IMG/VR virus record: IMGVR_UViG_3300005563_000024
Span: 1 to 38,498 of that record
From: a virus
Length of the DNA stretch: 38,498 bases
Reading direction: 5' to 3' (one strand)
How positions within the stretch are numbered: position 1 is the first letter of the stretch; every line of letters begins with the position of its first letter. Under the pieces are notes generated by a model. It was not told the DNA's origin and made no database searches. It saw only the letters and a program-made list of their open reading frames with translations. The position numbers and the translations under genes were made by a program. Below, in pieces: positions 1-38,498 of this stretch.

Positions 1-110
1 CATCTTGCGCTTGATCCCAGACCTCTGAGCGGTGCAAATCAGGAACTCGTCCGAGCCCTGCATCTTCCGTGTGGTTTCAATGGTGGCGATTAGCAAGTAG
101 CGACGACGGT
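1..110. repeat. Terminal direct repeat, left copy
   Basis: The first 110 bases are identical to 38389-38498. A coding frame reads through the join, so this is best explained as overlap from assembling a circular or circularly permuted genome of 38,388 bp. A true short terminal repeat in the virion cannot be excluded from sequence alone. Confidence 0.95.
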
Positions 111-132
111 AGACTTTTTTCTTTGTGCTCAC
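1..132 (-). CDS. Hypothetical basic protein, 5' part (gene continues across the contig join)
   Basis: The gene starts with GTG at 132, preceded by a GGGAGGG ribosome binding site, and runs off the left edge. After closing the circle it continues to the TGA at 38299, giving 73 residues that begin MSTKKKVYRRRYLL and end HPHKPRES. The protein is strongly basic (Lys/Arg runs at both ends), with a central stretch likely to form beta strands. I do not recognise the family; a small nucleic-acid-binding protein is possible. The GTG overlaps by 4 bases the stop of a 16-codon mini-ORF, so translation is probably coupled to the genes above. Both fragments in this window belong to one intact gene. Confidence 0.8.
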   Translation of the reverse strand, partial: MSTKKKVYRRRYLLIATIETTRKMQGSDEFLICTAQRSGIKRKM

Positions 133-179
133 GATTGCCCTCCCATTTCACAAACGGAAAGGAATGCGGGTGATGTCAT
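129..179 (-). CDS. Possible 16-residue linking mini-ORF
   Basis: This ATG-TGA frame of 16 residues (MTSPAFLSVCEMGGQS) has a 4-base ATGA overlap with the upstream 49-residue gene and a 4-base GTGA overlap with the next gene. Its 3' end carries the GGGAGGG ribosome binding site of that next gene. It may be a small peptide, or it may simply carry ribosomes across the gap. No family is recognisable at this length. Confidence 0.35.
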   Translation of the reverse strand: MTSPAFLSVCEMGGQS

Positions 180-325
180 TTGGCAGCCTTTCTCAATGTG
201 GTCAGTTGCGCGGCGTATTGCTTGATGGCCTCATGGTCATCCCGGTGCGCCATTGCCTGGACATACCCATAGCCCTGACGCTTCCGCTTGGCGCGGTACT
301 TCTTGAGGCGGGCGGATTGGGTCAT
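176..325 (-). CDS. Small basic hypothetical protein (49 aa)
   Basis: The start ATG at 325 shares one base with the stop of the preceding gene (TAATG), a typical coupled arrangement. The product begins MTQSARLKKYRAKRKRQGYG. Its first 20 residues are very basic and the rest looks helical (DDHEAIKQYAAQLTTLRK). The shape, a basic arm followed by an amphipathic helix, would suit a small DNA-binding or antirestriction-type phage protein, but that is only inference. It stops with a TGA that overlaps the next small frame. Confidence 0.6.
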   Translation of the reverse strand: MTQSARLKKYRAKRKRQGYGYVQAMAHRDDHEAIKQYAAQLTTLRKAAK

Positions 326-675
326 TACCATGCCTCGGACTTGATGCCTTCGGGGAACTCGGCACGCACCTTCTCGCTGATGTCTGCGTACCCCTCATCG
401 CTATAGAGCGTCTTGGCATCAACGCCGGGGACATCCTTCTCGTCCGCATAGTCGCCAATGATGGCGATGCGATCACCGGCCCATGATCCAGCCAGCGGGC
501 CGCCCTTGTCCCAGTCGCCACCTCCACGACCAGCCGATGCGGCAAGCAGGTAGGACAGCGCAGTAACTACGCCACCTTCCGTGCCGAACTCCCACAGCTT
601 GAGCCCGCAGCCCAGCTTGTGTGGGTGTAGCACCTGCTTTTTGTCGAGGTTGAAGACCTTGTGATACTGGCCCAT
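325..675 (-). CDS. Conserved hypothetical protein, MGQYHKVFNLDKKQ type (116 aa)
   Basis: The gene starts at ATG 675 behind an AAGGAG site. The product opens with MGQYHKVFNLDKKQ and a GLKLWEFG segment. From memory, this opening is shared with small hypothetical proteins in actinobacteria and phages, which describe no function. The middle is Gly-rich (AGRGGGDWDKGG), and the second half reads like a compact alpha/beta domain (GDRIAIIGDYADEKD). No catalytic motif is evident. A 14-bp perfect palindrome lies 27 bases upstream of the start, so the gene may have its own control point. Confidence 0.75.
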   Translation of the reverse strand: MGQYHKVFNLDKKQVLHPHKLGCGLKLWEFGTEGGVVTALSYLLAASAGRGGGDWDKGGPLAGSWAGDRIAIIGDYADEKDVPGVDAKTLYSDEGYADISEKVRAEFPEGIKSEAW

Positions 676-701
676 GACTATCTCCTTGCCCTACTGGTTA
701 G

Positions 702-715
702 CATGAACGTTCATG
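702..715. promoter_or_regulatory. 14-bp perfect palindrome, possible operator
   Basis: The sequence catgaacgttcatg is a perfect palindrome in the 94-base gap between the methyltransferase-like gene and the 116-residue gene. It sits 27 bases before the latter's start. It could be an operator half-site pair, but I found no second copy and no obvious promoter next to it. Confidence 0.3.
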
Positions 716-769
716 AAGTCAACCCCAAACCCGTCCGAGGGGATTCCCGCCTGTGCTAAGGGGGAAGGG

Positions 770-1360
770 TTAGGACCATTGATCTGCCATCGCATCCGCA
801 ATTCCCTGATAGGTCCTGCTCCGATCCTTCCACCGATCCTTTCCAGGCGGCATGAAGTGCACACGCGGATCGCGTCCCTCAACGATATTCGTCGGCACCA
901 GCTTGGGCAGGTTATGCAACCACAGACAGGTCGCCTTGGTTTCACCGTGACCGAATTGCCACGGCTGAATGATCTGATCCGGCTTGCGGTAATGGGTGGA
1001 CATGATGCCAATGGGATTTTCGATGGCCCATGGCAAGTCCATGGCAGTGAACTTCAGGAAGAACTCTATCGACTTCCGCTGACTTCCGTTGGCCCGCTTC
1101 TCTGGCCACCAACGCGAGCCGCTGTTGCACAGGTCGGTACATGGTGGAAACGCGATCACCATACCCCATGAGCTACCGGAGATGACGGACCAGCAATCGC
1201 CTTGGATGTGATACGGGCTATTGTCCTCGCTGGGCAACAGGTCGCAGGACCAGGCATCATGGCCCTTGGCGCGAAATGCTTCGCGGACTCGCCCCGAGTA
1301 TTCGCAAGCCGCCAAGACCCTGAGCACCTTCCCCTCCGTTCCTGGCTTGTTCTCGGTCAT
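770..1360 (-). CDS. Small cytosine-C5-methyltransferase-like protein (196 aa)
   Basis: The N-terminus (VLRVLAACEYSGRVREAF, residues 12-29) resembles the AdoMet-binding motif I of C5 DNA methyltransferases. FPPCTDLC (71-78) resembles the PPC catalytic loop of motif IV with its Cys. IENPIG, about residue 117, matches the ENV/ENP motif VI. At 196 residues it is much shorter than typical Dcm enzymes and lacks a clear target-recognition domain, so it may be a minimal methyltransferase or a relative with another activity. The start at 1360 is chosen because it overlaps by 4 bases (ATGA) the stop of the 28-residue membrane peptide upstream. An in-frame ATG at 1372 lacks a ribosome site. It could protect phage DNA from host restriction. 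Confidence 0.75.
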   Translation of the reverse strand: MTENKPGTEGKVLRVLAACEYSGRVREAFRAKGHDAWSCDLLPSEDNSPYHIQGDCWSVISGSSWGMVIAFPPCTDLCNSGSRWWPEKRANGSQRKSIEFFLKFTAMDLPWAIENPIGIMSTHYRKPDQIIQPWQFGHGETKATCLWLHNLPKLVPTNIVEGRDPRVHFMPPGKDRWKDRSRTYQGIADAMADQWS

Positions 1361-1443
1361 GGCCGCAACCATAGAAAGATGGCGAAAGCGATCTCACCAG
1401 CCAGCAGGTACAAGCAGATGGCGACTGGATGAAAGCAGTTCAT
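1357..1443 (-). CDS. 28-residue membrane peptide
   Basis: This frame of 28 residues starts ATG at 1443, overlapping the stop of the gene above by ATGA. It ends with a TGA overlapping the methyltransferase start at 1360. Residues 7-26 (VAICLYLLAGEIAFAIFLWL) are almost entirely hydrophobic with one Glu, enough for a single membrane helix. Small peptides of this type in phages can be holin accessories or exclusion factors, but there is no direct evidence here. Tight overlaps on both sides are the main support. Confidence 0.5.
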   Translation of the reverse strand: MNCFHPVAICLYLLAGEIAFAIFLWLRP

Positions 1444-1646
1444 GCCTCACCCTGCCACGTCATGGCGCACGCATCGTTGCAGTACCAGACGCCCTGCGAA
1501 TGGCATCCGCGAGACTTATCCACCTCGCACTTGCAGAGCGGGCAGAAATGTGTGCGTCCATCGTTCAGCCGGTCACGCTCGCGGCGCTGGCTGTCCTCAA
1601 TGGCAGAACGAAAGAAGCTGATGTCTACGCTCTTGCGCGTGCTCAT
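1440..1646 (-). CDS. Small zinc-finger-like protein (68 aa)
   Basis: The product has a basic helical N-terminal half (FRSAIEDSQRRERDRLNDG) followed by CPLCKCEV and a second cluster, GCHSQGVWYCNDAC, about residues 35-60. The spacing suggests a zinc-binding fold that could contact DNA, RNA or another protein. The start at 1646 overlaps the upstream stop by 4 bases (ATGA), and its own stop overlaps the 28-residue membrane peptide the same way. I do not recognise a named family. Confidence 0.7.
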   Translation of the reverse strand: MSTRKSVDISFFRSAIEDSQRRERDRLNDGRTHFCPLCKCEVDKSRGCHSQGVWYCNDACAMTWQGEA

Positions 1647-1975
1647 GGCCTCAGCCCCTTACTGCGTAAAATCTGTGAGAAAAGTAAACCTGCCTCCTTC
1701 GCCGCCTTTGGGGATGGTGGAGGGCGGGGAGGTGGGGGTGTGAGGGTGGCGTCTTGTTCGTCCTTGGCGTACTGGCGGCAGAGCGTTTCCACTTGTCCAC
1801 TCCACCGCGCATCGGGCTCCAGCGCATCAGCCGCTTTCAGAACGCGACGCCAGCCATGCAGGTCAACCACGCGCGCCCATGCGTCCCACAGGTCATGGCG
1901 GAGCTTGCCCTTGCCGACGATGGCAGCCAACTGCTTGTATTCGGGGTGGAATGGTGTCTCCGAGAACGGGATCAC
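1643..1975 (-). CDS. Hypothetical protein (110 aa)
   Basis: I chose GTG at 1975 because it overlaps by 4 bases (GTGA) the stop of the gene above and follows a GGCGGG site. A GTG 12 bases earlier is the alternative. The product begins MIPFSETPFHPEYKQL and contains a Trp-rich helical stretch (DLWDAWARVVDLHGWRRVLKAADAL). It ends after a proline run (TPPPPRPPPSP) with a short basic tail. The helical part resembles small phage replication-associated helper proteins only in general character; no function is assigned. Confidence 0.7.
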   Translation of the reverse strand: MIPFSETPFHPEYKQLAAIVGKGKLRHDLWDAWARVVDLHGWRRVLKAADALEPDARWSGQVETLCRQYAKDEQDATLTPPPPRPPPSPKAAKEAGLLFSQILRSKGLRP

Positions 1976-2196
1976 TTGACCCGCCACACGCCAATGGTTG
2001 ATGGTCCAGTTGAGCGCAGTGAGAACTTGAATCCGAGCTTGCGTCCCCAGTACAGGATGGATGAGCGAATGCTGTCGTGCTTGTCTAGCGGCACCTCAAA
2101 CATCTCCCCCATGCGCATTGACTGGAACGGGTAGATGGGCTTGCGTCCGGCCTTGATCTTTGGCAGAGGCGCTCTGGATAGTTTGTAGGTGCTCAT
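1972..2196 (-). CDS. Hypothetical basic protein (74 aa) with start codon in a hairpin
   Basis: The product starts MSTYKLSRAPLPKIKAGRK and has a basic N-terminus. It then shows a compact domain (YPFQSMRMGEMFEVPLDKHDSIRSSI) with a pattern seen in small phage proteins that mimic DNA-binding beta-sheet modules. No ribosome binding site precedes the ATG at 2196. The bases just upstream are ACCTCC, and the AT of the start codon lies inside the 3' arm of a 14-bp perfect inverted repeat. Initiation is therefore probably controlled by folding or by translation of the upstream frame. Confidence 0.7.
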   Translation of the reverse strand: MSTYKLSRAPLPKIKAGRKPIYPFQSMRMGEMFEVPLDKHDSIRSSILYWGRKLGFKFSLRSTGPSTIGVWRVK

Positions 2197-2277
2197 GGAG
2201 GTATTTTATTTCCATTTATTCCGTTGAGTCAACTGCCAATCCGCGTCACCATTCCCTCATCAGTAAAATACCTCCAT
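2195..2277 (-). promoter_or_regulatory. 14-bp inverted repeat sequestering a start codon
   Basis: The arms 2195-2208 (atggaggtatttta) and 2264-2277 (taaaatacctccat) are perfectly complementary, with a 55-base loop. In the minus-strand transcript the 5' arm contains GGAGG and the 3' arm contains CCUCC plus the AU of the start codon at 2196. Pairing would hide that start. The 5' arm also encodes the last codons of the upstream candidate frame ending at 2260, which would let translating ribosomes open the stem. Confidence 0.55.
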
Positions 2278-2472
2278 CCAAAGCGCCGCCACCTTTACTC
2301 CCGTATCGCCTTTTGGCTGAGGGAGCAAGTATCTATACCCTATCTCAGTTGTAATCCTGCGAGCTTCGGTGCCAGAGAGAGCCACGCGGGGCTGGGAGTT
2401 TGGCAGGAGGCGAAGTGCGAAGCGGAACCCTTTCGAGAGGCCCGCAGGATGTTCAACGTCACAACTCAGCAT
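2260..2472 (-). CDS. Uncertain small ORF (70 aa)
   Basis: This frame starts at ATG 2472 (MLSCDVEHPAGLSKGFRF) and ends MEVFY, its last codons forming the 5' arm of the inverted repeat described at 2195-2277. There is no clear ribosome binding site. The composition (several Leu/Arg/Pro stretches) is not convincing as a protein. It overlaps the end of another weak frame by 14 bases. It may be a real leader whose translation controls the next gene, or chance coding in a structured RNA region. Confidence 0.35.
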   Translation of the reverse strand: MLSCDVEHPAGLSKGFRFALRLLPNSQPRVALSGTEARRITTEIGYRYLLPQPKGDTGVKVAALWMEVFY

Positions 2473-2641
2473 CCACGGCAATGCGGCTGATAGCGTCCCC
2501 TACTTGGTATTTAGCTGGCTCTCTCCGACTAAGCCGGAATGAATCAGCCCCGCGCCTTGTAGATTCACCATCAGCGACCCTGGTTTGTGCGCATTGCCCT
2601 TCGAGGCTCGCGCATCGCCGTGACTGCTGCCCATCCGCCAC
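2459..2641 (-). CDS. Uncertain small ORF (about 60 aa)
   Basis: The frame could start at GTG 2641 or TTG 2647 and ends DAISRIAVDAEL. Neither start has a ribosome site. A competing frame (ATG near 2628, 44 residues) covers the same bases. Arg and Ser dominate. I list it because the stretch between the firm genes at 2196 and 2664 is otherwise unexplained. It may be non-coding. Confidence 0.25.
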   Translation of the reverse strand: MADGQQSRRCASLEGQCAQTRVADGESTRRGADSFRLSRREPAKYQVGDAISRIAVDAEL

Positions 2642-2663
2642 ACTCAAGGGGCTAAGGTAGGGT

Positions 2664-2885
2664 CTATGCTTTTGATTTCTTTCTTCCTCTACGACAGGCT
2701 GCTGTCGCTCTCTTGTGTCTACGGGCAGCGAACTGGACCTTGTGTCCACGCCCCCACTTCACGACACGGAACACCATCTCATGGACCAATCCGCAATCAC
2801 AGCAGTCCATGCGATAGCCCGCCATGCGCGGTTGAATCCAGACGGACCAGCCGTCTTCTTGTTCGCGAATCTTTGGGTATCTCAT
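2664..2885 (-). CDS. Small conserved phage protein, Cys-pair type (73 aa)
   Basis: The product begins MRYPKIREQEDGWSVWIQ and contains MDCCDCGLVHEM (residues 26-37), then a basic C-terminus ending RRGRKKSKA. Short proteins with this layout (aromatic beta-strand start, CCDCGLVH motif, basic tail) occur in many phage accessory regions without known function. The Cys cluster and basic tail suggest metal-assisted nucleic-acid binding, as inference. The start at 2885 overlaps the preceding gene's stop by ATGA. Confidence 0.75.
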   Translation of the reverse strand: MRYPKIREQEDGWSVWIQPRMAGYRMDCCDCGLVHEMVFRVVKWGRGHKVQFAARRHKRATAACRRGRKKSKA

Positions 2886-3061
2886 GGCATAACCTCGTGC
2901 TCATCGATGTGGCAACTGATGTAGCTACTCCGACCAGGCTCTTTCGCACTGGAAGCCGCCCACGCCGCGCTTTCCTTGGTCGCACAGACGCAAATAACCT
3001 CTTCGTAGTCCGAGCCATAGTTGCCGTTCTCTGTAACGCCTATAACGATGTAGACCTTCAT
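2882..3061 (-). CDS. Hypothetical protein (59 aa)
   Basis: The start at 3061 is set by a 4-base ATGA overlap with the upstream gene's stop; an in-frame ATG 12 bases earlier is less likely. The product MKVYIVIGVTENGNYGSDYEE reads as a beta-alpha unit with a short C-terminal strand (YISCHIDEHEVMP). Small proteins with a VYIVIGxxE opening are common in phage accessory regions. No enzymatic motif is visible. Confidence 0.7.
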   Translation of the reverse strand: MKVYIVIGVTENGNYGSDYEEVICVCATKESAAWAASSAKEPGRSSYISCHIDEHEVMP

Positions 3062-3663
3062 TGGGAGCGCCACACCATGCTTAGGAGCGCGTCACGGAAC
3101 TCGATCGGAGTTGCGCTGGCTTCCTTAGCGGTCAGCCCTGGCTTGTAGTTGCCGGGAGCCTTTCGGTCGTAGTGCCCAATCCAGTGCGTCCCCGGCTTGC
3201 GATCCCAGCGCAGTTCGGGCGGTGAGCCAGAGCCACAATAGAACAGCCATGTGCGCTTGCGGGCCTTATGGCCGTAGGCTGATTGCCATACCTCACAGGC
3301 GTACTCGCAGGCATCACCAGGGCCAGTCCAGTCGTGGATCTGCCAGCCAATCCCCATTGGCTTTGTCAGCCCGTGATGCGCCCACGCATAGGTGTCGGCG
3401 GGATGCTCCAGCACTCCGCCCCACTTGCGCACACTGGCCAATGCGGACGCGAAACATCCGCCGTCGTTTCCAGGGCGATTCTTCTCCTTGGGCCAGCGCT
3501 TGTAATTCACGCGAGCGAAGCGGCCCCACAGCTGACAGGGCGGATGCGCCACAACGGGATGCGGACCGATATACTTCCTGGCATCCCGCGACTCCGGCCA
3601 GGGGTCCACTCCATCGATGCCGTAGTAACAGCCATTTTCTTGGACGAATAGCGCAGCGATCAT
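3058..3663 (-). CDS. C5-methyltransferase-like conserved phage protein (201 aa)
   Basis: From ATG 3663 the product begins MIAALFVQENGCYYGIDGVD. It carries VVAHPPCQLWG (residues 37-47), which resembles a PPCQ methyltransferase loop, and GGVLEHPADTYAW (82-94), which may replace the ENV motif. It lacks a glycine-rich AdoMet motif I, so activity is uncertain. An upstream ATG at 3720 in frame would add 19 hydrophobic residues, but the family-like start and a hairpin between the two favour 3663. Together with the protein at 770-1360 it makes two PPC-loop proteins in one small genome. It ends by ATGA overlap with the 59-residue gene. Confidence 0.7.
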   Translation of the reverse strand: MIAALFVQENGCYYGIDGVDPWPESRDARKYIGPHPVVAHPPCQLWGRFARVNYKRWPKEKNRPGNDGGCFASALASVRKWGGVLEHPADTYAWAHHGLTKPMGIGWQIHDWTGPGDACEYACEVWQSAYGHKARKRTWLFYCGSGSPPELRWDRKPGTHWIGHYDRKAPGNYKPGLTAKEASATPIEFRDALLSMVWRSQ

Positions 3664-3681
3664 AAGCACCCAGAAACACAG

Positions 3682-3745
3682 CAACCTAAGAAACCCACTG
3701 GTAGCACCCGGCGAACTCATGACCGGCAGTGGGAATCTTAGGTTG
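3682..3745 (-). promoter_or_regulatory. Long imperfect hairpin in a 5' leader
   Basis: Arms 3682-3700 and 3727-3745 pair over 19 positions with two mismatches, around a 26-base loop. On the minus-strand transcript the stem ends 18 nt before the ATG at 3663. There is no T-tract, so it is not a simple terminator. A structured leader or protein-binding RNA element is more likely. Confidence 0.5.
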
Positions 3746-3979
3746 TTGAGCGAGTTCTGGTCATAGGTCTGGCGACGGTGCTACCCGCTGATGCCAACGG
3801 GCGCAACGATAAGCAAGTAAGTCCCACGTCAAGCGAGTGCCGAACGCGGGGATAGGTGTGGTCGACCAATCCGCCGCTTTCTTGTCCGAATCCTGTATAA
3901 GCCAGTTCATCGACTGCCACTTACGTTGGTCGACGACCCCGCCCCTTGCCCCGCCTCGCCCACGGATAGGGTGGGTGGG

Positions 3980-4162
3980 ATGAAGCTGGTCGTCCTGCAG
4001 TGTGCCGACGCATGGGCGCTCAAGCGAGGCTGGGCGCATCCAGATCCGCATAACGTTATCACGCTGGACGATGCCATGCCTCGCCGCGACACATTGGATG
4101 GCGCATGGAGCGACGATCAGCCTGCCGATGAGGTAGCGGATGATGCCGGCATCGGAGGCTGA
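3980..4162 (+). CDS. Possible plus-strand hypothetical protein (60 aa)
   Basis: The frame starts at ATG 3980 after a G-rich stretch (gggtgggtggg) that could serve as a weak ribosome site. The product, MKLVVLQCADAWALKRGW..., is acidic at the C-terminus (DEVADDAGIGG). The strand is opposite to all neighbours. Two hairpins followed by T-rich bases lie downstream at 4420 and 4514 in the right orientation to end a transcript. I do not recognise a family, and the frame could be chance. Confidence 0.35.
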   Translation: MKLVVLQCADAWALKRGWAHPDPHNVITLDDAMPRRDTLDGAWSDDQPADEVADDAGIGG

Positions 4163-4419
4163 TCCCCGCTGACAGGGCTTGTGCTGTGGGAATGGGGTGG
4201 TAGGAAAGCGGTCAATCCCATTGCATGCGTGCCGGGTTCACATCCGGCGTACGATACTCAAGCGGTGCAGTGACCCGAACCTACAGGGCGCATGGGACGA
4301 AGCCGATCAGCCCAGCCGAGGTTGATGCGTTCTGGGGATAAACTCCTGGAGCCGGTGAAGGCAAGGCGGTGGCCGACAATTCGGACCTTGGAATCCTTGG
4401 GCCACACGAACGCACGATT

Positions 4420-4446
4420 GACCCGGCTTAGCGGCTGGGTCTTTTC
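4420..4446 (+). terminator. Terminator-like hairpin
   Basis: GACCC.GC pairs with GC.GGGTC around a short loop with one internal mismatch, followed by TTTTC. Orientation is plus strand, downstream of the possible gene at 3980-4162. Confidence 0.4.
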
Positions 4447-4513
4447 GTTGACAAACGCTGTCACCCGTGTACGTAGTGCGCCAATGCCGGTTGGCTACCG
4501 GCTAAGCCTGACG

Positions 4514-4549
4514 GACCACGGTGGATTGAACCCCGTGGTCTTGTCGTTT
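4514..4549 (+). terminator. Perfect 8-bp stem followed by T-rich tail
   Basis: gaccacgg (4514-4521) pairs perfectly with ccgtggtc (4533-4540) around an 11-base loop, followed by ttgtcgttt. It could terminate plus-strand transcription before the minus-strand genes at 4569. The T-tract is interrupted, so this is weak. Confidence 0.35.
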
Positions 4550-4568
4550 AGTGGCGCTAGGATCGATT

Positions 4569-4790
4569 CTAAGCCACGATCTCCCCATGAAGGTGGAGAC
4601 AGAGCCATTGGTAGGTTCCGCTGCCTGGCGTCCACCACGTTCCCGCCCGTACCAGCCCAGCCTCATGGAACACGTCCAGCACATCATGGATGGTAGCGCC
4701 GTCGGGCTGACAGTCGGCCAGCTTGATGAACTCACGGAGTTGGGTCTGTTCGACTAGGAGGGCGCGGATACGCCAGGAGTGGTCGATCAT
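4569..4790 (-). CDS. Hypothetical protein, winged-helix-like (73 aa)
   Basis: The start at 4790 follows AGGAGGG and overlaps the preceding stop by ATGA. The product begins MIDHSWRIRALLVEQTQL and continues LREFIKLADCQPDGATIHDVLDVFHEAGLVRAGTWWTP. This helix-turn-helix-like pattern followed by Trp-rich strands resembles a small winged-helix fold. A role as DNA-binding accessory protein is inference. It is the last gene before the hairpin-rich gap. Confidence 0.7.
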   Translation of the reverse strand: MIDHSWRIRALLVEQTQLREFIKLADCQPDGATIHDVLDVFHEAGLVRAGTWWTPGSGTYQWLCLHLHGEIVA

Positions 4791-4981
4791 CGGCAATTCC
4801 CTCCTGTCCACGGTGGGCGAGTGATGCCTGACGAGAAGAACCTTCCCGACCGATTGACCGCACCCGCCGCCCTGAGTTGCCGTCCGGCCTCACGCACTCC
4901 TATACCCATCGCTTCGGCACATGCGCCAGCGGTTAGGCCGATGGTGCTCAGCTTGGTCAGGACGGAGGGTGGGAGGTTCAC
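4787..4981 (-). CDS. Small HTH-like hypothetical protein (64 aa)
   Basis: The start is GTG 4981, overlapping the lipoprotein gene's stop as GTGA. The product MNLPPSVLTKLSTIGLTAGACAEAMGIGVREAGRQLRAAG has the spacing of a helix-turn-helix (LTAGACAEAMGIGVREAGRQL, about residues 16-36). It ends in a short Arg/Ser tail. It could be a small regulator of the early genes. There is no family match I can name. Confidence 0.65.
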   Translation of the reverse strand: MNLPPSVLTKLSTIGLTAGACAEAMGIGVREAGRQLRAAGAVNRSGRFFSSGITRPPWTGGNCR

Positions 4982-5193
4982 TGCCGCACCCGCTCAACCA
5001 GTTTCATCCCGCTCTGAGGATCAGTCCCGTACTGCGCCCAACCATTCGGTACCGGGCCGTAGGTGCGACTGCGCTCGACAACGGGGCCGGTAGCCTCGAC
5101 CTGTGGTGATGATGCCTGTGGATCGGAGGTGAACACCACGGACAGCTTGCAGCCGGGGAGTAGGGCGAGAGCAGACAAGAGGAGCGATCTCAC
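4978..5193 (-). CDS. Small lipoprotein (71 aa)
   Basis: The first 15 residues (MRSLLLSALALLPGC) form a signal peptide with a lipobox (LLPGC), so the mature protein would start at Cys15 and be lipid-anchored. The remaining 57 residues are polar, with PNGWAQYG and a short amphipathic end. Phage lipoproteins of this size can be outer-membrane spanins or superinfection-exclusion proteins. It is several kilobases from the lysozyme, so exclusion is as likely as lysis. Start and stop both overlap the neighbouring genes by 4 bases. Confidence 0.7.
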   Translation of the reverse strand: MRSLLLSALALLPGCKLSVVFTSDPQASSPQVEATGPVVERSRTYGPVPNGWAQYGTDPQSGMKLVERVRQ

Positions 5194-5549
5194 ATCCCCT
5201 CCAGTTTAGCGAGGGCAGCAGATAGGCCATCGTTCGCCTTGATTCTGGCCCCATGCATCTCGCCCATGCCAACTTCGATTGGTCCGCACTCAATATACAG
5301 GTCGATCATATCCTCAACGCGCCGTAGTGCCTGAGCGGCAGAGGCAACCGCTAGGAGGGCTTCGATGTTGTTGCGGAGGGCGACAAATAGGGCCGCATCT
5401 TCCTCCGTGCTGCACAATGCCACTGATTCAGATAGGGAGCCGTTCGCCTGAACGATGTAGACCAAGCCGTTGTTCACGGAGTCAGCGGTAGCCAGGGGCG
5501 CTTTTGTCGCCTTCTCCAGCAGAGCGCGCAGGGAATCTATTGTGCTCAT
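5190..5549 (-). CDS. Hypothetical protein (119 aa)
   Basis: The start at 5549 is fixed by an ATGA overlap with the upstream coiled-coil gene. The product begins MSTIDSLRALLEKATKAPLATADS, followed by beta-strand segments (GLVYIVQANGSLSESVALCSTEEDAALFVALRNNIEALLAVA) and a helical end. Phage proteins with an AALFVALRNNIEALLA-type segment are common small hypothetical proteins, often encoded near recombination genes. No function is known to me. Confidence 0.75.
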   Translation of the reverse strand: MSTIDSLRALLEKATKAPLATADSVNNGLVYIVQANGSLSESVALCSTEEDAALFVALRNNIEALLAVASAAQALRRVEDMIDLYIECGPIEVGMGEMHGARIKANDGLSAALAKLEGM

Positions 5550-6352
5550 GGGGTTGGTCCTTTGGGAAGCGAGGGGTCGGTGCAATTGCTGTGAACCAAG
5601 CGGAACAGGTGACAGTTCCAGTGGATCGACCGCTCTGCGTAATACTGACGAGCAATGGCCTCCCCGATGATCGTTCTGGGTGGCACTGAGGCGTCCTCAA
5701 ATACGATCATCCAGATGTCTTCCTTCTCCCCACCCAACCCGGCAGCCTCAAGTGCGGCGCGCATCATCCCGTGGTCCGCCTTGATTGTTCTGGCTTGCGA
5801 AATCATGTCGATCGCACCCTGCAATATCTGGCTTGCCGTCGCATCGGCTGGCAAATGCAGCACATCAGCAAGCAAGGCACAGAACTCCGCATGAACCTCC
5901 TCGGCATCAAGCGCCCGCGACTTGTTGGCGTAGCTGTCCTTGGCCAGCTTCTCGGCTTCGTTCTTCCAGTGGATCTTGTCGGCCAGTTCCACATATCCGG
6001 CGTTCTTTGATTCCTGCCAGCGGGCGAAGAACCAGTCGCGGCGCTCGGTGACTTCTGCCAGTACGGTGTCCCGCATGGTCATCATGGCGGCAGTGGCTTC
6101 CTCTGCGGTGCGCAAGGCGGCATCTCGCTCGGCATTCGCGTCATCCCGTTCTGCCATAAGCTCAGAGCATTCGCCATTGGTATGATCTTCCGCGATGAAT
6201 GCCGATTCACGCTGAGAGACGGCGAAATCGCGCTCTTTCTCCAGCCCAATCACCCGCTCCCGTAGAGTGTTCAGTTCCAGCAACGCCAGAACTAGGCGCT
6301 CGTCATTGGGCAGGGCCTTCGCCTCGCTCGTGCTTGGGGTGGGATTGTTCAT
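5546..6352 (-). CDS. Coiled-coil hypothetical protein (268 aa)
   Basis: From ATG 6352 the product is MNNPTPSTSEAKALPNDERL. Residues about 25-110 carry heptad-like repeats rich in Glu, Arg and Ala (ELNTLRERVIGLEKERDFAV, AERDDANAERDAALRTAEEA), a long coiled coil. The C-terminal 70 residues form a globular part with Trp and Cys (EDIWMIVFEDASVPPRTII). It lies directly upstream of a RusA-like gene's stop (ATGA overlap), within the recombination block. It may scaffold DNA-handling proteins, but no catalytic residues are visible. Confidence 0.75.
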   Translation of the reverse strand: MNNPTPSTSEAKALPNDERLVLALLELNTLRERVIGLEKERDFAVSQRESAFIAEDHTNGECSELMAERDDANAERDAALRTAEEATAAMMTMRDTVLAEVTERRDWFFARWQESKNAGYVELADKIHWKNEAEKLAKDSYANKSRALDAEEVHAEFCALLADVLHLPADATASQILQGAIDMISQARTIKADHGMMRAALEAAGLGGEKEDIWMIVFEDASVPPRTIIGEAIARQYYAERSIHWNCHLFRLVHSNCTDPSLPKGPTP

Positions 6353-6723
6353 GGTGCGCACTCCGATCCGAGGTCCCAGATGGTGATTTCCGATTTACCG
6401 CCAGCGACGGGTCCCATGCGAACAACCCGCAGATCATCAACCTGTGAGTCGTCCTTCCAGATGCCGCACTTGGTCATCGCGTCCTCAATGGACTTGATGA
6501 CGTTGGAGATGTCACGCTTGCGGCGATCTGGCGGATAGAGCGAGATGCGATAGCCAAGGCGTCCGGTCAGGATTGGTAGCCCCTTGGCCACGCGACAGCA
6601 AATGCGGTTCACGTCCAGCAGGAAGGAATTGCCCTTGGCGGTGGTGAATCGCCGCTTGGTCTTGAAGTTCGTAGCGTAGAGGCCGTTCACGGACGGAGGC
6701 CAGGGGAGCGACAGCGTGATCAC
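6349..6723 (-). CDS. RusA-like Holliday junction resolvase (124 aa)
   Basis: The protein resembles the RusA family, which cuts four-way DNA junctions as a dimer. The start (MITLSLPWPPSVNGLY) matches the family opening. The acidic catalytic region is present: KRDISNVIKSIEDAM (residues 69-83) and IWKDDSQVDDL (89-99) supply the expected Asp residues, and length is normal at 124. The start is GTG 6723 after AAGGCGGACAA; a longer frame upstream is Pro/Arg-rich and looks non-native. It sits downstream of the SSB-like and Sak4-like genes, forming a recombination set that could resolve replication or packaging intermediates. Confidence 0.9.
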   Translation of the reverse strand: MITLSLPWPPSVNGLYATNFKTKRRFTTAKGNSFLLDVNRICCRVAKGLPILTGRLGYRISLYPPDRRKRDISNVIKSIEDAMTKCGIWKDDSQVDDLRVVRMGPVAGGKSEITIWDLGSECAP

Positions 6724-6806
6724 TTGTCCGCCTTGGTTATGGTGTGGGTGATTGCCTTGGGATCGGCTGGCATCTGGTTTCTTTCGTTGGCGGGGGAAGG
6801 GGCCAT
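6720..6806 (-). CDS. Possible 28-residue peptide
   Basis: An ATG-TGA frame (MAPSPANERNQMPADPKAI...) fills part of the gap between the SSB-like gene and the RusA-like gene. Its TGA overlaps the RusA GTG by 4 bases (GTGA). There is no strong ribosome site. It is polar with no membrane segment and may only couple translation. Confidence 0.35.
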   Translation of the reverse strand: MAPSPANERNQMPADPKAITHTITKADK

Positions 6807-6853
6807 CATCAGGAACCGCGTAACGGTTCGACTCCCGGTGTGGGAGTTTCGGC

Positions 6854-7294
6854 CTAAAATGGAATCGTCTCGTCCGATGGGGCCGGGATCTTCTTGGCTG
6901 GCGCAACCACAACAGGCGACTCAGCCGGGGCCTTGTTCTTCTCGTAGTCCTTGACGCTATTCTGTGGCCCGTACTGCTCGCTGTCTTGAATGCGCAGGAT
7001 CACGCGACCAGTGCGGCCCTTGCAATCCTCGGCATTGAACGTGCCAGCGTCATAGGCTGCCTTCATGCCGGTAGTGTCCGCAAAGTGCTTGAGCTTGAAG
7101 CCCATGCTTGGCATCAGCCAGTCACGGATTGAGCGCTCGCCACGATCGCTGAAGATGCGCAGCTTGAGGGCAATCATATCATTGCCGCTCTTGCTGACCG
7201 CCTCCTCGGCGCTCATCACCTCAAAGTCATACGTCCCGGCTTCCAGCAGGGTTTCGCGCTTGAGGTCTTCTTCGGTTTTAGGGGTAAACTTCAT
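6854..7294 (-). CDS. Single-strand DNA-binding-like protein, DUF669 type (146 aa)
   Basis: From ATG 7294, behind AGGA, the product MKFTPKTEEDLKRETLLEAGTY opens like DUF669-type phage proteins that travel with Sak4 ATPases. The middle has beta strands (MIALKLRIFSDRGERSIRDWL) consistent with an OB-like fold. The last residues, after a Pro/Ala-rich linker, are SDETIPF, close to the acidic DDxIPF tip by which SSB proteins bind partners. It likely coats single-stranded DNA for annealing by the neighbouring ATPase. An ATG at 7333 in frame lacks a ribosome site. Confidence 0.8.
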   Translation of the reverse strand: MKFTPKTEEDLKRETLLEAGTYDFEVMSAEEAVSKSGNDMIALKLRIFSDRGERSIRDWLMPSMGFKLKHFADTTGMKAAYDAGTFNAEDCKGRTGRVILRIQDSEQYGPQNSVKDYEKNKAPAESPVVVAPAKKIPAPSDETIPF

Positions 7295-7335
7295 GTGATG
7301 TTCCTGAGGTAAGTCCGGGTCAAAGACCGGCATTG

Positions 7336-8205
7336 TTATTTGGGAAGGAGTGAACGCAGGTAGGCAATGCGCTTGACCATCATGGAGGATTCCAGTTCCT
7401 TCACATCAGGGCAGGCGGCATTCCACTTTTCGATGGCTTCGGCTGGCACCTTCACGGCTTCCAGCAAGGACTCATATTCCTTGACCTGTGCTTCGTTGGC
7501 CATCTCCACCTTCTTGGCGGCGGCTTCCATCACAGATTTGCCATAGCGATCCGCAAAAGCGGCATAGCTCCAGTCGAACGATTCCGCATCTGGGAACGCC
7601 TCAAGGCGAGACTTGACCACCTTGGCCTTACGGGTTCCGCCCGTCTTCGTGATGTGCATGGCCAGATGCAGTTCGTACATAAGCTTGTCATAGCCGTCGA
7701 ACGTGATGCCCACTTCCTTGCCGCCGCTCCACTGCACGCGCTCGTGACAAATCAGAATCACATTCATGTCCAGCTTATCCAGCCATGCGATGAGGCGGCG
7801 GGTCAGGCCGACAGCTGGCTTCTTGCTTGCACCGAAGGCGTCCTCAAGGCGTGCCTTCTCCATGGCTTCGGCGGTGAGAGCGATCTGTGTGTTGAACAGC
7901 TTTGAGAAGCTGTCGATCACAAGCGTCTTGTATGGGTGGTCGGTCGTGGCAAGCGTCTGGACTTCTTCAATGACTGACTTGAAGTCGTTAGCGCCATCGT
8001 CAGGACCCATATACGCAGCACCGCTAGCCTTGAGCTTCGCGGCATAGTGGGCAAGGTCTGCGCCACCTTCGGTATCAATGTAGTAGACACTGGGAAACTC
8101 CAGGCTGGTCCAGGTTTTCCCAACGCCAGGCGCTCCGAAGATAAGGACCTTCGGCTTGGATGGGGTGATAGTTTTAGGGTCGTGACCCTTGAGTGCTCGT
8201 GACAT
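7336..8205 (-). CDS. RecA-like ATPase, Sak4-type recombinase (289 aa)
   Basis: The ATG at 8205 follows GAGGAATC; 25 residues of upstream in-frame sequence are rejected as non-native. The product carries Walker A GAPGVGKT (residues 24-31), a following strand YYIDTEGGAD, and a Walker B-like KTLVIDSFSKL. ICHERVQW comes next, in the place of the sensor strand. This is the AAA_24/Sak4 arrangement of phage single-strand annealing ATPases, about half the size of full RecA. The C-terminal 60 residues are helical (MEAAAKKVEMANEAQVKEYE). With the SSB-like and RusA-like genes downstream it forms the phage's own recombination pathway. Confidence 0.88.
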   Translation of the reverse strand: MSRALKGHDPKTITPSKPKVLIFGAPGVGKTWTSLEFPSVYYIDTEGGADLAHYAAKLKASGAAYMGPDDGANDFKSVIEEVQTLATTDHPYKTLVIDSFSKLFNTQIALTAEAMEKARLEDAFGASKKPAVGLTRRLIAWLDKLDMNVILICHERVQWSGGKEVGITFDGYDKLMYELHLAMHITKTGGTRKAKVVKSRLEAFPDAESFDWSYAAFADRYGKSVMEAAAKKVEMANEAQVKEYESLLEAVKVPAEAIEKWNAACPDVKELESSMMVKRIAYLRSLLPK

Positions 8206-8234
8206 GATTCCTCGTGACCGTGTTATAAAGCTGG

Positions 8235-8309
8235 TCAGGCTTGAATGTGTTTGGTCGCCCAGCAAAAGAATGCGTGCCACTCAGGCGGAAGGTCGGGAGG
8301 AATTGGCAT
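8235..8309 (-). CDS. Possible 24-residue peptide
   Basis: ATG 8309 overlaps the stop of the gene above (TAATG), and the frame MPIPPDLPPEWHAFFCWATK... ends at 8235. The codon choice looks protein-like and it is the only frame in this 103-base gap. A TATAAC box lies downstream of it at about 8222-8227 on the minus strand, so the gap may also hold a promoter for the Sak4-like gene. Confidence 0.35.
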   Translation of the reverse strand: MPIPPDLPPEWHAFFCWATKHIQA

Positions 8310-8602
8310 TACGGCCTCTGGCACCACGGCACACCATTCCGCTGGCAGTGTTGTTGCTCGCTGATTCCTGCGCCATCGTCCTCGGGTTCCTGTTCGCCCT
8401 CCGACACATACGCCTCGGCCAGCGCATCTAGGCGATTGCAGGCGAGGTCGAATGCCTCAGAGCGGCAATCGGTGTCGCCCTGCATCTGCCATGCGAGGCC
8501 CTGCTCATCATTGATCTGCGCCCAGTAGCGACCAGTTGCCAGCGACTGGCACACCTCAATGGAGCAGTTGCAGGTAAAGTCTATTGCGCGGCGCTTCGGC
8601 AT
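8309..8602 (-). CDS. Hypothetical acidic protein (97 aa)
   Basis: The start ATG 8602 has GGAG 7 bases upstream. The product begins MPKRRAIDFTCNCSIEVCQS, with a Cys-rich start (CNC, C), and continues with Trp/Gln-rich strands (GRYWAQINDEQGLAWQMQGD). A helix LDALAEAYVSE leads to an acidic, unstructured tail. Family unknown. It follows the lysozyme gene at a distance of 4 bases. Confidence 0.7.
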   Translation of the reverse strand: MPKRRAIDFTCNCSIEVCQSLATGRYWAQINDEQGLAWQMQGDTDCRSEAFDLACNRLDALAEAYVSEGEQEPEDDGAGISEQQHCQRNGVPWCQRP

Positions 8603-8606
8603 ATCG

Positions 8607-9065
8607 TCACTCCGTTTGCTGATGGGGTTGGTGGGATAGGGATTCGGCGAGGTTGAGGCAACGCTGGGCGTACTCTTTGGCCGACTTCTTGTTCCTGCCC
8701 TTGAGGCCACGGTGGTACGCCGCAAGCGCTTCTGCGTGGCTACCGGTGACCGCCAAGAGGTGAGCGTACCAATCACGGAAAGCCCGCTCACATGCCCGAA
8801 CGTCACCGTGAATGGACCCGGTGCTGCGGGTAATCTGAAGTCCGCTAAGTACACCCCCGGTGATTTGCCAGGGACCGGCTTCCCCGTCCGTTCCTCTGTT
8901 ATACGAACCCAGCACTCTGCCAGGAGATACCCACGTCGTCCCGGTTTCAACGGCACAGACTGCTGCCGTGATGTGGTCGATTGACAGCGTGATTTCCGAG
9001 GCCGGTGCTTGTGGGACATGGGCTGCCAGTGCGAGGAGGGTGATGAGGAGGGGGCGAAGGATCAT
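8607..9065 (-). CDS. Exported lysozyme / lytic transglycosylase (152 aa)
   Basis: Residues 1-23 are a signal peptide (MILRPLLITLLALA...PAS|E), so the enzyme would reach the periplasm through the host Sec system. The core shows the SLT/goose-lysozyme layout: AVCAVETG with candidate catalytic Glu40, GPWQI (64-68) in place of the GxxQ motif, and AAYHRG (115-120) matching AYNxG. It probably cleaves peptidoglycan as the phage endolysin; a virion-associated role is possible but signal peptides favour lysis. It overlaps the upstream gene by ATGA and is followed by small membrane and lipoprotein genes on its upstream side. Confidence 0.85.
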   Translation of the reverse strand: MILRPLLITLLALAAHVPQAPASEITLSIDHITAAVCAVETGTTWVSPGRVLGSYNRGTDGEAGPWQITGGVLSGLQITRSTGSIHGDVRACERAFRDWYAHLLAVTGSHAEALAAYHRGLKGRNKKSAKEYAQRCLNLAESLSHQPHQQTE

Positions 9066-9394
9066 GCTCTGACCGGAGGACGAACGTCGTACTTGAGGTC
9101 AATGCGAACGGACGAGACGACATCCGTCTTCTTGAACCACTCTTGGCCGGGTTCGTAGTCCTCAAACTTCTCGGACTCCTCGGTGATCAACTCCTTGGTT
9201 TTGATCCACCCACGCACGCGAATCCAGCAGAAGCCGTCCTTTTGTAGTTCGTCCCATGCGTGCCACGATCCGTCATTATCGACGGGCGATGTCTCCATGA
9301 GCAGGCGCGCAGCCTTCTCAATGGTATCGACGGGATTCTCCGACCATTCCTCGGTCGTGAAGTCGCAGGGCATCCAGTATAATTCGCCGTCCAT
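9062..9394 (-). CDS. Hypothetical acidic protein (110 aa)
   Basis: A strong AGGAGG precedes ATG 9394. The product MDGELYWMPCDFTTEEWSEN is rich in Trp, Glu and Asp. The central part (DELQKDGFCWIRVRGWIKTKELITEESEKF) is beta-rich. The end, VSSVRIDLKYDVRPPVRA, is basic. There is no signal peptide, so it is cytoplasmic. The acidic surface is reminiscent of small inhibitor-type phage proteins, but that is only a general impression. It is coupled to the lysozyme gene by ATGA. Confidence 0.7.
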   Translation of the reverse strand: MDGELYWMPCDFTTEEWSENPVDTIEKAARLLMETSPVDNDGSWHAWDELQKDGFCWIRVRGWIKTKELITEESEKFEDYEPGQEWFKKTDVVSSVRIDLKYDVRPPVRA

Positions 9395-9395
9395 G

Positions 9396-9785
9396 TTAGC
9401 CTCCTGCCAGTCGGAAGATCAGCCAGCCCACAAGGCGCGGCAAATACCATGCCCCCGCCCCCAGCACCACCCCCGTCACCGCAACCATTCCCACCCAGTA
9501 CGGGAAGGACTTGGTGGATTTGGCGGTGGCGGCAGCGCGCTGTGCCTCGGCAATCTGCTGAGAGCGGAGGGCGATGGATTGCTCAAGGCATTCCTGGCAA
9601 GTGCCGGGGACACAGGAGCGGTTGCTTTCGTAGAGCGGATCTTGGCAGGACCGGCATTCCATGACGGGAGCGAAGGTGATTGGCTCCAGTTCCGCGGCAT
9701 CGTGGGCGCGCTTGAATGCGCGACGGCGCATGAGGGCGCGGGTGGCTGCGGCCAGAGCTTCGGGGTTGTCGTCCAAAGTATTCAC
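9396..9785 (-). CDS. Zinc-ribbon-like membrane protein, candidate holin partner (129 aa)
   Basis: The start is GTG 9785, which follows AAGGA and overlaps the upstream stop as GTGA. The upstream part of this frame up to 9965 is a different gene's reading. The N-terminal half is helical and basic, the middle has four Cys in two pairs (CRSC, about 15 residues, CQEC), and the last 35 residues hold one clear membrane helix (YWVGMVAVTGVVLGAGAWYL). The tail ends LIFRLAGG. A tail-anchored protein just upstream of the lysozyme could act in lysis timing, but no holin family is recognised. Confidence 0.7.
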   Translation of the reverse strand: MNTLDDNPEALAAATRALMRRRAFKRAHDAAELEPITFAPVMECRSCQDPLYESNRSCVPGTCQECLEQSIALRSQQIAEAQRAAATAKSTKSFPYWVGMVAVTGVVLGAGAWYLPRLVGWLIFRLAGG

Positions 9786-9958
9786 AGCGATCCTTTCGAG
9801 TGAATGACCGGCCCGAACGCTTTGATAAACGTCGGGCGGAGGTATGCGCAGATTGTCCAGCCGTGTAATTGGACACCGACTGGGAGAGGCAGGCGACGGC
9901 GCACGATGCGGCGGGGGACTAAGGCGCGGAGGGAAACAAGCGACGGCTTGAGGATCAT
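9782..9958 (-). CDS. Small basic protein (58 aa)
   Basis: ATG 9958 overlaps the stop of the pilin-like gene (ATGA) and its TGA overlaps the next GTG start (GTGA), so it is bracketed tightly on both sides. The product MILKPSLVSLRALVPRRIVRRRL continues with a hydrophobic, aromatic stretch (VGVQLHGWTICAYLRPTFIKAFG). The pattern, a basic segment then a moderately hydrophobic one, suggests membrane association. Its size is below usual gene-calling cutoffs. Confidence 0.6.
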   Translation of the reverse strand: MILKPSLVSLRALVPRRIVRRRLPLPVGVQLHGWTICAYLRPTFIKAFGPVIHSKGSL

Positions 9959-10281
9959 CGCTCAACCTTCACGTTGGTTTTGCCGTGCCGCTCAGTGACA
10001 AGCTGAGTTGTTCCACATCCCTGAGCCGCAAGGTATCGCTCGCCGGTTTCCGTGTCGGTGATGATGTAGATGGCCCGCTTGCTCTCGCGGTCTGGTTCGC
10101 TGCATGCGAATGCGCCATGCGCCTCGACCGTGAACCTGCCCGGCGCGGTTTGCGCCTTGAGCGGTGCGACCTGATCCGTTTTCCGGTCGGCCATGATTAC
10201 CGGAATGGCAATCGCGGCGACAATGAGGATGATGGCCACGCAAATAGCCAGCTCCACAAGAGAAAAGGCGCGGCGGCTCAC
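9955..10281 (-). CDS. Type IV prepilin-like protein (108 aa)
   Basis: The GTG start at 10281 overlaps the lipoprotein gene's stop (GTGA). The product begins MSRRAFSLVELAICVAIILI, an excellent class III prepilin leader: basic residues, then A|FSLVEL with Glu5 of the mature protein, then about 20 hydrophobic residues ending in AIAIPVI. Residue -1 is Ala rather than the usual Gly. The C-terminal domain (IYIITDTETGERYLAAQGCGTTQL) resembles a short DUF6440-type module. It may be processed by the host prepilin peptidase and enter the pilus or secretion apparatus, or be a spanin-like protein that resembles a pilin by chance. Confidence 0.7.
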   Translation of the reverse strand: MSRRAFSLVELAICVAIILIVAAIAIPVIMADRKTDQVAPLKAQTAPGRFTVEAHGAFACSEPDRESKRAIYIITDTETGERYLAAQGCGTTQLVTERHGKTNVKVER

Positions 10282-10616
10282 TTGCCCATCCCCTTCGCCA
10301 TATCCAGCGCAATGAACTGCGCGGGCTGGTCCTTCTGGAAGTAGCGCCCAATCAGCACGCCGTTGCGGAAGGTGGCAACCCTGATGCCAGTGGCGCAGGT
10401 GTAGTTCCCGGCGAAGTCCATGCGCGGGTCCAGTCCGTGATGAACCACGCGAGTGTCGCCGTTTGGCAACTGCCACTCGGCAACGAACGAATCGTAATCG
10501 CTGCGGGCGTTATCGTATTCGCTACGCGTTATTTCCCCGCATCCCGACACCAGGACGGCGAGGATGATGGTGGCGAGGAGGGTGAGCAGAGGTTTGATTT
10601 GCAGGCTATGTGGCAT
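10278..10616 (-). CDS. Lipoprotein (112 aa)
   Basis: AGGAGCTACC precedes ATG 10616. The signal peptide MPHSLQIKPLLTLLATIILA ends in a lipobox LVSGC, predicting lipidation at Cys26. The mature part (GEITRSEYDNARSDYDSFVAEWQLPNGDTRVVHHGLD...) is soluble and contains a short beta domain. It is coupled by GTGA to the pilin-like inner-membrane protein. An inner-membrane protein plus a lipoprotein is the arrangement of two-component spanins, though neither protein shows a coiled coil. A role in exclusion or surface change is an alternative. Confidence 0.75.
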   Translation of the reverse strand: MPHSLQIKPLLTLLATIILAVLVSGCGEITRSEYDNARSDYDSFVAEWQLPNGDTRVVHHGLDPRMDFAGNYTCATGIRVATFRNGVLIGRYFQKDQPAQFIALDMAKGMGK

Positions 10617-10663
10617 GGTAGCTCCTATGCCCGTGACGCTATCATGCGCAAGATGGTTGCAAG

Positions 10664-10798
10664 CTATTTCTTTTTGGCCTTCTCTTTTCTGCGCTTTTCC
10701 CTGGCATTTACCATCTTTTTGGCGTGTGCGCTGCGTTGTTCCGGGGTGGTATCCTTCCAGCGGAGGGATGCCATGTGGCTTGCGTGTGCATTGGTCAT
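10664..10798 (-). CDS. Small basic protein (44 aa)
   Basis: From ATG 10798 the product contains MASLRWKDTTPEQRSAHAKKM and ends in a Lys/Arg run. Similar short proteins (…TPEQRSxxAxKM…) occur in many phages, usually near terminase or regulators, with unknown role; the 42-residue protein at 32194-32322 here has the same style. It is divergent from the plus-strand operon and shares its 77-base regulatory gap. No ribosome site is obvious, so the inner ATG (MASLRWK) may be the real start. Confidence 0.55.
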   Translation of the reverse strand: MTNAHASHMASLRWKDTTPEQRSAHAKKMVNAREKRRKEKAKKK

Positions 10799-10808
10799 GG
10801 GCAGGAAG

Positions 10809-10852
10809 CTAGCGCAAGATATTGATTTGACAAGCGGCGCATCTTGCGCTAG
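10809..10852. promoter_or_regulatory. Perfect 12-bp inverted repeat, likely operator
   Basis: ctagcgcaagat (10809-10820) and atcttgcgctag (10841-10852) are exact inverted copies 20 bp apart, centred in the divergent gap between 10798 and 10876. The repeat encloses the -35 box of the plus-strand promoter and its right arm reaches the -10 region. A dimeric regulator bound here would block or reshape that promoter. The operon's own two-HTH protein or its ParB-like protein are the natural candidates. Confidence 0.7.
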
Positions 10853-10855
10853 ACC
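10827..10855 (+). promoter_or_regulatory. Sigma70-like promoter for the ParB-like/PP-loop operon
   Basis: TTGACA at 10827-10832 is a perfect -35 box. With a 17-bp spacer the -10 would be TAGACC (10850-10855), which matches only the key T1, A2 and A4. The weak -10 inside the inverted-repeat arm suggests a controlled promoter. The start codon at 10876 is about 20 bases downstream. Confidence 0.55.
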
Positions 10856-10875
10856 GCAGCGCACAAGGGGAATCC

Positions 10876-12003
10876 ATGAGTGAGCAAGAGGTCATCGCTG
10901 ATGTCGTCGAATCCTGCGCCTTCCTATTCGGCGCACTGGCAACGCTGCCAATGGCTGAGCGCATCCAGGCCATCAACGCCGTGCGATTGGAGTTGTCCAA
11001 GTGCAGCCCCTTCCGCTCTGAGCCGGTGGACTGCGTCCAGTGGGTGCCGTTCGCATCCGTGGAGGCCAACGACTACAACCCCAACAGCGTTGCGCCACCT
11101 GAGATGAAGCTGCTGGAGCACTCCATCACGGAGGATGGCTACACCCAGCCCATCGTGGCTTGGTCCAATGAGGGCAAGTACACCGTGGTTGACGGCTTCC
11201 ATCGTCATCGTGTGGGCCGTGAGTCCGATACCGTCAAAGCGCGCGTGCATTCCCATCTGCCATTGGCCATCATCAACAATGACCGCGCCGACCGCAATGA
11301 CCGCATTGCCTCCACGATCCGCCACAACCGCGCCCGTGGCAAGCACAAGGTCGAGAGCATGTCGGAGATCGTGATCGAATTGAAGAAGCGCAACTGGTCA
11401 GATGACAAGATCGGCAGGGAGTTGGGCATGGACCCAGATGAAGTGCTGCGTCTCTGCCAGGTGTCAGGCCTTGCCGATGTGTTCAAGGATCACGAGTTCA
11501 GCAAGTCATGGGAGGTCGGTGGTGATGTGGCATACACCGATCTGGATGAGGATGACATTGAGGCCATCGGAGAGGCGGAGGAGGGACGCATCCTGCATAC
11601 GTTCGACAAGTGGGAGTGCCATGCGTTCAACTTCTACGGCACCACGGCACCGGACGGAATGACCACGGAGGAGGCGGAGGAACGGTATCGGCTGCTCCTG
11701 TCGGATGAGACGGCATTCGCCACCACGCTGGGACAGGTCGTCGCCGAGTGGAAACATTCCTGTGAGCACTACCTGACAAACGAGAAGATGAACCGCATAG
11801 CGTGGCTGGGACAGGCGGCATTGGCCAGGGCGCACCGCATCCCGTCCGGCTATCGCGGCGGCTACAACCTGCTCACCGAGGCGCAACAGAAGCGGGCGGA
11901 TGAGCTGGCGCTGGATGCATTGAACCGCTGGCTGGTCGCCAATGATCGCCCTACCGTCACCATGAGCGGCGCACGCTCGAAGCTGGAAGCGGAGCTATAC
12001 TAA
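10876..12003 (+). CDS. ParB/Srx-fold protein, IbrB-like with extra C-terminal domain (375 aa)
   Basis: AAGGGG precedes ATG 10876. Residues about 50-135 form a ParB/sulfiredoxin-like domain: PFASVEANDYNPN, GYTQPIV, and VVDGFHRHRVG (104-114), the nucleotide-binding motif of this fold. A helix-turn-helix follows (WSDDKIGRELGMDPDEVLRL, about 165-185). The order ParB-like then PAPS-reductase-like matches the IbrB-IbrA pair described in E. coli as activators of prophage genes. Unlike typical IbrB, which is about half this size from memory, this protein has another 170 residues (KWECHAFNFYGTTAPDG... to the end) of helical character and unknown role. It overlaps the next gene by one base (TAATG). Confidence 0.85.
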   Translation: MSEQEVIADVVESCAFLFGALATLPMAERIQAINAVRLELSKCSPFRSEPVDCVQWVPFASVEANDYNPNSVAPPEMKLLEHSITEDGYTQPIVAWSNEGKYTVVDGFHRHRVGRESDTVKARVHSHLPLAIINNDRADRNDRIASTIRHNRARGKHKVESMSEIVIELKKRNWSDDKIGRELGMDPDEVLRLCQVSGLADVFKDHEFSKSWEVGGDVAYTDLDEDDIEAIGEAEEGRILHTFDKWECHAFNFYGTTAPDGMTTEEAEERYRLLLSDETAFATTLGQVVAEWKHSCEHYLTNEKMNRIAWLGQAALARAHRIPSGYRGGYNLLTEAQQKRADELALDALNRWLVANDRPTVTMSGARSKLEAELY

Positions 12004-13217
12004 TGTCCACCCTCAAGCGATACACCGAGACTGATGTGCTAACCGCTGCTCGCGAGCGGGTCAACTATGCGTTCGACAATTTCGAGCGCGTTTACATTTC
12101 CTTCTCCGGGGGCAAGGACTCCAGCGTGATGTTCCACGTCACGGCGCAGGAGGCGATCAAGCGAGGCCGCAAGTTTGGTGTCCTCATCATCGACCTAGAG
12201 GCGCAGTACAAGCGCACCATCGCACACATGGAGGAGATGTGCGACCACTATGCCGACATTATCGACCTGCATTGGGCGTGCCTGCCGATGCTCCTGCGCA
12301 ATGCCGTGTCCAGCTTTGAGCCTCGCTGGTGTTGCTGGGACCAGGCCGCCAAGGACATCTGGGTTCGCCATCCGCCCAAGCGCAAGGGCATTATCACCGA
12401 CAGCGCATTCTTCCCATTCTTCCAGGACAAGATGGAGTTCGAGGAGTTCATGGTGCTATTCGGTGAATGGTACGGCCAGGGCAAAGACGTGGCTGGGCTG
12501 GTTGGCATCCGCGCCGATGAGAGCCTGAACCGCTTTCGTACCGTGGCATCAGCCGACAAGGAGATGCATAACGGCAAGCGCTGGACCACCAAGGTCTGCG
12601 AGCATACCTACAACATCTACCCGCTCTACGACTGGAAGACGCAGGACCTTTGGAAGTTCCATGCGGTGTACCGCGATCTGCCCCACAACAACGTCTATGA
12701 CATGATGCACATGGCTGGCCTGTCCATTCATCAGATGCGCCTGTGCCAGCCCTACGGGGACGATCAGCGCCGCGGGCTGTGGCTCTATCACATCATCGAG
12801 CCGGAGACGTGGGGATCCGTAGTGAATCGCGTCCAGGGCGCCAATAGCGGCAGCCTCTACATCCAGGAGACCGGCAATATCAACGGATATAATCGCATCA
12901 CCAAGCCAGCGGGACATACCTGGAAGTCGTATTGCAACCTGTTGCTCAGCACGATGCCGAAGATCACGCAGGACCATTACCGCGAGACGTTCACCGATTG
13001 GATGGCGAGATGGAAGGGGCGTGGGTATCCATCCATTCCCGATGAGGCTCCGCGCGATTTGGAGAATAAGAAATGGGCGCCAAGCTGGCGCAGGCTGTGC
13101 AAGTGCCTGCTCAGGAACGACTGGTGGTGCAAGGGCCTTGGACTGACACAGCCGAAGTCGGAGGCGTATGGTCGCTATCTGGCGCTCAAGAAAGCGAAGA
13201 AGGAGCAGCCAGCATGA
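12003..13217 (+). CDS. PAPS-reductase-family PP-loop protein, IbrA-like (404 aa)
   Basis: VYISFSGGKDSSVMFH (residues 30-45) contains the SGGKDS pyrophosphate loop that binds ATP or adenylylated substrates. Later parts match the DUF3440/IbrA type: a Trp/Cys-rich region (EPRWCCWDQAAKDIW), GIRADESLNRF, then DWKTQDLWKF and HQMRLCQPYG. Length is normal for IbrA. PP-loop enzymes of this family reduce sulfate or modify nucleic acids (DndC); the true substrate of IbrA-like proteins is not established to my knowledge. With the ParB-like partner it may act on DNA or on transcription. It is translationally coupled to both neighbours. Confidence 0.88.
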   Translation: MSTLKRYTETDVLTAARERVNYAFDNFERVYISFSGGKDSSVMFHVTAQEAIKRGRKFGVLIIDLEAQYKRTIAHMEEMCDHYADIIDLHWACLPMLLRNAVSSFEPRWCCWDQAAKDIWVRHPPKRKGIITDSAFFPFFQDKMEFEEFMVLFGEWYGQGKDVAGLVGIRADESLNRFRTVASADKEMHNGKRWTTKVCEHTYNIYPLYDWKTQDLWKFHAVYRDLPHNNVYDMMHMAGLSIHQMRLCQPYGDDQRRGLWLYHIIEPETWGSVVNRVQGANSGSLYIQETGNINGYNRITKPAGHTWKSYCNLLLSTMPKITQDHYRETFTDWMARWKGRGYPSIPDEAPRDLENKKWAPSWRRLCKCLLRNDWWCKGLGLTQPKSEAYGRYLALKKAKKEQPA

Positions 13218-13621
13218 CCATGCCCCGCCCCTCATCCCTCCTAGTCCGTGAGCACCTGGACTGGCTATTAGAAACAGCCAGCGAACGGACGCGCGGGAAC
13301 GTTTCCGCTATTGCTCAGCTATTGGGCGTCCATCATGGCACGGTTCACAACTGGGTGAAGGCTGAGCGGACGGTGAACTATCAGGGACGCCACGAGCCGG
13401 TCATGGTTGCTCGCCAGCTGGAACCATCGCCGGAGATCGCCACTGAGGACGCGCCGGACTTCAATCTTGACCGCATGCGCAGGCGCATGATTCGCCGTGC
13501 GCTAGGACATACGCGCGGGAATATGACCAAGGCGGCGGAGTTGCTGGGGATTGATCGGACGACGCTCTATAAGTTATTGGAGAAATACGGCGAGCGGTGG
13601 GAACCCAGCGACATCAGGTGA
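13214..13621 (+). CDS. Regulator with two helix-turn-helix units, Fis-type C-terminus (135 aa)
   Basis: ATG 13214 overlaps the PP-loop gene's stop (ATGA) and has AGGAG 8 bases upstream. The C-terminal HTH (HTRGNMTKAAELLGIDRTTL, 99-118, ending YKLLEKYG) is the Fis/NtrC-type domain. Residues 26-50 form a second unit with the same opening (TRGNVSAIAQLLGVHHGTVH), as if duplicated. There is no sigma54 AAA domain, so it is a stand-alone DNA-binding protein, a good candidate for autoregulating the operon at the 12-bp inverted repeat. Its 3' end overlaps the convergent tail operon by 8 bases. Confidence 0.82.
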   Translation: MTMPRPSSLLVREHLDWLLETASERTRGNVSAIAQLLGVHHGTVHNWVKAERTVNYQGRHEPVMVARQLEPSPEIATEDAPDFNLDRMRRRMIRRALGHTRGNMTKAAELLGIDRTTLYKLLEKYGERWEPSDIR

Positions 13622-14558
13622 TCGTCCCTCCGGGGGCGACTCGGTTGCGCGTGCTGGCGAAATACCAGAGTGGGCAATCATGCCGCGGCCCCAGCCTCCA
13701 CGTTGCCGATACCGTCCCGCCCGTAGGCGACCGGCTTGCATAAAGATGATACGTCATCCGCGTCCCCGGACTCGCCGCATACGGCAACGTGATGATCGTA
13801 TCGACCGACGCCCCCGCCCCGTACGCCTGCGTCCACAGGTTGGTGATATCCGCAATGACCGATGGCGCACCCGCTGCCGGATTGGTATAGCCGAAGTAAA
13901 GCGTCATCGCCGTTGCCGTGCTGAATATCAACCGCGCCCCACGGAACCCAACGTGTGGCAGCGCCATGGACTTCTTGAAGTACGACACGCCGCCCGACGA
14001 ATACCACACGCCGGTTCCCGACATGGTTAGCTCGCTCGTGGTCTGTTGGTTCAGGTTCATTGGCACCCACAGGTAGCCATCGCCCGCCATGTTGGTCGGA
14101 TACTGTCCGGTCGCCGTGCGCCAATGGACCGGGCGGATGGTTGGCGTGCCGCTGATAAACTCAATCACTCCCTGAAACGGATCTTCCCCAAGGTGGTCGT
14201 AGACGTGCGACTTGAGATGGCTGCGCCCGCGTGGCGTGTAGGCTGCGTCCAGCGTGCGCGGTACGTGCGTGTACCAATCAATCTCCCCGCTCGTCCCGCC
14301 TATCGACATGGCACGGGTACGCACTGCCCACACGTTGGCCTGGTCAATGGGAATACCTTGATCATCAACCGACCACGGCGGCTCATCCACGCGCGTCAGG
14401 ATCGGCACGGAATCGAAGGGGCCGGAGCTAACTGCCTGCCGTGGGCGCAACGATCCCGGTACGCCAACGCCCCACACGCGCCGCGTATCGGTGTCAAGGT
14501 TATTCACCGCCAGCGGATTGATTCCCGCCCGCTGGTTGTAATTGTAATCGACCGTCAT
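13614..14558 (-). CDS. Tail tip / surface protein (314 aa)
   Basis: Last gene of the minus-strand structural operon. ATG 14558 overlaps the preceding stop (ATGA). The protein has little helix and is rich in Gly, Thr, Ser and aromatic residues. Beta-rich segments (GTGVWYSSGGVSYFKKSMAL, MTLYFGYTNPAAG, MTYHLYASRSPTGG) suggest a jelly-roll or fibre-head fold. The position at the end of the tail module suits a receptor-contact or carbohydrate-binding role. No named family. Confidence 0.65.
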   Translation of the reverse strand: MTVDYNYNQRAGINPLAVNNLDTDTRRVWGVGVPGSLRPRQAVSSGPFDSVPILTRVDEPPWSVDDQGIPIDQANVWAVRTRAMSIGGTSGEIDWYTHVPRTLDAAYTPRGRSHLKSHVYDHLGEDPFQGVIEFISGTPTIRPVHWRTATGQYPTNMAGDGYLWVPMNLNQQTTSELTMSGTGVWYSSGGVSYFKKSMALPHVGFRGARLIFSTATAMTLYFGYTNPAAGAPSVIADITNLWTQAYGAGASVDTIITLPYAASPGTRMTYHLYASRSPTGGTVSATWRLGPRHDCPLWYFASTRNRVAPGGTIT

Positions 14559-14986
14559 CCCACGATCCAACAGGGCACAAAGTCACTTGATGCCGCCACA
14601 GCGATGAACACTTGCGAGAATGCCCACGGCTTGTCTGGTCCGTCCTCCTCTCCGTTCTCTCCTAGGAGCGCATGACCAAACCCGGATCGTGTGTCATTCA
14701 CCACCAGCACATAGCCGGACTGTAGGATGCCATTGATCTCCAGTTGTCCGCGCCCGATGCCATCCATAAAGCTGGTGCCACTGTTCGGATCGTAGGCCGA
14801 TGGCACTTCATCAATCTGCGAGCTTGCCCACTTGATACCAAGCTGTCCGGTGTCCAGCGTATTGCCCTGGTCGATGAAGATGCGCCGTGCCACGGGGGCC
14901 TTGGGCGATGACAGAACTGGGCGTTGTTCCAGCCTGCGCCGGAGCATTTCCACTTGGTCCTGTAGCTGTTTGAACTTATCGGCCAC
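14555..14986 (-). CDS. Tail protein with N-terminal coiled coil (143 aa)
   Basis: I chose GTG 14986, which overlaps the preceding stop by 11 bases and starts MADKFKQLQDQVEMLRRRL, a coiled coil (VADKFKQLQDQVEMLRRRLE). A TTG at 15052 would add 22 Pro/Thr-rich residues, and an ATG at 14950 would remove half the coil. The rest is beta-rich with Asp/Gly turns (IFIDQGNTLDTGQLG, GRGQLEINGILQSGYVLVVNDT). A trimeric tail-tip or fibre-adaptor protein is likely. Confidence 0.6.
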   Translation of the reverse strand: MADKFKQLQDQVEMLRRRLEQRPVLSSPKAPVARRIFIDQGNTLDTGQLGIKWASSQIDEVPSAYDPNSGTSFMDGIGRGQLEINGILQSGYVLVVNDTRSGFGHALLGENGEEDGPDKPWAFSQVFIAVAASSDFVPCWIVG

Positions 14987-17249
14987 TTGAGAAGTCCAGG
15001 TCTTGCCAGTCAGTGGTAACGGTCCAGGTGCCGTTGGTGTTGTCGTAGGCAATGGACGACACCACGGTATTCAGTTCGATCTGCTGTCCATTGGCGTACA
15101 GGTAGCGCACGACCTTGCCGCACGTCGGATAGACCACGCCGCCGCCGTCATAGTCCGTGCTGGACGGGATGTCGCCACAGCAGCGCAGCGACCAGGAGGC
15201 ATTGCGGACGATGGCAGCCGGGGCGCCTGGCAGGTTGGGGCGATACCACGCAACGGCCATGGCATGAAGGCGCGCAAGGGCAGAGCGGTCATCCCGCAGG
15301 ATGCCGGGGGTCGTGCCGCCTGCGGTACGCAGCGCGGGGTAGACCGGGGCAAAGGTGCCGCCAGTCGTCGGCGCCGTGTCGTCCAGGTTCCAAATGGAGG
15401 TCGGAGCGGCCAGCCACAGATGGATGTCCGGGTGGTTGATGACCAGCCGGCGCTTGCCGTTGGGGTCGCCGGTCGCCATGCGGACATGATGCGGCAGGCG
15501 GAAGCCGAGGGTCATCACGATCTTGTCGTAGGTGGCGCGACTGGCGAGGCCGGACACGGCGGTATCGCCCAGCAAGCGCGTGCCTAGTTCCTGGTCCTCC
15601 TTGTCCTGTGAACACGAGAGCAGGAAGCCGTCCGGCATGACCTTGTAGTGGACGTGAAAGTCCAGCGCGCTGTGCCGCATGAAGGTGCCATTGCCGGTGC
15701 TCGATGTGCGGATGAGCAGGAGTGGCGGGCGACGGACCGGCGTACCGGAGAAAGCTGCGTCCGTCTGCCCATCGTACCGCACGGGCGTGCTGGAATAATC
15801 ATAGCCCTCATACAGCGGCAGGTCGTCCATCACCTCGATCATGGATGGGGCGCTGTTGCCGATGGAGTTGGATTGCAGGTCGGTGGTCACGACTCCAGCA
15901 TCAGTGCAACGATAGTCCGCGGTCGCTTGGCTGGCGCCGTTGCCATTGCCGAGGTTCATCTGGAAGCCGCGCTTGAGGCGGTGCAATTGGTAGACGGGGC
16001 GCCAGCGTTCGCTGACTCGCTTGGGGGCGGTGAGGGCCAGGAATGCGGTTTGCTCGCCGCTGTCCCATCCCTTTTCTAGCGTGAGCGTGTGCTCTACCGT
16101 GCCCAGCGTTTCGATGCGTTCGCCTTGGCTCACCAAGTAATCGACGCGGTATTGTTCCGGATCGCCAAGGTTCAGCGATTCGGGAAGGAAGCGATGGTCC
16201 CCGATCACGTCCACGTTGATTGCCGTGCCGTTGGTATTGGCGCCGTTTACCGTGACCACGCTGGCGGCGGGGTCAGTGTAGCTGATGTCGCTATAGGTCT
16301 GCGCAAAGATGGTCAGTGTGCAGGCCAGTTCGGTCGTTGGTAGCCCCTCGGTCCACGATGGCAGACAGGCGCCACGCCCACGAGCGCGGTTGCAGATACG
16401 GGACACCACATCGAAGACAGTATCGCCCTCCTGCACTGGCCAGGGGCTTGACGTATCCAACATGTCCGTAGCGCCTACCAGAACCCACCAGGGCTGATTG
16501 ATGGGACGATGGGCGGACAGCGCCTCATCAATGGCATGCGCGTCGGTCCACGTATCGCCCGCACCTGGCAGCGTGAACTTGCGGGCGTCTACGCCGTCGC
16601 CATTGGGGTCCCAAAATGTGCTGGTGCTGTCGCGATTGCCTGCCACCTGTGAGGGTGACTGCTTGCTGACGTTGTAGCCGGGATGGCCGGCGGCTGGGGC
16701 GATGGTGCCTGCGCTGCTGATGAAGCCGTGCTTATCCATGAACCAGCGGCGTGTACGTGCGAAGGCGTCGGCACAGACATAGCGCCGCTCACCACTTGGC
16801 AGCGTTGCCGCCCCCCATCCTTCGTCCACTTGGTACTCACAGGTGCCCCACCAGACGGTTGCCCAATCGGCATCAGCGACCACGCCCTCCTCGTCAGGAT
16901 AGGCGGCCTGTATGCGGATCTCTTGGCCGGTCAGGTCGGGGATGGTTAGCGAGTCCACGGTTGGGTCCCACGCCTCGCCCTGACGCATGCGCGCCTTGCT
17001 TGCTGTGCTGGCGCCCACCAGGTTGTCACCAAACATGCCGAAGCGGAAAATAAACTCAGCATTGCCGATCTGCGGCAACAGGCAGCGCGTGTAATGAAGC
17101 AAGATGAAACCGGACACCAGCGGATTAGGTGTCTGCATCACTTCCATGGCCCAGCCACCGCCGCTTGTGCTCGTGCCGCCCCACGTTGGGCGCGTCAGGA
17201 GGCGGAACTTGGGCCACCGCTGATTGGCCATCGGGATCGTGACGCTCAC
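14976..17249 (-). CDS. Large tail-tip / baseplate hub-type protein (757 aa)
   Basis: The GTG at 17249 overlaps the preceding stop as GTGA. This is the largest protein in the tail module and follows tape measure plus one small gene, the usual place of the tail-tip hub. It is beta-rich throughout: WPKFRLLTRPTWGG, GNAEFIFRFGMFGDNL and LTIPDLTGQEIRIQ at the front, then a hub-like domain with DAIDEAL-type helix and a VFDVVSRICNRARGRGACLP segment. Trp and Cys are unusually frequent for a tail protein, and several Cys pairs could form disulfides in the virion. No lysozyme or peptidase motif was seen. Confidence 0.7.
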   Translation of the reverse strand: MSVTIPMANQRWPKFRLLTRPTWGGTSTSGGGWAMEVMQTPNPLVSGFILLHYTRCLLPQIGNAEFIFRFGMFGDNLVGASTASKARMRQGEAWDPTVDSLTIPDLTGQEIRIQAAYPDEEGVVADADWATVWWGTCEYQVDEGWGAATLPSGERRYVCADAFARTRRWFMDKHGFISSAGTIAPAAGHPGYNVSKQSPSQVAGNRDSTSTFWDPNGDGVDARKFTLPGAGDTWTDAHAIDEALSAHRPINQPWWVLVGATDMLDTSSPWPVQEGDTVFDVVSRICNRARGRGACLPSWTEGLPTTELACTLTIFAQTYSDISYTDPAASVVTVNGANTNGTAINVDVIGDHRFLPESLNLGDPEQYRVDYLVSQGERIETLGTVEHTLTLEKGWDSGEQTAFLALTAPKRVSERWRPVYQLHRLKRGFQMNLGNGNGASQATADYRCTDAGVVTTDLQSNSIGNSAPSMIEVMDDLPLYEGYDYSSTPVRYDGQTDAAFSGTPVRRPPLLLIRTSSTGNGTFMRHSALDFHVHYKVMPDGFLLSCSQDKEDQELGTRLLGDTAVSGLASRATYDKIVMTLGFRLPHHVRMATGDPNGKRRLVINHPDIHLWLAAPTSIWNLDDTAPTTGGTFAPVYPALRTAGGTTPGILRDDRSALARLHAMAVAWYRPNLPGAPAAIVRNASWSLRCCGDIPSSTDYDGGGVVYPTCGKVVRYLYANGQQIELNTVVSSIAYDNTNGTWTVTTDWQDLDFSSGR

Positions 17250-17671
17250 TGCTGTATTTCCCGCGTCATCTCAACCTGCCAGGTGATCTCAACGTGTGCC
17301 GCTCCGCTTCCCGCGCCTGCGCCTGCGATGGGACCGGGATGGACAATGGCCAGCGCGGCGGACACATGCACATCCACATAAGCGTAGGTTGCCGCGGCGA
17401 TGGTCGCATTGAGGCGGACCAGCTTCTGCGTCAGCCCTTCCGCCGCGCGCTTCATGGCAACGCCCGTCTCATAGGTGGCAGCCTCGCTAAAAGTCACCAT
17501 CTGAAATGTGGGATACTGCGAGAATAGGGTACGCCACCGACGCCCGTTGATGCCGGGAGTGATGAGTTCTTCCGCCTGCGCCAAGGTCTGATCCTCAATC
17601 ATTCCCGAGGCTGTTTGAACGGCAAGGAATGGGATGGACACGCCGCCCTGGTTGATGCTACCGACCGTCAT
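17246..17671 (-). CDS. Tail protein, distal position (141 aa)
   Basis: ATG 17671 overlaps the tape-measure stop (ATGA). The product MTVGSINQGGVSIPFLAVQT has a long central helical region (AEELITPGINGRRWRTLFSQY) and a strand-rich end (AHVEITWQVEMTREIQQ). Genes directly after the tape measure in siphophages usually encode the distal tail ring; sequence alone does not confirm it. Virion protein is a safe level of assignment. Confidence 0.65.
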   Translation of the reverse strand: MTVGSINQGGVSIPFLAVQTASGMIEDQTLAQAEELITPGINGRRWRTLFSQYPTFQMVTFSEAATYETGVAMKRAAEGLTQKLVRLNATIAAATYAYVDVHVSAALAIVHPGPIAGAGAGSGAAHVEITWQVEMTREIQQ

Positions 17672-18558
17672 GGGCCACTCTCCGGCGTTGTCGCCATCGT
17701 TGGCTTAGGGACGTTCTTGGTGTTGTTGGCGATCTGCTGGAGCACGGCGCTGTCGCGGCCCATGGCACCATTGATTGCATTCTCAGTCGCACCGCCGAAT
17801 GCAAACGGGTTGGCTGATTTATTTAGCTCGCTGATGCCCTGCGCCACCCCGCTGAGTCCGGCATCGCGCCCCATGATGCGCGCCTCTTGAACGCGTGACA
17901 CGACGCCGCTTTGACGACGTGACTCGTCGGCCATGCCCGCTTGCTGACGCTCAAAGCGGCGCACCTCTAGCTCAGTGCGGGCCGACTGTGGGAGTGCGCT
18001 GGTGCGCTCCCCAACCTGCCCCATGAGGTTTGCAAGGTCGCCCTTCTCCAGTCCGCCAAGCACTTCCTCCTGCGAGAAGACGCCAGAGCCCATCAGGCTG
18101 ATGGCACGCATGATGTCCTCTGGCTTGGCCTTCTGCTTGGCAGAGCGCTGCTGTGCCGCTGCCGCCGCAAGGAAGGCATCGTCCTGCTCCGAGGTCGTGG
18201 CGCGGCCACCACCTGATGCAAAGATGTTTTCGATGCCAGCGGCGCCGGTTGCTCCGCCGCCAAGTCCTAGCTCGCGGATGGATGCCGCACGACCAAGCGC
18301 TCCGCCGCCCACGGTCTTGCTGGCCGTTACCGCCTGCTCACGCTGACGGGTCGCCTCCTGTCCGATGGCACGGATGGCCTGAAGGATGGCGCCCAGCCCA
18401 ACGGTCTTGGCCGCAAGCTGTCCGCCCCACTTGCCGATTTCCTCACCAACGGTCTTCGCCTTCTTGGCCGTGCGCTCAAAGCCCTCTTGTGTCTTCTTGT
18501 TCGCCTGGTCAACCTTCCCGTTGTCCGCGTCAATGATGATTTTGCTGGTGGCTGCCAT
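17668..18558 (-). CDS. Short tape-measure protein (296 aa)
   Basis: The start MAATSKIIIDADNGKVDQANKKTQEGF resembles tape-measure N-termini, followed by alanine-rich helices (AAKTVGLGAILQAIRAIGQEA). Gly-rich linkers and a helical C-terminal half follow. At 296 residues it is very short. With the usual 0.15 nm per residue, the tail would be about 45 nm, at the low end for siphophages. The location after the chaperone-position genes and before the tip genes supports the call. No peptidase or membrane-spanning hydrophobic block typical of long tape measures is present. Confidence 0.65.
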   Translation of the reverse strand: MAATSKIIIDADNGKVDQANKKTQEGFERTAKKAKTVGEEIGKWGGQLAAKTVGLGAILQAIRAIGQEATRQREQAVTASKTVGGGALGRAASIRELGLGGGATGAAGIENIFASGGGRATTSEQDDAFLAAAAAQQRSAKQKAKPEDIMRAISLMGSGVFSQEEVLGGLEKGDLANLMGQVGERTSALPQSARTELEVRRFERQQAGMADESRRQSGVVSRVQEARIMGRDAGLSGVAQGISELNKSANPFAFGGATENAINGAMGRDSAVLQQIANNTKNVPKPTMATTPESGP

Positions 18559-18560
18559 GG

Positions 18561-19373
18561 TTATGCCGCTCTCTGGCGACCAGCGCCGACCTTGCGCGGT
18601 GCGCCTGCGCCTACGGATCTGCCGTCAGGACTCTGGGCGAAGCGCGATGCGATGCCACGTTGCAGTCCTTGCTGGAGCGCGCTGCCGAACCATTTCACGA
18701 TCTCATTGAACTCCCAGACGGGGAGCATGCCGAGGATGCGAACAGCCCACTTGTTCTGACGGTCGCCGCGGGGAATGGTGATGGTCAGGCGTGCCTTGGT
18801 GGCGGTTGCCGTGGCAGTGGCGCGGCTGGTCTTGCTGTACTCGTCACGGAGCTTGCCGTCCATCACTAGCGGCAGCATGACACCATCATCTGCCAGGTTC
18901 GCGGCATACTCGCGCGTGCGATCCTTCGCCCACTTGCGGATGTCCTCATGGAGCAGGCGCCAGTGCGTGCGACCTTTGAATAGCCCAACGCTGTAGGTGT
19001 ATTTCGCTCGGTCTTTGAATAGGAATTGCTTCTCCAGAATAGGCGGCACTCGCTGTGGTCCCCATGGGTCCCATCCGCCAAACTCCCGGTTCTTGATGCC
19101 GGTCCAGAGCGTGGACAGAGGCGGCTCCTTGGCCGTGCGCAGCTTCATCGTCGCCAGTTTGACCGGACGGCGCGGGTAGCTGAATGGTGCGCGTTGCACG
19201 TAGTCGGTGAACCGGAGCGGCTTGAACTTGCCCAGCCACATATTGCCCGCCCATTCCAGGGCACCGCGGATGATCTTGTTGCGCTCGTTGGCGCGGAACA
19301 ATCCCAACGCTGCCCCGCTCGCCTCAATGCGGGCGCGGATCGCTCCGTTGCCGGTAGCGTAGACGACGGTCAT
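18561..19373 (-). CDS. Tail assembly region protein (270 aa)
   Basis: ATG 19373 overlaps the previous stop (ATGA); 49 upstream in-frame residues are rejected. The product MTVVYATGNGAIRARIEASG includes repeated basic/aromatic strands (FTDYVQRAPFSYPRRPVKLAT, ending MKLRTAKEPPL) and YSVGLFKGRTHWRLLHEDIRKWAKD. It lies between the gene after the tail tube and the tape measure. That position often holds tail chaperones, but this protein is too large and basic for a typical chaperone; a minor tail or completion protein is possible. Confidence 0.6.
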   Translation of the reverse strand: MTVVYATGNGAIRARIEASGAALGLFRANERNKIIRGALEWAGNMWLGKFKPLRFTDYVQRAPFSYPRRPVKLATMKLRTAKEPPLSTLWTGIKNREFGGWDPWGPQRVPPILEKQFLFKDRAKYTYSVGLFKGRTHWRLLHEDIRKWAKDRTREYAANLADDGVMLPLVMDGKLRDEYSKTSRATATATATKARLTITIPRGDRQNKWAVRILGMLPVWEFNEIVKWFGSALQQGLQRGIASRFAQSPDGRSVGAGAPRKVGAGRQRAA

Positions 19374-19972
19374 TGCGGCGAGCCTTCGCGGATCGTGCCA
19401 CCCACAGCGGCACTCAGGACTTCCAGGGCTAGCGCATCGTCCATCAGGCGCAGCATCCCGATAGTGCCCATGCTGATGTGATGGGTGAGCGCCAGCAATT
19501 CGGCAGCCCAGCGGGCGCACAGCGGCATGTCTAATTCCGCGTCATCGACTGATTGCACGGCAGCGAAGTGAGCGCGGGCAGCCTGGACAAGATCCCATGC
19601 GCGGGCCTGTGCGGGATTGAGCACGGGCAGGAAGTCGCCCCCGTAGGCCACCAAGATCAGCCGGTTGCCCTTTGAATCGGTGATAACCGGAGCGGTCCAT
19701 TCCCGTCCCAGCGTGTCCCTCACCTGGACGGTGCGGCACCAGCGCATGACGCGGCGGAACTGGCGGGGGTCGATCTTCCCTGCCACGGCTACCTGCCAGC
19801 CACTGTCCAAATCTTGCCAATCCTCGCGCTCCCCAACCAGGTGCGCATTGCCGATGCCCCACCAGCGATAGCGCCCCTGGCGATCCTGCGCTTCCATCAA
19901 ATCGGCAGCGCCCTCCAGCCATGGCGGCGGAATGCGGCGGGTGGTGGCCAGCGTGTCCTTGTAGACGAGCAT
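19370..19972 (-). CDS. Tail module protein, chaperone position (200 aa)
   Basis: From ATG 19972 the product begins MLVYKDTLATTRRIPPPWLEG. It has a Trp-rich middle (YRWWGIGNAHLVGEREDWQDL) and a helical end (WAAELLALTHHISMGTIGML). It is the gene right after the tail tube. No frameshift signal or -1 extension was found linking it to the next frame, so it is not an obvious G/GT chaperone pair. Function remains open. Confidence 0.6.
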   Translation of the reverse strand: MLVYKDTLATTRRIPPPWLEGAADLMEAQDRQGRYRWWGIGNAHLVGEREDWQDLDSGWQVAVAGKIDPRQFRRVMRWCRTVQVRDTLGREWTAPVITDSKGNRLILVAYGGDFLPVLNPAQARAWDLVQAARAHFAAVQSVDDAELDMPLCARWAAELLALTHHISMGTIGMLRLMDDALALEVLSAAVGGTIREGSPQ

Positions 19973-19979
19973 TGGGCTC

Positions 19980-20897
19980 TCAGGTCGTGGGAACGGTGGC
20001 GGCGGTGCCCACAACAAACGGGGACGTGGACGTGGACGACGTGCCCATCACCTGGATGCCGATGGTGTTGGGGTCGCCATCGGCGGCATTGATGTCCGCA
20101 GGTTCAATGCGCCCGGTGGCTGCCGTGATGCTGATGCCCGTGCCCGCATCGCCTGTCACTTCGCCAGTGGTTGCATCATACTGGCGGAAGTATTGGATAA
20201 ATCCACCGCTGGTGAGGTTCAGGCCAAAGAGGCCAATGGTATTGGGCAGCGTGACGGGATCGCTATGCGTGCCGGTCATGCGGGGCGAACCGCCAAGATA
20301 GCCAGCGTTGCGCGGGTAGCGGTCGCCATCGCTACGGATCACGCGGAGATTCTGCCCGAGCTCGCCGCCGGCAGAGCGCAAGCCGTTGATGACCGTGCCA
20401 TTGACCGACACCGGACCCATGGTGTGCATGGTCGGCTGGCTGGCCAGGGTTGGCAGCGCATTGTTGTCGCTCTTGGTCAGCGGGTGAGCGGCAGCGGAGG
20501 CAGCCAGCGGCACCACTTCAACGGTGGCCAGGAGATCGCCATCCATATCCACGGACCATCCAGTAATCATCGCCACAGCGGTTGCGCTACTGCTGAGCGC
20601 CCACTTGGTGTGCGTGCTGGTGGCCGCGCGAACGTAATCGGTGAAGGTGGCGAGATAGAACTCGAACGCCGTCAGCTTGAGGACGCCCAAGCCGATCACG
20701 TCATAGGCCGACTTGAATGGCATGTTCAGGGTCAAGCGTGGCTCTGCGCCCGAGGTCTTCACCAACGTCTCGTACAGGTTGCCGCTGTGACGATCCGCCG
20801 CGCTGATGATGCCAGGTGACAGGCCGACAGACTTCACGGCCACAACAGTCGTGTTGAGCTTTGCCGGGGAGAGGCTGCTGATAATGCCGACTGCCAT
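19980..20897 (-). CDS. Probable major tail (tube) protein (305 aa)
   Basis: AAGAGGACACC precedes ATG 20897, one of the stronger ribosome sites in the tail region, as expected for an abundant protein. The product MAVGIISSLSPAKLNTTVVAV is rich in Ala, Thr, Gly and Val with alternating strands and few Cys. It includes VIGLGVLKLTAFEFYLATF and a C-terminal Thr/Ser-rich stretch (GTSSTSTSPFVVGTAATVPT). Position after the neck genes and before the tape measure fits a tube subunit. The call rests on position and composition. Confidence 0.7.
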   Translation of the reverse strand: MAVGIISSLSPAKLNTTVVAVKSVGLSPGIISAADRHSGNLYETLVKTSGAEPRLTLNMPFKSAYDVIGLGVLKLTAFEFYLATFTDYVRAATSTHTKWALSSSATAVAMITGWSVDMDGDLLATVEVVPLAASAAAHPLTKSDNNALPTLASQPTMHTMGPVSVNGTVINGLRSAGGELGQNLRVIRSDGDRYPRNAGYLGGSPRMTGTHSDPVTLPNTIGLFGLNLTSGGFIQYFRQYDATTGEVTGDAGTGISITAATGRIEPADINAADGDPNTIGIQVMGTSSTSTSPFVVGTAATVPTT

Positions 20898-20906
20898 GGT
20901 GTCCTC

Positions 20907-21314
20907 TTAGGCGTTCAAGCCGTATTCTATGGTGATGTCTATTGCCTTGCGGGTGTGTCCTCCGGCGTTGAGAGATGGGCCAGCCTCTGCACAGCGGCCA
21001 ACGGTTGCGCCGCGCAGGAGCAGGCCGGTCGCCAGCGTGGTCAGTTCCTTTTGCACGGCCTGCGCCTGCACCTCAAGGGCGCCGATAGTCGCGTCCTTGT
21101 AGATCGTCAGCAGGATGGAACCGGACGGAATGGAGGTCATGCCATCGGCGTAGCGGGACCGGCGCTCATCAATGGGATTTATCATGCCGAAGGTGCCCGA
21201 GGTGCCGGACGGCGCGTCAGGGTACCACGTATCCATCGCGTAGGATGCGCACAGGTCGAGCATGGTTGCCAGGGCCTGGATGGCTGGCGTTGGCGTGGTC
21301 AGATGCTGCGTCAC
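20907..21314 (-). CDS. Neck / tail-terminator-like protein (135 aa)
   Basis: The GTG start at 21314 overlaps the preceding stop (GTGA). The product MTQHLTTPTPAIQALATMLDL starts with a helix and then alternates strands (GSILLTIYKDATIGALEVQAQAVQKELTTLA), ending AIDITIEYGLNA. This alpha-beta layout at about 135 residues, directly before the tail tube gene, is typical of tail-terminator or completion proteins. The assignment depends mainly on position. Confidence 0.6.
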   Translation of the reverse strand: MTQHLTTPTPAIQALATMLDLCASYAMDTWYPDAPSGTSGTFGMINPIDERRSRYADGMTSIPSGSILLTIYKDATIGALEVQAQAVQKELTTLATGLLLRGATVGRCAEAGPSLNAGGHTRKAIDITIEYGLNA

Positions 21315-21673
21315 TTGGCACCATCACGATCCGGGCCGAATTGCTGCGGCTGCGCTACTTCCAGGTTGGCGATCTGCTGAGCCTCAAACTTGGGCTTACG
21401 GCAGGAGTAGATGGTGCCCGTGCCTACGTCCTTGATGAAGTAGCCATCCACCATTGCGGGGGTAAGTGGCCCCTTGAGCACGGCGCCCAGCACTTGCACC
21501 TCGATGCCGTGCGCATCGTCCTGTGTATGGGGCGGTGGGCGTTGCTGGATCAGGAGGAAGCCGGGGAGCGCGACATAGGTGCCGCCGTAGGTTGCGCAGT
21601 AGCTGACAGAGTGCCCGTGCACGTCCGACAGGAGCGTGAAGCCGGTGGCGAATAGGTCGCTGGCGGTACTCAT
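21311..21673 (-). CDS. Neck protein, head-tail stopper position (120 aa)
   Basis: The start at 21673 is fixed by ATGA overlap with the membrane-protein gene. The product MSTASDLFATGFTLLSDVHG is strand-rich (GTYVALPGFLLIQQRPPP, GIEVQVLGAVLKGPLTPAMV, DGYFIKDVGTGTIYSC). Small beta-barrel stoppers look like this, and the gene precedes the tail-terminator candidate. No catalytic motif is visible. Confidence 0.6.
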   Translation of the reverse strand: MSTASDLFATGFTLLSDVHGHSVSYCATYGGTYVALPGFLLIQQRPPPHTQDDAHGIEVQVLGAVLKGPLTPAMVDGYFIKDVGTGTIYSCRKPKFEAQQIANLEVAQPQQFGPDRDGAK

Positions 21674-22107
21674 GCTAAAGCCTGTGCCTTCTTGCGTCGT
21701 GCCATACGAACAACGCGAGGCCAATAGCGGTACAGGAGGAAAGCAGCAAGAAGGCCAACAGCAACCGCAAGTATCCAGGGGTTGTTGCCCAGCCAGATAA
21801 AAGACGATCCCAGCAAGACCGCAGCCAGGCCGATAACGGCGATGTCTCCAAGGAGTTCACGGAAGGCGACAAGGGCTGGCATGACGAAACAGGCGACGAT
21901 ACCAAGGACTCCGAGTCCAAGGACAAACGATCCGGCCCATGTGAAGTAGAGCCCGATTGAAACGAGCGTCTCTCCGACGCCGGTTTTTGATTCGCCGTGA
22001 TTCGACCCCCGTGAGTCAGCACAGCCAAACAGGAAGCACGCCAGAGCGGCGGCGGCAAAGAGCGAGCCGATAGCAAAACAGATGCGGTCGAATGTGCGTT
22101 TGGTCAT
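21670..22107 (-). CDS. Multi-span membrane protein (145 aa)
   Basis: ATG 22107 overlaps the upstream stop by ATGA and has AGAGG before it. Four hydrophobic segments are visible (about residues 11-28, 49-70, 80-100, 106-125), followed by a basic tail (RYWPRVVRMARRKKAQALA). The first segment contains FGC, but the -2 residue is Phe, so lipidation is unlikely. A membrane protein between tail fibre and neck genes is unusual. It could be a holin, an exclusion protein or an entry channel. It shares an operon with the single-span protein upstream. Confidence 0.65.
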   Translation of the reverse strand: MTKRTFDRICFAIGSLFAAAALACFLFGCADSRGSNHGESKTGVGETLVSIGLYFTWAGSFVLGLGVLGIVACFVMPALVAFRELLGDIAVIGLAAVLLGSSFIWLGNNPWILAVAVGLLAAFLLYRYWPRVVRMARRKKAQALA

Positions 22108-22436
22108 ACGTGCCTCTGCGGGAGCGGCGTGCGATGAACGCCAGTCTCTATCAGGCATGGGCGGGTGCGTAGCGCCGACAGAATCTCGATGTTGGTATCA
22201 GCGGCGCGCTTGCTTTGGTGCGTGTTGTCGCTGATACAGGTGGTCAGGATGTGAACGCGACTGTCTTCCACATCGCCCAAGCGCTTGCTGATATGGCGGA
22301 ATACCTTGATGCCGAGGATGATGACCACGGACACGAGCACTATGAGAAGCCCAAGCAGGACAGCGACAACGCCTCCGACGCGATTCAATTGCTCGAAGGT
22401 CGCTGCGGCTGTGGTGATGGCGGTTGCGGGGTCCAT
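22104..22436 (-). CDS. Single-span membrane protein, possible holin (110 aa)
   Basis: The product MDPATAITTAAATFEQLNRVG has one strong membrane segment (GGVVAVLLGLLIVLVSVVII, about residues 21-43). A basic cytoplasmic helix (KVFRHISKRLGDVEDSRVHI) and a polar tail with two Cys follow. The layout, short N-terminus, one helix, charged tail, occurs in small phage holins and in membrane-anchored accessory proteins. The ribosome site is weak. It overlaps the four-span protein by ATGA, so the two may work together. Confidence 0.6.
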   Translation of the reverse strand: MDPATAITTAAATFEQLNRVGGVVAVLLGLLIVLVSVVIILGIKVFRHISKRLGDVEDSRVHILTTCISDNTHQSKRAADTNIEILSALRTRPCLIETGVHRTPLPQRHV

Positions 22437-22438
22437 GT

Positions 22439-22483
22439 TATTTCTCGTTGCGGTGACGGTCGCTGTCGATGTCTTCGGTCATG
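22439..22483 (-). CDS. Possible 14-residue leader ORF
   Basis: MTEDIDSDRHRNEK is encoded after AAGGATCGGCC, ending just before the ATG of the membrane-protein gene. It may couple translation between the 69-residue gene and the membrane protein, which has only a weak ribosome site of its own. Confidence 0.3.
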
Positions 22484-22491
22484 GCCGATCC

Positions 22492-22701
22492 TTACGCCTT
22501 CGCCTTGATGAAGGCCATGAGGGTGCGTGTCGCCTCTTGGGCGGATGGCAAGATCGCCTGTGCCGTTTGATTCTGACCACGCGCAGCGAGGTCGCGCAGG
22601 TAGTCAGCCGCAAGTCCGTCGAGGAACTTCACGGCGTGGGCTGCCTGTTCGTCTGTGCCGGAGATGGCGGCAGGATTAGGTTGTGCTAGTTTCTTGGCCA
22701 T
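22492..22701 (-). CDS. Small alpha-helical protein (69 aa)
   Basis: AAGGAATAATT precedes ATG 22701. The product MAKKLAQPNPAAISGTDEQA is nearly all helical with many Ala and Leu (AVKFLDGLAADYLRDLAARG, then QEATRTLMAFIKAKA). It follows the fibre gene by 9 bases. The place suggests a fibre chaperone or a virion accessory protein; no family is recognised. Confidence 0.6.
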   Translation of the reverse strand: MAKKLAQPNPAAISGTDEQAAHAVKFLDGLAADYLRDLAARGQNQTAQAILPSAQEATRTLMAFIKAKA

Positions 22702-22710
22702 AATTATTCC

Positions 22711-24003
22711 TTACCAACAGGGGATGAAACGGGTCGTGCCGTTGTCGTTGATCGGCACCCACTTCGTCGGGTTTCCAGCGGCTGGAGCATTCGTCAGCGT
22801 TCCGAGCGATGCCGCCGCCCCGTTAGTCAGCGCAGCGCTTGTAGTGTGTAGCGTTGCCGATCCGGTCGTGATGCCGCCAGCGCAGGCAATGGCAGCGGCA
22901 TTGGTGCTGCTGACGGTCAGCGTTGTGCCGGTGGTCTTGGAGATGGTCAGGCCGTTGCTTGCCGTTGATAGCGCCAGCGGGCGAACGATGGTCATTGCGG
23001 AACCAGCGGCGCGAATCATGGTCAGTGGGCTATCAATGAAGCCACCTGCATCGTCATACGCATTCCAGGCGAAGTCTGACCCGGCATTAGATCCGCTCTC
23101 TGCCGTTCCGTTGCAGGTTACGAGCCAGCGGAAACTGCCACCCGTCTGGAAGGTAAAGGCGCGGTTGTTGCCAGCGGCTGCATTGACGTTGACATAGGTG
23201 GAAAGCGCACGGGCATTCGCGCCCGCTTCGATGACTACGCCAGCGCCTGCACCGACAACGAAAGCAGTTCCGGTGGTGACTGACAGACCGCCTGCTCCGG
23301 TGATGCTTAGTCCGCTTGCGCTACTGAAGGTGTTTAGCGCGGTCCATGTATTGGCAACAGCCAAAAGTCCAGCCGTTCCCGTTGCCGGAACTGTCAGTGT
23401 GAATCCGCCAAGGGCCAGCGTTCCGCCGCCCGTGATTGTGGTAGCCGTCGCGTTGGTGATGGTACCCGCGTTGTTGACGCCGGTACCGCCTGCCGTCGAT
23501 GGCAGGATGCCGCTGATATGCGCAGTCAGGTCGATCTTACCCCAGCTTGGCGCAGTCGTAACACCGCCGCTGATAAGGGCATTGCCGGTCGCCACACCGG
23601 CCAGCTTTGCCAGAGTGGTGCCAGCGCTGGCGTAGATCAGGTCGCCAACGGCATAGGAGGCGAGCCCAGTGCCGCCGCGCGCAGCCGCCAGCGTGCCGGT
23701 GCCGATGTCGCCAGCGTCAAGCGCGGACCATGCGGCAGTCGTGCCGTTGCTCTTGAGGAAGGTCGAGGCCGAGCCTATGGCCAACGTCCCGACCGTGTTC
23801 GCACCGCTTCCGAGGATCAGCCCGCCAAGCGCAATGGAGGCCAGCGCCAAGACCGACAGACCCGCGGTCGATGGCGTTACGCCACGCACTAGGTCCGCGT
23901 CCAGCCCGCTGCCGGTCCCGTCCACCGTCTTGATGCGTGCCAGCATCGTGGATGGAGAGAAGCCGCCTGATGGCGTTGCAAGAGTTGTTCCGCCGCCGCT
24001 CAT
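22711..24003 (-). CDS. Fibre-type surface protein with GGTG repeats (430 aa)
   Basis: ATG 24003 overlaps the preceding stop by ATGA. The sequence carries the repeated fibre motif AARGGTG...YASAGTTLAKLAGVATGNAL and STAGGTGVNNAGTITNATAT, with low charge and very high Gly/Ala/Thr. It ends WVPINDNGTTRFIPCW, a C-terminal tip common among fibre proteins. Such proteins form long beta-helical trimers that contact the host. The gene lies between the head-decoration gene and the neck genes, not at the end of the tail module, which raises the possibility of a capsid-attached fibre. Confidence 0.8.
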   Translation of the reverse strand: MSGGGTTLATPSGGFSPSTMLARIKTVDGTGSGLDADLVRGVTPSTAGLSVLALASIALGGLILGSGANTVGTLAIGSASTFLKSNGTTAAWSALDAGDIGTGTLAAARGGTGLASYAVGDLIYASAGTTLAKLAGVATGNALISGGVTTAPSWGKIDLTAHISGILPSTAGGTGVNNAGTITNATATTITGGGTLALGGFTLTVPATGTAGLLAVANTWTALNTFSSASGLSITGAGGLSVTTGTAFVVGAGAGVVIEAGANARALSTYVNVNAAAGNNRAFTFQTGGSFRWLVTCNGTAESGSNAGSDFAWNAYDDAGGFIDSPLTMIRAAGSAMTIVRPLALSTASNGLTISKTTGTTLTVSSTNAAAIACAGGITTGSATLHTTSAALTNGAAASLGTLTNAPAAGNPTKWVPINDNGTTRFIPCW

Positions 24004-24749
24004 ACGCCTGCGTTATCCCGGGTGCCCCAGAGGACGGTGATCGCCACGCTTGCCGCGGTGATGACCTTGGTGCCTTCGCCAAGCGAAAGCTGGAGAGTGC
24101 ATGCCGTGCTGCGCGTGTTGTTCATCACCGCGATGGCCGTTGGGAATACGTCCTTCGTGATGCGGATGGTGCGGTCGCCGCTGGCATCGGTCAGGATCGT
24201 CACCGTCAGGTCGGTCGATGGTACGGTGGGGGCCGCTCCGCTCTCCGCACTATCCAACTTGATGGTGGCCAACTTCGTGTCACAGGCCGCCAGGGAAGCG
24301 GCGCCAATGGTCAGCAGTGCGCTCTCAGTGATGCTCACCGTCACGTCGAAGCTGTCGCCATCGTACAGGATGGCGGAGTCAAAGGTCGTGGTTGGCGTGA
24401 TCGCTACGCTGCCGCTGGTGGCGATGAAGCCGCCGATATCGTCCAGGCCGTAGGCGTAACCAATGCCGTTCCAGAGGGCGAAGGTGGCGTAGTCGGTTGC
24501 TGGGACCGTCATGCGGATGGCATAGGAGCCAAGCGGAACGGCATAGCTCAGTTCATGGTCGCCGTTGGTTTCGCTGCGCACCATGTCCCATGTGGGCTGG
24601 CTGGCGAGCGCAACGCCGAGGTCATCGTACCAAGTCAGGTCATAGCCTGCCCCGGTCATCGCCGCTTTGTTGGCGAAGTCTTGCGCGACGCCGGTCGCTA
24701 GGACCGAAAGGTTCGTCCAGAGCGTGTCGTTGTGGCCTACGGCGGTCAT
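24000..24749 (-). CDS. Virion beta-sandwich protein, fibre partner (249 aa)
   Basis: GGAACGCCC precedes ATG 24749. The product MTAVGHNDTLWTNLSVLATG is composed of Thr/Ser/Ala-rich strands: GSYAIRMTVPATDYATFALW, GDSFDVTVSITESALLTIGA, KLATIKLDSAESG, DLTVTILTDASGDRTIRITK. The pattern looks like stacked immunoglobulin-like or BppU-type sandwich domains. It is coupled to the fibre gene, so it probably anchors that fibre. The operon's terminator lies just upstream, so this pair may be expressed at lower levels than the capsid genes. Confidence 0.65.
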   Translation of the reverse strand: MTAVGHNDTLWTNLSVLATGVAQDFANKAAMTGAGYDLTWYDDLGVALASQPTWDMVRSETNGDHELSYAVPLGSYAIRMTVPATDYATFALWNGIGYAYGLDDIGGFIATSGSVAITPTTTFDSAILYDGDSFDVTVSITESALLTIGAASLAACDTKLATIKLDSAESGAAPTVPSTDLTVTILTDASGDRTIRITKDVFPTAIAVMNNTRSTACTLQLSLGEGTKVITAASVAITVLWGTRDNAGV

Positions 24750-24770
24750 GGGCGTTCCGGGGTGGTGTCA

Positions 24771-24810
24771 CTAGAAACGGAAACGGCGTCGAGGCGGAAC
24801 CCCGACGCCG
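24771..24810 (-). terminator. Rho-independent terminator after the head genes
   Basis: On the minus strand, cggcgtcg pairs perfectly with cgacgccg (8 bp, 11-base loop, plus-strand positions 24784-24791 and 24803-24810) and is followed by TTTCCGTTTCT. It lies between the cement-protein gene and the fibre-pair genes and would reduce read-through into the tail genes. Confidence 0.7.
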
Positions 24811-24837
24811 ACACGCATCGGAGCGCGTTATGCCGGA

Positions 24838-25197
24838 TCAGGTCGCGGTGGGCGGGATGGGTCCGAACAGTTCAACCAGGACGCTGGTTGCCGCAGCCGC
24901 AGCGGTTTCAAGCGCCATGGCATTGAGCAGGACCGCGCCGGTCGAGGTGGCGTTGCTCAGTTTGTTCGACTTGAAGTACACCTTGTCGCCAAAGGCGAAC
25001 GAGATGCCCGTGGTCGTGAGCTTCGTTACCGCCACAGTGCCACGGTATTTCACGAGGCAGAGGCCCGCCGCGGCCACGGTTTCGAGGGCGACCACGTAGC
25101 TGTCGAGGATGAGGTAGACCTGGCCCTTGGTGTAACCACCGGTTGGGACCGTGACCTGGCGTACGCCGGAGTCGTTGTTGCTGTCGCCTGCGGGCAT
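24838..25197 (-). CDS. Capsid cement/decoration protein, DUF2190 type (119 aa)
   Basis: AAGGAATTACCC precedes ATG 25197. The product (VTVPTGGYTKGQVYLILD, VALETVAAAGLCLVKYRGTV, ISFAFGDKVYFKS) matches the DUF2190 family of small beta-barrel proteins that bind outside the capsid lattice. Length and place, immediately after the capsid gene, are typical. The end FGPIPPTAT is a flexible tail. High expression is expected, and a terminator follows. Confidence 0.82.
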   Translation of the reverse strand: MPAGDSNNDSGVRQVTVPTGGYTKGQVYLILDSYVVALETVAAAGLCLVKYRGTVAVTKLTTTGISFAFGDKVYFKSNKLSNATSTGAVLLNAMALETAAAAATSVLVELFGPIPPTAT

Positions 25198-25227
25198 GGG
25201 TAATTCCTTGGGTGTTTGGGTGGTGGC

Positions 25228-27261
25228 TTAGGCCGCGGTGGCCTTCTGCATGCCGCTCACGCGCACAGCAGGGGTGGCCGCGCCGTCGGTGTGGGTGGCC
25301 ATTGTGGCCTGCACCGGGAGCATGATCTTGTATTTCTCGGCGGCGACCGCGCCCGCATCGTAAGGCATGATTATCGGGGTCTGCCCGACGCCTTCGAGGA
25401 AGTTCACCAGCACGGTATCCACAACGGTCGGATCGCCGGTCAGGTAGTAGTCGGTCGTCAGCGCGCCACCAGCCAGGGCCGTGTCGCTGATCCAGTGCGA
25501 TTCCACCGGGATGATCTGCTTGGAGCCCAGCGAGGGGGCGGTGGTCTGTCCCGGCCCGTAGATGGCACCAGTGGCGACCTGAGCGGGAACCGCGTTGGCC
25601 GGATCGTGGAGCAGGTAGCGGGCGACGATGCCCAGCTTCTCGTTGGCCGGGCTGAGCTTGGCCTTGAGGGCCGCGCGGGGCTTGTCCAGGTTCGCGGCGG
25701 TCGCAAGACCGGCGCTGGTGCTGGTGTCATTGGTCCAGGTGCCGCCGACGAGCTTGGAGTACACCAAGCGGTCAACGGTCATGGCAGCAAGTGCGCCAGT
25801 GCGGCTCAGGTCACGCAGGATCTGACCGAGCTGGTCATTCACGATGGCCTGGAAGCTGACCGAGATGGTCGCGCCGAACAGGCCCAGCGTGCTGTTGTAG
25901 CCGCCGTCCTTCTGGAGCAGTTCCGGGAAGGCGACGCCTTCTGCGGTTTCAATCAGGCGACCGCTGGACAGGCCAGTATTGGTGACCTGGAGGAAGTTGG
26001 GCACATCGCGGACGGTGGACCAAACCTGCCAGGTCGCGCCGTTGTAGGACTCGAAGCCCTTTTGCAGCGCCTTGTGGGCGACGTTGGCGAGCAGAGTCGA
26101 GAAGTTCGACACGATCTTATTGGGCGCATCGCGGCGACCAAGGGTGCGCAGGTCGAGCGACCCCGCCATCTGAGCGGCCATCTCGGCATCGCTCCAGTAG
26201 TCAGAGTTCGCGAAACCGGCAGCGCGAGCCACGGCGCGCAGGATCTGGCGCATCGGCATGGTCGATGTGGAGGCCCCCGCGTCCTTGATTTCCTTGGCCT
26301 CGTCCGCATTGGGGGTGATGCCGCCCATGCGATAGAGCGAGGCACGGGCGTGGGTGATGATCTTATCGCCAGCATCGCGGGTGATGGTCACAATCGTTTC
26401 CTTTGGTTCGGCGGTTTTCTCGCGCTCAGCAATGGCGCGGACCATCGCATCGTTGGCCTTCTCGTCGGTCATGCCGAGGTAGTCGCTGGCCTTGAGGTTG
26501 AGCGATTCGGCGCGCACGGCGATCTCACGGTCCCGCTTCATGTCAGCGGCGCGGGCGGCTTCGCTCGGTGCCTGCTTGACTTCGCGCGCTTCCGGGGCGT
26601 AGTCCGCTTCCGGCTCTTTGCCTTCCTTGTGGAGCGCGCGCAGGCTGTCCGACTGTTCGTCGGTCAGCTTCTCGAAGATGAAGCCGCGAGCCTTGAGCCA
26701 GAGAGCGAAGTTCATACGGGTTCCTTGCGGCTTTTTGCCGTCGTTGAAATGATCGGGGAGGGAGCGCGAGCGCAGTCCTGCGCTGTCGTCCGCTGGGATG
26801 GGGGTAAGGCTGACTTCGAGCAGGCGCCACGAGTTGACGGTGAGGGTCCGCGTCTCACGGTCCCACTGCGTGTCAGATTCTAAGAAGTGGTAGCCAATCG
26901 ACACACCGCGCAGGGCGCCGGATTCGATGGCATCGGCCACGGACACGCCGCTATCCATGCGGGCGTCGGGCAGCAATTCGGCGTCGATCTCCATTTGATC
27001 GCCAGCAACGCGGATGGCGGTGATAGGACCGGCGATGCGGTTGGGGTCGTGATTGACCAGCATGGCCTTGGCGGCGTCGCGGCTGATGGCCCCGTCCTTG
27101 TGGACCAGAATCTCACGATAGCCGCCCCAATCCACGGCACGGGCAGTGCTTGCCACCATCGTCAGGACCTTGCGCTTCTTATCACCTTCCGTGACTTCGC
27201 GGATGCTCACGCCCGCATTGAAGCGGTGGAACACGGTCGATTTGTCGCGGCGCATAGTCAT
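25228..27261 (-). CDS. Fused prohead protease-scaffold-major capsid protein (677 aa)
   Basis: One uninterrupted frame contains an HK97-type prohead protease (VLTMVASTARAVDWGGYREI, AMLVNHDPNRIAGPI with a likely catalytic His, GALRGVSIGYHF with the Ser region, LLEVSLTPIPAD; residues 1-165). A Glu/Lys-rich helical segment (about 180-280) probably acts as the scaffold. The capsid protein itself runs from about 330 to the end. Such fusions are known in some phages; the protease must cut itself free in the prohead. The start may be ATG 27261 or ATG 27255; there is no strong ribosome site for either. A palindrome lies 35 nt upstream. Confidence 0.85.
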   Translation of the reverse strand: MTMRRDKSTVFHRFNAGVSIREVTEGDKKRKVLTMVASTARAVDWGGYREILVHKDGAISRDAAKAMLVNHDPNRIAGPITAIRVAGDQMEIDAELLPDARMDSGVSVADAIESGALRGVSIGYHFLESDTQWDRETRTLTVNSWRLLEVSLTPIPADDSAGLRSRSLPDHFNDGKKPQGTRMNFALWLKARGFIFEKLTDEQSDSLRALHKEGKEPEADYAPEAREVKQAPSEAARAADMKRDREIAVRAESLNLKASDYLGMTDEKANDAMVRAIAEREKTAEPKETIVTITRDAGDKIITHARASLYRMGGITPNADEAKEIKDAGASTSTMPMRQILRAVARAAGFANSDYWSDAEMAAQMAGSLDLRTLGRRDAPNKIVSNFSTLLANVAHKALQKGFESYNGATWQVWSTVRDVPNFLQVTNTGLSSGRLIETAEGVAFPELLQKDGGYNSTLGLFGATISVSFQAIVNDQLGQILRDLSRTGALAAMTVDRLVYSKLVGGTWTNDTSTSAGLATAANLDKPRAALKAKLSPANEKLGIVARYLLHDPANAVPAQVATGAIYGPGQTTAPSLGSKQIIPVESHWISDTALAGGALTTDYYLTGDPTVVDTVLVNFLEGVGQTPIIMPYDAGAVAAEKYKIMLPVQATMATHTDGAATPAVRVSGMQKATAA

Positions 27262-27272
27262 GTTGGCTTTAC

Positions 27273-28841
27273 TTACGAATCCGCATTGGGCGGCAAAATA
27301 GTGTTTGCACTATTCTCGGGATCTGTCTCGGGATCTGCTCCGACTTGCGGCTCAGGCGCAGGCGCATTCGTTCCCGACAGGTCGAAGGAAAGCCCGAGCG
27401 CCGCGGCCTCTTTCTTCTGCGCAGCCAACCGGCGCCACACTTCGCGGTAGTCCTTGCCGCGCTTCGCCATCTCGGTTTCCCAATCGGTGAAGCCAGCGGC
27501 GACCGCCATGGAAATAGCCTGGATGTCATCGCGCGGATTGACGTAGGGCATGCCGTCCGGCAGGAGGCGGTACGCCTTCCGCTTCGGGACCGGGATGCCA
27601 GCCATTGCGCACAGGTACGGCAGCACACGCAGATAGAGAGCGCCGATGGTTTGATGCCCGAAGGTTTCCTTGACGGGAGAGAGCAGCCGCTCGCTGTCCT
27701 GTTGATCGGCGCGCATGCTGGAGTAGTTGGCGCGCTTGGGGTCGCGGTCCAGCCAGCGGGCGGACACGCCAGCGGCAGCGGCGACCGACCCACGCAGCAT
27801 GCGGGAAAAGCCTTCGATCTGCTGACCGGGACGGTTGTGCATGAACGCCTTGACATCCTCGCCAGGGCGCACGCGGGCGATGGAGCCAACGCCAATTCCC
27901 TGCGCTGGGTCGTAGGCTGAGCCGTCTGTTGCCTGGCTCTCGCCGGTTCCGTCATCCAGCGGCGAGTGCATCTCGCTGGTCACGACCACGGCGATGCCGG
28001 AGCAATTGATTGCCGCCTTGAGTTCCGTGTCGATCAGGTCGCCCTCTTGATGGATGCGCTCGATGACCGGCGCAAGCCAGGGCTCGCCGCGGTTCTGAAG
28101 CGCGCGGCGGCGCTGAAAGCCGTGGTTGATGTCCTTGGCCGGAACGCGCTCCGCCATGTGATCGCCAACGCATGACTCTGGATTGCGCAGCCAGTAGGCC
28201 AGCGGACGTCCCCACTTGTCCACGTCGATGCCATTGACGCGGGTAATGGCGTCTTGCTTCTCGGCTGGCAGTTGGTCCGCAATCCACTCGCTATCCAGCG
28301 GCAGAACACGGAGCGGAACGCCGCCAAGGTCGGTCAGTTCGGGCAGGACAACGTAGCGCCAGACGTGTTCACCAGCCAGGAACCAGCCGCGGAACGCTTC
28401 GCCCTGGAGGTCGAAGATGGACCGCGTGCCGGTGATGTCACAGCCCATCTTGTAGGCTTGCCAGAAGGGACGGATGCGGGCGTTAATTCCTTCGTCGCCA
28501 TGGTCCGGGTCGAGGTCGATGCCGGTTCCAATCACATCGGCGCAGGATCCCTCCACGGCGGCACGGGCGGTTGCGTTGTCGCGGTCCAGCTTGCGGCATA
28601 GCGCGCGGATCTGGGCAAGCGACAGGTTGGCTAATTCGTTGGCGCTATACTGCGCCAGCATACGGGTTAGCCCGTTGATGATCTTCCGATTGGGGTCCAG
28701 CACTTGGTAGCCGCCGCCATTCGGCCAGCCCATGGCGAAGGCGGTCGCGGCAACCGCGTCATACAGTCCACGGGTAACGCCGCGCGCAGCCTTGAGCCAC
28801 GACTTGGCAGCGTTGCGCCAGGTTGATCGCTGGACGCTCAT
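27273..28841 (-). CDS. Portal protein, lambda type (522 aa)
   Basis: ATG 28841 overlaps the upstream stop (ATGA). The protein has the Phage_portal_2 layout: KLDRDNATARAAVEGSCADV, GTGIDLDPD, DLQGEAFRGWFLAGEHVWRY, PLRVLPLDSEWIADQL, then the DITRVNGIDVDKWGRPLAYW region and a long helical stretch (SVAAAAGVSARWLDRDPKRA). It ends with a disordered acidic tail. Length is normal. It forms the ring through which DNA enters and leaves the head. The last codons include an 18-bp palindrome. Confidence 0.92.
   Translation of the reverse strand: MSVQRSTWRNAAKSWLKAARGVTRGLYDAVAATAFAMGWPNGGGYQVLDPNRKIINGLTRMLAQYSANELANLSLAQIRALCRKLDRDNATARAAVEGSCADVIGTGIDLDPDHGDEGINARIRPFWQAYKMGCDITGTRSIFDLQGEAFRGWFLAGEHVWRYVVLPELTDLGGVPLRVLPLDSEWIADQLPAEKQDAITRVNGIDVDKWGRPLAYWLRNPESCVGDHMAERVPAKDINHGFQRRRALQNRGEPWLAPVIERIHQEGDLIDTELKAAINCSGIAVVVTSEMHSPLDDGTGESQATDGSAYDPAQGIGVGSIARVRPGEDVKAFMHNRPGQQIEGFSRMLRGSVAAAAGVSARWLDRDPKRANYSSMRADQQDSERLLSPVKETFGHQTIGALYLRVLPYLCAMAGIPVPKRKAYRLLPDGMPYVNPRDDIQAISMAVAAGFTDWETEMAKRGKDYREVWRRLAAQKKEAAALGLSFDLSGTNAPAPEPQVGADPETDPENSANTILPPNADS
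27297..27314. promoter_or_regulatory. 18-bp palindrome, copy 1 (before the capsid gene)
   Basis: On the minus strand this is AATAGTGCAAACACTATT, inverted 7-bp arms around 4 bases, inside the last codons of the portal gene. It ends exactly 35 nt before ATG 27261. The copy at 29092-29109 differs at only two central bases and has the same 35-nt distance to a start codon. Confidence 0.65.
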
Positions 28842-29056
28842 CGGCCACGCAGCCCGGTGACAACGCCACGTGGAAACATGGTCTGAGTCAGCCGATTCTT
28901 GTATTCTTCCAGCTTCAGTCGCTGATTGCTGAGCGCCACCCAATCGGGATTCGTGACGCTCGTGCCGTCTGCGCCTACGCTGGTCGGACTGACGGTGGTT
29001 AGCTTCGCGTCCAGCGCATCAATCTGCGCCTGGATGGAGACGGCGATGGTTGACAT
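28838..29056 (-). CDS. Small head-joining protein, gpW position (72 aa)
   Basis: From ATG 29056 the product MSTIAVSIQAQIDALDAKLT is a helical protein with VALSNQRLKLEEYKNRLTQTM, ending in a basic tail (FPRGVVTGLRGR). Its size and its position directly before the portal match gpW-type connector proteins of lambda-like phages. There is no strong ribosome site. An 18-bp palindrome lies 35 nt upstream, the same arrangement as for the capsid gene. Confidence 0.7.
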   Translation of the reverse strand: MSTIAVSIQAQIDALDAKLTTVSPTSVGADGTSVTNPDWVALSNQRLKLEEYKNRLTQTMFPRGVVTGLRGR

Positions 29057-29091
29057 TGACGGGCAGGCTAGCCGCGCCAATAACCACCGCT

Positions 29092-29109
29092 AATAGTGTC
29101 CGCACTATT
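29092..29109. promoter_or_regulatory. 18-bp palindrome, copy 2 (before the gpW-position gene)
   Basis: On the minus strand this is AATAGTGCGGACACTATT, overlapping the stop codon of the gene above (29105). It ends exactly 35 nt before ATG 29056. The shared form with copy 1 is AATAGTGC, two variable bases, ACACTATT. Confidence 0.65.
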
Positions 29110-29398
29110 TCAGCCGCGCCTGCGGTGGCGTCTCTACGTACTTTCTGCCACAGTGAGGACAGACGCAATCGGCCACGCGGATGCCATCCTGAATCGTGCG
29201 CCAACGCTCTACCTTGGGCGGCTCTTGCTGGGGAGTGCCACAGCACGGTGGGTGGCGCGATGCCAAAATGCGCAATGGAGGCGGGACATCGGGGTTCGGT
29301 TCCATTGGCACGGTGGCCATCCGCGGTTCGCTCTTGGGCGGTCGGCCCTGCTCCCGCTTTTCTGGCTTAGCCATGCGGTTCTGGGGGTCGATTGTCAT
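29105..29398 (-). CDS. Hypothetical Cys-cluster protein (97 aa)
   Basis: The ATG at 29398 overlaps the preceding stop (ATGA). The N-terminal two thirds are Pro/Lys-rich and probably disordered (MAKPEKREQGRPPKSEPRM). HPPCCG and CVCPHCGRKY near residues 50 and 80 form a zinc-ribbon-like pair. It ends PPQARLK. The stop lies in the second 18-bp palindrome. It may bind DNA or RNA, as inference only. Confidence 0.65.
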   Translation of the reverse strand: MTIDPQNRMAKPEKREQGRPPKSEPRMATVPMEPNPDVPPPLRILASRHPPCCGTPQQEPPKVERWRTIQDGIRVADCVCPHCGRKYVETPPQARLK

Positions 29399-29934
29399 GG
29401 ATCAATCCTTTGGACGGTGGTGCCGTGATCGGCCAAGATGGAAAAGGTTGCCCGGAGGTCTTCCCGCTCTCTGTCCCACCGGCTCCGGTTGCGGTCTTCG
29501 CCATGGTAGCCAGATGCGTCGGCAGTTTGCCAGGGGTCGAAGTCGGGACGGAACAGGTCGCAGCCATATAGGTCTATCCTGGTCGCGCCCATGTGCGAGG
29601 CATGGCAGAGCGCGGTCTGCACAGACCACGACATGGGGTGACCCTTGGCGTTGTGCTCCTCGATCAGCGGCACGTCGTCCCACGTGGTAATGTGCAAGCC
29701 GTGCCAGGATGGGCAGTCCTCTATGGACTTGGCCGTTGCGCCCATCGTAAGTAGGCCGAGGCGAGGGCGATAGGCGCCGATGGCTCGCTGGACAGCATTG
29801 GGGTCACCGGCTGCCAGCCAATCCGTTTTGATTAGCCGGATGGCAGTATTGACCGACCATGTTGCTTTGTATTGCACCAAGTCGATAGGGGCGCGCATCA
29901 GGCTTGGGCCGGGGCAGAGGACAGCGGCGATCAT
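29395..29934 (-). CDS. DUF115 / sialyltransferase-like protein (179 aa)
   Basis: ATG 29934 overlaps the upstream stop (ATGA), so the two extra residues from a GTG at 29940 are excluded. The opening MIAAVLCPGPSLMRAPIDLV has the (G/C)xGPSL nucleotide-binding turn of DUF115 proteins and of CstII-type (GT42) sialyltransferases. The second half carries MSWSVQTALCHASHMGATRI, DLYGCDLF, a strand-helix-strand of the same fold. It is two genes from a CMP-sugar synthetase, which makes a CMP-sugar-using transferase plausible. The fold call is moderate; the substrate is inferred from context only. Confidence 0.65.
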   Translation of the reverse strand: MIAAVLCPGPSLMRAPIDLVQYKATWSVNTAIRLIKTDWLAAGDPNAVQRAIGAYRPRLGLLTMGATAKSIEDCPSWHGLHITTWDDVPLIEEHNAKGHPMSWSVQTALCHASHMGATRIDLYGCDLFRPDFDPWQTADASGYHGEDRNRSRWDREREDLRATFSILADHGTTVQRIDP

Positions 29935-30329
29935 TGGCACATCTTCATGAAGGAGAAAAACAGTTCGGATATTTTCGGCCCAAACAGTTTCCCAATGCGC
30001 TTATCCCAATCGGGCCATATCTCCGCATAATCGCGGATTATGCCGCGCATCAAATCGGCGCATTCCCATGCGCTGATGTATTCTGCCCGCTGCTCTGGGC
30101 TCCATGCCTCATCGCTATAGACGCCCTGAACAAGAAAGGCGCCGCCCACTGTCAGGACATCCACCTGACGCAGCCACTCCACGTCTTCACGCGTGAAGCT
30201 ACGCACCTCTACCCATACGTTATTTGCCGACGCGGCAACGCGCAGGCCGTTTGGTGCCTCCGAGTGGACAGCGTGCCAGTTCCATAGGCGGTCGTTATGG
30301 GTCCTTAGCCTTAGGATTGGCGCGCTCAT
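29931..30329 (-). CDS. Hypothetical protein in the sugar cassette (132 aa)
   Basis: Overlaps both neighbours by 4 bases. The product MSAPILRLRTHNDRLWNWHA starts with a strand-rich, Trp-containing domain (NGLRVAASANNVWVEVRSFT, then REDVEWLRQVDVLTVGGAFL). It ends with an amphipathic helix (GPKISELFFSFMKMCQ). It sits between the CMP-sugar synthetase and the DUF115-like gene, so it may take part in the same pathway. No motif identifies the reaction. Confidence 0.65.
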   Translation of the reverse strand: MSAPILRLRTHNDRLWNWHAVHSEAPNGLRVAASANNVWVEVRSFTREDVEWLRQVDVLTVGGAFLVQGVYSDEAWSPEQRAEYISAWECADLMRGIIRDYAEIWPDWDKRIGKLFGPKISELFFSFMKMCQ

Positions 30330-31096
30330 CCGTTTCCCACAGTGAACGGGTGGCCGTTGAGCGTGACGCTTGAAAGCGTGAACGCGGGGCGCTTCTCATT
30401 CACCCCATGCACAACATGCACCGGAAAGTCGCTGCGCCCGCGCAATTCCTCCATCAGCGCAGGATAAAGCCGCCGCGTCTCGTCCAGGTCCTGCTGTGTG
30501 TCGATGTCCAGCACGCACCAGTGAGGCAATTCGGTCAGGAGCAGTGGCGTTCCCCACCGTTGGCCGGTCACAACCAGGTCGCGGGAAGCTATCTGGACGG
30601 TGTTTATCTCCTGTAAGTGGCGTGATTTCACGTCCTGAGAGCGGGGATACGGGGCTGGCGACCATGAGTTTTTGGCCTGTCCAGCCTCCACGGACCACAA
30701 CCACGGCACGGTTTTAGCCGCGGTGATGGCCGCAACGCACCCCGTGCGGTCCATATTTTGCAGCATTTCAGCGATCAGGCCGGGGGTGCGGAGGGGCGTT
30801 GTGGGGAGAAGCGTCACCACGCGATCAAAGCGGGTAGCCCAGCGGTCTTCCGCTTCGTTCAGGGCGTAGCGGATGGTGGCGCTGATGTCATCGGTGGGGC
30901 CGCACAGGTGCGGGCAATGGGCGATGGGGAGATTTGGCCAGTCGGTGGAGTCGGATGCGACGATGACACGCAGGCCAGCGGCGGCTGCCACGCTCGCTGC
31001 CAGATGCGCCAGCGATTCGCCGCAGAGTTCCTGCCAGTTCTTGCGCGGGAGGCGCGTGCTGCCGGCGCGGGCTGGGATAACACAGAGGGTGGTCAT
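30326..31096 (-). CDS. CMP-sugar synthetase (cytidylyltransferase, NeuA/KdsB type) (256 aa)
   Basis: The start MTTLCVIPARAGSTRLPRKN contains the CTP-binding signature of acylneuraminate and Kdo cytidylyltransferases (IPARxGSxRxPxKN). VIVASDSTDWPNL, then RVVTLLPTTPLRTPGLIAEM, VAAITAAKTVPW and CVLDIDTQQDLDET follow in the family order, with the metal-site Asp residues in the DSTD and LDIDT segments. Size is normal. It should join CTP and a nine- or eight-carbon sugar acid to make the CMP-sugar. The stop of the gene above is directly adjacent (TAAATG). It is rare to see this enzyme within a phage packaging-head region. Confidence 0.85.
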   Translation of the reverse strand: MTTLCVIPARAGSTRLPRKNWQELCGESLAHLAASVAAAAGLRVIVASDSTDWPNLPIAHCPHLCGPTDDISATIRYALNEAEDRWATRFDRVVTLLPTTPLRTPGLIAEMLQNMDRTGCVAAITAAKTVPWLWSVEAGQAKNSWSPAPYPRSQDVKSRHLQEINTVQIASRDLVVTGQRWGTPLLLTELPHWCVLDIDTQQDLDETRRLYPALMEELRGRSDFPVHVVHGVNEKRPAFTLSSVTLNGHPFTVGNG

Positions 31097-31489
31097 TTAT
31101 GGCGCGCTCCTTAGCGTTGCTCTTCTGTGTTGAACCCCACGCAGAGTGCGACCGATGGTCGCCGACACCTCAAGCTCCGTCATCTTAGACCGAGCGATGG
31201 CGTCCTCATCTGCGGTCCACCTGAGACGACGCGCGTATGCTGCACGCTCCGTATTCTTCGACGCTAGGGACGTGTACGACCTAACGCCACACCGCCGCTC
31301 AGCGCTATCAATCCTGGACTTTTTCTTTTTCTCCCCGTTGACTGCCTGCCATTTCCTCACGCTCCGGTTTCTGGATTCCAGATAGACGGTTCTGACTTTC
31401 TGTGCGTGGCACCGACCGCAATAACGCCGACCGCAATTCTTTTGCAATAACTCCATGTCGCAGACGCGGCAATATAAATCACGCGCCAT
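31097..31489 (-). CDS. Zinc-binding and Myb/HTH-like protein (130 aa)
   Basis: GGAGTTTTGAT precedes ATG 31489. Residues 1-30 contain two Cys pairs (YCRVCDMELLQKNCGRRYCGRCHAQ). A very basic middle (YLESRNRSVRKWQAVNGEKK...) leads to RRLRWTADEDAIARSKMTEL, then EVSATIGRTLRGVQHRR, about 85-125. The last part matches the SANT/Myb helix pattern (WTxxED...IGRT..GVQHRR), so this is probably a DNA-binding protein. It lies inside the sugar/methyltransferase insert and may control it, or belong to a mobile-gene group with similar Cys plus HTH design. Confidence 0.65.
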   Translation of the reverse strand: MARDLYCRVCDMELLQKNCGRRYCGRCHAQKVRTVYLESRNRSVRKWQAVNGEKKKKSRIDSAERRCGVRSYTSLASKNTERAAYARRLRWTADEDAIARSKMTELEVSATIGRTLRGVQHRRATLRSAP

Positions 31490-31490
31490 A

Positions 31491-32012
31491 TCAAAACTCC
31501 ACAACAATAGCGAAGCGGGAACTATCCGCCTCAATGTGACGACCGCGGATGGTCGCGGTCGGGAAGTGTTCACGCAGCTTCTCGGTCCACCACGGCATGG
31601 GCTCTTGGATTAGGTGCAATTCGACCTGTTCGCCGTTGACGGCGTGAACGTCGGACATGTTGGCGATGGTGAGGAGGAGGCCCTTGGTGGCGAATAGGCG
31701 CATGTCGCGCAGGGTGGCGTCAATCTCGTCCTCCGGGATGTGCTCCAGAACGTCACAGGAAATTATCCAGTCCCAAGTATTGCCTACAAATGGGGACGGA
31801 TAGCTGGTTGCCGGGTCACAACCATGGGCTGCGCCTAGCGTGTCGGCGTTGATATAGTCCACCAATTCACCGCGGCCACAGCCCCAATCGAGGAACGTCG
31901 CCGGTCCTTTGGCGACAATATCAGGGAGGATGGCGCGGGCGCACTTGAGCCCGTCAGGCATGTAGCCGTGATCGTAGAGCCAGCGGTAATCGGAGAGGGT
32001 GGCGGATCTCAT
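31491..32012 (-). CDS. Class I SAM-dependent methyltransferase (173 aa)
   Basis: Motif I FLDWGCGRGELVDYI (residues 39-53) and the acidic strand ISCDVLEHIPEDEIDATL (post-I/IV) are typical of class I methyltransferases with a UbiE/glycan type C-terminus (LFATKGLLLTIANM). The protein is short but has a complete core. In this cassette it could methylate a sugar or a sugar-acid intermediate; methylation of protein or DNA is not excluded. It overlaps the preceding gene by ATGA, and its stop is 1 base from the next gene's ATG. Confidence 0.85.
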   Translation of the reverse strand: MRSATLSDYRWLYDHGYMPDGLKCARAILPDIVAKGPATFLDWGCGRGELVDYINADTLGAAHGCDPATSYPSPFVGNTWDWIISCDVLEHIPEDEIDATLRDMRLFATKGLLLTIANMSDVHAVNGEQVELHLIQEPMPWWTEKLREHFPTATIRGRHIEADSSRFAIVVEF

Positions 32013-32197
32013 TTGCGCAACCTGATTTTATGGCGAAGGCGGCGGGGCAAGTGATACCCAAGCGAATGGCGGTAATAGCGGCTTGGGATCCTGACGATGA
32101 ATGGCTCATTATCGCATGAGATGGAAACGGTCAGCATGTATGCCGCATCGCTCTGTGGGTAGACACTTGCGCTCGCATAGCGGACGAGCGCAGTCAT
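32009..32197 (-). CDS. Small basic hypothetical protein (62 aa)
   Basis: ATG 32197 follows GGGGGAAGAA and overlaps the preceding stop. Another ATG 12 bases upstream lacks a ribosome site. MTALVRYASASVYPQSDAAY is strand-rich (MLTVSISCDNEPFIVRIPSR), followed by a basic end (YHLPRRLRHKIRLRK). A small nucleic-acid-binding beta protein is possible. Confidence 0.65.
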   Translation of the reverse strand: MTALVRYASASVYPQSDAAYMLTVSISCDNEPFIVRIPSRYYRHSLGYHLPRRLRHKIRLRK

Positions 32198-32322
32198 TTC
32201 TTCCCCCATCGCTTGTTTGCCGCATTGCGCGCAGCCTCCGACCGATGCGTCGGTGTCATGTTCGCATTGCGCTTAGCTGCGCCGCGCTTGCCGAGCTTCA
32301 CTGCTGCCGGGTCTTTCTTCAT
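32194..32322 (-). CDS. Small very basic protein (42 aa)
   Basis: MKKDPAAVKLGKRGAAKRNA continues NMTPTHRSEAARNAANKRW and ends GKK, about one third Lys/Arg. Both ends overlap neighbours by 4 bases (ATGA). It is of the same general kind as the 44-residue protein at 10664 (TPEQRS/TPTHRSEAAR), a style of tiny phage proteins with unknown function, possibly condensing or coating nucleic acid. Confidence 0.65.
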   Translation of the reverse strand: MKKDPAAVKLGKRGAAKRNANMTPTHRSEAARNAANKRWGKK

Positions 32323-32537
32323 TTGGATTTGAAGTATCCGCGCAGAAACTCGACTGCGCCCGACTCAATGGCCCGGTCTATCTGGCTGGACGAAAGCAAT
32401 AGGTCTGCCGCGATTCTTGCCTTTTCGTTGGCGGCCATGGCGGAATCGCGCGCCGCTTTGCGCTTATGGCTCCGCTCTTTGTCCCGAATCTCGTCGCTGT
32501 CCATTTCGGCATGCTCAGCGCCGGGAATGAAAGTCAA
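32319..32537 (-). CDS. Small helical charged protein (72 aa)
   Basis: A TTG at 32537 overlaps the terminase stop by 4 bases (TTGA); an ATG at 32504 (MDSDEIRDKERSHKRK) is the alternative. The product is almost all charged helix (DEIRDKERSHKRKAARDSAM, EKARIAADLLLSSSQIDRAI) ending FLRGYFKSK. Directly behind the large terminase, it could be a packaging accessory or head-joining protein. The start is uncertain. Confidence 0.6.
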   Translation of the reverse strand: MTFIPGAEHAEMDSDEIRDKERSHKRKAARDSAMAANEKARIAADLLLSSSQIDRAIESGAVEFLRGYFKSK

Positions 32538-34501
32538 CGCCGAATCCCAACCGACCCAATCCGCCCATACTTCACCGGCTTGCGCTGAGCGTTGACGGTT
32601 TGCAGACCGGCGCGGAACCGCGACAGGGCAAGCGCATAGGTGAACACGTCCAGCAGATCATGGCGACTATGCGCCTTGTCGTTCCAGAACCCCTCAACGT
32701 GCTCAGCCCCCTTCATCGTTGGCTCAACCCACACCTTGCCGCTAAGATGCAAAAGGAGCATGTCCTTGGCGTCAAGTCCGCGGGGCAGCATCCCGGAGTC
32801 GGGTGTATATGCCGGGCGCAAGAGGGATGCATGTAACCAGCGGCGAACCGTGTCAGCCAGCACGTTGTATAAATAGATCGGCCATCCTTCGGGCTGTCGT
32901 AACTCAAGGAACGCCTTTGCCTCTGGCGGAAGGTCGGGGATTAGTTTCCCTAATCTGGAAAACCCCTCCTTATGGGCGCCGCGCACCGCGCGCCAGTTGG
33001 GCATGCCACGCAGCCAATTCACAATCTCACTCGTCACATCACCGTCACCTACGTCTATGCCACGCAGGCCGGGGAGCGGGCGTAATATTTCCTTGCCGCC
33101 CTCCTTGGTCCAGCCCTCATTGAACTTCGCGTCAATCAGGACATTGATGCGGCGACGATCACCGGCAGTCGGGGCACGAGTCACCTCTCCGCGCTCCATC
33201 GGCACGAGCATTTCATAGCCCCAATCAATCGCGCACCAGCGGTCATCCGGTCCGATACCAGCAACGCCCCAATAATGCCTGTTATCCTGAACGTCAACGG
33301 CGCCGGTCAGATGCGTTACCCAATGCGGGACAATTCTTTTGTCGTAGTCACTCAGGGCACTAATGGAGGCCAGTCCTTTGTTCGTAATGGCCAGCGCGCC
33401 CATCGGCGGAACATACGGACGGCACCACAGCTTATTCATCGCCGTGCGCATCAGTGACGAGTCGAACGATTCCTTCCGCTTCGCGCTGCGCATGTCCTCA
33501 CAGACGGATGATAGCACAACCATGTGATAATCGAGGCACGTTGTTAGTTCGGAATAAATGCGGTTATCGTACTGCCCGAGAATTCGCTTCCCGTCCACGA
33601 TCCGATCATTCATGCCGCACATGATGAGATTGTTGAGTGCGTCTTTGCGGTCGTCCTCTGACCAGACCACGGCACACAGCGGACAGGTGATCGCGCAGGC
33701 TTCAATGTCCAGGTGTTCGAGTTCGGGGATGAAGTAGCCCTTGCAGTGGGGGCAGCGATGGTGCGCCCGGTGTTGGCTGCCCTCCTTGATGAAGGTCAGG
33801 ATGGGGTGCGCAGTGGATGGGTCGCTGGGATCTTGCGCCTCGCGGCCTGTGGAGTCGTTGACGGTGGAGGCGACGTAGGCGCGACCGTCGATGCCGTAGG
33901 AATTGATTCGTTTGCAGACGTTCTTGAGCTTGCCCGCGTCCACGGCGTCGTCTGCCTCATCGACCACAATCGTCTGGGCTGTAACGCTAGCGGTTGCTGT
34001 CTCACGTTTGCCAGTGCCCATTGCGGTGAAATACATCCGGCCAGCGACTAGCGATGTGGCAGGATCGCGGAACGTCAGGACAGCAGGACGGCCACCCTTC
34101 GACCCCGGCCCCTTAGTTGGCATCCATGGGCCATAACCCATGCCAATGATGGAAGGGGAGAGCTTCCCCTCCCATGACTTCGATAGGAGGTCCAGCGATG
34201 GCAGTACATAGACAACCGGCTGACGGTGCTCGGTTAGGTGATAGAGCGTGGGCGACATGATCGCTCGCAGAGTCTTCCCTGACTGTGATGGAGCGGCGAT
34301 GATGAACCACGACCAGAGGCCCGCGTCCACCTCATGCACGTACTGGTCCTGAACCGGCTCCGTGGCGGTGATCCAGAGATGGCCGGCGCTGGGACCGTCA
34401 GGGAGGCGCACAGTATCGCAGAACGCGCTGAACGTCTTGGCCTCACGGCGTGGGCGCACGTCGGCGGCGAAGCGGCGATTGAGGGGGGCGAGGGCGATCA
34501 T
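32534..34501 (-). CDS. Large terminase subunit, GpA family (655 aa)
   Basis: The motor domain has Walker A APSQSGKT (residues 70-77) and Walker B TIVVDEADD, preceded by a conserved ATASVTAQ segment. Two Cys pairs (CPHCKGYF, CPLCAVVW, about 250-280) form the zinc site common in GpA terminases. The nuclease domain is seen in LTGAVDVQDNRHYWGVAGIG, DDRWCAIDWGYE, and RHDLLDVFTYALAL near the end. This is the lambda gpA-like packaging motor that cuts and pumps DNA. Start ATG 34501 overlaps the upstream small gene by ATGA. Confidence 0.93.
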   Translation of the reverse strand: MIALAPLNRRFAADVRPRREAKTFSAFCDTVRLPDGPSAGHLWITATEPVQDQYVHEVDAGLWSWFIIAAPSQSGKTLRAIMSPTLYHLTEHRQPVVYVLPSLDLLSKSWEGKLSPSIIGMGYGPWMPTKGPGSKGGRPAVLTFRDPATSLVAGRMYFTAMGTGKRETATASVTAQTIVVDEADDAVDAGKLKNVCKRINSYGIDGRAYVASTVNDSTGREAQDPSDPSTAHPILTFIKEGSQHRAHHRCPHCKGYFIPELEHLDIEACAITCPLCAVVWSEDDRKDALNNLIMCGMNDRIVDGKRILGQYDNRIYSELTTCLDYHMVVLSSVCEDMRSAKRKESFDSSLMRTAMNKLWCRPYVPPMGALAITNKGLASISALSDYDKRIVPHWVTHLTGAVDVQDNRHYWGVAGIGPDDRWCAIDWGYEMLVPMERGEVTRAPTAGDRRRINVLIDAKFNEGWTKEGGKEILRPLPGLRGIDVGDGDVTSEIVNWLRGMPNWRAVRGAHKEGFSRLGKLIPDLPPEAKAFLELRQPEGWPIYLYNVLADTVRRWLHASLLRPAYTPDSGMLPRGLDAKDMLLLHLSGKVWVEPTMKGAEHVEGFWNDKAHSRHDLLDVFTYALALSRFRAGLQTVNAQRKPVKYGRIGSVGIRR

Positions 34502-34683
34502 GTCGGATTATGACATCTCGTGCGACCAGCCACCTCATCAGCGACGGCCTCTCGCATACTGAGCACTTGGATGTCATAGTATGGACATTCCGTGAAGCGG
34601 ACACGCCGCACATCGGCACGCATCGCGCGCTCTGCCGCACGAGTGGCTTCCGATTTCTTTGGGGCCATGTCGCTGCGTCTCAT
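34498..34683 (-). CDS. Small Arg-rich protein between the terminase genes (61 aa)
   Basis: ATG 34683 overlaps the small-terminase stop (ATGA), and its own stop overlaps the large terminase start. The product MRRSDMAPKKSEATRAAERA is a charged helix (MRADVRRVRFTECPYYDIQV), ending AVADEVAGRTRCHNPT. It may assist terminase assembly; the family is not known. MAPKKSE at residue 6 is an alternate start. Confidence 0.6.
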   Translation of the reverse strand: MRRSDMAPKKSEATRAAERAMRADVRRVRFTECPYYDIQVLSMREAVADEVAGRTRCHNPT

Positions 34684-35171
34684 TTCATTCCCTCCACCCC
34701 ATCCGCCACCGCCGTCCGTACCTTGCCGATCCATTCATCCGCGCGCTTCTGGGCTGCCAGGAGCTTATCGGCGGGGATGAGGTCGCGCAGGAGTTCGGGG
34801 AGGGTGGCGAGTTGTTGCTTGATGATCTGTGCCACTTCCTCGTCACGGGTGCGCATGATCTCACGGGTGACGACCTGGCCAGCGTCGATGGCATCCTGAC
34901 GGGCTGCGGAACGGGTGCGATAGATTTCAGCGCGCACTTGCTCCAGGTTCTTCACGTCAGGCCAGGACTGAGGCGGGCCGACAACGCTCACGTAGGAGGC
35001 GATCATCTTGTCCACGTCGGGGTCGGACGTGACGGGGAGTGCCTGAGCGGGATCGAAGTCCGGATCCGGCTCCTGTTGACCTGGCTGGTCAACTCTGGTC
35101 CCGGTGCCGCGGGCGATACCGGAGGCACGTCCAGCCTTGCGACCAGCGGCGCGTTGGGCTTCGGTGCTCAT
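34680..35171 (-). CDS. Probable small terminase subunit (163 aa)
   Basis: ATG 35171 overlaps the preceding stop (ATGA). MSTEAQRAAGRKAGRASGIA is a basic N-terminus. Residues 50-163 are helical: VDKMIASYVSVVGPPQSWPD, NLEQVRAEIYRTRSAARQDA, EEVAQIIKQQLATLPELLRD, then QKRADEWIGKVRTAVADGVE. The helical, oligomer-like character and the place before the large terminase match small terminase subunits, which recognise phage DNA. The N-terminus could be the DNA-binding part. The family is not certain. Confidence 0.65.
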   Translation of the reverse strand: MSTEAQRAAGRKAGRASGIARGTGTRVDQPGQQEPDPDFDPAQALPVTSDPDVDKMIASYVSVVGPPQSWPDVKNLEQVRAEIYRTRSAARQDAIDAGQVVTREIMRTRDEEVAQIIKQQLATLPELLRDLIPADKLLAAQKRADEWIGKVRTAVADGVEGMK

Positions 35172-35452
35172 TGTTTCCACTCCAAAATGGCATAGATGTC
35201 GGGACCGAGGCGGACACGGGACGAGCAGGTGCCAGCGGCAACGCTTCCGGGCGTCGCGCTGTCGATGTAATCGCGCACGGTGATCTCCGCTTCGTGGTCG
35301 ATCAGGTTTCGGTGAACCTGTGATCGCTCGCAGCTAGGCCAGCCGCTGTTGGCGAGGGCCATCATTGCGAGGTCAACGCTGTCCTTGGCGATCAGTCCGA
35401 TGGGCTCGCCATGGCACGTGTGAATGATGTAAACGTGGGCGACTGTGCTCAT
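35168..35452 (-). CDS. Hypothetical protein (94 aa)
   Basis: MSTVAHVYIIHTCHGEPIGL is a beta-alpha start, then KDSVDLAMMALANSGWPSCE and a strand-rich second half (AEITVRDYIDSATPGSV, YAILEWKQ). Similar short proteins with a VYIIHTCHGEPIG-type opening occur near the 59-residue gene type at 2882, suggesting a related small phage fold. Overlaps on both sides are 4 bases. Function unknown. Confidence 0.65.
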   Translation of the reverse strand: MSTVAHVYIIHTCHGEPIGLIAKDSVDLAMMALANSGWPSCERSQVHRNLIDHEAEITVRDYIDSATPGSVAAGTCSSRVRLGPDIYAILEWKQ

Positions 35453-35688
35453 TGCGCGTACGCCCCGAAGACATCGGCCATGGTGAATGCGCCACGGCCA
35501 CGCTCAGGGCTACAGCGGACCATGCAGCGGATGCTGGTGGTCTTGTGATTGAAGCCGGAACCATCGCGCAGACGGGCGGCAATGGCCAATGCGCGAGCTT
35601 CACAGAGGCTGTTGTGATGGACGGCGTACTCCTTGCCGTCGAGGAAGGTCGCCAGGAAGAAGAATGGGCCTGCGTCGGGGTCGGTCAT
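35449..35688 (-). CDS. Hypothetical protein, first gene of the packaging operon (79 aa)
   Basis: AAGGACATCCC precedes ATG 35688. The product MTDPDAGPFFFLATFLDGKE is strand-rich with a short helix (CEARALAIAARLRDG) and ends MADVFGAYAQ. It lies 47 bases after an extended -10 promoter candidate, so it is probably the first gene transcribed with the terminase and head genes. No known family. Confidence 0.65.
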   Translation of the reverse strand: MTDPDAGPFFFLATFLDGKEYAVHHNSLCEARALAIAARLRDGSGFNHKTTSIRCMVRCSPERGRGAFTMADVFGAYAQ

Positions 35689-35734
35689 GGGATGTCCTTG
35701 TTGCGTGGTTGTTGAGAAACGGTCAAAGCGTTCA

Positions 35735-35743
35735 CTTATATCA
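35735..35743 (-). promoter_or_regulatory. Extended -10 promoter candidate for the structural operon
   Basis: On the minus strand TGATATAAG matches the extended -10 form (TGnTATAAT) with one mismatch in the hexamer. No good -35 exists. An upstream hairpin (cgaggg / ccctcg, plus-strand 35752-35768) sits where a -35 would be. The start would be near 35728, ahead of the gene beginning at 35688. Confidence 0.5.
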
Positions 35744-36124
35744 GTTTGATACGAGGGAAACCCCCTCGATGCGGTTTACCGACGCCGATGGACCACCCGC
35801 CCAGGAGGGACCCAAGACGCCAGGAGGCACGTACAGCCACGATCTCTCCGCATAGCCTCCACGACACGTTCCGCCATTATCCCCTCTCAAATCGCCTGCA
35901 TTCGCCTCTAATCGCCATGTCATAACGCGCACATGATGCGACTGACAAGGGGTTACGTGCATACGCTTGGCTTCCTTCATTGGCATCCTCATGGGATTTG
36001 ATCCTATCCAATTTGGTCCTATCGTAGTTGTCCTTGCAATCGCCTCCCCAAGTACGACAGACGACACGTCGTCGGACGGTTGCCTGACCCGTCTCTCAAC
36101 GACCTTGATTGGATTGCCAGTCAT
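35741..36124 (-). CDS. Uncertain ORF (127 aa) with a competing 33-aa frame
   Basis: ATG 36124 overlaps the preceding stop (TGATG), but the product (MTGNPIKVVERRVRQPSDDV, many Arg, Gly and Ser) has little secondary-structure signal and its end lies within the promoter candidate. A competing frame at 35776-35877 has a very good ribosome site (GAGAGGGGATA) and encodes MAERVVEAMRRDRGCTCLLA..., 33 residues. Either frame could be the gene, or much of this 430-base stretch may be regulatory. A near-palindrome, gacgac ac gtcgtc, lies at 36060-36073. Confidence 0.35.
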   Translation of the reverse strand: MTGNPIKVVERRVRQPSDDVSSVVLGEAIARTTTIGPNWIGSNPMRMPMKEAKRMHVTPCQSHHVRVMTWRLEANAGDLRGDNGGTCRGGYAERSWLYVPPGVLGPSWAGGPSASVNRIEGVSLVSN

Positions 36125-36312
36125 CAGTTCACACTCGGCCTATACCGCTCACCCGCTGACATAGGCGCAACGCTGAACGGCGCATCCTTTATTGTATCAT
36201 GCACAACGCTCAGCCATGGCGTTCCCCATGCCCTGTGACCACATATCTGGCATTGCCAGTACGATGCACCAACAACCAGTACGTTGTCCATAGTTTCTCC
36301 GCAGCACTTCAT
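36124..36312 (-). CDS. Small zinc-ribbon-like protein (62 aa)
   Basis: MKCCGETMDNVLVVGASYWQ with CQICGHRAWG gives the pattern CC...CxxCG typical of a small zinc ribbon. ATG 36312 overlaps the preceding gene's stop (ATGA). Such small ribbons are frequent in phage accessory regions and may bind nucleic acid. No specific function is proposed. Confidence 0.7.
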   Translation of the reverse strand: MKCCGETMDNVLVVGASYWQCQICGHRAWGTPWLSVVHDTIKDAPFSVAPMSAGERYRPSVN

Positions 36313-36557
36313 GTCTCCTTCTCCATCTCTTTCCTCACTTCACTCTCATGCCAATCGTACCTATCCCCATTGGCATTCCCCTCATCCCATGCTTGCTGGA
36401 CCAATACACGCAGCCTCTTGATCTCACACTTGAGCCCCCACGTAAACCGATCCCGGCAATCGCAGGTGCAATACTCGGAAAGCCTAGCGTAGGTTAGCGC
36501 ACTCGGATTGAGTATGGTTGCCATGGGCCTCTGGCAGATGTCGCAGAGGGCGGTCAT
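36309..36557 (-). CDS. Hypothetical Cys-cluster protein (82 aa)
   Basis: The product MTALCDICQRPMATILNPSA has CDIC and CTCDCRDRFTWGLKC, enough for a zinc site. A helix EIKRLRVLVQQAWDEGNANG and a charged tail EVRKEMEKET follow. The ATG at 36557 lies 1 base after the stop of the gene above (TGACATG), and translation is probably coupled. The upstream frame extension to 36740 is antisense-like and rejected. Confidence 0.7.
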   Translation of the reverse strand: MTALCDICQRPMATILNPSALTYARLSEYCTCDCRDRFTWGLKCEIKRLRVLVQQAWDEGNANGDRYDWHESEVRKEMEKET

Positions 36558-36558
36558 G

Positions 36559-37164
36559 TCAGCACGAACACGAGAACGAAGTGGGCGGCTCATTGAATGT
36601 CTGACCCGTAACGATCGCCATATGATCCCAGAACTCGGGCGGGATTTCCGCATGCGCGTCGGTGTCGTTGAAATGGAAATGCTCGTCCGACCAGTTGGAG
36701 CGGTAGTCACCCGCCAGAACTCGCGCCAATACGGCGTCATAGCCGGGGCAGTCGTTATCCTGGCACCACTTGCGCAGCCATGCCTCGGACTCGGCCTTGC
36801 GATCTGTGAGATTCGTTACTGGTAGCGGTGCGGGGATGCTCGCGCTAGGAAACGCCGGGTGAGTCCACTCGTGCCGTAGGGTGGTGACGTGGCCCTGGAA
36901 CAAGAACAACCAGAACACTTGCCCAGGCTCAATGAAGTCGAATAGGAATGGATCGACGATGCCAACTGGTGTCGCTGACTGATCCGTGGCGGTTCCGTCC
37001 GGCGTGACGCCTACGCGCTGTCCAGGACTGAGGATCTTCGATGCCTTCACCGGCACGACCGCGATATGCACCGCGTCGCGTTGGTTCTGTTCACCTGTCT
37101 CGGTGATGATCTCGCCAAGCTTGGCCTCCTTGGTTTTGTTGCGGTCAAATGGACTATTGGACAC
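36559..37164 (-). CDS. Conserved hypothetical phage protein (201 aa)
   Basis: The GTG at 37164 follows GGGGGGAATCC. The product MSNSPFDRNKTKEAKLGEII has two parts. The first 90 residues are beta-rich with a small barrel-like pattern (AVHIAVVPVKASKILSPGQR, VGIVDPFLFDFIEPGQVFWL). The second part is a helical, Trp-rich domain (ESEAWLRKWCQDNDCPGYDA, FWDHMAIVTGQTF). From memory, proteins with the DEHFHFNDTDAHAEIPPEFW segment recur in environmental phages, with no function assigned. It ends SFSCSC. Confidence 0.72.
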   Translation of the reverse strand: MSNSPFDRNKTKEAKLGEIITETGEQNQRDAVHIAVVPVKASKILSPGQRVGVTPDGTATDQSATPVGIVDPFLFDFIEPGQVFWLFLFQGHVTTLRHEWTHPAFPSASIPAPLPVTNLTDRKAESEAWLRKWCQDNDCPGYDAVLARVLAGDYRSNWSDEHFHFNDTDAHAEIPPEFWDHMAIVTGQTFNEPPTSFSCSC

Positions 37165-37208
37165 AGGATTCCCCCCGGCGTAAATCTGTGAGATGGTTCA
37201 TCATTGGT

Positions 37209-37406
37209 TCACCAGCTATTCACGGTGACATCTTTGCTACAGCACGGACAGACGAACCATTCCCGTCCATCTGGTCCGCCGCTGTAGTCTTTGCCATCGT
37301 ACTGCTTGAGGTCACTGGGCGTGTACTCCAGTTCAGCACCGCAGTTCTGGCATTCGATCTTCTTGGCCACCTTTGGTGACGCTTGTTTACGGATGACACG
37401 GATCAC
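37209..37406 (-). CDS. Zinc-ribbon protein (65 aa)
   Basis: The GTG at 37406 overlaps the preceding stop (GTGA). Two Cys pairs, CQNCGAE and CPCCSKD, about 25 residues apart, form a classic zinc ribbon. MIRVIRKQASPKVAKKIE is the basic start. Typical of small phage transcription-factor-like or nuclease-associated ribbons; the exact role is unknown. Confidence 0.72.
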   Translation of the reverse strand: MIRVIRKQASPKVAKKIECQNCGAELEYTPSDLKQYDGKDYSGGPDGREWFVCPCCSKDVTVNSW

Positions 37407-37636
37407 TTGCCACCCCCCGCGCCGGAAACGGGGGCTACCTGCATCTCCAACAACGCAATCACGCGCTCCAGTAAATCAGCGGGCACATCCACATGCGTGC
37501 GCTCGTTGTAATTCTTGGACATGCGCGATGCGGTCAGACGGTTCCTGAGGTTCGCCACCTCAATGGGCGAGATGGCGTCAATCAGTCGCTTGGTGCGAAT
37601 GACGCGACGTAGGGCGAAGTTATCCTTAGCTGGCAT
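37403..37636 (-). CDS. Small basic hypothetical protein (77 aa)
   Basis: GAGGGAACAG precedes ATG 37636. MPAKDNFALRRVIRTKRLID followed by NLRNRLTASRMSKNYNERTH is a helical, basic protein; VPADLLERVIALLEMQVAPV gives a C-terminal amphipathic helix. It may be a small dimer that binds nucleic acid. It overlaps the gene above by 11 bases. Confidence 0.65.
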   Translation of the reverse strand: MPAKDNFALRRVIRTKRLIDAISPIEVANLRNRLTASRMSKNYNERTHVDVPADLLERVIALLEMQVAPVSGAGGGK

Positions 37637-37862
37637 CTGTTCCCTCGCTCGTCACAGGCGATGTGGCATCCCGTGCATGGTCCTTCTCGGTGGAATATTC
37701 CACGGTCACAATGCAGCTAACCGTGAACGGCTTGCCGCACTTGCCACAGTCGTCTTCATTGCAGTCGCCATCACTCATGCTGCGATCCCATGAATCGTTG
37801 TGCTCGTAGCCACACCACGGGCAGACTACTTCACGGGTAAACTCATGGTCGATCTCAGTCAT
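37626..37862 (-). CDS. Small Cys-rich acidic protein (78 aa)
   Basis: MTEIDHEFTREVVCPWCGYE contains one Cys pair (CPWC). CNEDDCGKCGKPFTVSC adds four or five more, suggesting a zinc ribbon. The protein is acidic, unlike the neighbouring basic ribbons. A 13-codon mini-ORF (37855-37896) overlaps the start and may regulate its translation. Confidence 0.7.
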   Translation of the reverse strand: MTEIDHEFTREVVCPWCGYEHNDSWDRSMSDGDCNEDDCGKCGKPFTVSCIVTVEYSTEKDHARDATSPVTSEGTDAS

Positions 37863-37896
37863 CGCATCCCCGCTCTGGTTTGGTGGTGTTCGTCAT
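37855..37896 (-). CDS. Possible 13-residue leader ORF
   Basis: MTNTTKPERGCDD begins 1 base after the stop of the gene above and ends inside the first codons of the Cys-rich gene (overlap ATGACTGA). The length and placement suggest a translational coupler. There is no further support. Confidence 0.3.
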   Translation of the reverse strand: MTNTTKPERGCDD

Positions 37897-37897
37897 G

Positions 37898-38287
37898 TCA
37901 GTTGTCGAACGCAAAGACGAGGCGGTAATCCAGAATCCGCTTGTCGCGGTAATCTGAATCCAATTCGTAGGGAACGACATCACTCAGCTTGCCGTCGCCC
38001 CTGTATCGCTCATCGGCGCGGATGGATTCCCATTCAGCGGCAGAGAGCCAAGAGGCAGAGTGATTGTCGCCGTCCATGAGGATGATGCGCGCAATGTCGC
38101 TCACATCGTCAGGAAGCCCGCGCGGCTCGCTGATGGGCGGAACGTAATACGGCGATCCTGGCATGTCATTGCGGACATTGGCCATTTTGGAGAAAAGGGA
38201 ATACCAGCGACCGATGTGCGGATGATGGACGCAATGCCATCCCGTGTAGGTCTTGGCCTCTACGAAGACATGAATATCGCATCCCAT
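37898..38287 (-). CDS. Conserved phage protein, MGCDIH type (129 aa)
   Basis: AGAGGGAACACC precedes ATG 38287. The product begins MGCDIHVFVEAKTYTGWHCV, an opening shared by a family of phage and bacterial proteins of unknown function (MGCDIHxxVE...). Conserved-looking blocks are RWYSLFSKMANVRN, GLPDDVSDIARIIL, and HSASWLSAAEWESI. His and Cys early on might bind metal. A long upstream frame extension to 38425 is the wrap-around gene's antisense reading and is rejected. Confidence 0.78.
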   Translation of the reverse strand: MGCDIHVFVEAKTYTGWHCVHHPHIGRWYSLFSKMANVRNDMPGSPYYVPPISEPRGLPDDVSDIARIILMDGDNHSASWLSAAEWESIRADERYRGDGKLSDVVPYELDSDYRDKRILDYRLVFAFDN

Positions 38288-38298
38288 GGTGTTCCCTC

Positions 38299-38498
38299 TC
38301 AGGACTCTCTTGGTTTGTGGGGGTGGCGCTTCTTTACCCAGTAACGGGTGGTGTCCTGAACGAGAATGCTCGTCGGGTTCGCAGTCACCATCTTGCGCTT
38401 GATCCCAGACCTCTGAGCGGTGCAAATCAGGAACTCGTCCGAGCCCTGCATCTTCCGTGTGGTTTCAATGGTGGCGATTAGCAAGTAGCGACGACGGT
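38299..38498 (-). CDS. Hypothetical basic protein, 3' part (same gene as at 1-132)
   Basis: This stretch encodes the 3' portion of the 73-residue protein whose start codon is at position 132 after closing the circle. It includes LLIATIETTRKMQGSDEF and LICTAQRSGIKRKMVTANPT, ending HPHKPRES, with TGA at 38299-38301. A methionine-like start inside this portion is not needed. The stop is followed closely by the ribosome site of the MGCDIH gene. Confidence 0.8.
   Translation of the reverse strand, partial: RRRYLLIATIETTRKMQGSDEFLICTAQRSGIKRKMVTANPTSILVQDTTRYWVKKRHPHKPRES
38389..38498. repeat. Terminal direct repeat, right copy
   Basis: Identical to bases 1-110. The copy lies within a coding frame that continues through the join, as expected for an assembler overlap on a circular template. 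Confidence 0.95.

Follow-up and report, generated by a model that had tools for sequence, protein, structure and literature searches.

The locus described here raises the question of what three coupled genes, read against almost everything else in a phage genome, encode and what they do together. They lie on the plus strand of a 38,498-nt stretch of DNA (the window), an IMG/VR virus record. Its first and last 110 bp (1-110 and 38389-38498) form an exact direct repeat, so the record probably represents an entire genome of 38,388 bp, either circular or terminally redundant. The original prediction named a protein with a DGFHRH motif, an enzyme with an SGGKDS motif and a small two-HTH protein, and all three are present in the window (Table 1). 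The strand polarity was also described correctly, as the firmly annotated structural and replication genes nearby (terminase, portal, capsid protease, tail spike, Sak4 and methyltransferases) are all on the minus strand.

Gene content of the plus-strand block

ORF1 and ORF2 are relatives of IbrB and IbrA, as had been proposed. They match phrog_2159 and phrog_2302 with E-values of 3.7e-71 and 1.2e-86, well beyond what chance would give, and ORF2 is 42-44% identical to E. coli/Salmonella phage IbrA. The pair itself is already known and annotated in RefSeq, where the E. coli partner is labelled 'IbrB-like domain-containing protein'. Strong third-codon GC bias (GC3 0.78-0.79 in both genes) supports the two as coding, and they overlap by one base (TAATG, 12001-12005). 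ORF3 probably starts at the ATG at 13214, overlapping the ORF2 stop as ATGA and lying 8 nt downstream of an AAGGAG (13200-13205); its mechanical ORF starts at 13073.

Table 1. Features of the plus-strand block and its upstream region
Feature	Coordinates	Strand	Evidence or remarks
Small basic ORF, 44 aa, divergent, in the same intergenic region as the inverted repeat	10664..10798	-	sequence only
Inverted repeat, left arm CTAGCGCAAGAT, operator candidate	10809..10820	.	12 bp, perfect
Inverted repeat, right arm ATCTTGCGCTAG, operator candidate	10841..10852	.	20-nt spacer between arms
ORF1, IbrB-X fusion, 375 aa	10876..12003	+	phrog_2159 3.7e-71 (residues 34-221); contains DGFHRH
ParB/sulfiredoxin-fold NTPase domain, residues 52-155, DG-x-HR motif	11029..11340	+	AF2 model
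HTH region of IbrB, residues ~158-204	11347..11487	+	weak structural matches, Z ~5
X domain, residues ~229-375, all-helical, phage-associated	11560..12000	+	pLDDT mostly >90 over 250-360
ORF2, IbrA, 404 aa	12003..13217	+	PF01507 + DUF3440 (PF11922); contains SGGKDS
PP-loop motif SGGKDS, residues 35-40	12105..12122	+	G37 K38 D39 S40 invariant, 310 sequences
IbrA C-terminal tail	12978..13214	+	homologous to stand-alone T proteins of the Gaia-type branch
ORF3, 135 aa, two Fis-type HTHs	13214..13621	+	PF02954 2.2e-16, two stretches

IbrA has a PP-loop domain followed by DUF3440, with PF01507 scoring 45 bits (cut-off 22.5) and PF11922 scoring 117.9 bits (cut-off 25). The residues of the ATP site (G37, K38, D39, S40, D64, E66, G168, R170, E173, S174 and R177) do not vary across 310-312 IbrA sequences, and the same holds for Y206, P207, D210, W211, D215, W217 and others. 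No cysteine is invariant across 312 sequences, the best conserved being C93 (256/312) and C376 (244/312), and the cysteine dyad conserved in DndC (PMC10853773) is thus missing as a fixed feature. The IbrA model resembles the PAPS domain of an FAD synthase (8rom, Z 12.9, 4.0 Å over 166 residues), APS reductase (2goy, Z 12.0, 3.9 Å over 183 residues) and CysD (1zun, Z 12.0, 6.4 Å over 174 residues). Its scores against the CysH/CysD families are 16.9-30.8 bits, far under cut-offs of at least 154. The conserved PP-loop without an invariant cysteine favors adenylation or ligase-like chemistry over persulfide transfer, and IbrA is an ATP-using PP-loop enzyme whose substrate is probably activated by adenylation.

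ORF1 is IbrB fused to a separate conserved C-terminal domain, here called X, a fusion that the original prediction had missed. The IbrB part has the ParB/sulfiredoxin domain, the HTH and the DG-x-HR motif expected of phrog_2159. D106, G107, H109 and R110 of that motif are invariant in 305 sequences, and G184, M185, E189 and R192 are conserved in the HTH region. The model compares well with the CTP-type ParB of M. xanthus (7bnk, Z 12.0, 2.1 Å over 93 residues) and with sulfiredoxin (6ky4, Z 10.8, 3.2 Å over 89 residues), and also with the small-molecule kinases SerK and SbnI (Z 8.8). X has no Pfam, PHROG or sequence-level PDB match, and a Foldseek search with the whole IbrB-X model gave convincing matches on the ParB/sulfiredoxin side only, though X by itself may still have a known fold. 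Microcystis phage Mwe-JY13 and Pseudomonas phage Amjad_SA encode X on its own, as a protein of ~140 residues whose gene lies between ibrB and ibrA. X is a dedicated helical partner that probably docks IbrA or DNA.

ORF3, with two HTH_8 stretches in its 135 aa, was predicted to belong to a dedicated three-gene set. A search of 50,697 phage genomes gave no match to it, and one of IMG/VR a single match of 30 residues, so it is a local add-on and the exact trio is not conserved. The place of conserved third partner falls to the X domain within ORF1. ORF3 is probably a local regulator of the module. Upstream of ORF1, in a divergent promoter region (10799-10875), lies a perfect inverted repeat with TTGACA inside its spacer. 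None of 2000 shuffles produced a repeat as long, and only one of 499 77-bp tiles of the window holds one, making this element a plausible operator candidate. Further copies in the window were considered and rejected: six sites at two mismatches, against three expected, are not significant, since 7 of 100 shuffles reach six and two of the six are one site in the terminal repeat.

The minus-strand surroundings have features of their own. A Sak4-like ssDNA annealing protein and a DUF669-like protein are encoded at 6854-8280, placing early recombination genes near the cassette and opposite to it. The gene at 770-1372 encodes a DNA methyltransferase-like protein (phrog_757, 2.8e-69) that has no Pfam match. 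A prepilin-type N-methylation motif (PF07963, 4.8e-5), unusual for a phage, occurs in the ORF at 9955-10476, which is adjoined by a lipoprotein-like ORF at 10278-10616. The VirE and DNA pol A families have no match within the window.

Conservation of the module in other phages

IMG/VR was searched with five diverged, author-chosen IbrA baits, from the window and from Flavobacterium, Streptococcus, Gaia and Chlorobiaceae phages. Loci were scored with iteratively built profiles for IbrA (A), IbrB (B), X, an ectoine-synthase-like cupin (E), a stand-alone IbrA tail (T) and an SF2 helicase (H). The best 80 loci or fewer per bait were listed, where a distinct locus means a different IbrA sequence and not an independent phage lineage. 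Among the 313 distinct loci so listed, 307 have IbrB, 243 X, 105 H, 101 T and 92 E; IbrB is the neighbor of IbrA, by the one-base overlap in the window and in 307 of the 313 listed relatives. The IbrA/IbrB pair recurs in 216-222 phage records.

The order of the components is variable. With helicases omitted, the frequent orders in the listed loci are B-X-A (61), A-E=B-X-T (55), B-A (42) and B=X-A (38), followed by X-A-B (30), A-B (23), X-T-A-B (19) and A-E-B-X-T (17), where = denotes a fusion. B=X fusions occur in 39 and E=B fusions in 64 of the 313, and 614 of 642 gaps between components are at most 30 nt. The partnership is kept despite shuffled order and repeated fusions, which is strong evidence for a functional unit. 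An SF2 helicase is found in 38 of the 42 listed Flavobacterium-type loci. A SNF2/ResIII-like SF2 helicase gene also abuts IbrA/IbrB directly in four unrelated phages.

X follows the branches of the family. By the same selection of best loci, it is present in 83/83 window-type loci, as a separate gene or fused, and in 65/68 Gaia-type and 0/42 Flavobacterium-type loci; X is therefore not universal, as E. coli IbrAB without X also attests. In loci baited with IbrA or with the X region, separate and IbrB-fused forms are about equally numerous. A window-type X bait recovered 25 loci, all 25 with IbrA, a test for X without IbrA that covers one branch, as a Gaia-type X bait recovered Gaia alone. X was found in just two genome contigs, both with IbrB-X-IbrA, and in no plasmids.

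The cupin marks a further branch. PF06339 (ectoine synthase) scores 122.5 bits for the XCL1123 gene between ibrA and ibrB and 113.1 bits for the N-terminus of Gaia IbrB, and the XCL1123 cupin matches solved EctC at 7e-22. EctC has 13 residues described as strictly conserved (PMC4795551), and the cupins keep all of them, each in 87-93 of 93 sequences. Of the five phage records with a cupin of this kind, four place it in an IbrA-IbrB locus, the exception being an unverified faecal scaffold. In GenBank, the protein is already labelled 'ectoine synthase/ParB multidomain protein' in some phage records, and the Gaia-type branch also encodes a separate copy of the IbrA C-terminal tail. An isolated EctC, lacking EctA and EctB, should not make ectoine, and together with the fusion to IbrB this suggests a ring-closing step on the IbrA/IbrB product.

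The flanks of window-type loci often hold genes of DNA replication or recombination. Sak4, SF2 helicase, VRR-NUC, Cas4-like, YqaJ, RecT, SSB or related proteins are encoded in the fetched flanks of 52 of 98 such loci, and in the nearest relative (87% IbrA identity) genes for RecT, a PDDEXK protein and SSB come just upstream. DNA similarity between the window and this relative is confined to 10943-13171, which, with the reversed strand, suggests that the module is a transplanted cassette set against the surrounding genes. In Fusobacterium phage phiFN37, a second ParB-like gene (8763-9272) is followed by a queuine tRNA-ribosyltransferase gene ~3 kb from IbrA/IbrB, and these two could possibly form a second modification module.

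Proposed function and alternatives

The block is most plausibly, though at a little under even confidence, a phage-borne multi-protein module of IbrA, IbrB and X for the ATP-dependent modification of nucleic acid, the best candidate being phage DNA. The conserved PP-loop without an invariant cysteine, the lack of a desulfurase in 50 records and the precedent of an AMP-forming ligase favor such a role. The steady company of X, the NTPase fold of IbrB, the intact EctC residues of the cupin and the nearby replication or recombination genes count for it as well. IbrA would activate its substrate with ATP, probably by adenylation; IbrB, an NTPase of the ParB/sulfiredoxin fold with an HTH, would probably bring the reaction to DNA; and X, fused to IbrB in the window, probably docks IbrA or DNA. 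The most plausible target would be the DNA of the phage itself, modified as it replicates or afterwards, and the modification might serve for example in escape from host nucleases. In the branch where the cupin is fused to IbrB, it would complete a ring-closing step. In the window the module appears to be a reversed cassette with its own promoter region, and the downstream double-HTH gene is a likely regulator that may act on its own operon. RNA, protein or a small molecule may be the substrate instead. IbrA/IbrB may, more tentatively, represent an undescribed family of nucleic-acid hypermodification systems. Its parts would be an adenylating PP-loop enzyme, a ParB/sulfiredoxin NTPase bringing that enzyme to DNA, the phage-associated helical X and an optional T, in many cases joined by an SF2 helicase; one branch would add an ectoine-synthase cupin for ring closure on the attached group.

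The main rival to modification is transcription control, unlikely but far from negligible, where an IbrB clamp and IbrA would co-activate prophage or phage genes, with the IbrA ATPase as a switch and ORF3 as an extra layer. IbrA and IbrB are said, in the title of a 2002 report by Sandt and co-workers, to activate prophage eib genes, the only published IbrAB function found. IbrB also contains an HTH and is similar in structure to KorB, Noc and ParB. A strong inverted repeat precedes the operon, and its last gene encodes a Fis-type regulator. The published role in eib activation speaks against modification, as does the fact that X is not universal. A base handle of the CmoX type was sought and rejected, because a C5-methyltransferase match occurs in just 5 of 30 IbrA-bearing records, and this too counts against modification. 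A plain co-activator, however, hardly explains a fully conserved PP-loop site and a complete EctC-type cupin on IbrB, and ORF3 is not conserved with the module. The module may alternatively consume or rewrite a nucleotide or signalling molecule during infection as a different form of counter-defence. This is improbable: the ParB/sulfiredoxin fold does include small-molecule kinases such as SerK and SbnI, and the usual substrate of EctC is a small molecule (PMC4795551), but IbrB retains its HTH region and the genes cluster with those of DNA replication and recombination.

A sulfur modification of DNA, phosphorothioate-like, would make IbrA a DndC-type sulfurtransferase and IbrB a DndB-like partner. 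The suggested parallel holds at the level of the two folds, and weak DndC and BrxP profile matches (1e-5 to 1e-9) agree with it. It does not extend further, as the DndC equivalog score is 13.7 bits against a cut-off of 290.4, IbrA has no invariant cysteine, and PF00266 cysteine desulfurases are found in 0 of 50 phage records, although host IscS can substitute for the Dnd desulfurase (PMC10853773) and could supply the sulfur. We consider this role quite improbable. Database labels would agree with ordinary metabolism or plasmid-type partition, that is, an auxiliary PAPS reductase and a ParB partition protein. Sulfate reduction is rejected by the CysH and CysD scores, and ParABS partition by the absence of a ParA-type ATPase (PF13614, AAA_31) from the window and 23 related records; the pairing of the two proteins in nearly all listed loci also argues against such roles, which are very improbable.

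Roughly one in three complete E. coli genomes carries IbrA/IbrB-like genes, as do more than 200 phage records, and the sole phenotype found for them dates from 2002. With the dedicated partners X, T, ectoine-synthase cupin and SF2 helicase, two unexplained genes become a defined system of several proteins that comes with a concrete chemical hypothesis. X, T and the cupin partnership have no description in the open-access literature searched, and an earlier one may exist elsewhere. A role in DNA modification would bring a new chemistry to the conflict between phage and host; a regulatory role would call for an explanation of the conserved enzymes joined to the regulator.

Comparison with known systems

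E. coli IbrA is 44% identical to that of the window over its full length, and the IbrB domain is ~52-55% identical. The E. coli genes differ in order (IbrA-IbrB) and lack both X and the HTH gene, whereas the window has IbrB-X and then IbrA. The system is very widespread there, as 1913 of 5426 complete genomes of the species contain near matches. Three E. coli loci place IbrA-IbrB among IS remnants, next to either iro siderophore genes or a gene for a TonB-dependent receptor.

Microcystis phage Mwe-JY13 and Pseudomonas phage Amjad_SA share the IbrB-X-IbrA order, with IbrA identities of 66% and 51%, but their X is separate and the next gene encodes a YqaJ recombinase or an SF2 helicase and not a double-HTH protein. 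The Mycobacterium phage Gaia type (A-E=B-X-T) also has IbrA, IbrB and X, but differs in the EctC-like cupin fused to IbrB, the separate IbrA tail and a remote X (26% identity).

The Dnd/Ssp systems (DndB, DndC) likewise pair a ParB-like with a PP-loop protein, and the IbrA module departs from them in its DndC score, its cysteines and its lack of a phage-borne desulfurase in the 50 records. CmoX/CmoY, a DNA base hypermodification system described in 2025, uses an AMP-forming amide ligase of the asparagine-synthetase type on phage DNA bases, and its neighborhoods often hold ParBc proteins (PMC12783734). It resembles the module in being a phage-encoded AMP-forming ligase acting on DNA, as IbrA is proposed to do, with ParBc nearby, but IbrA belongs to a different PP-loop family.
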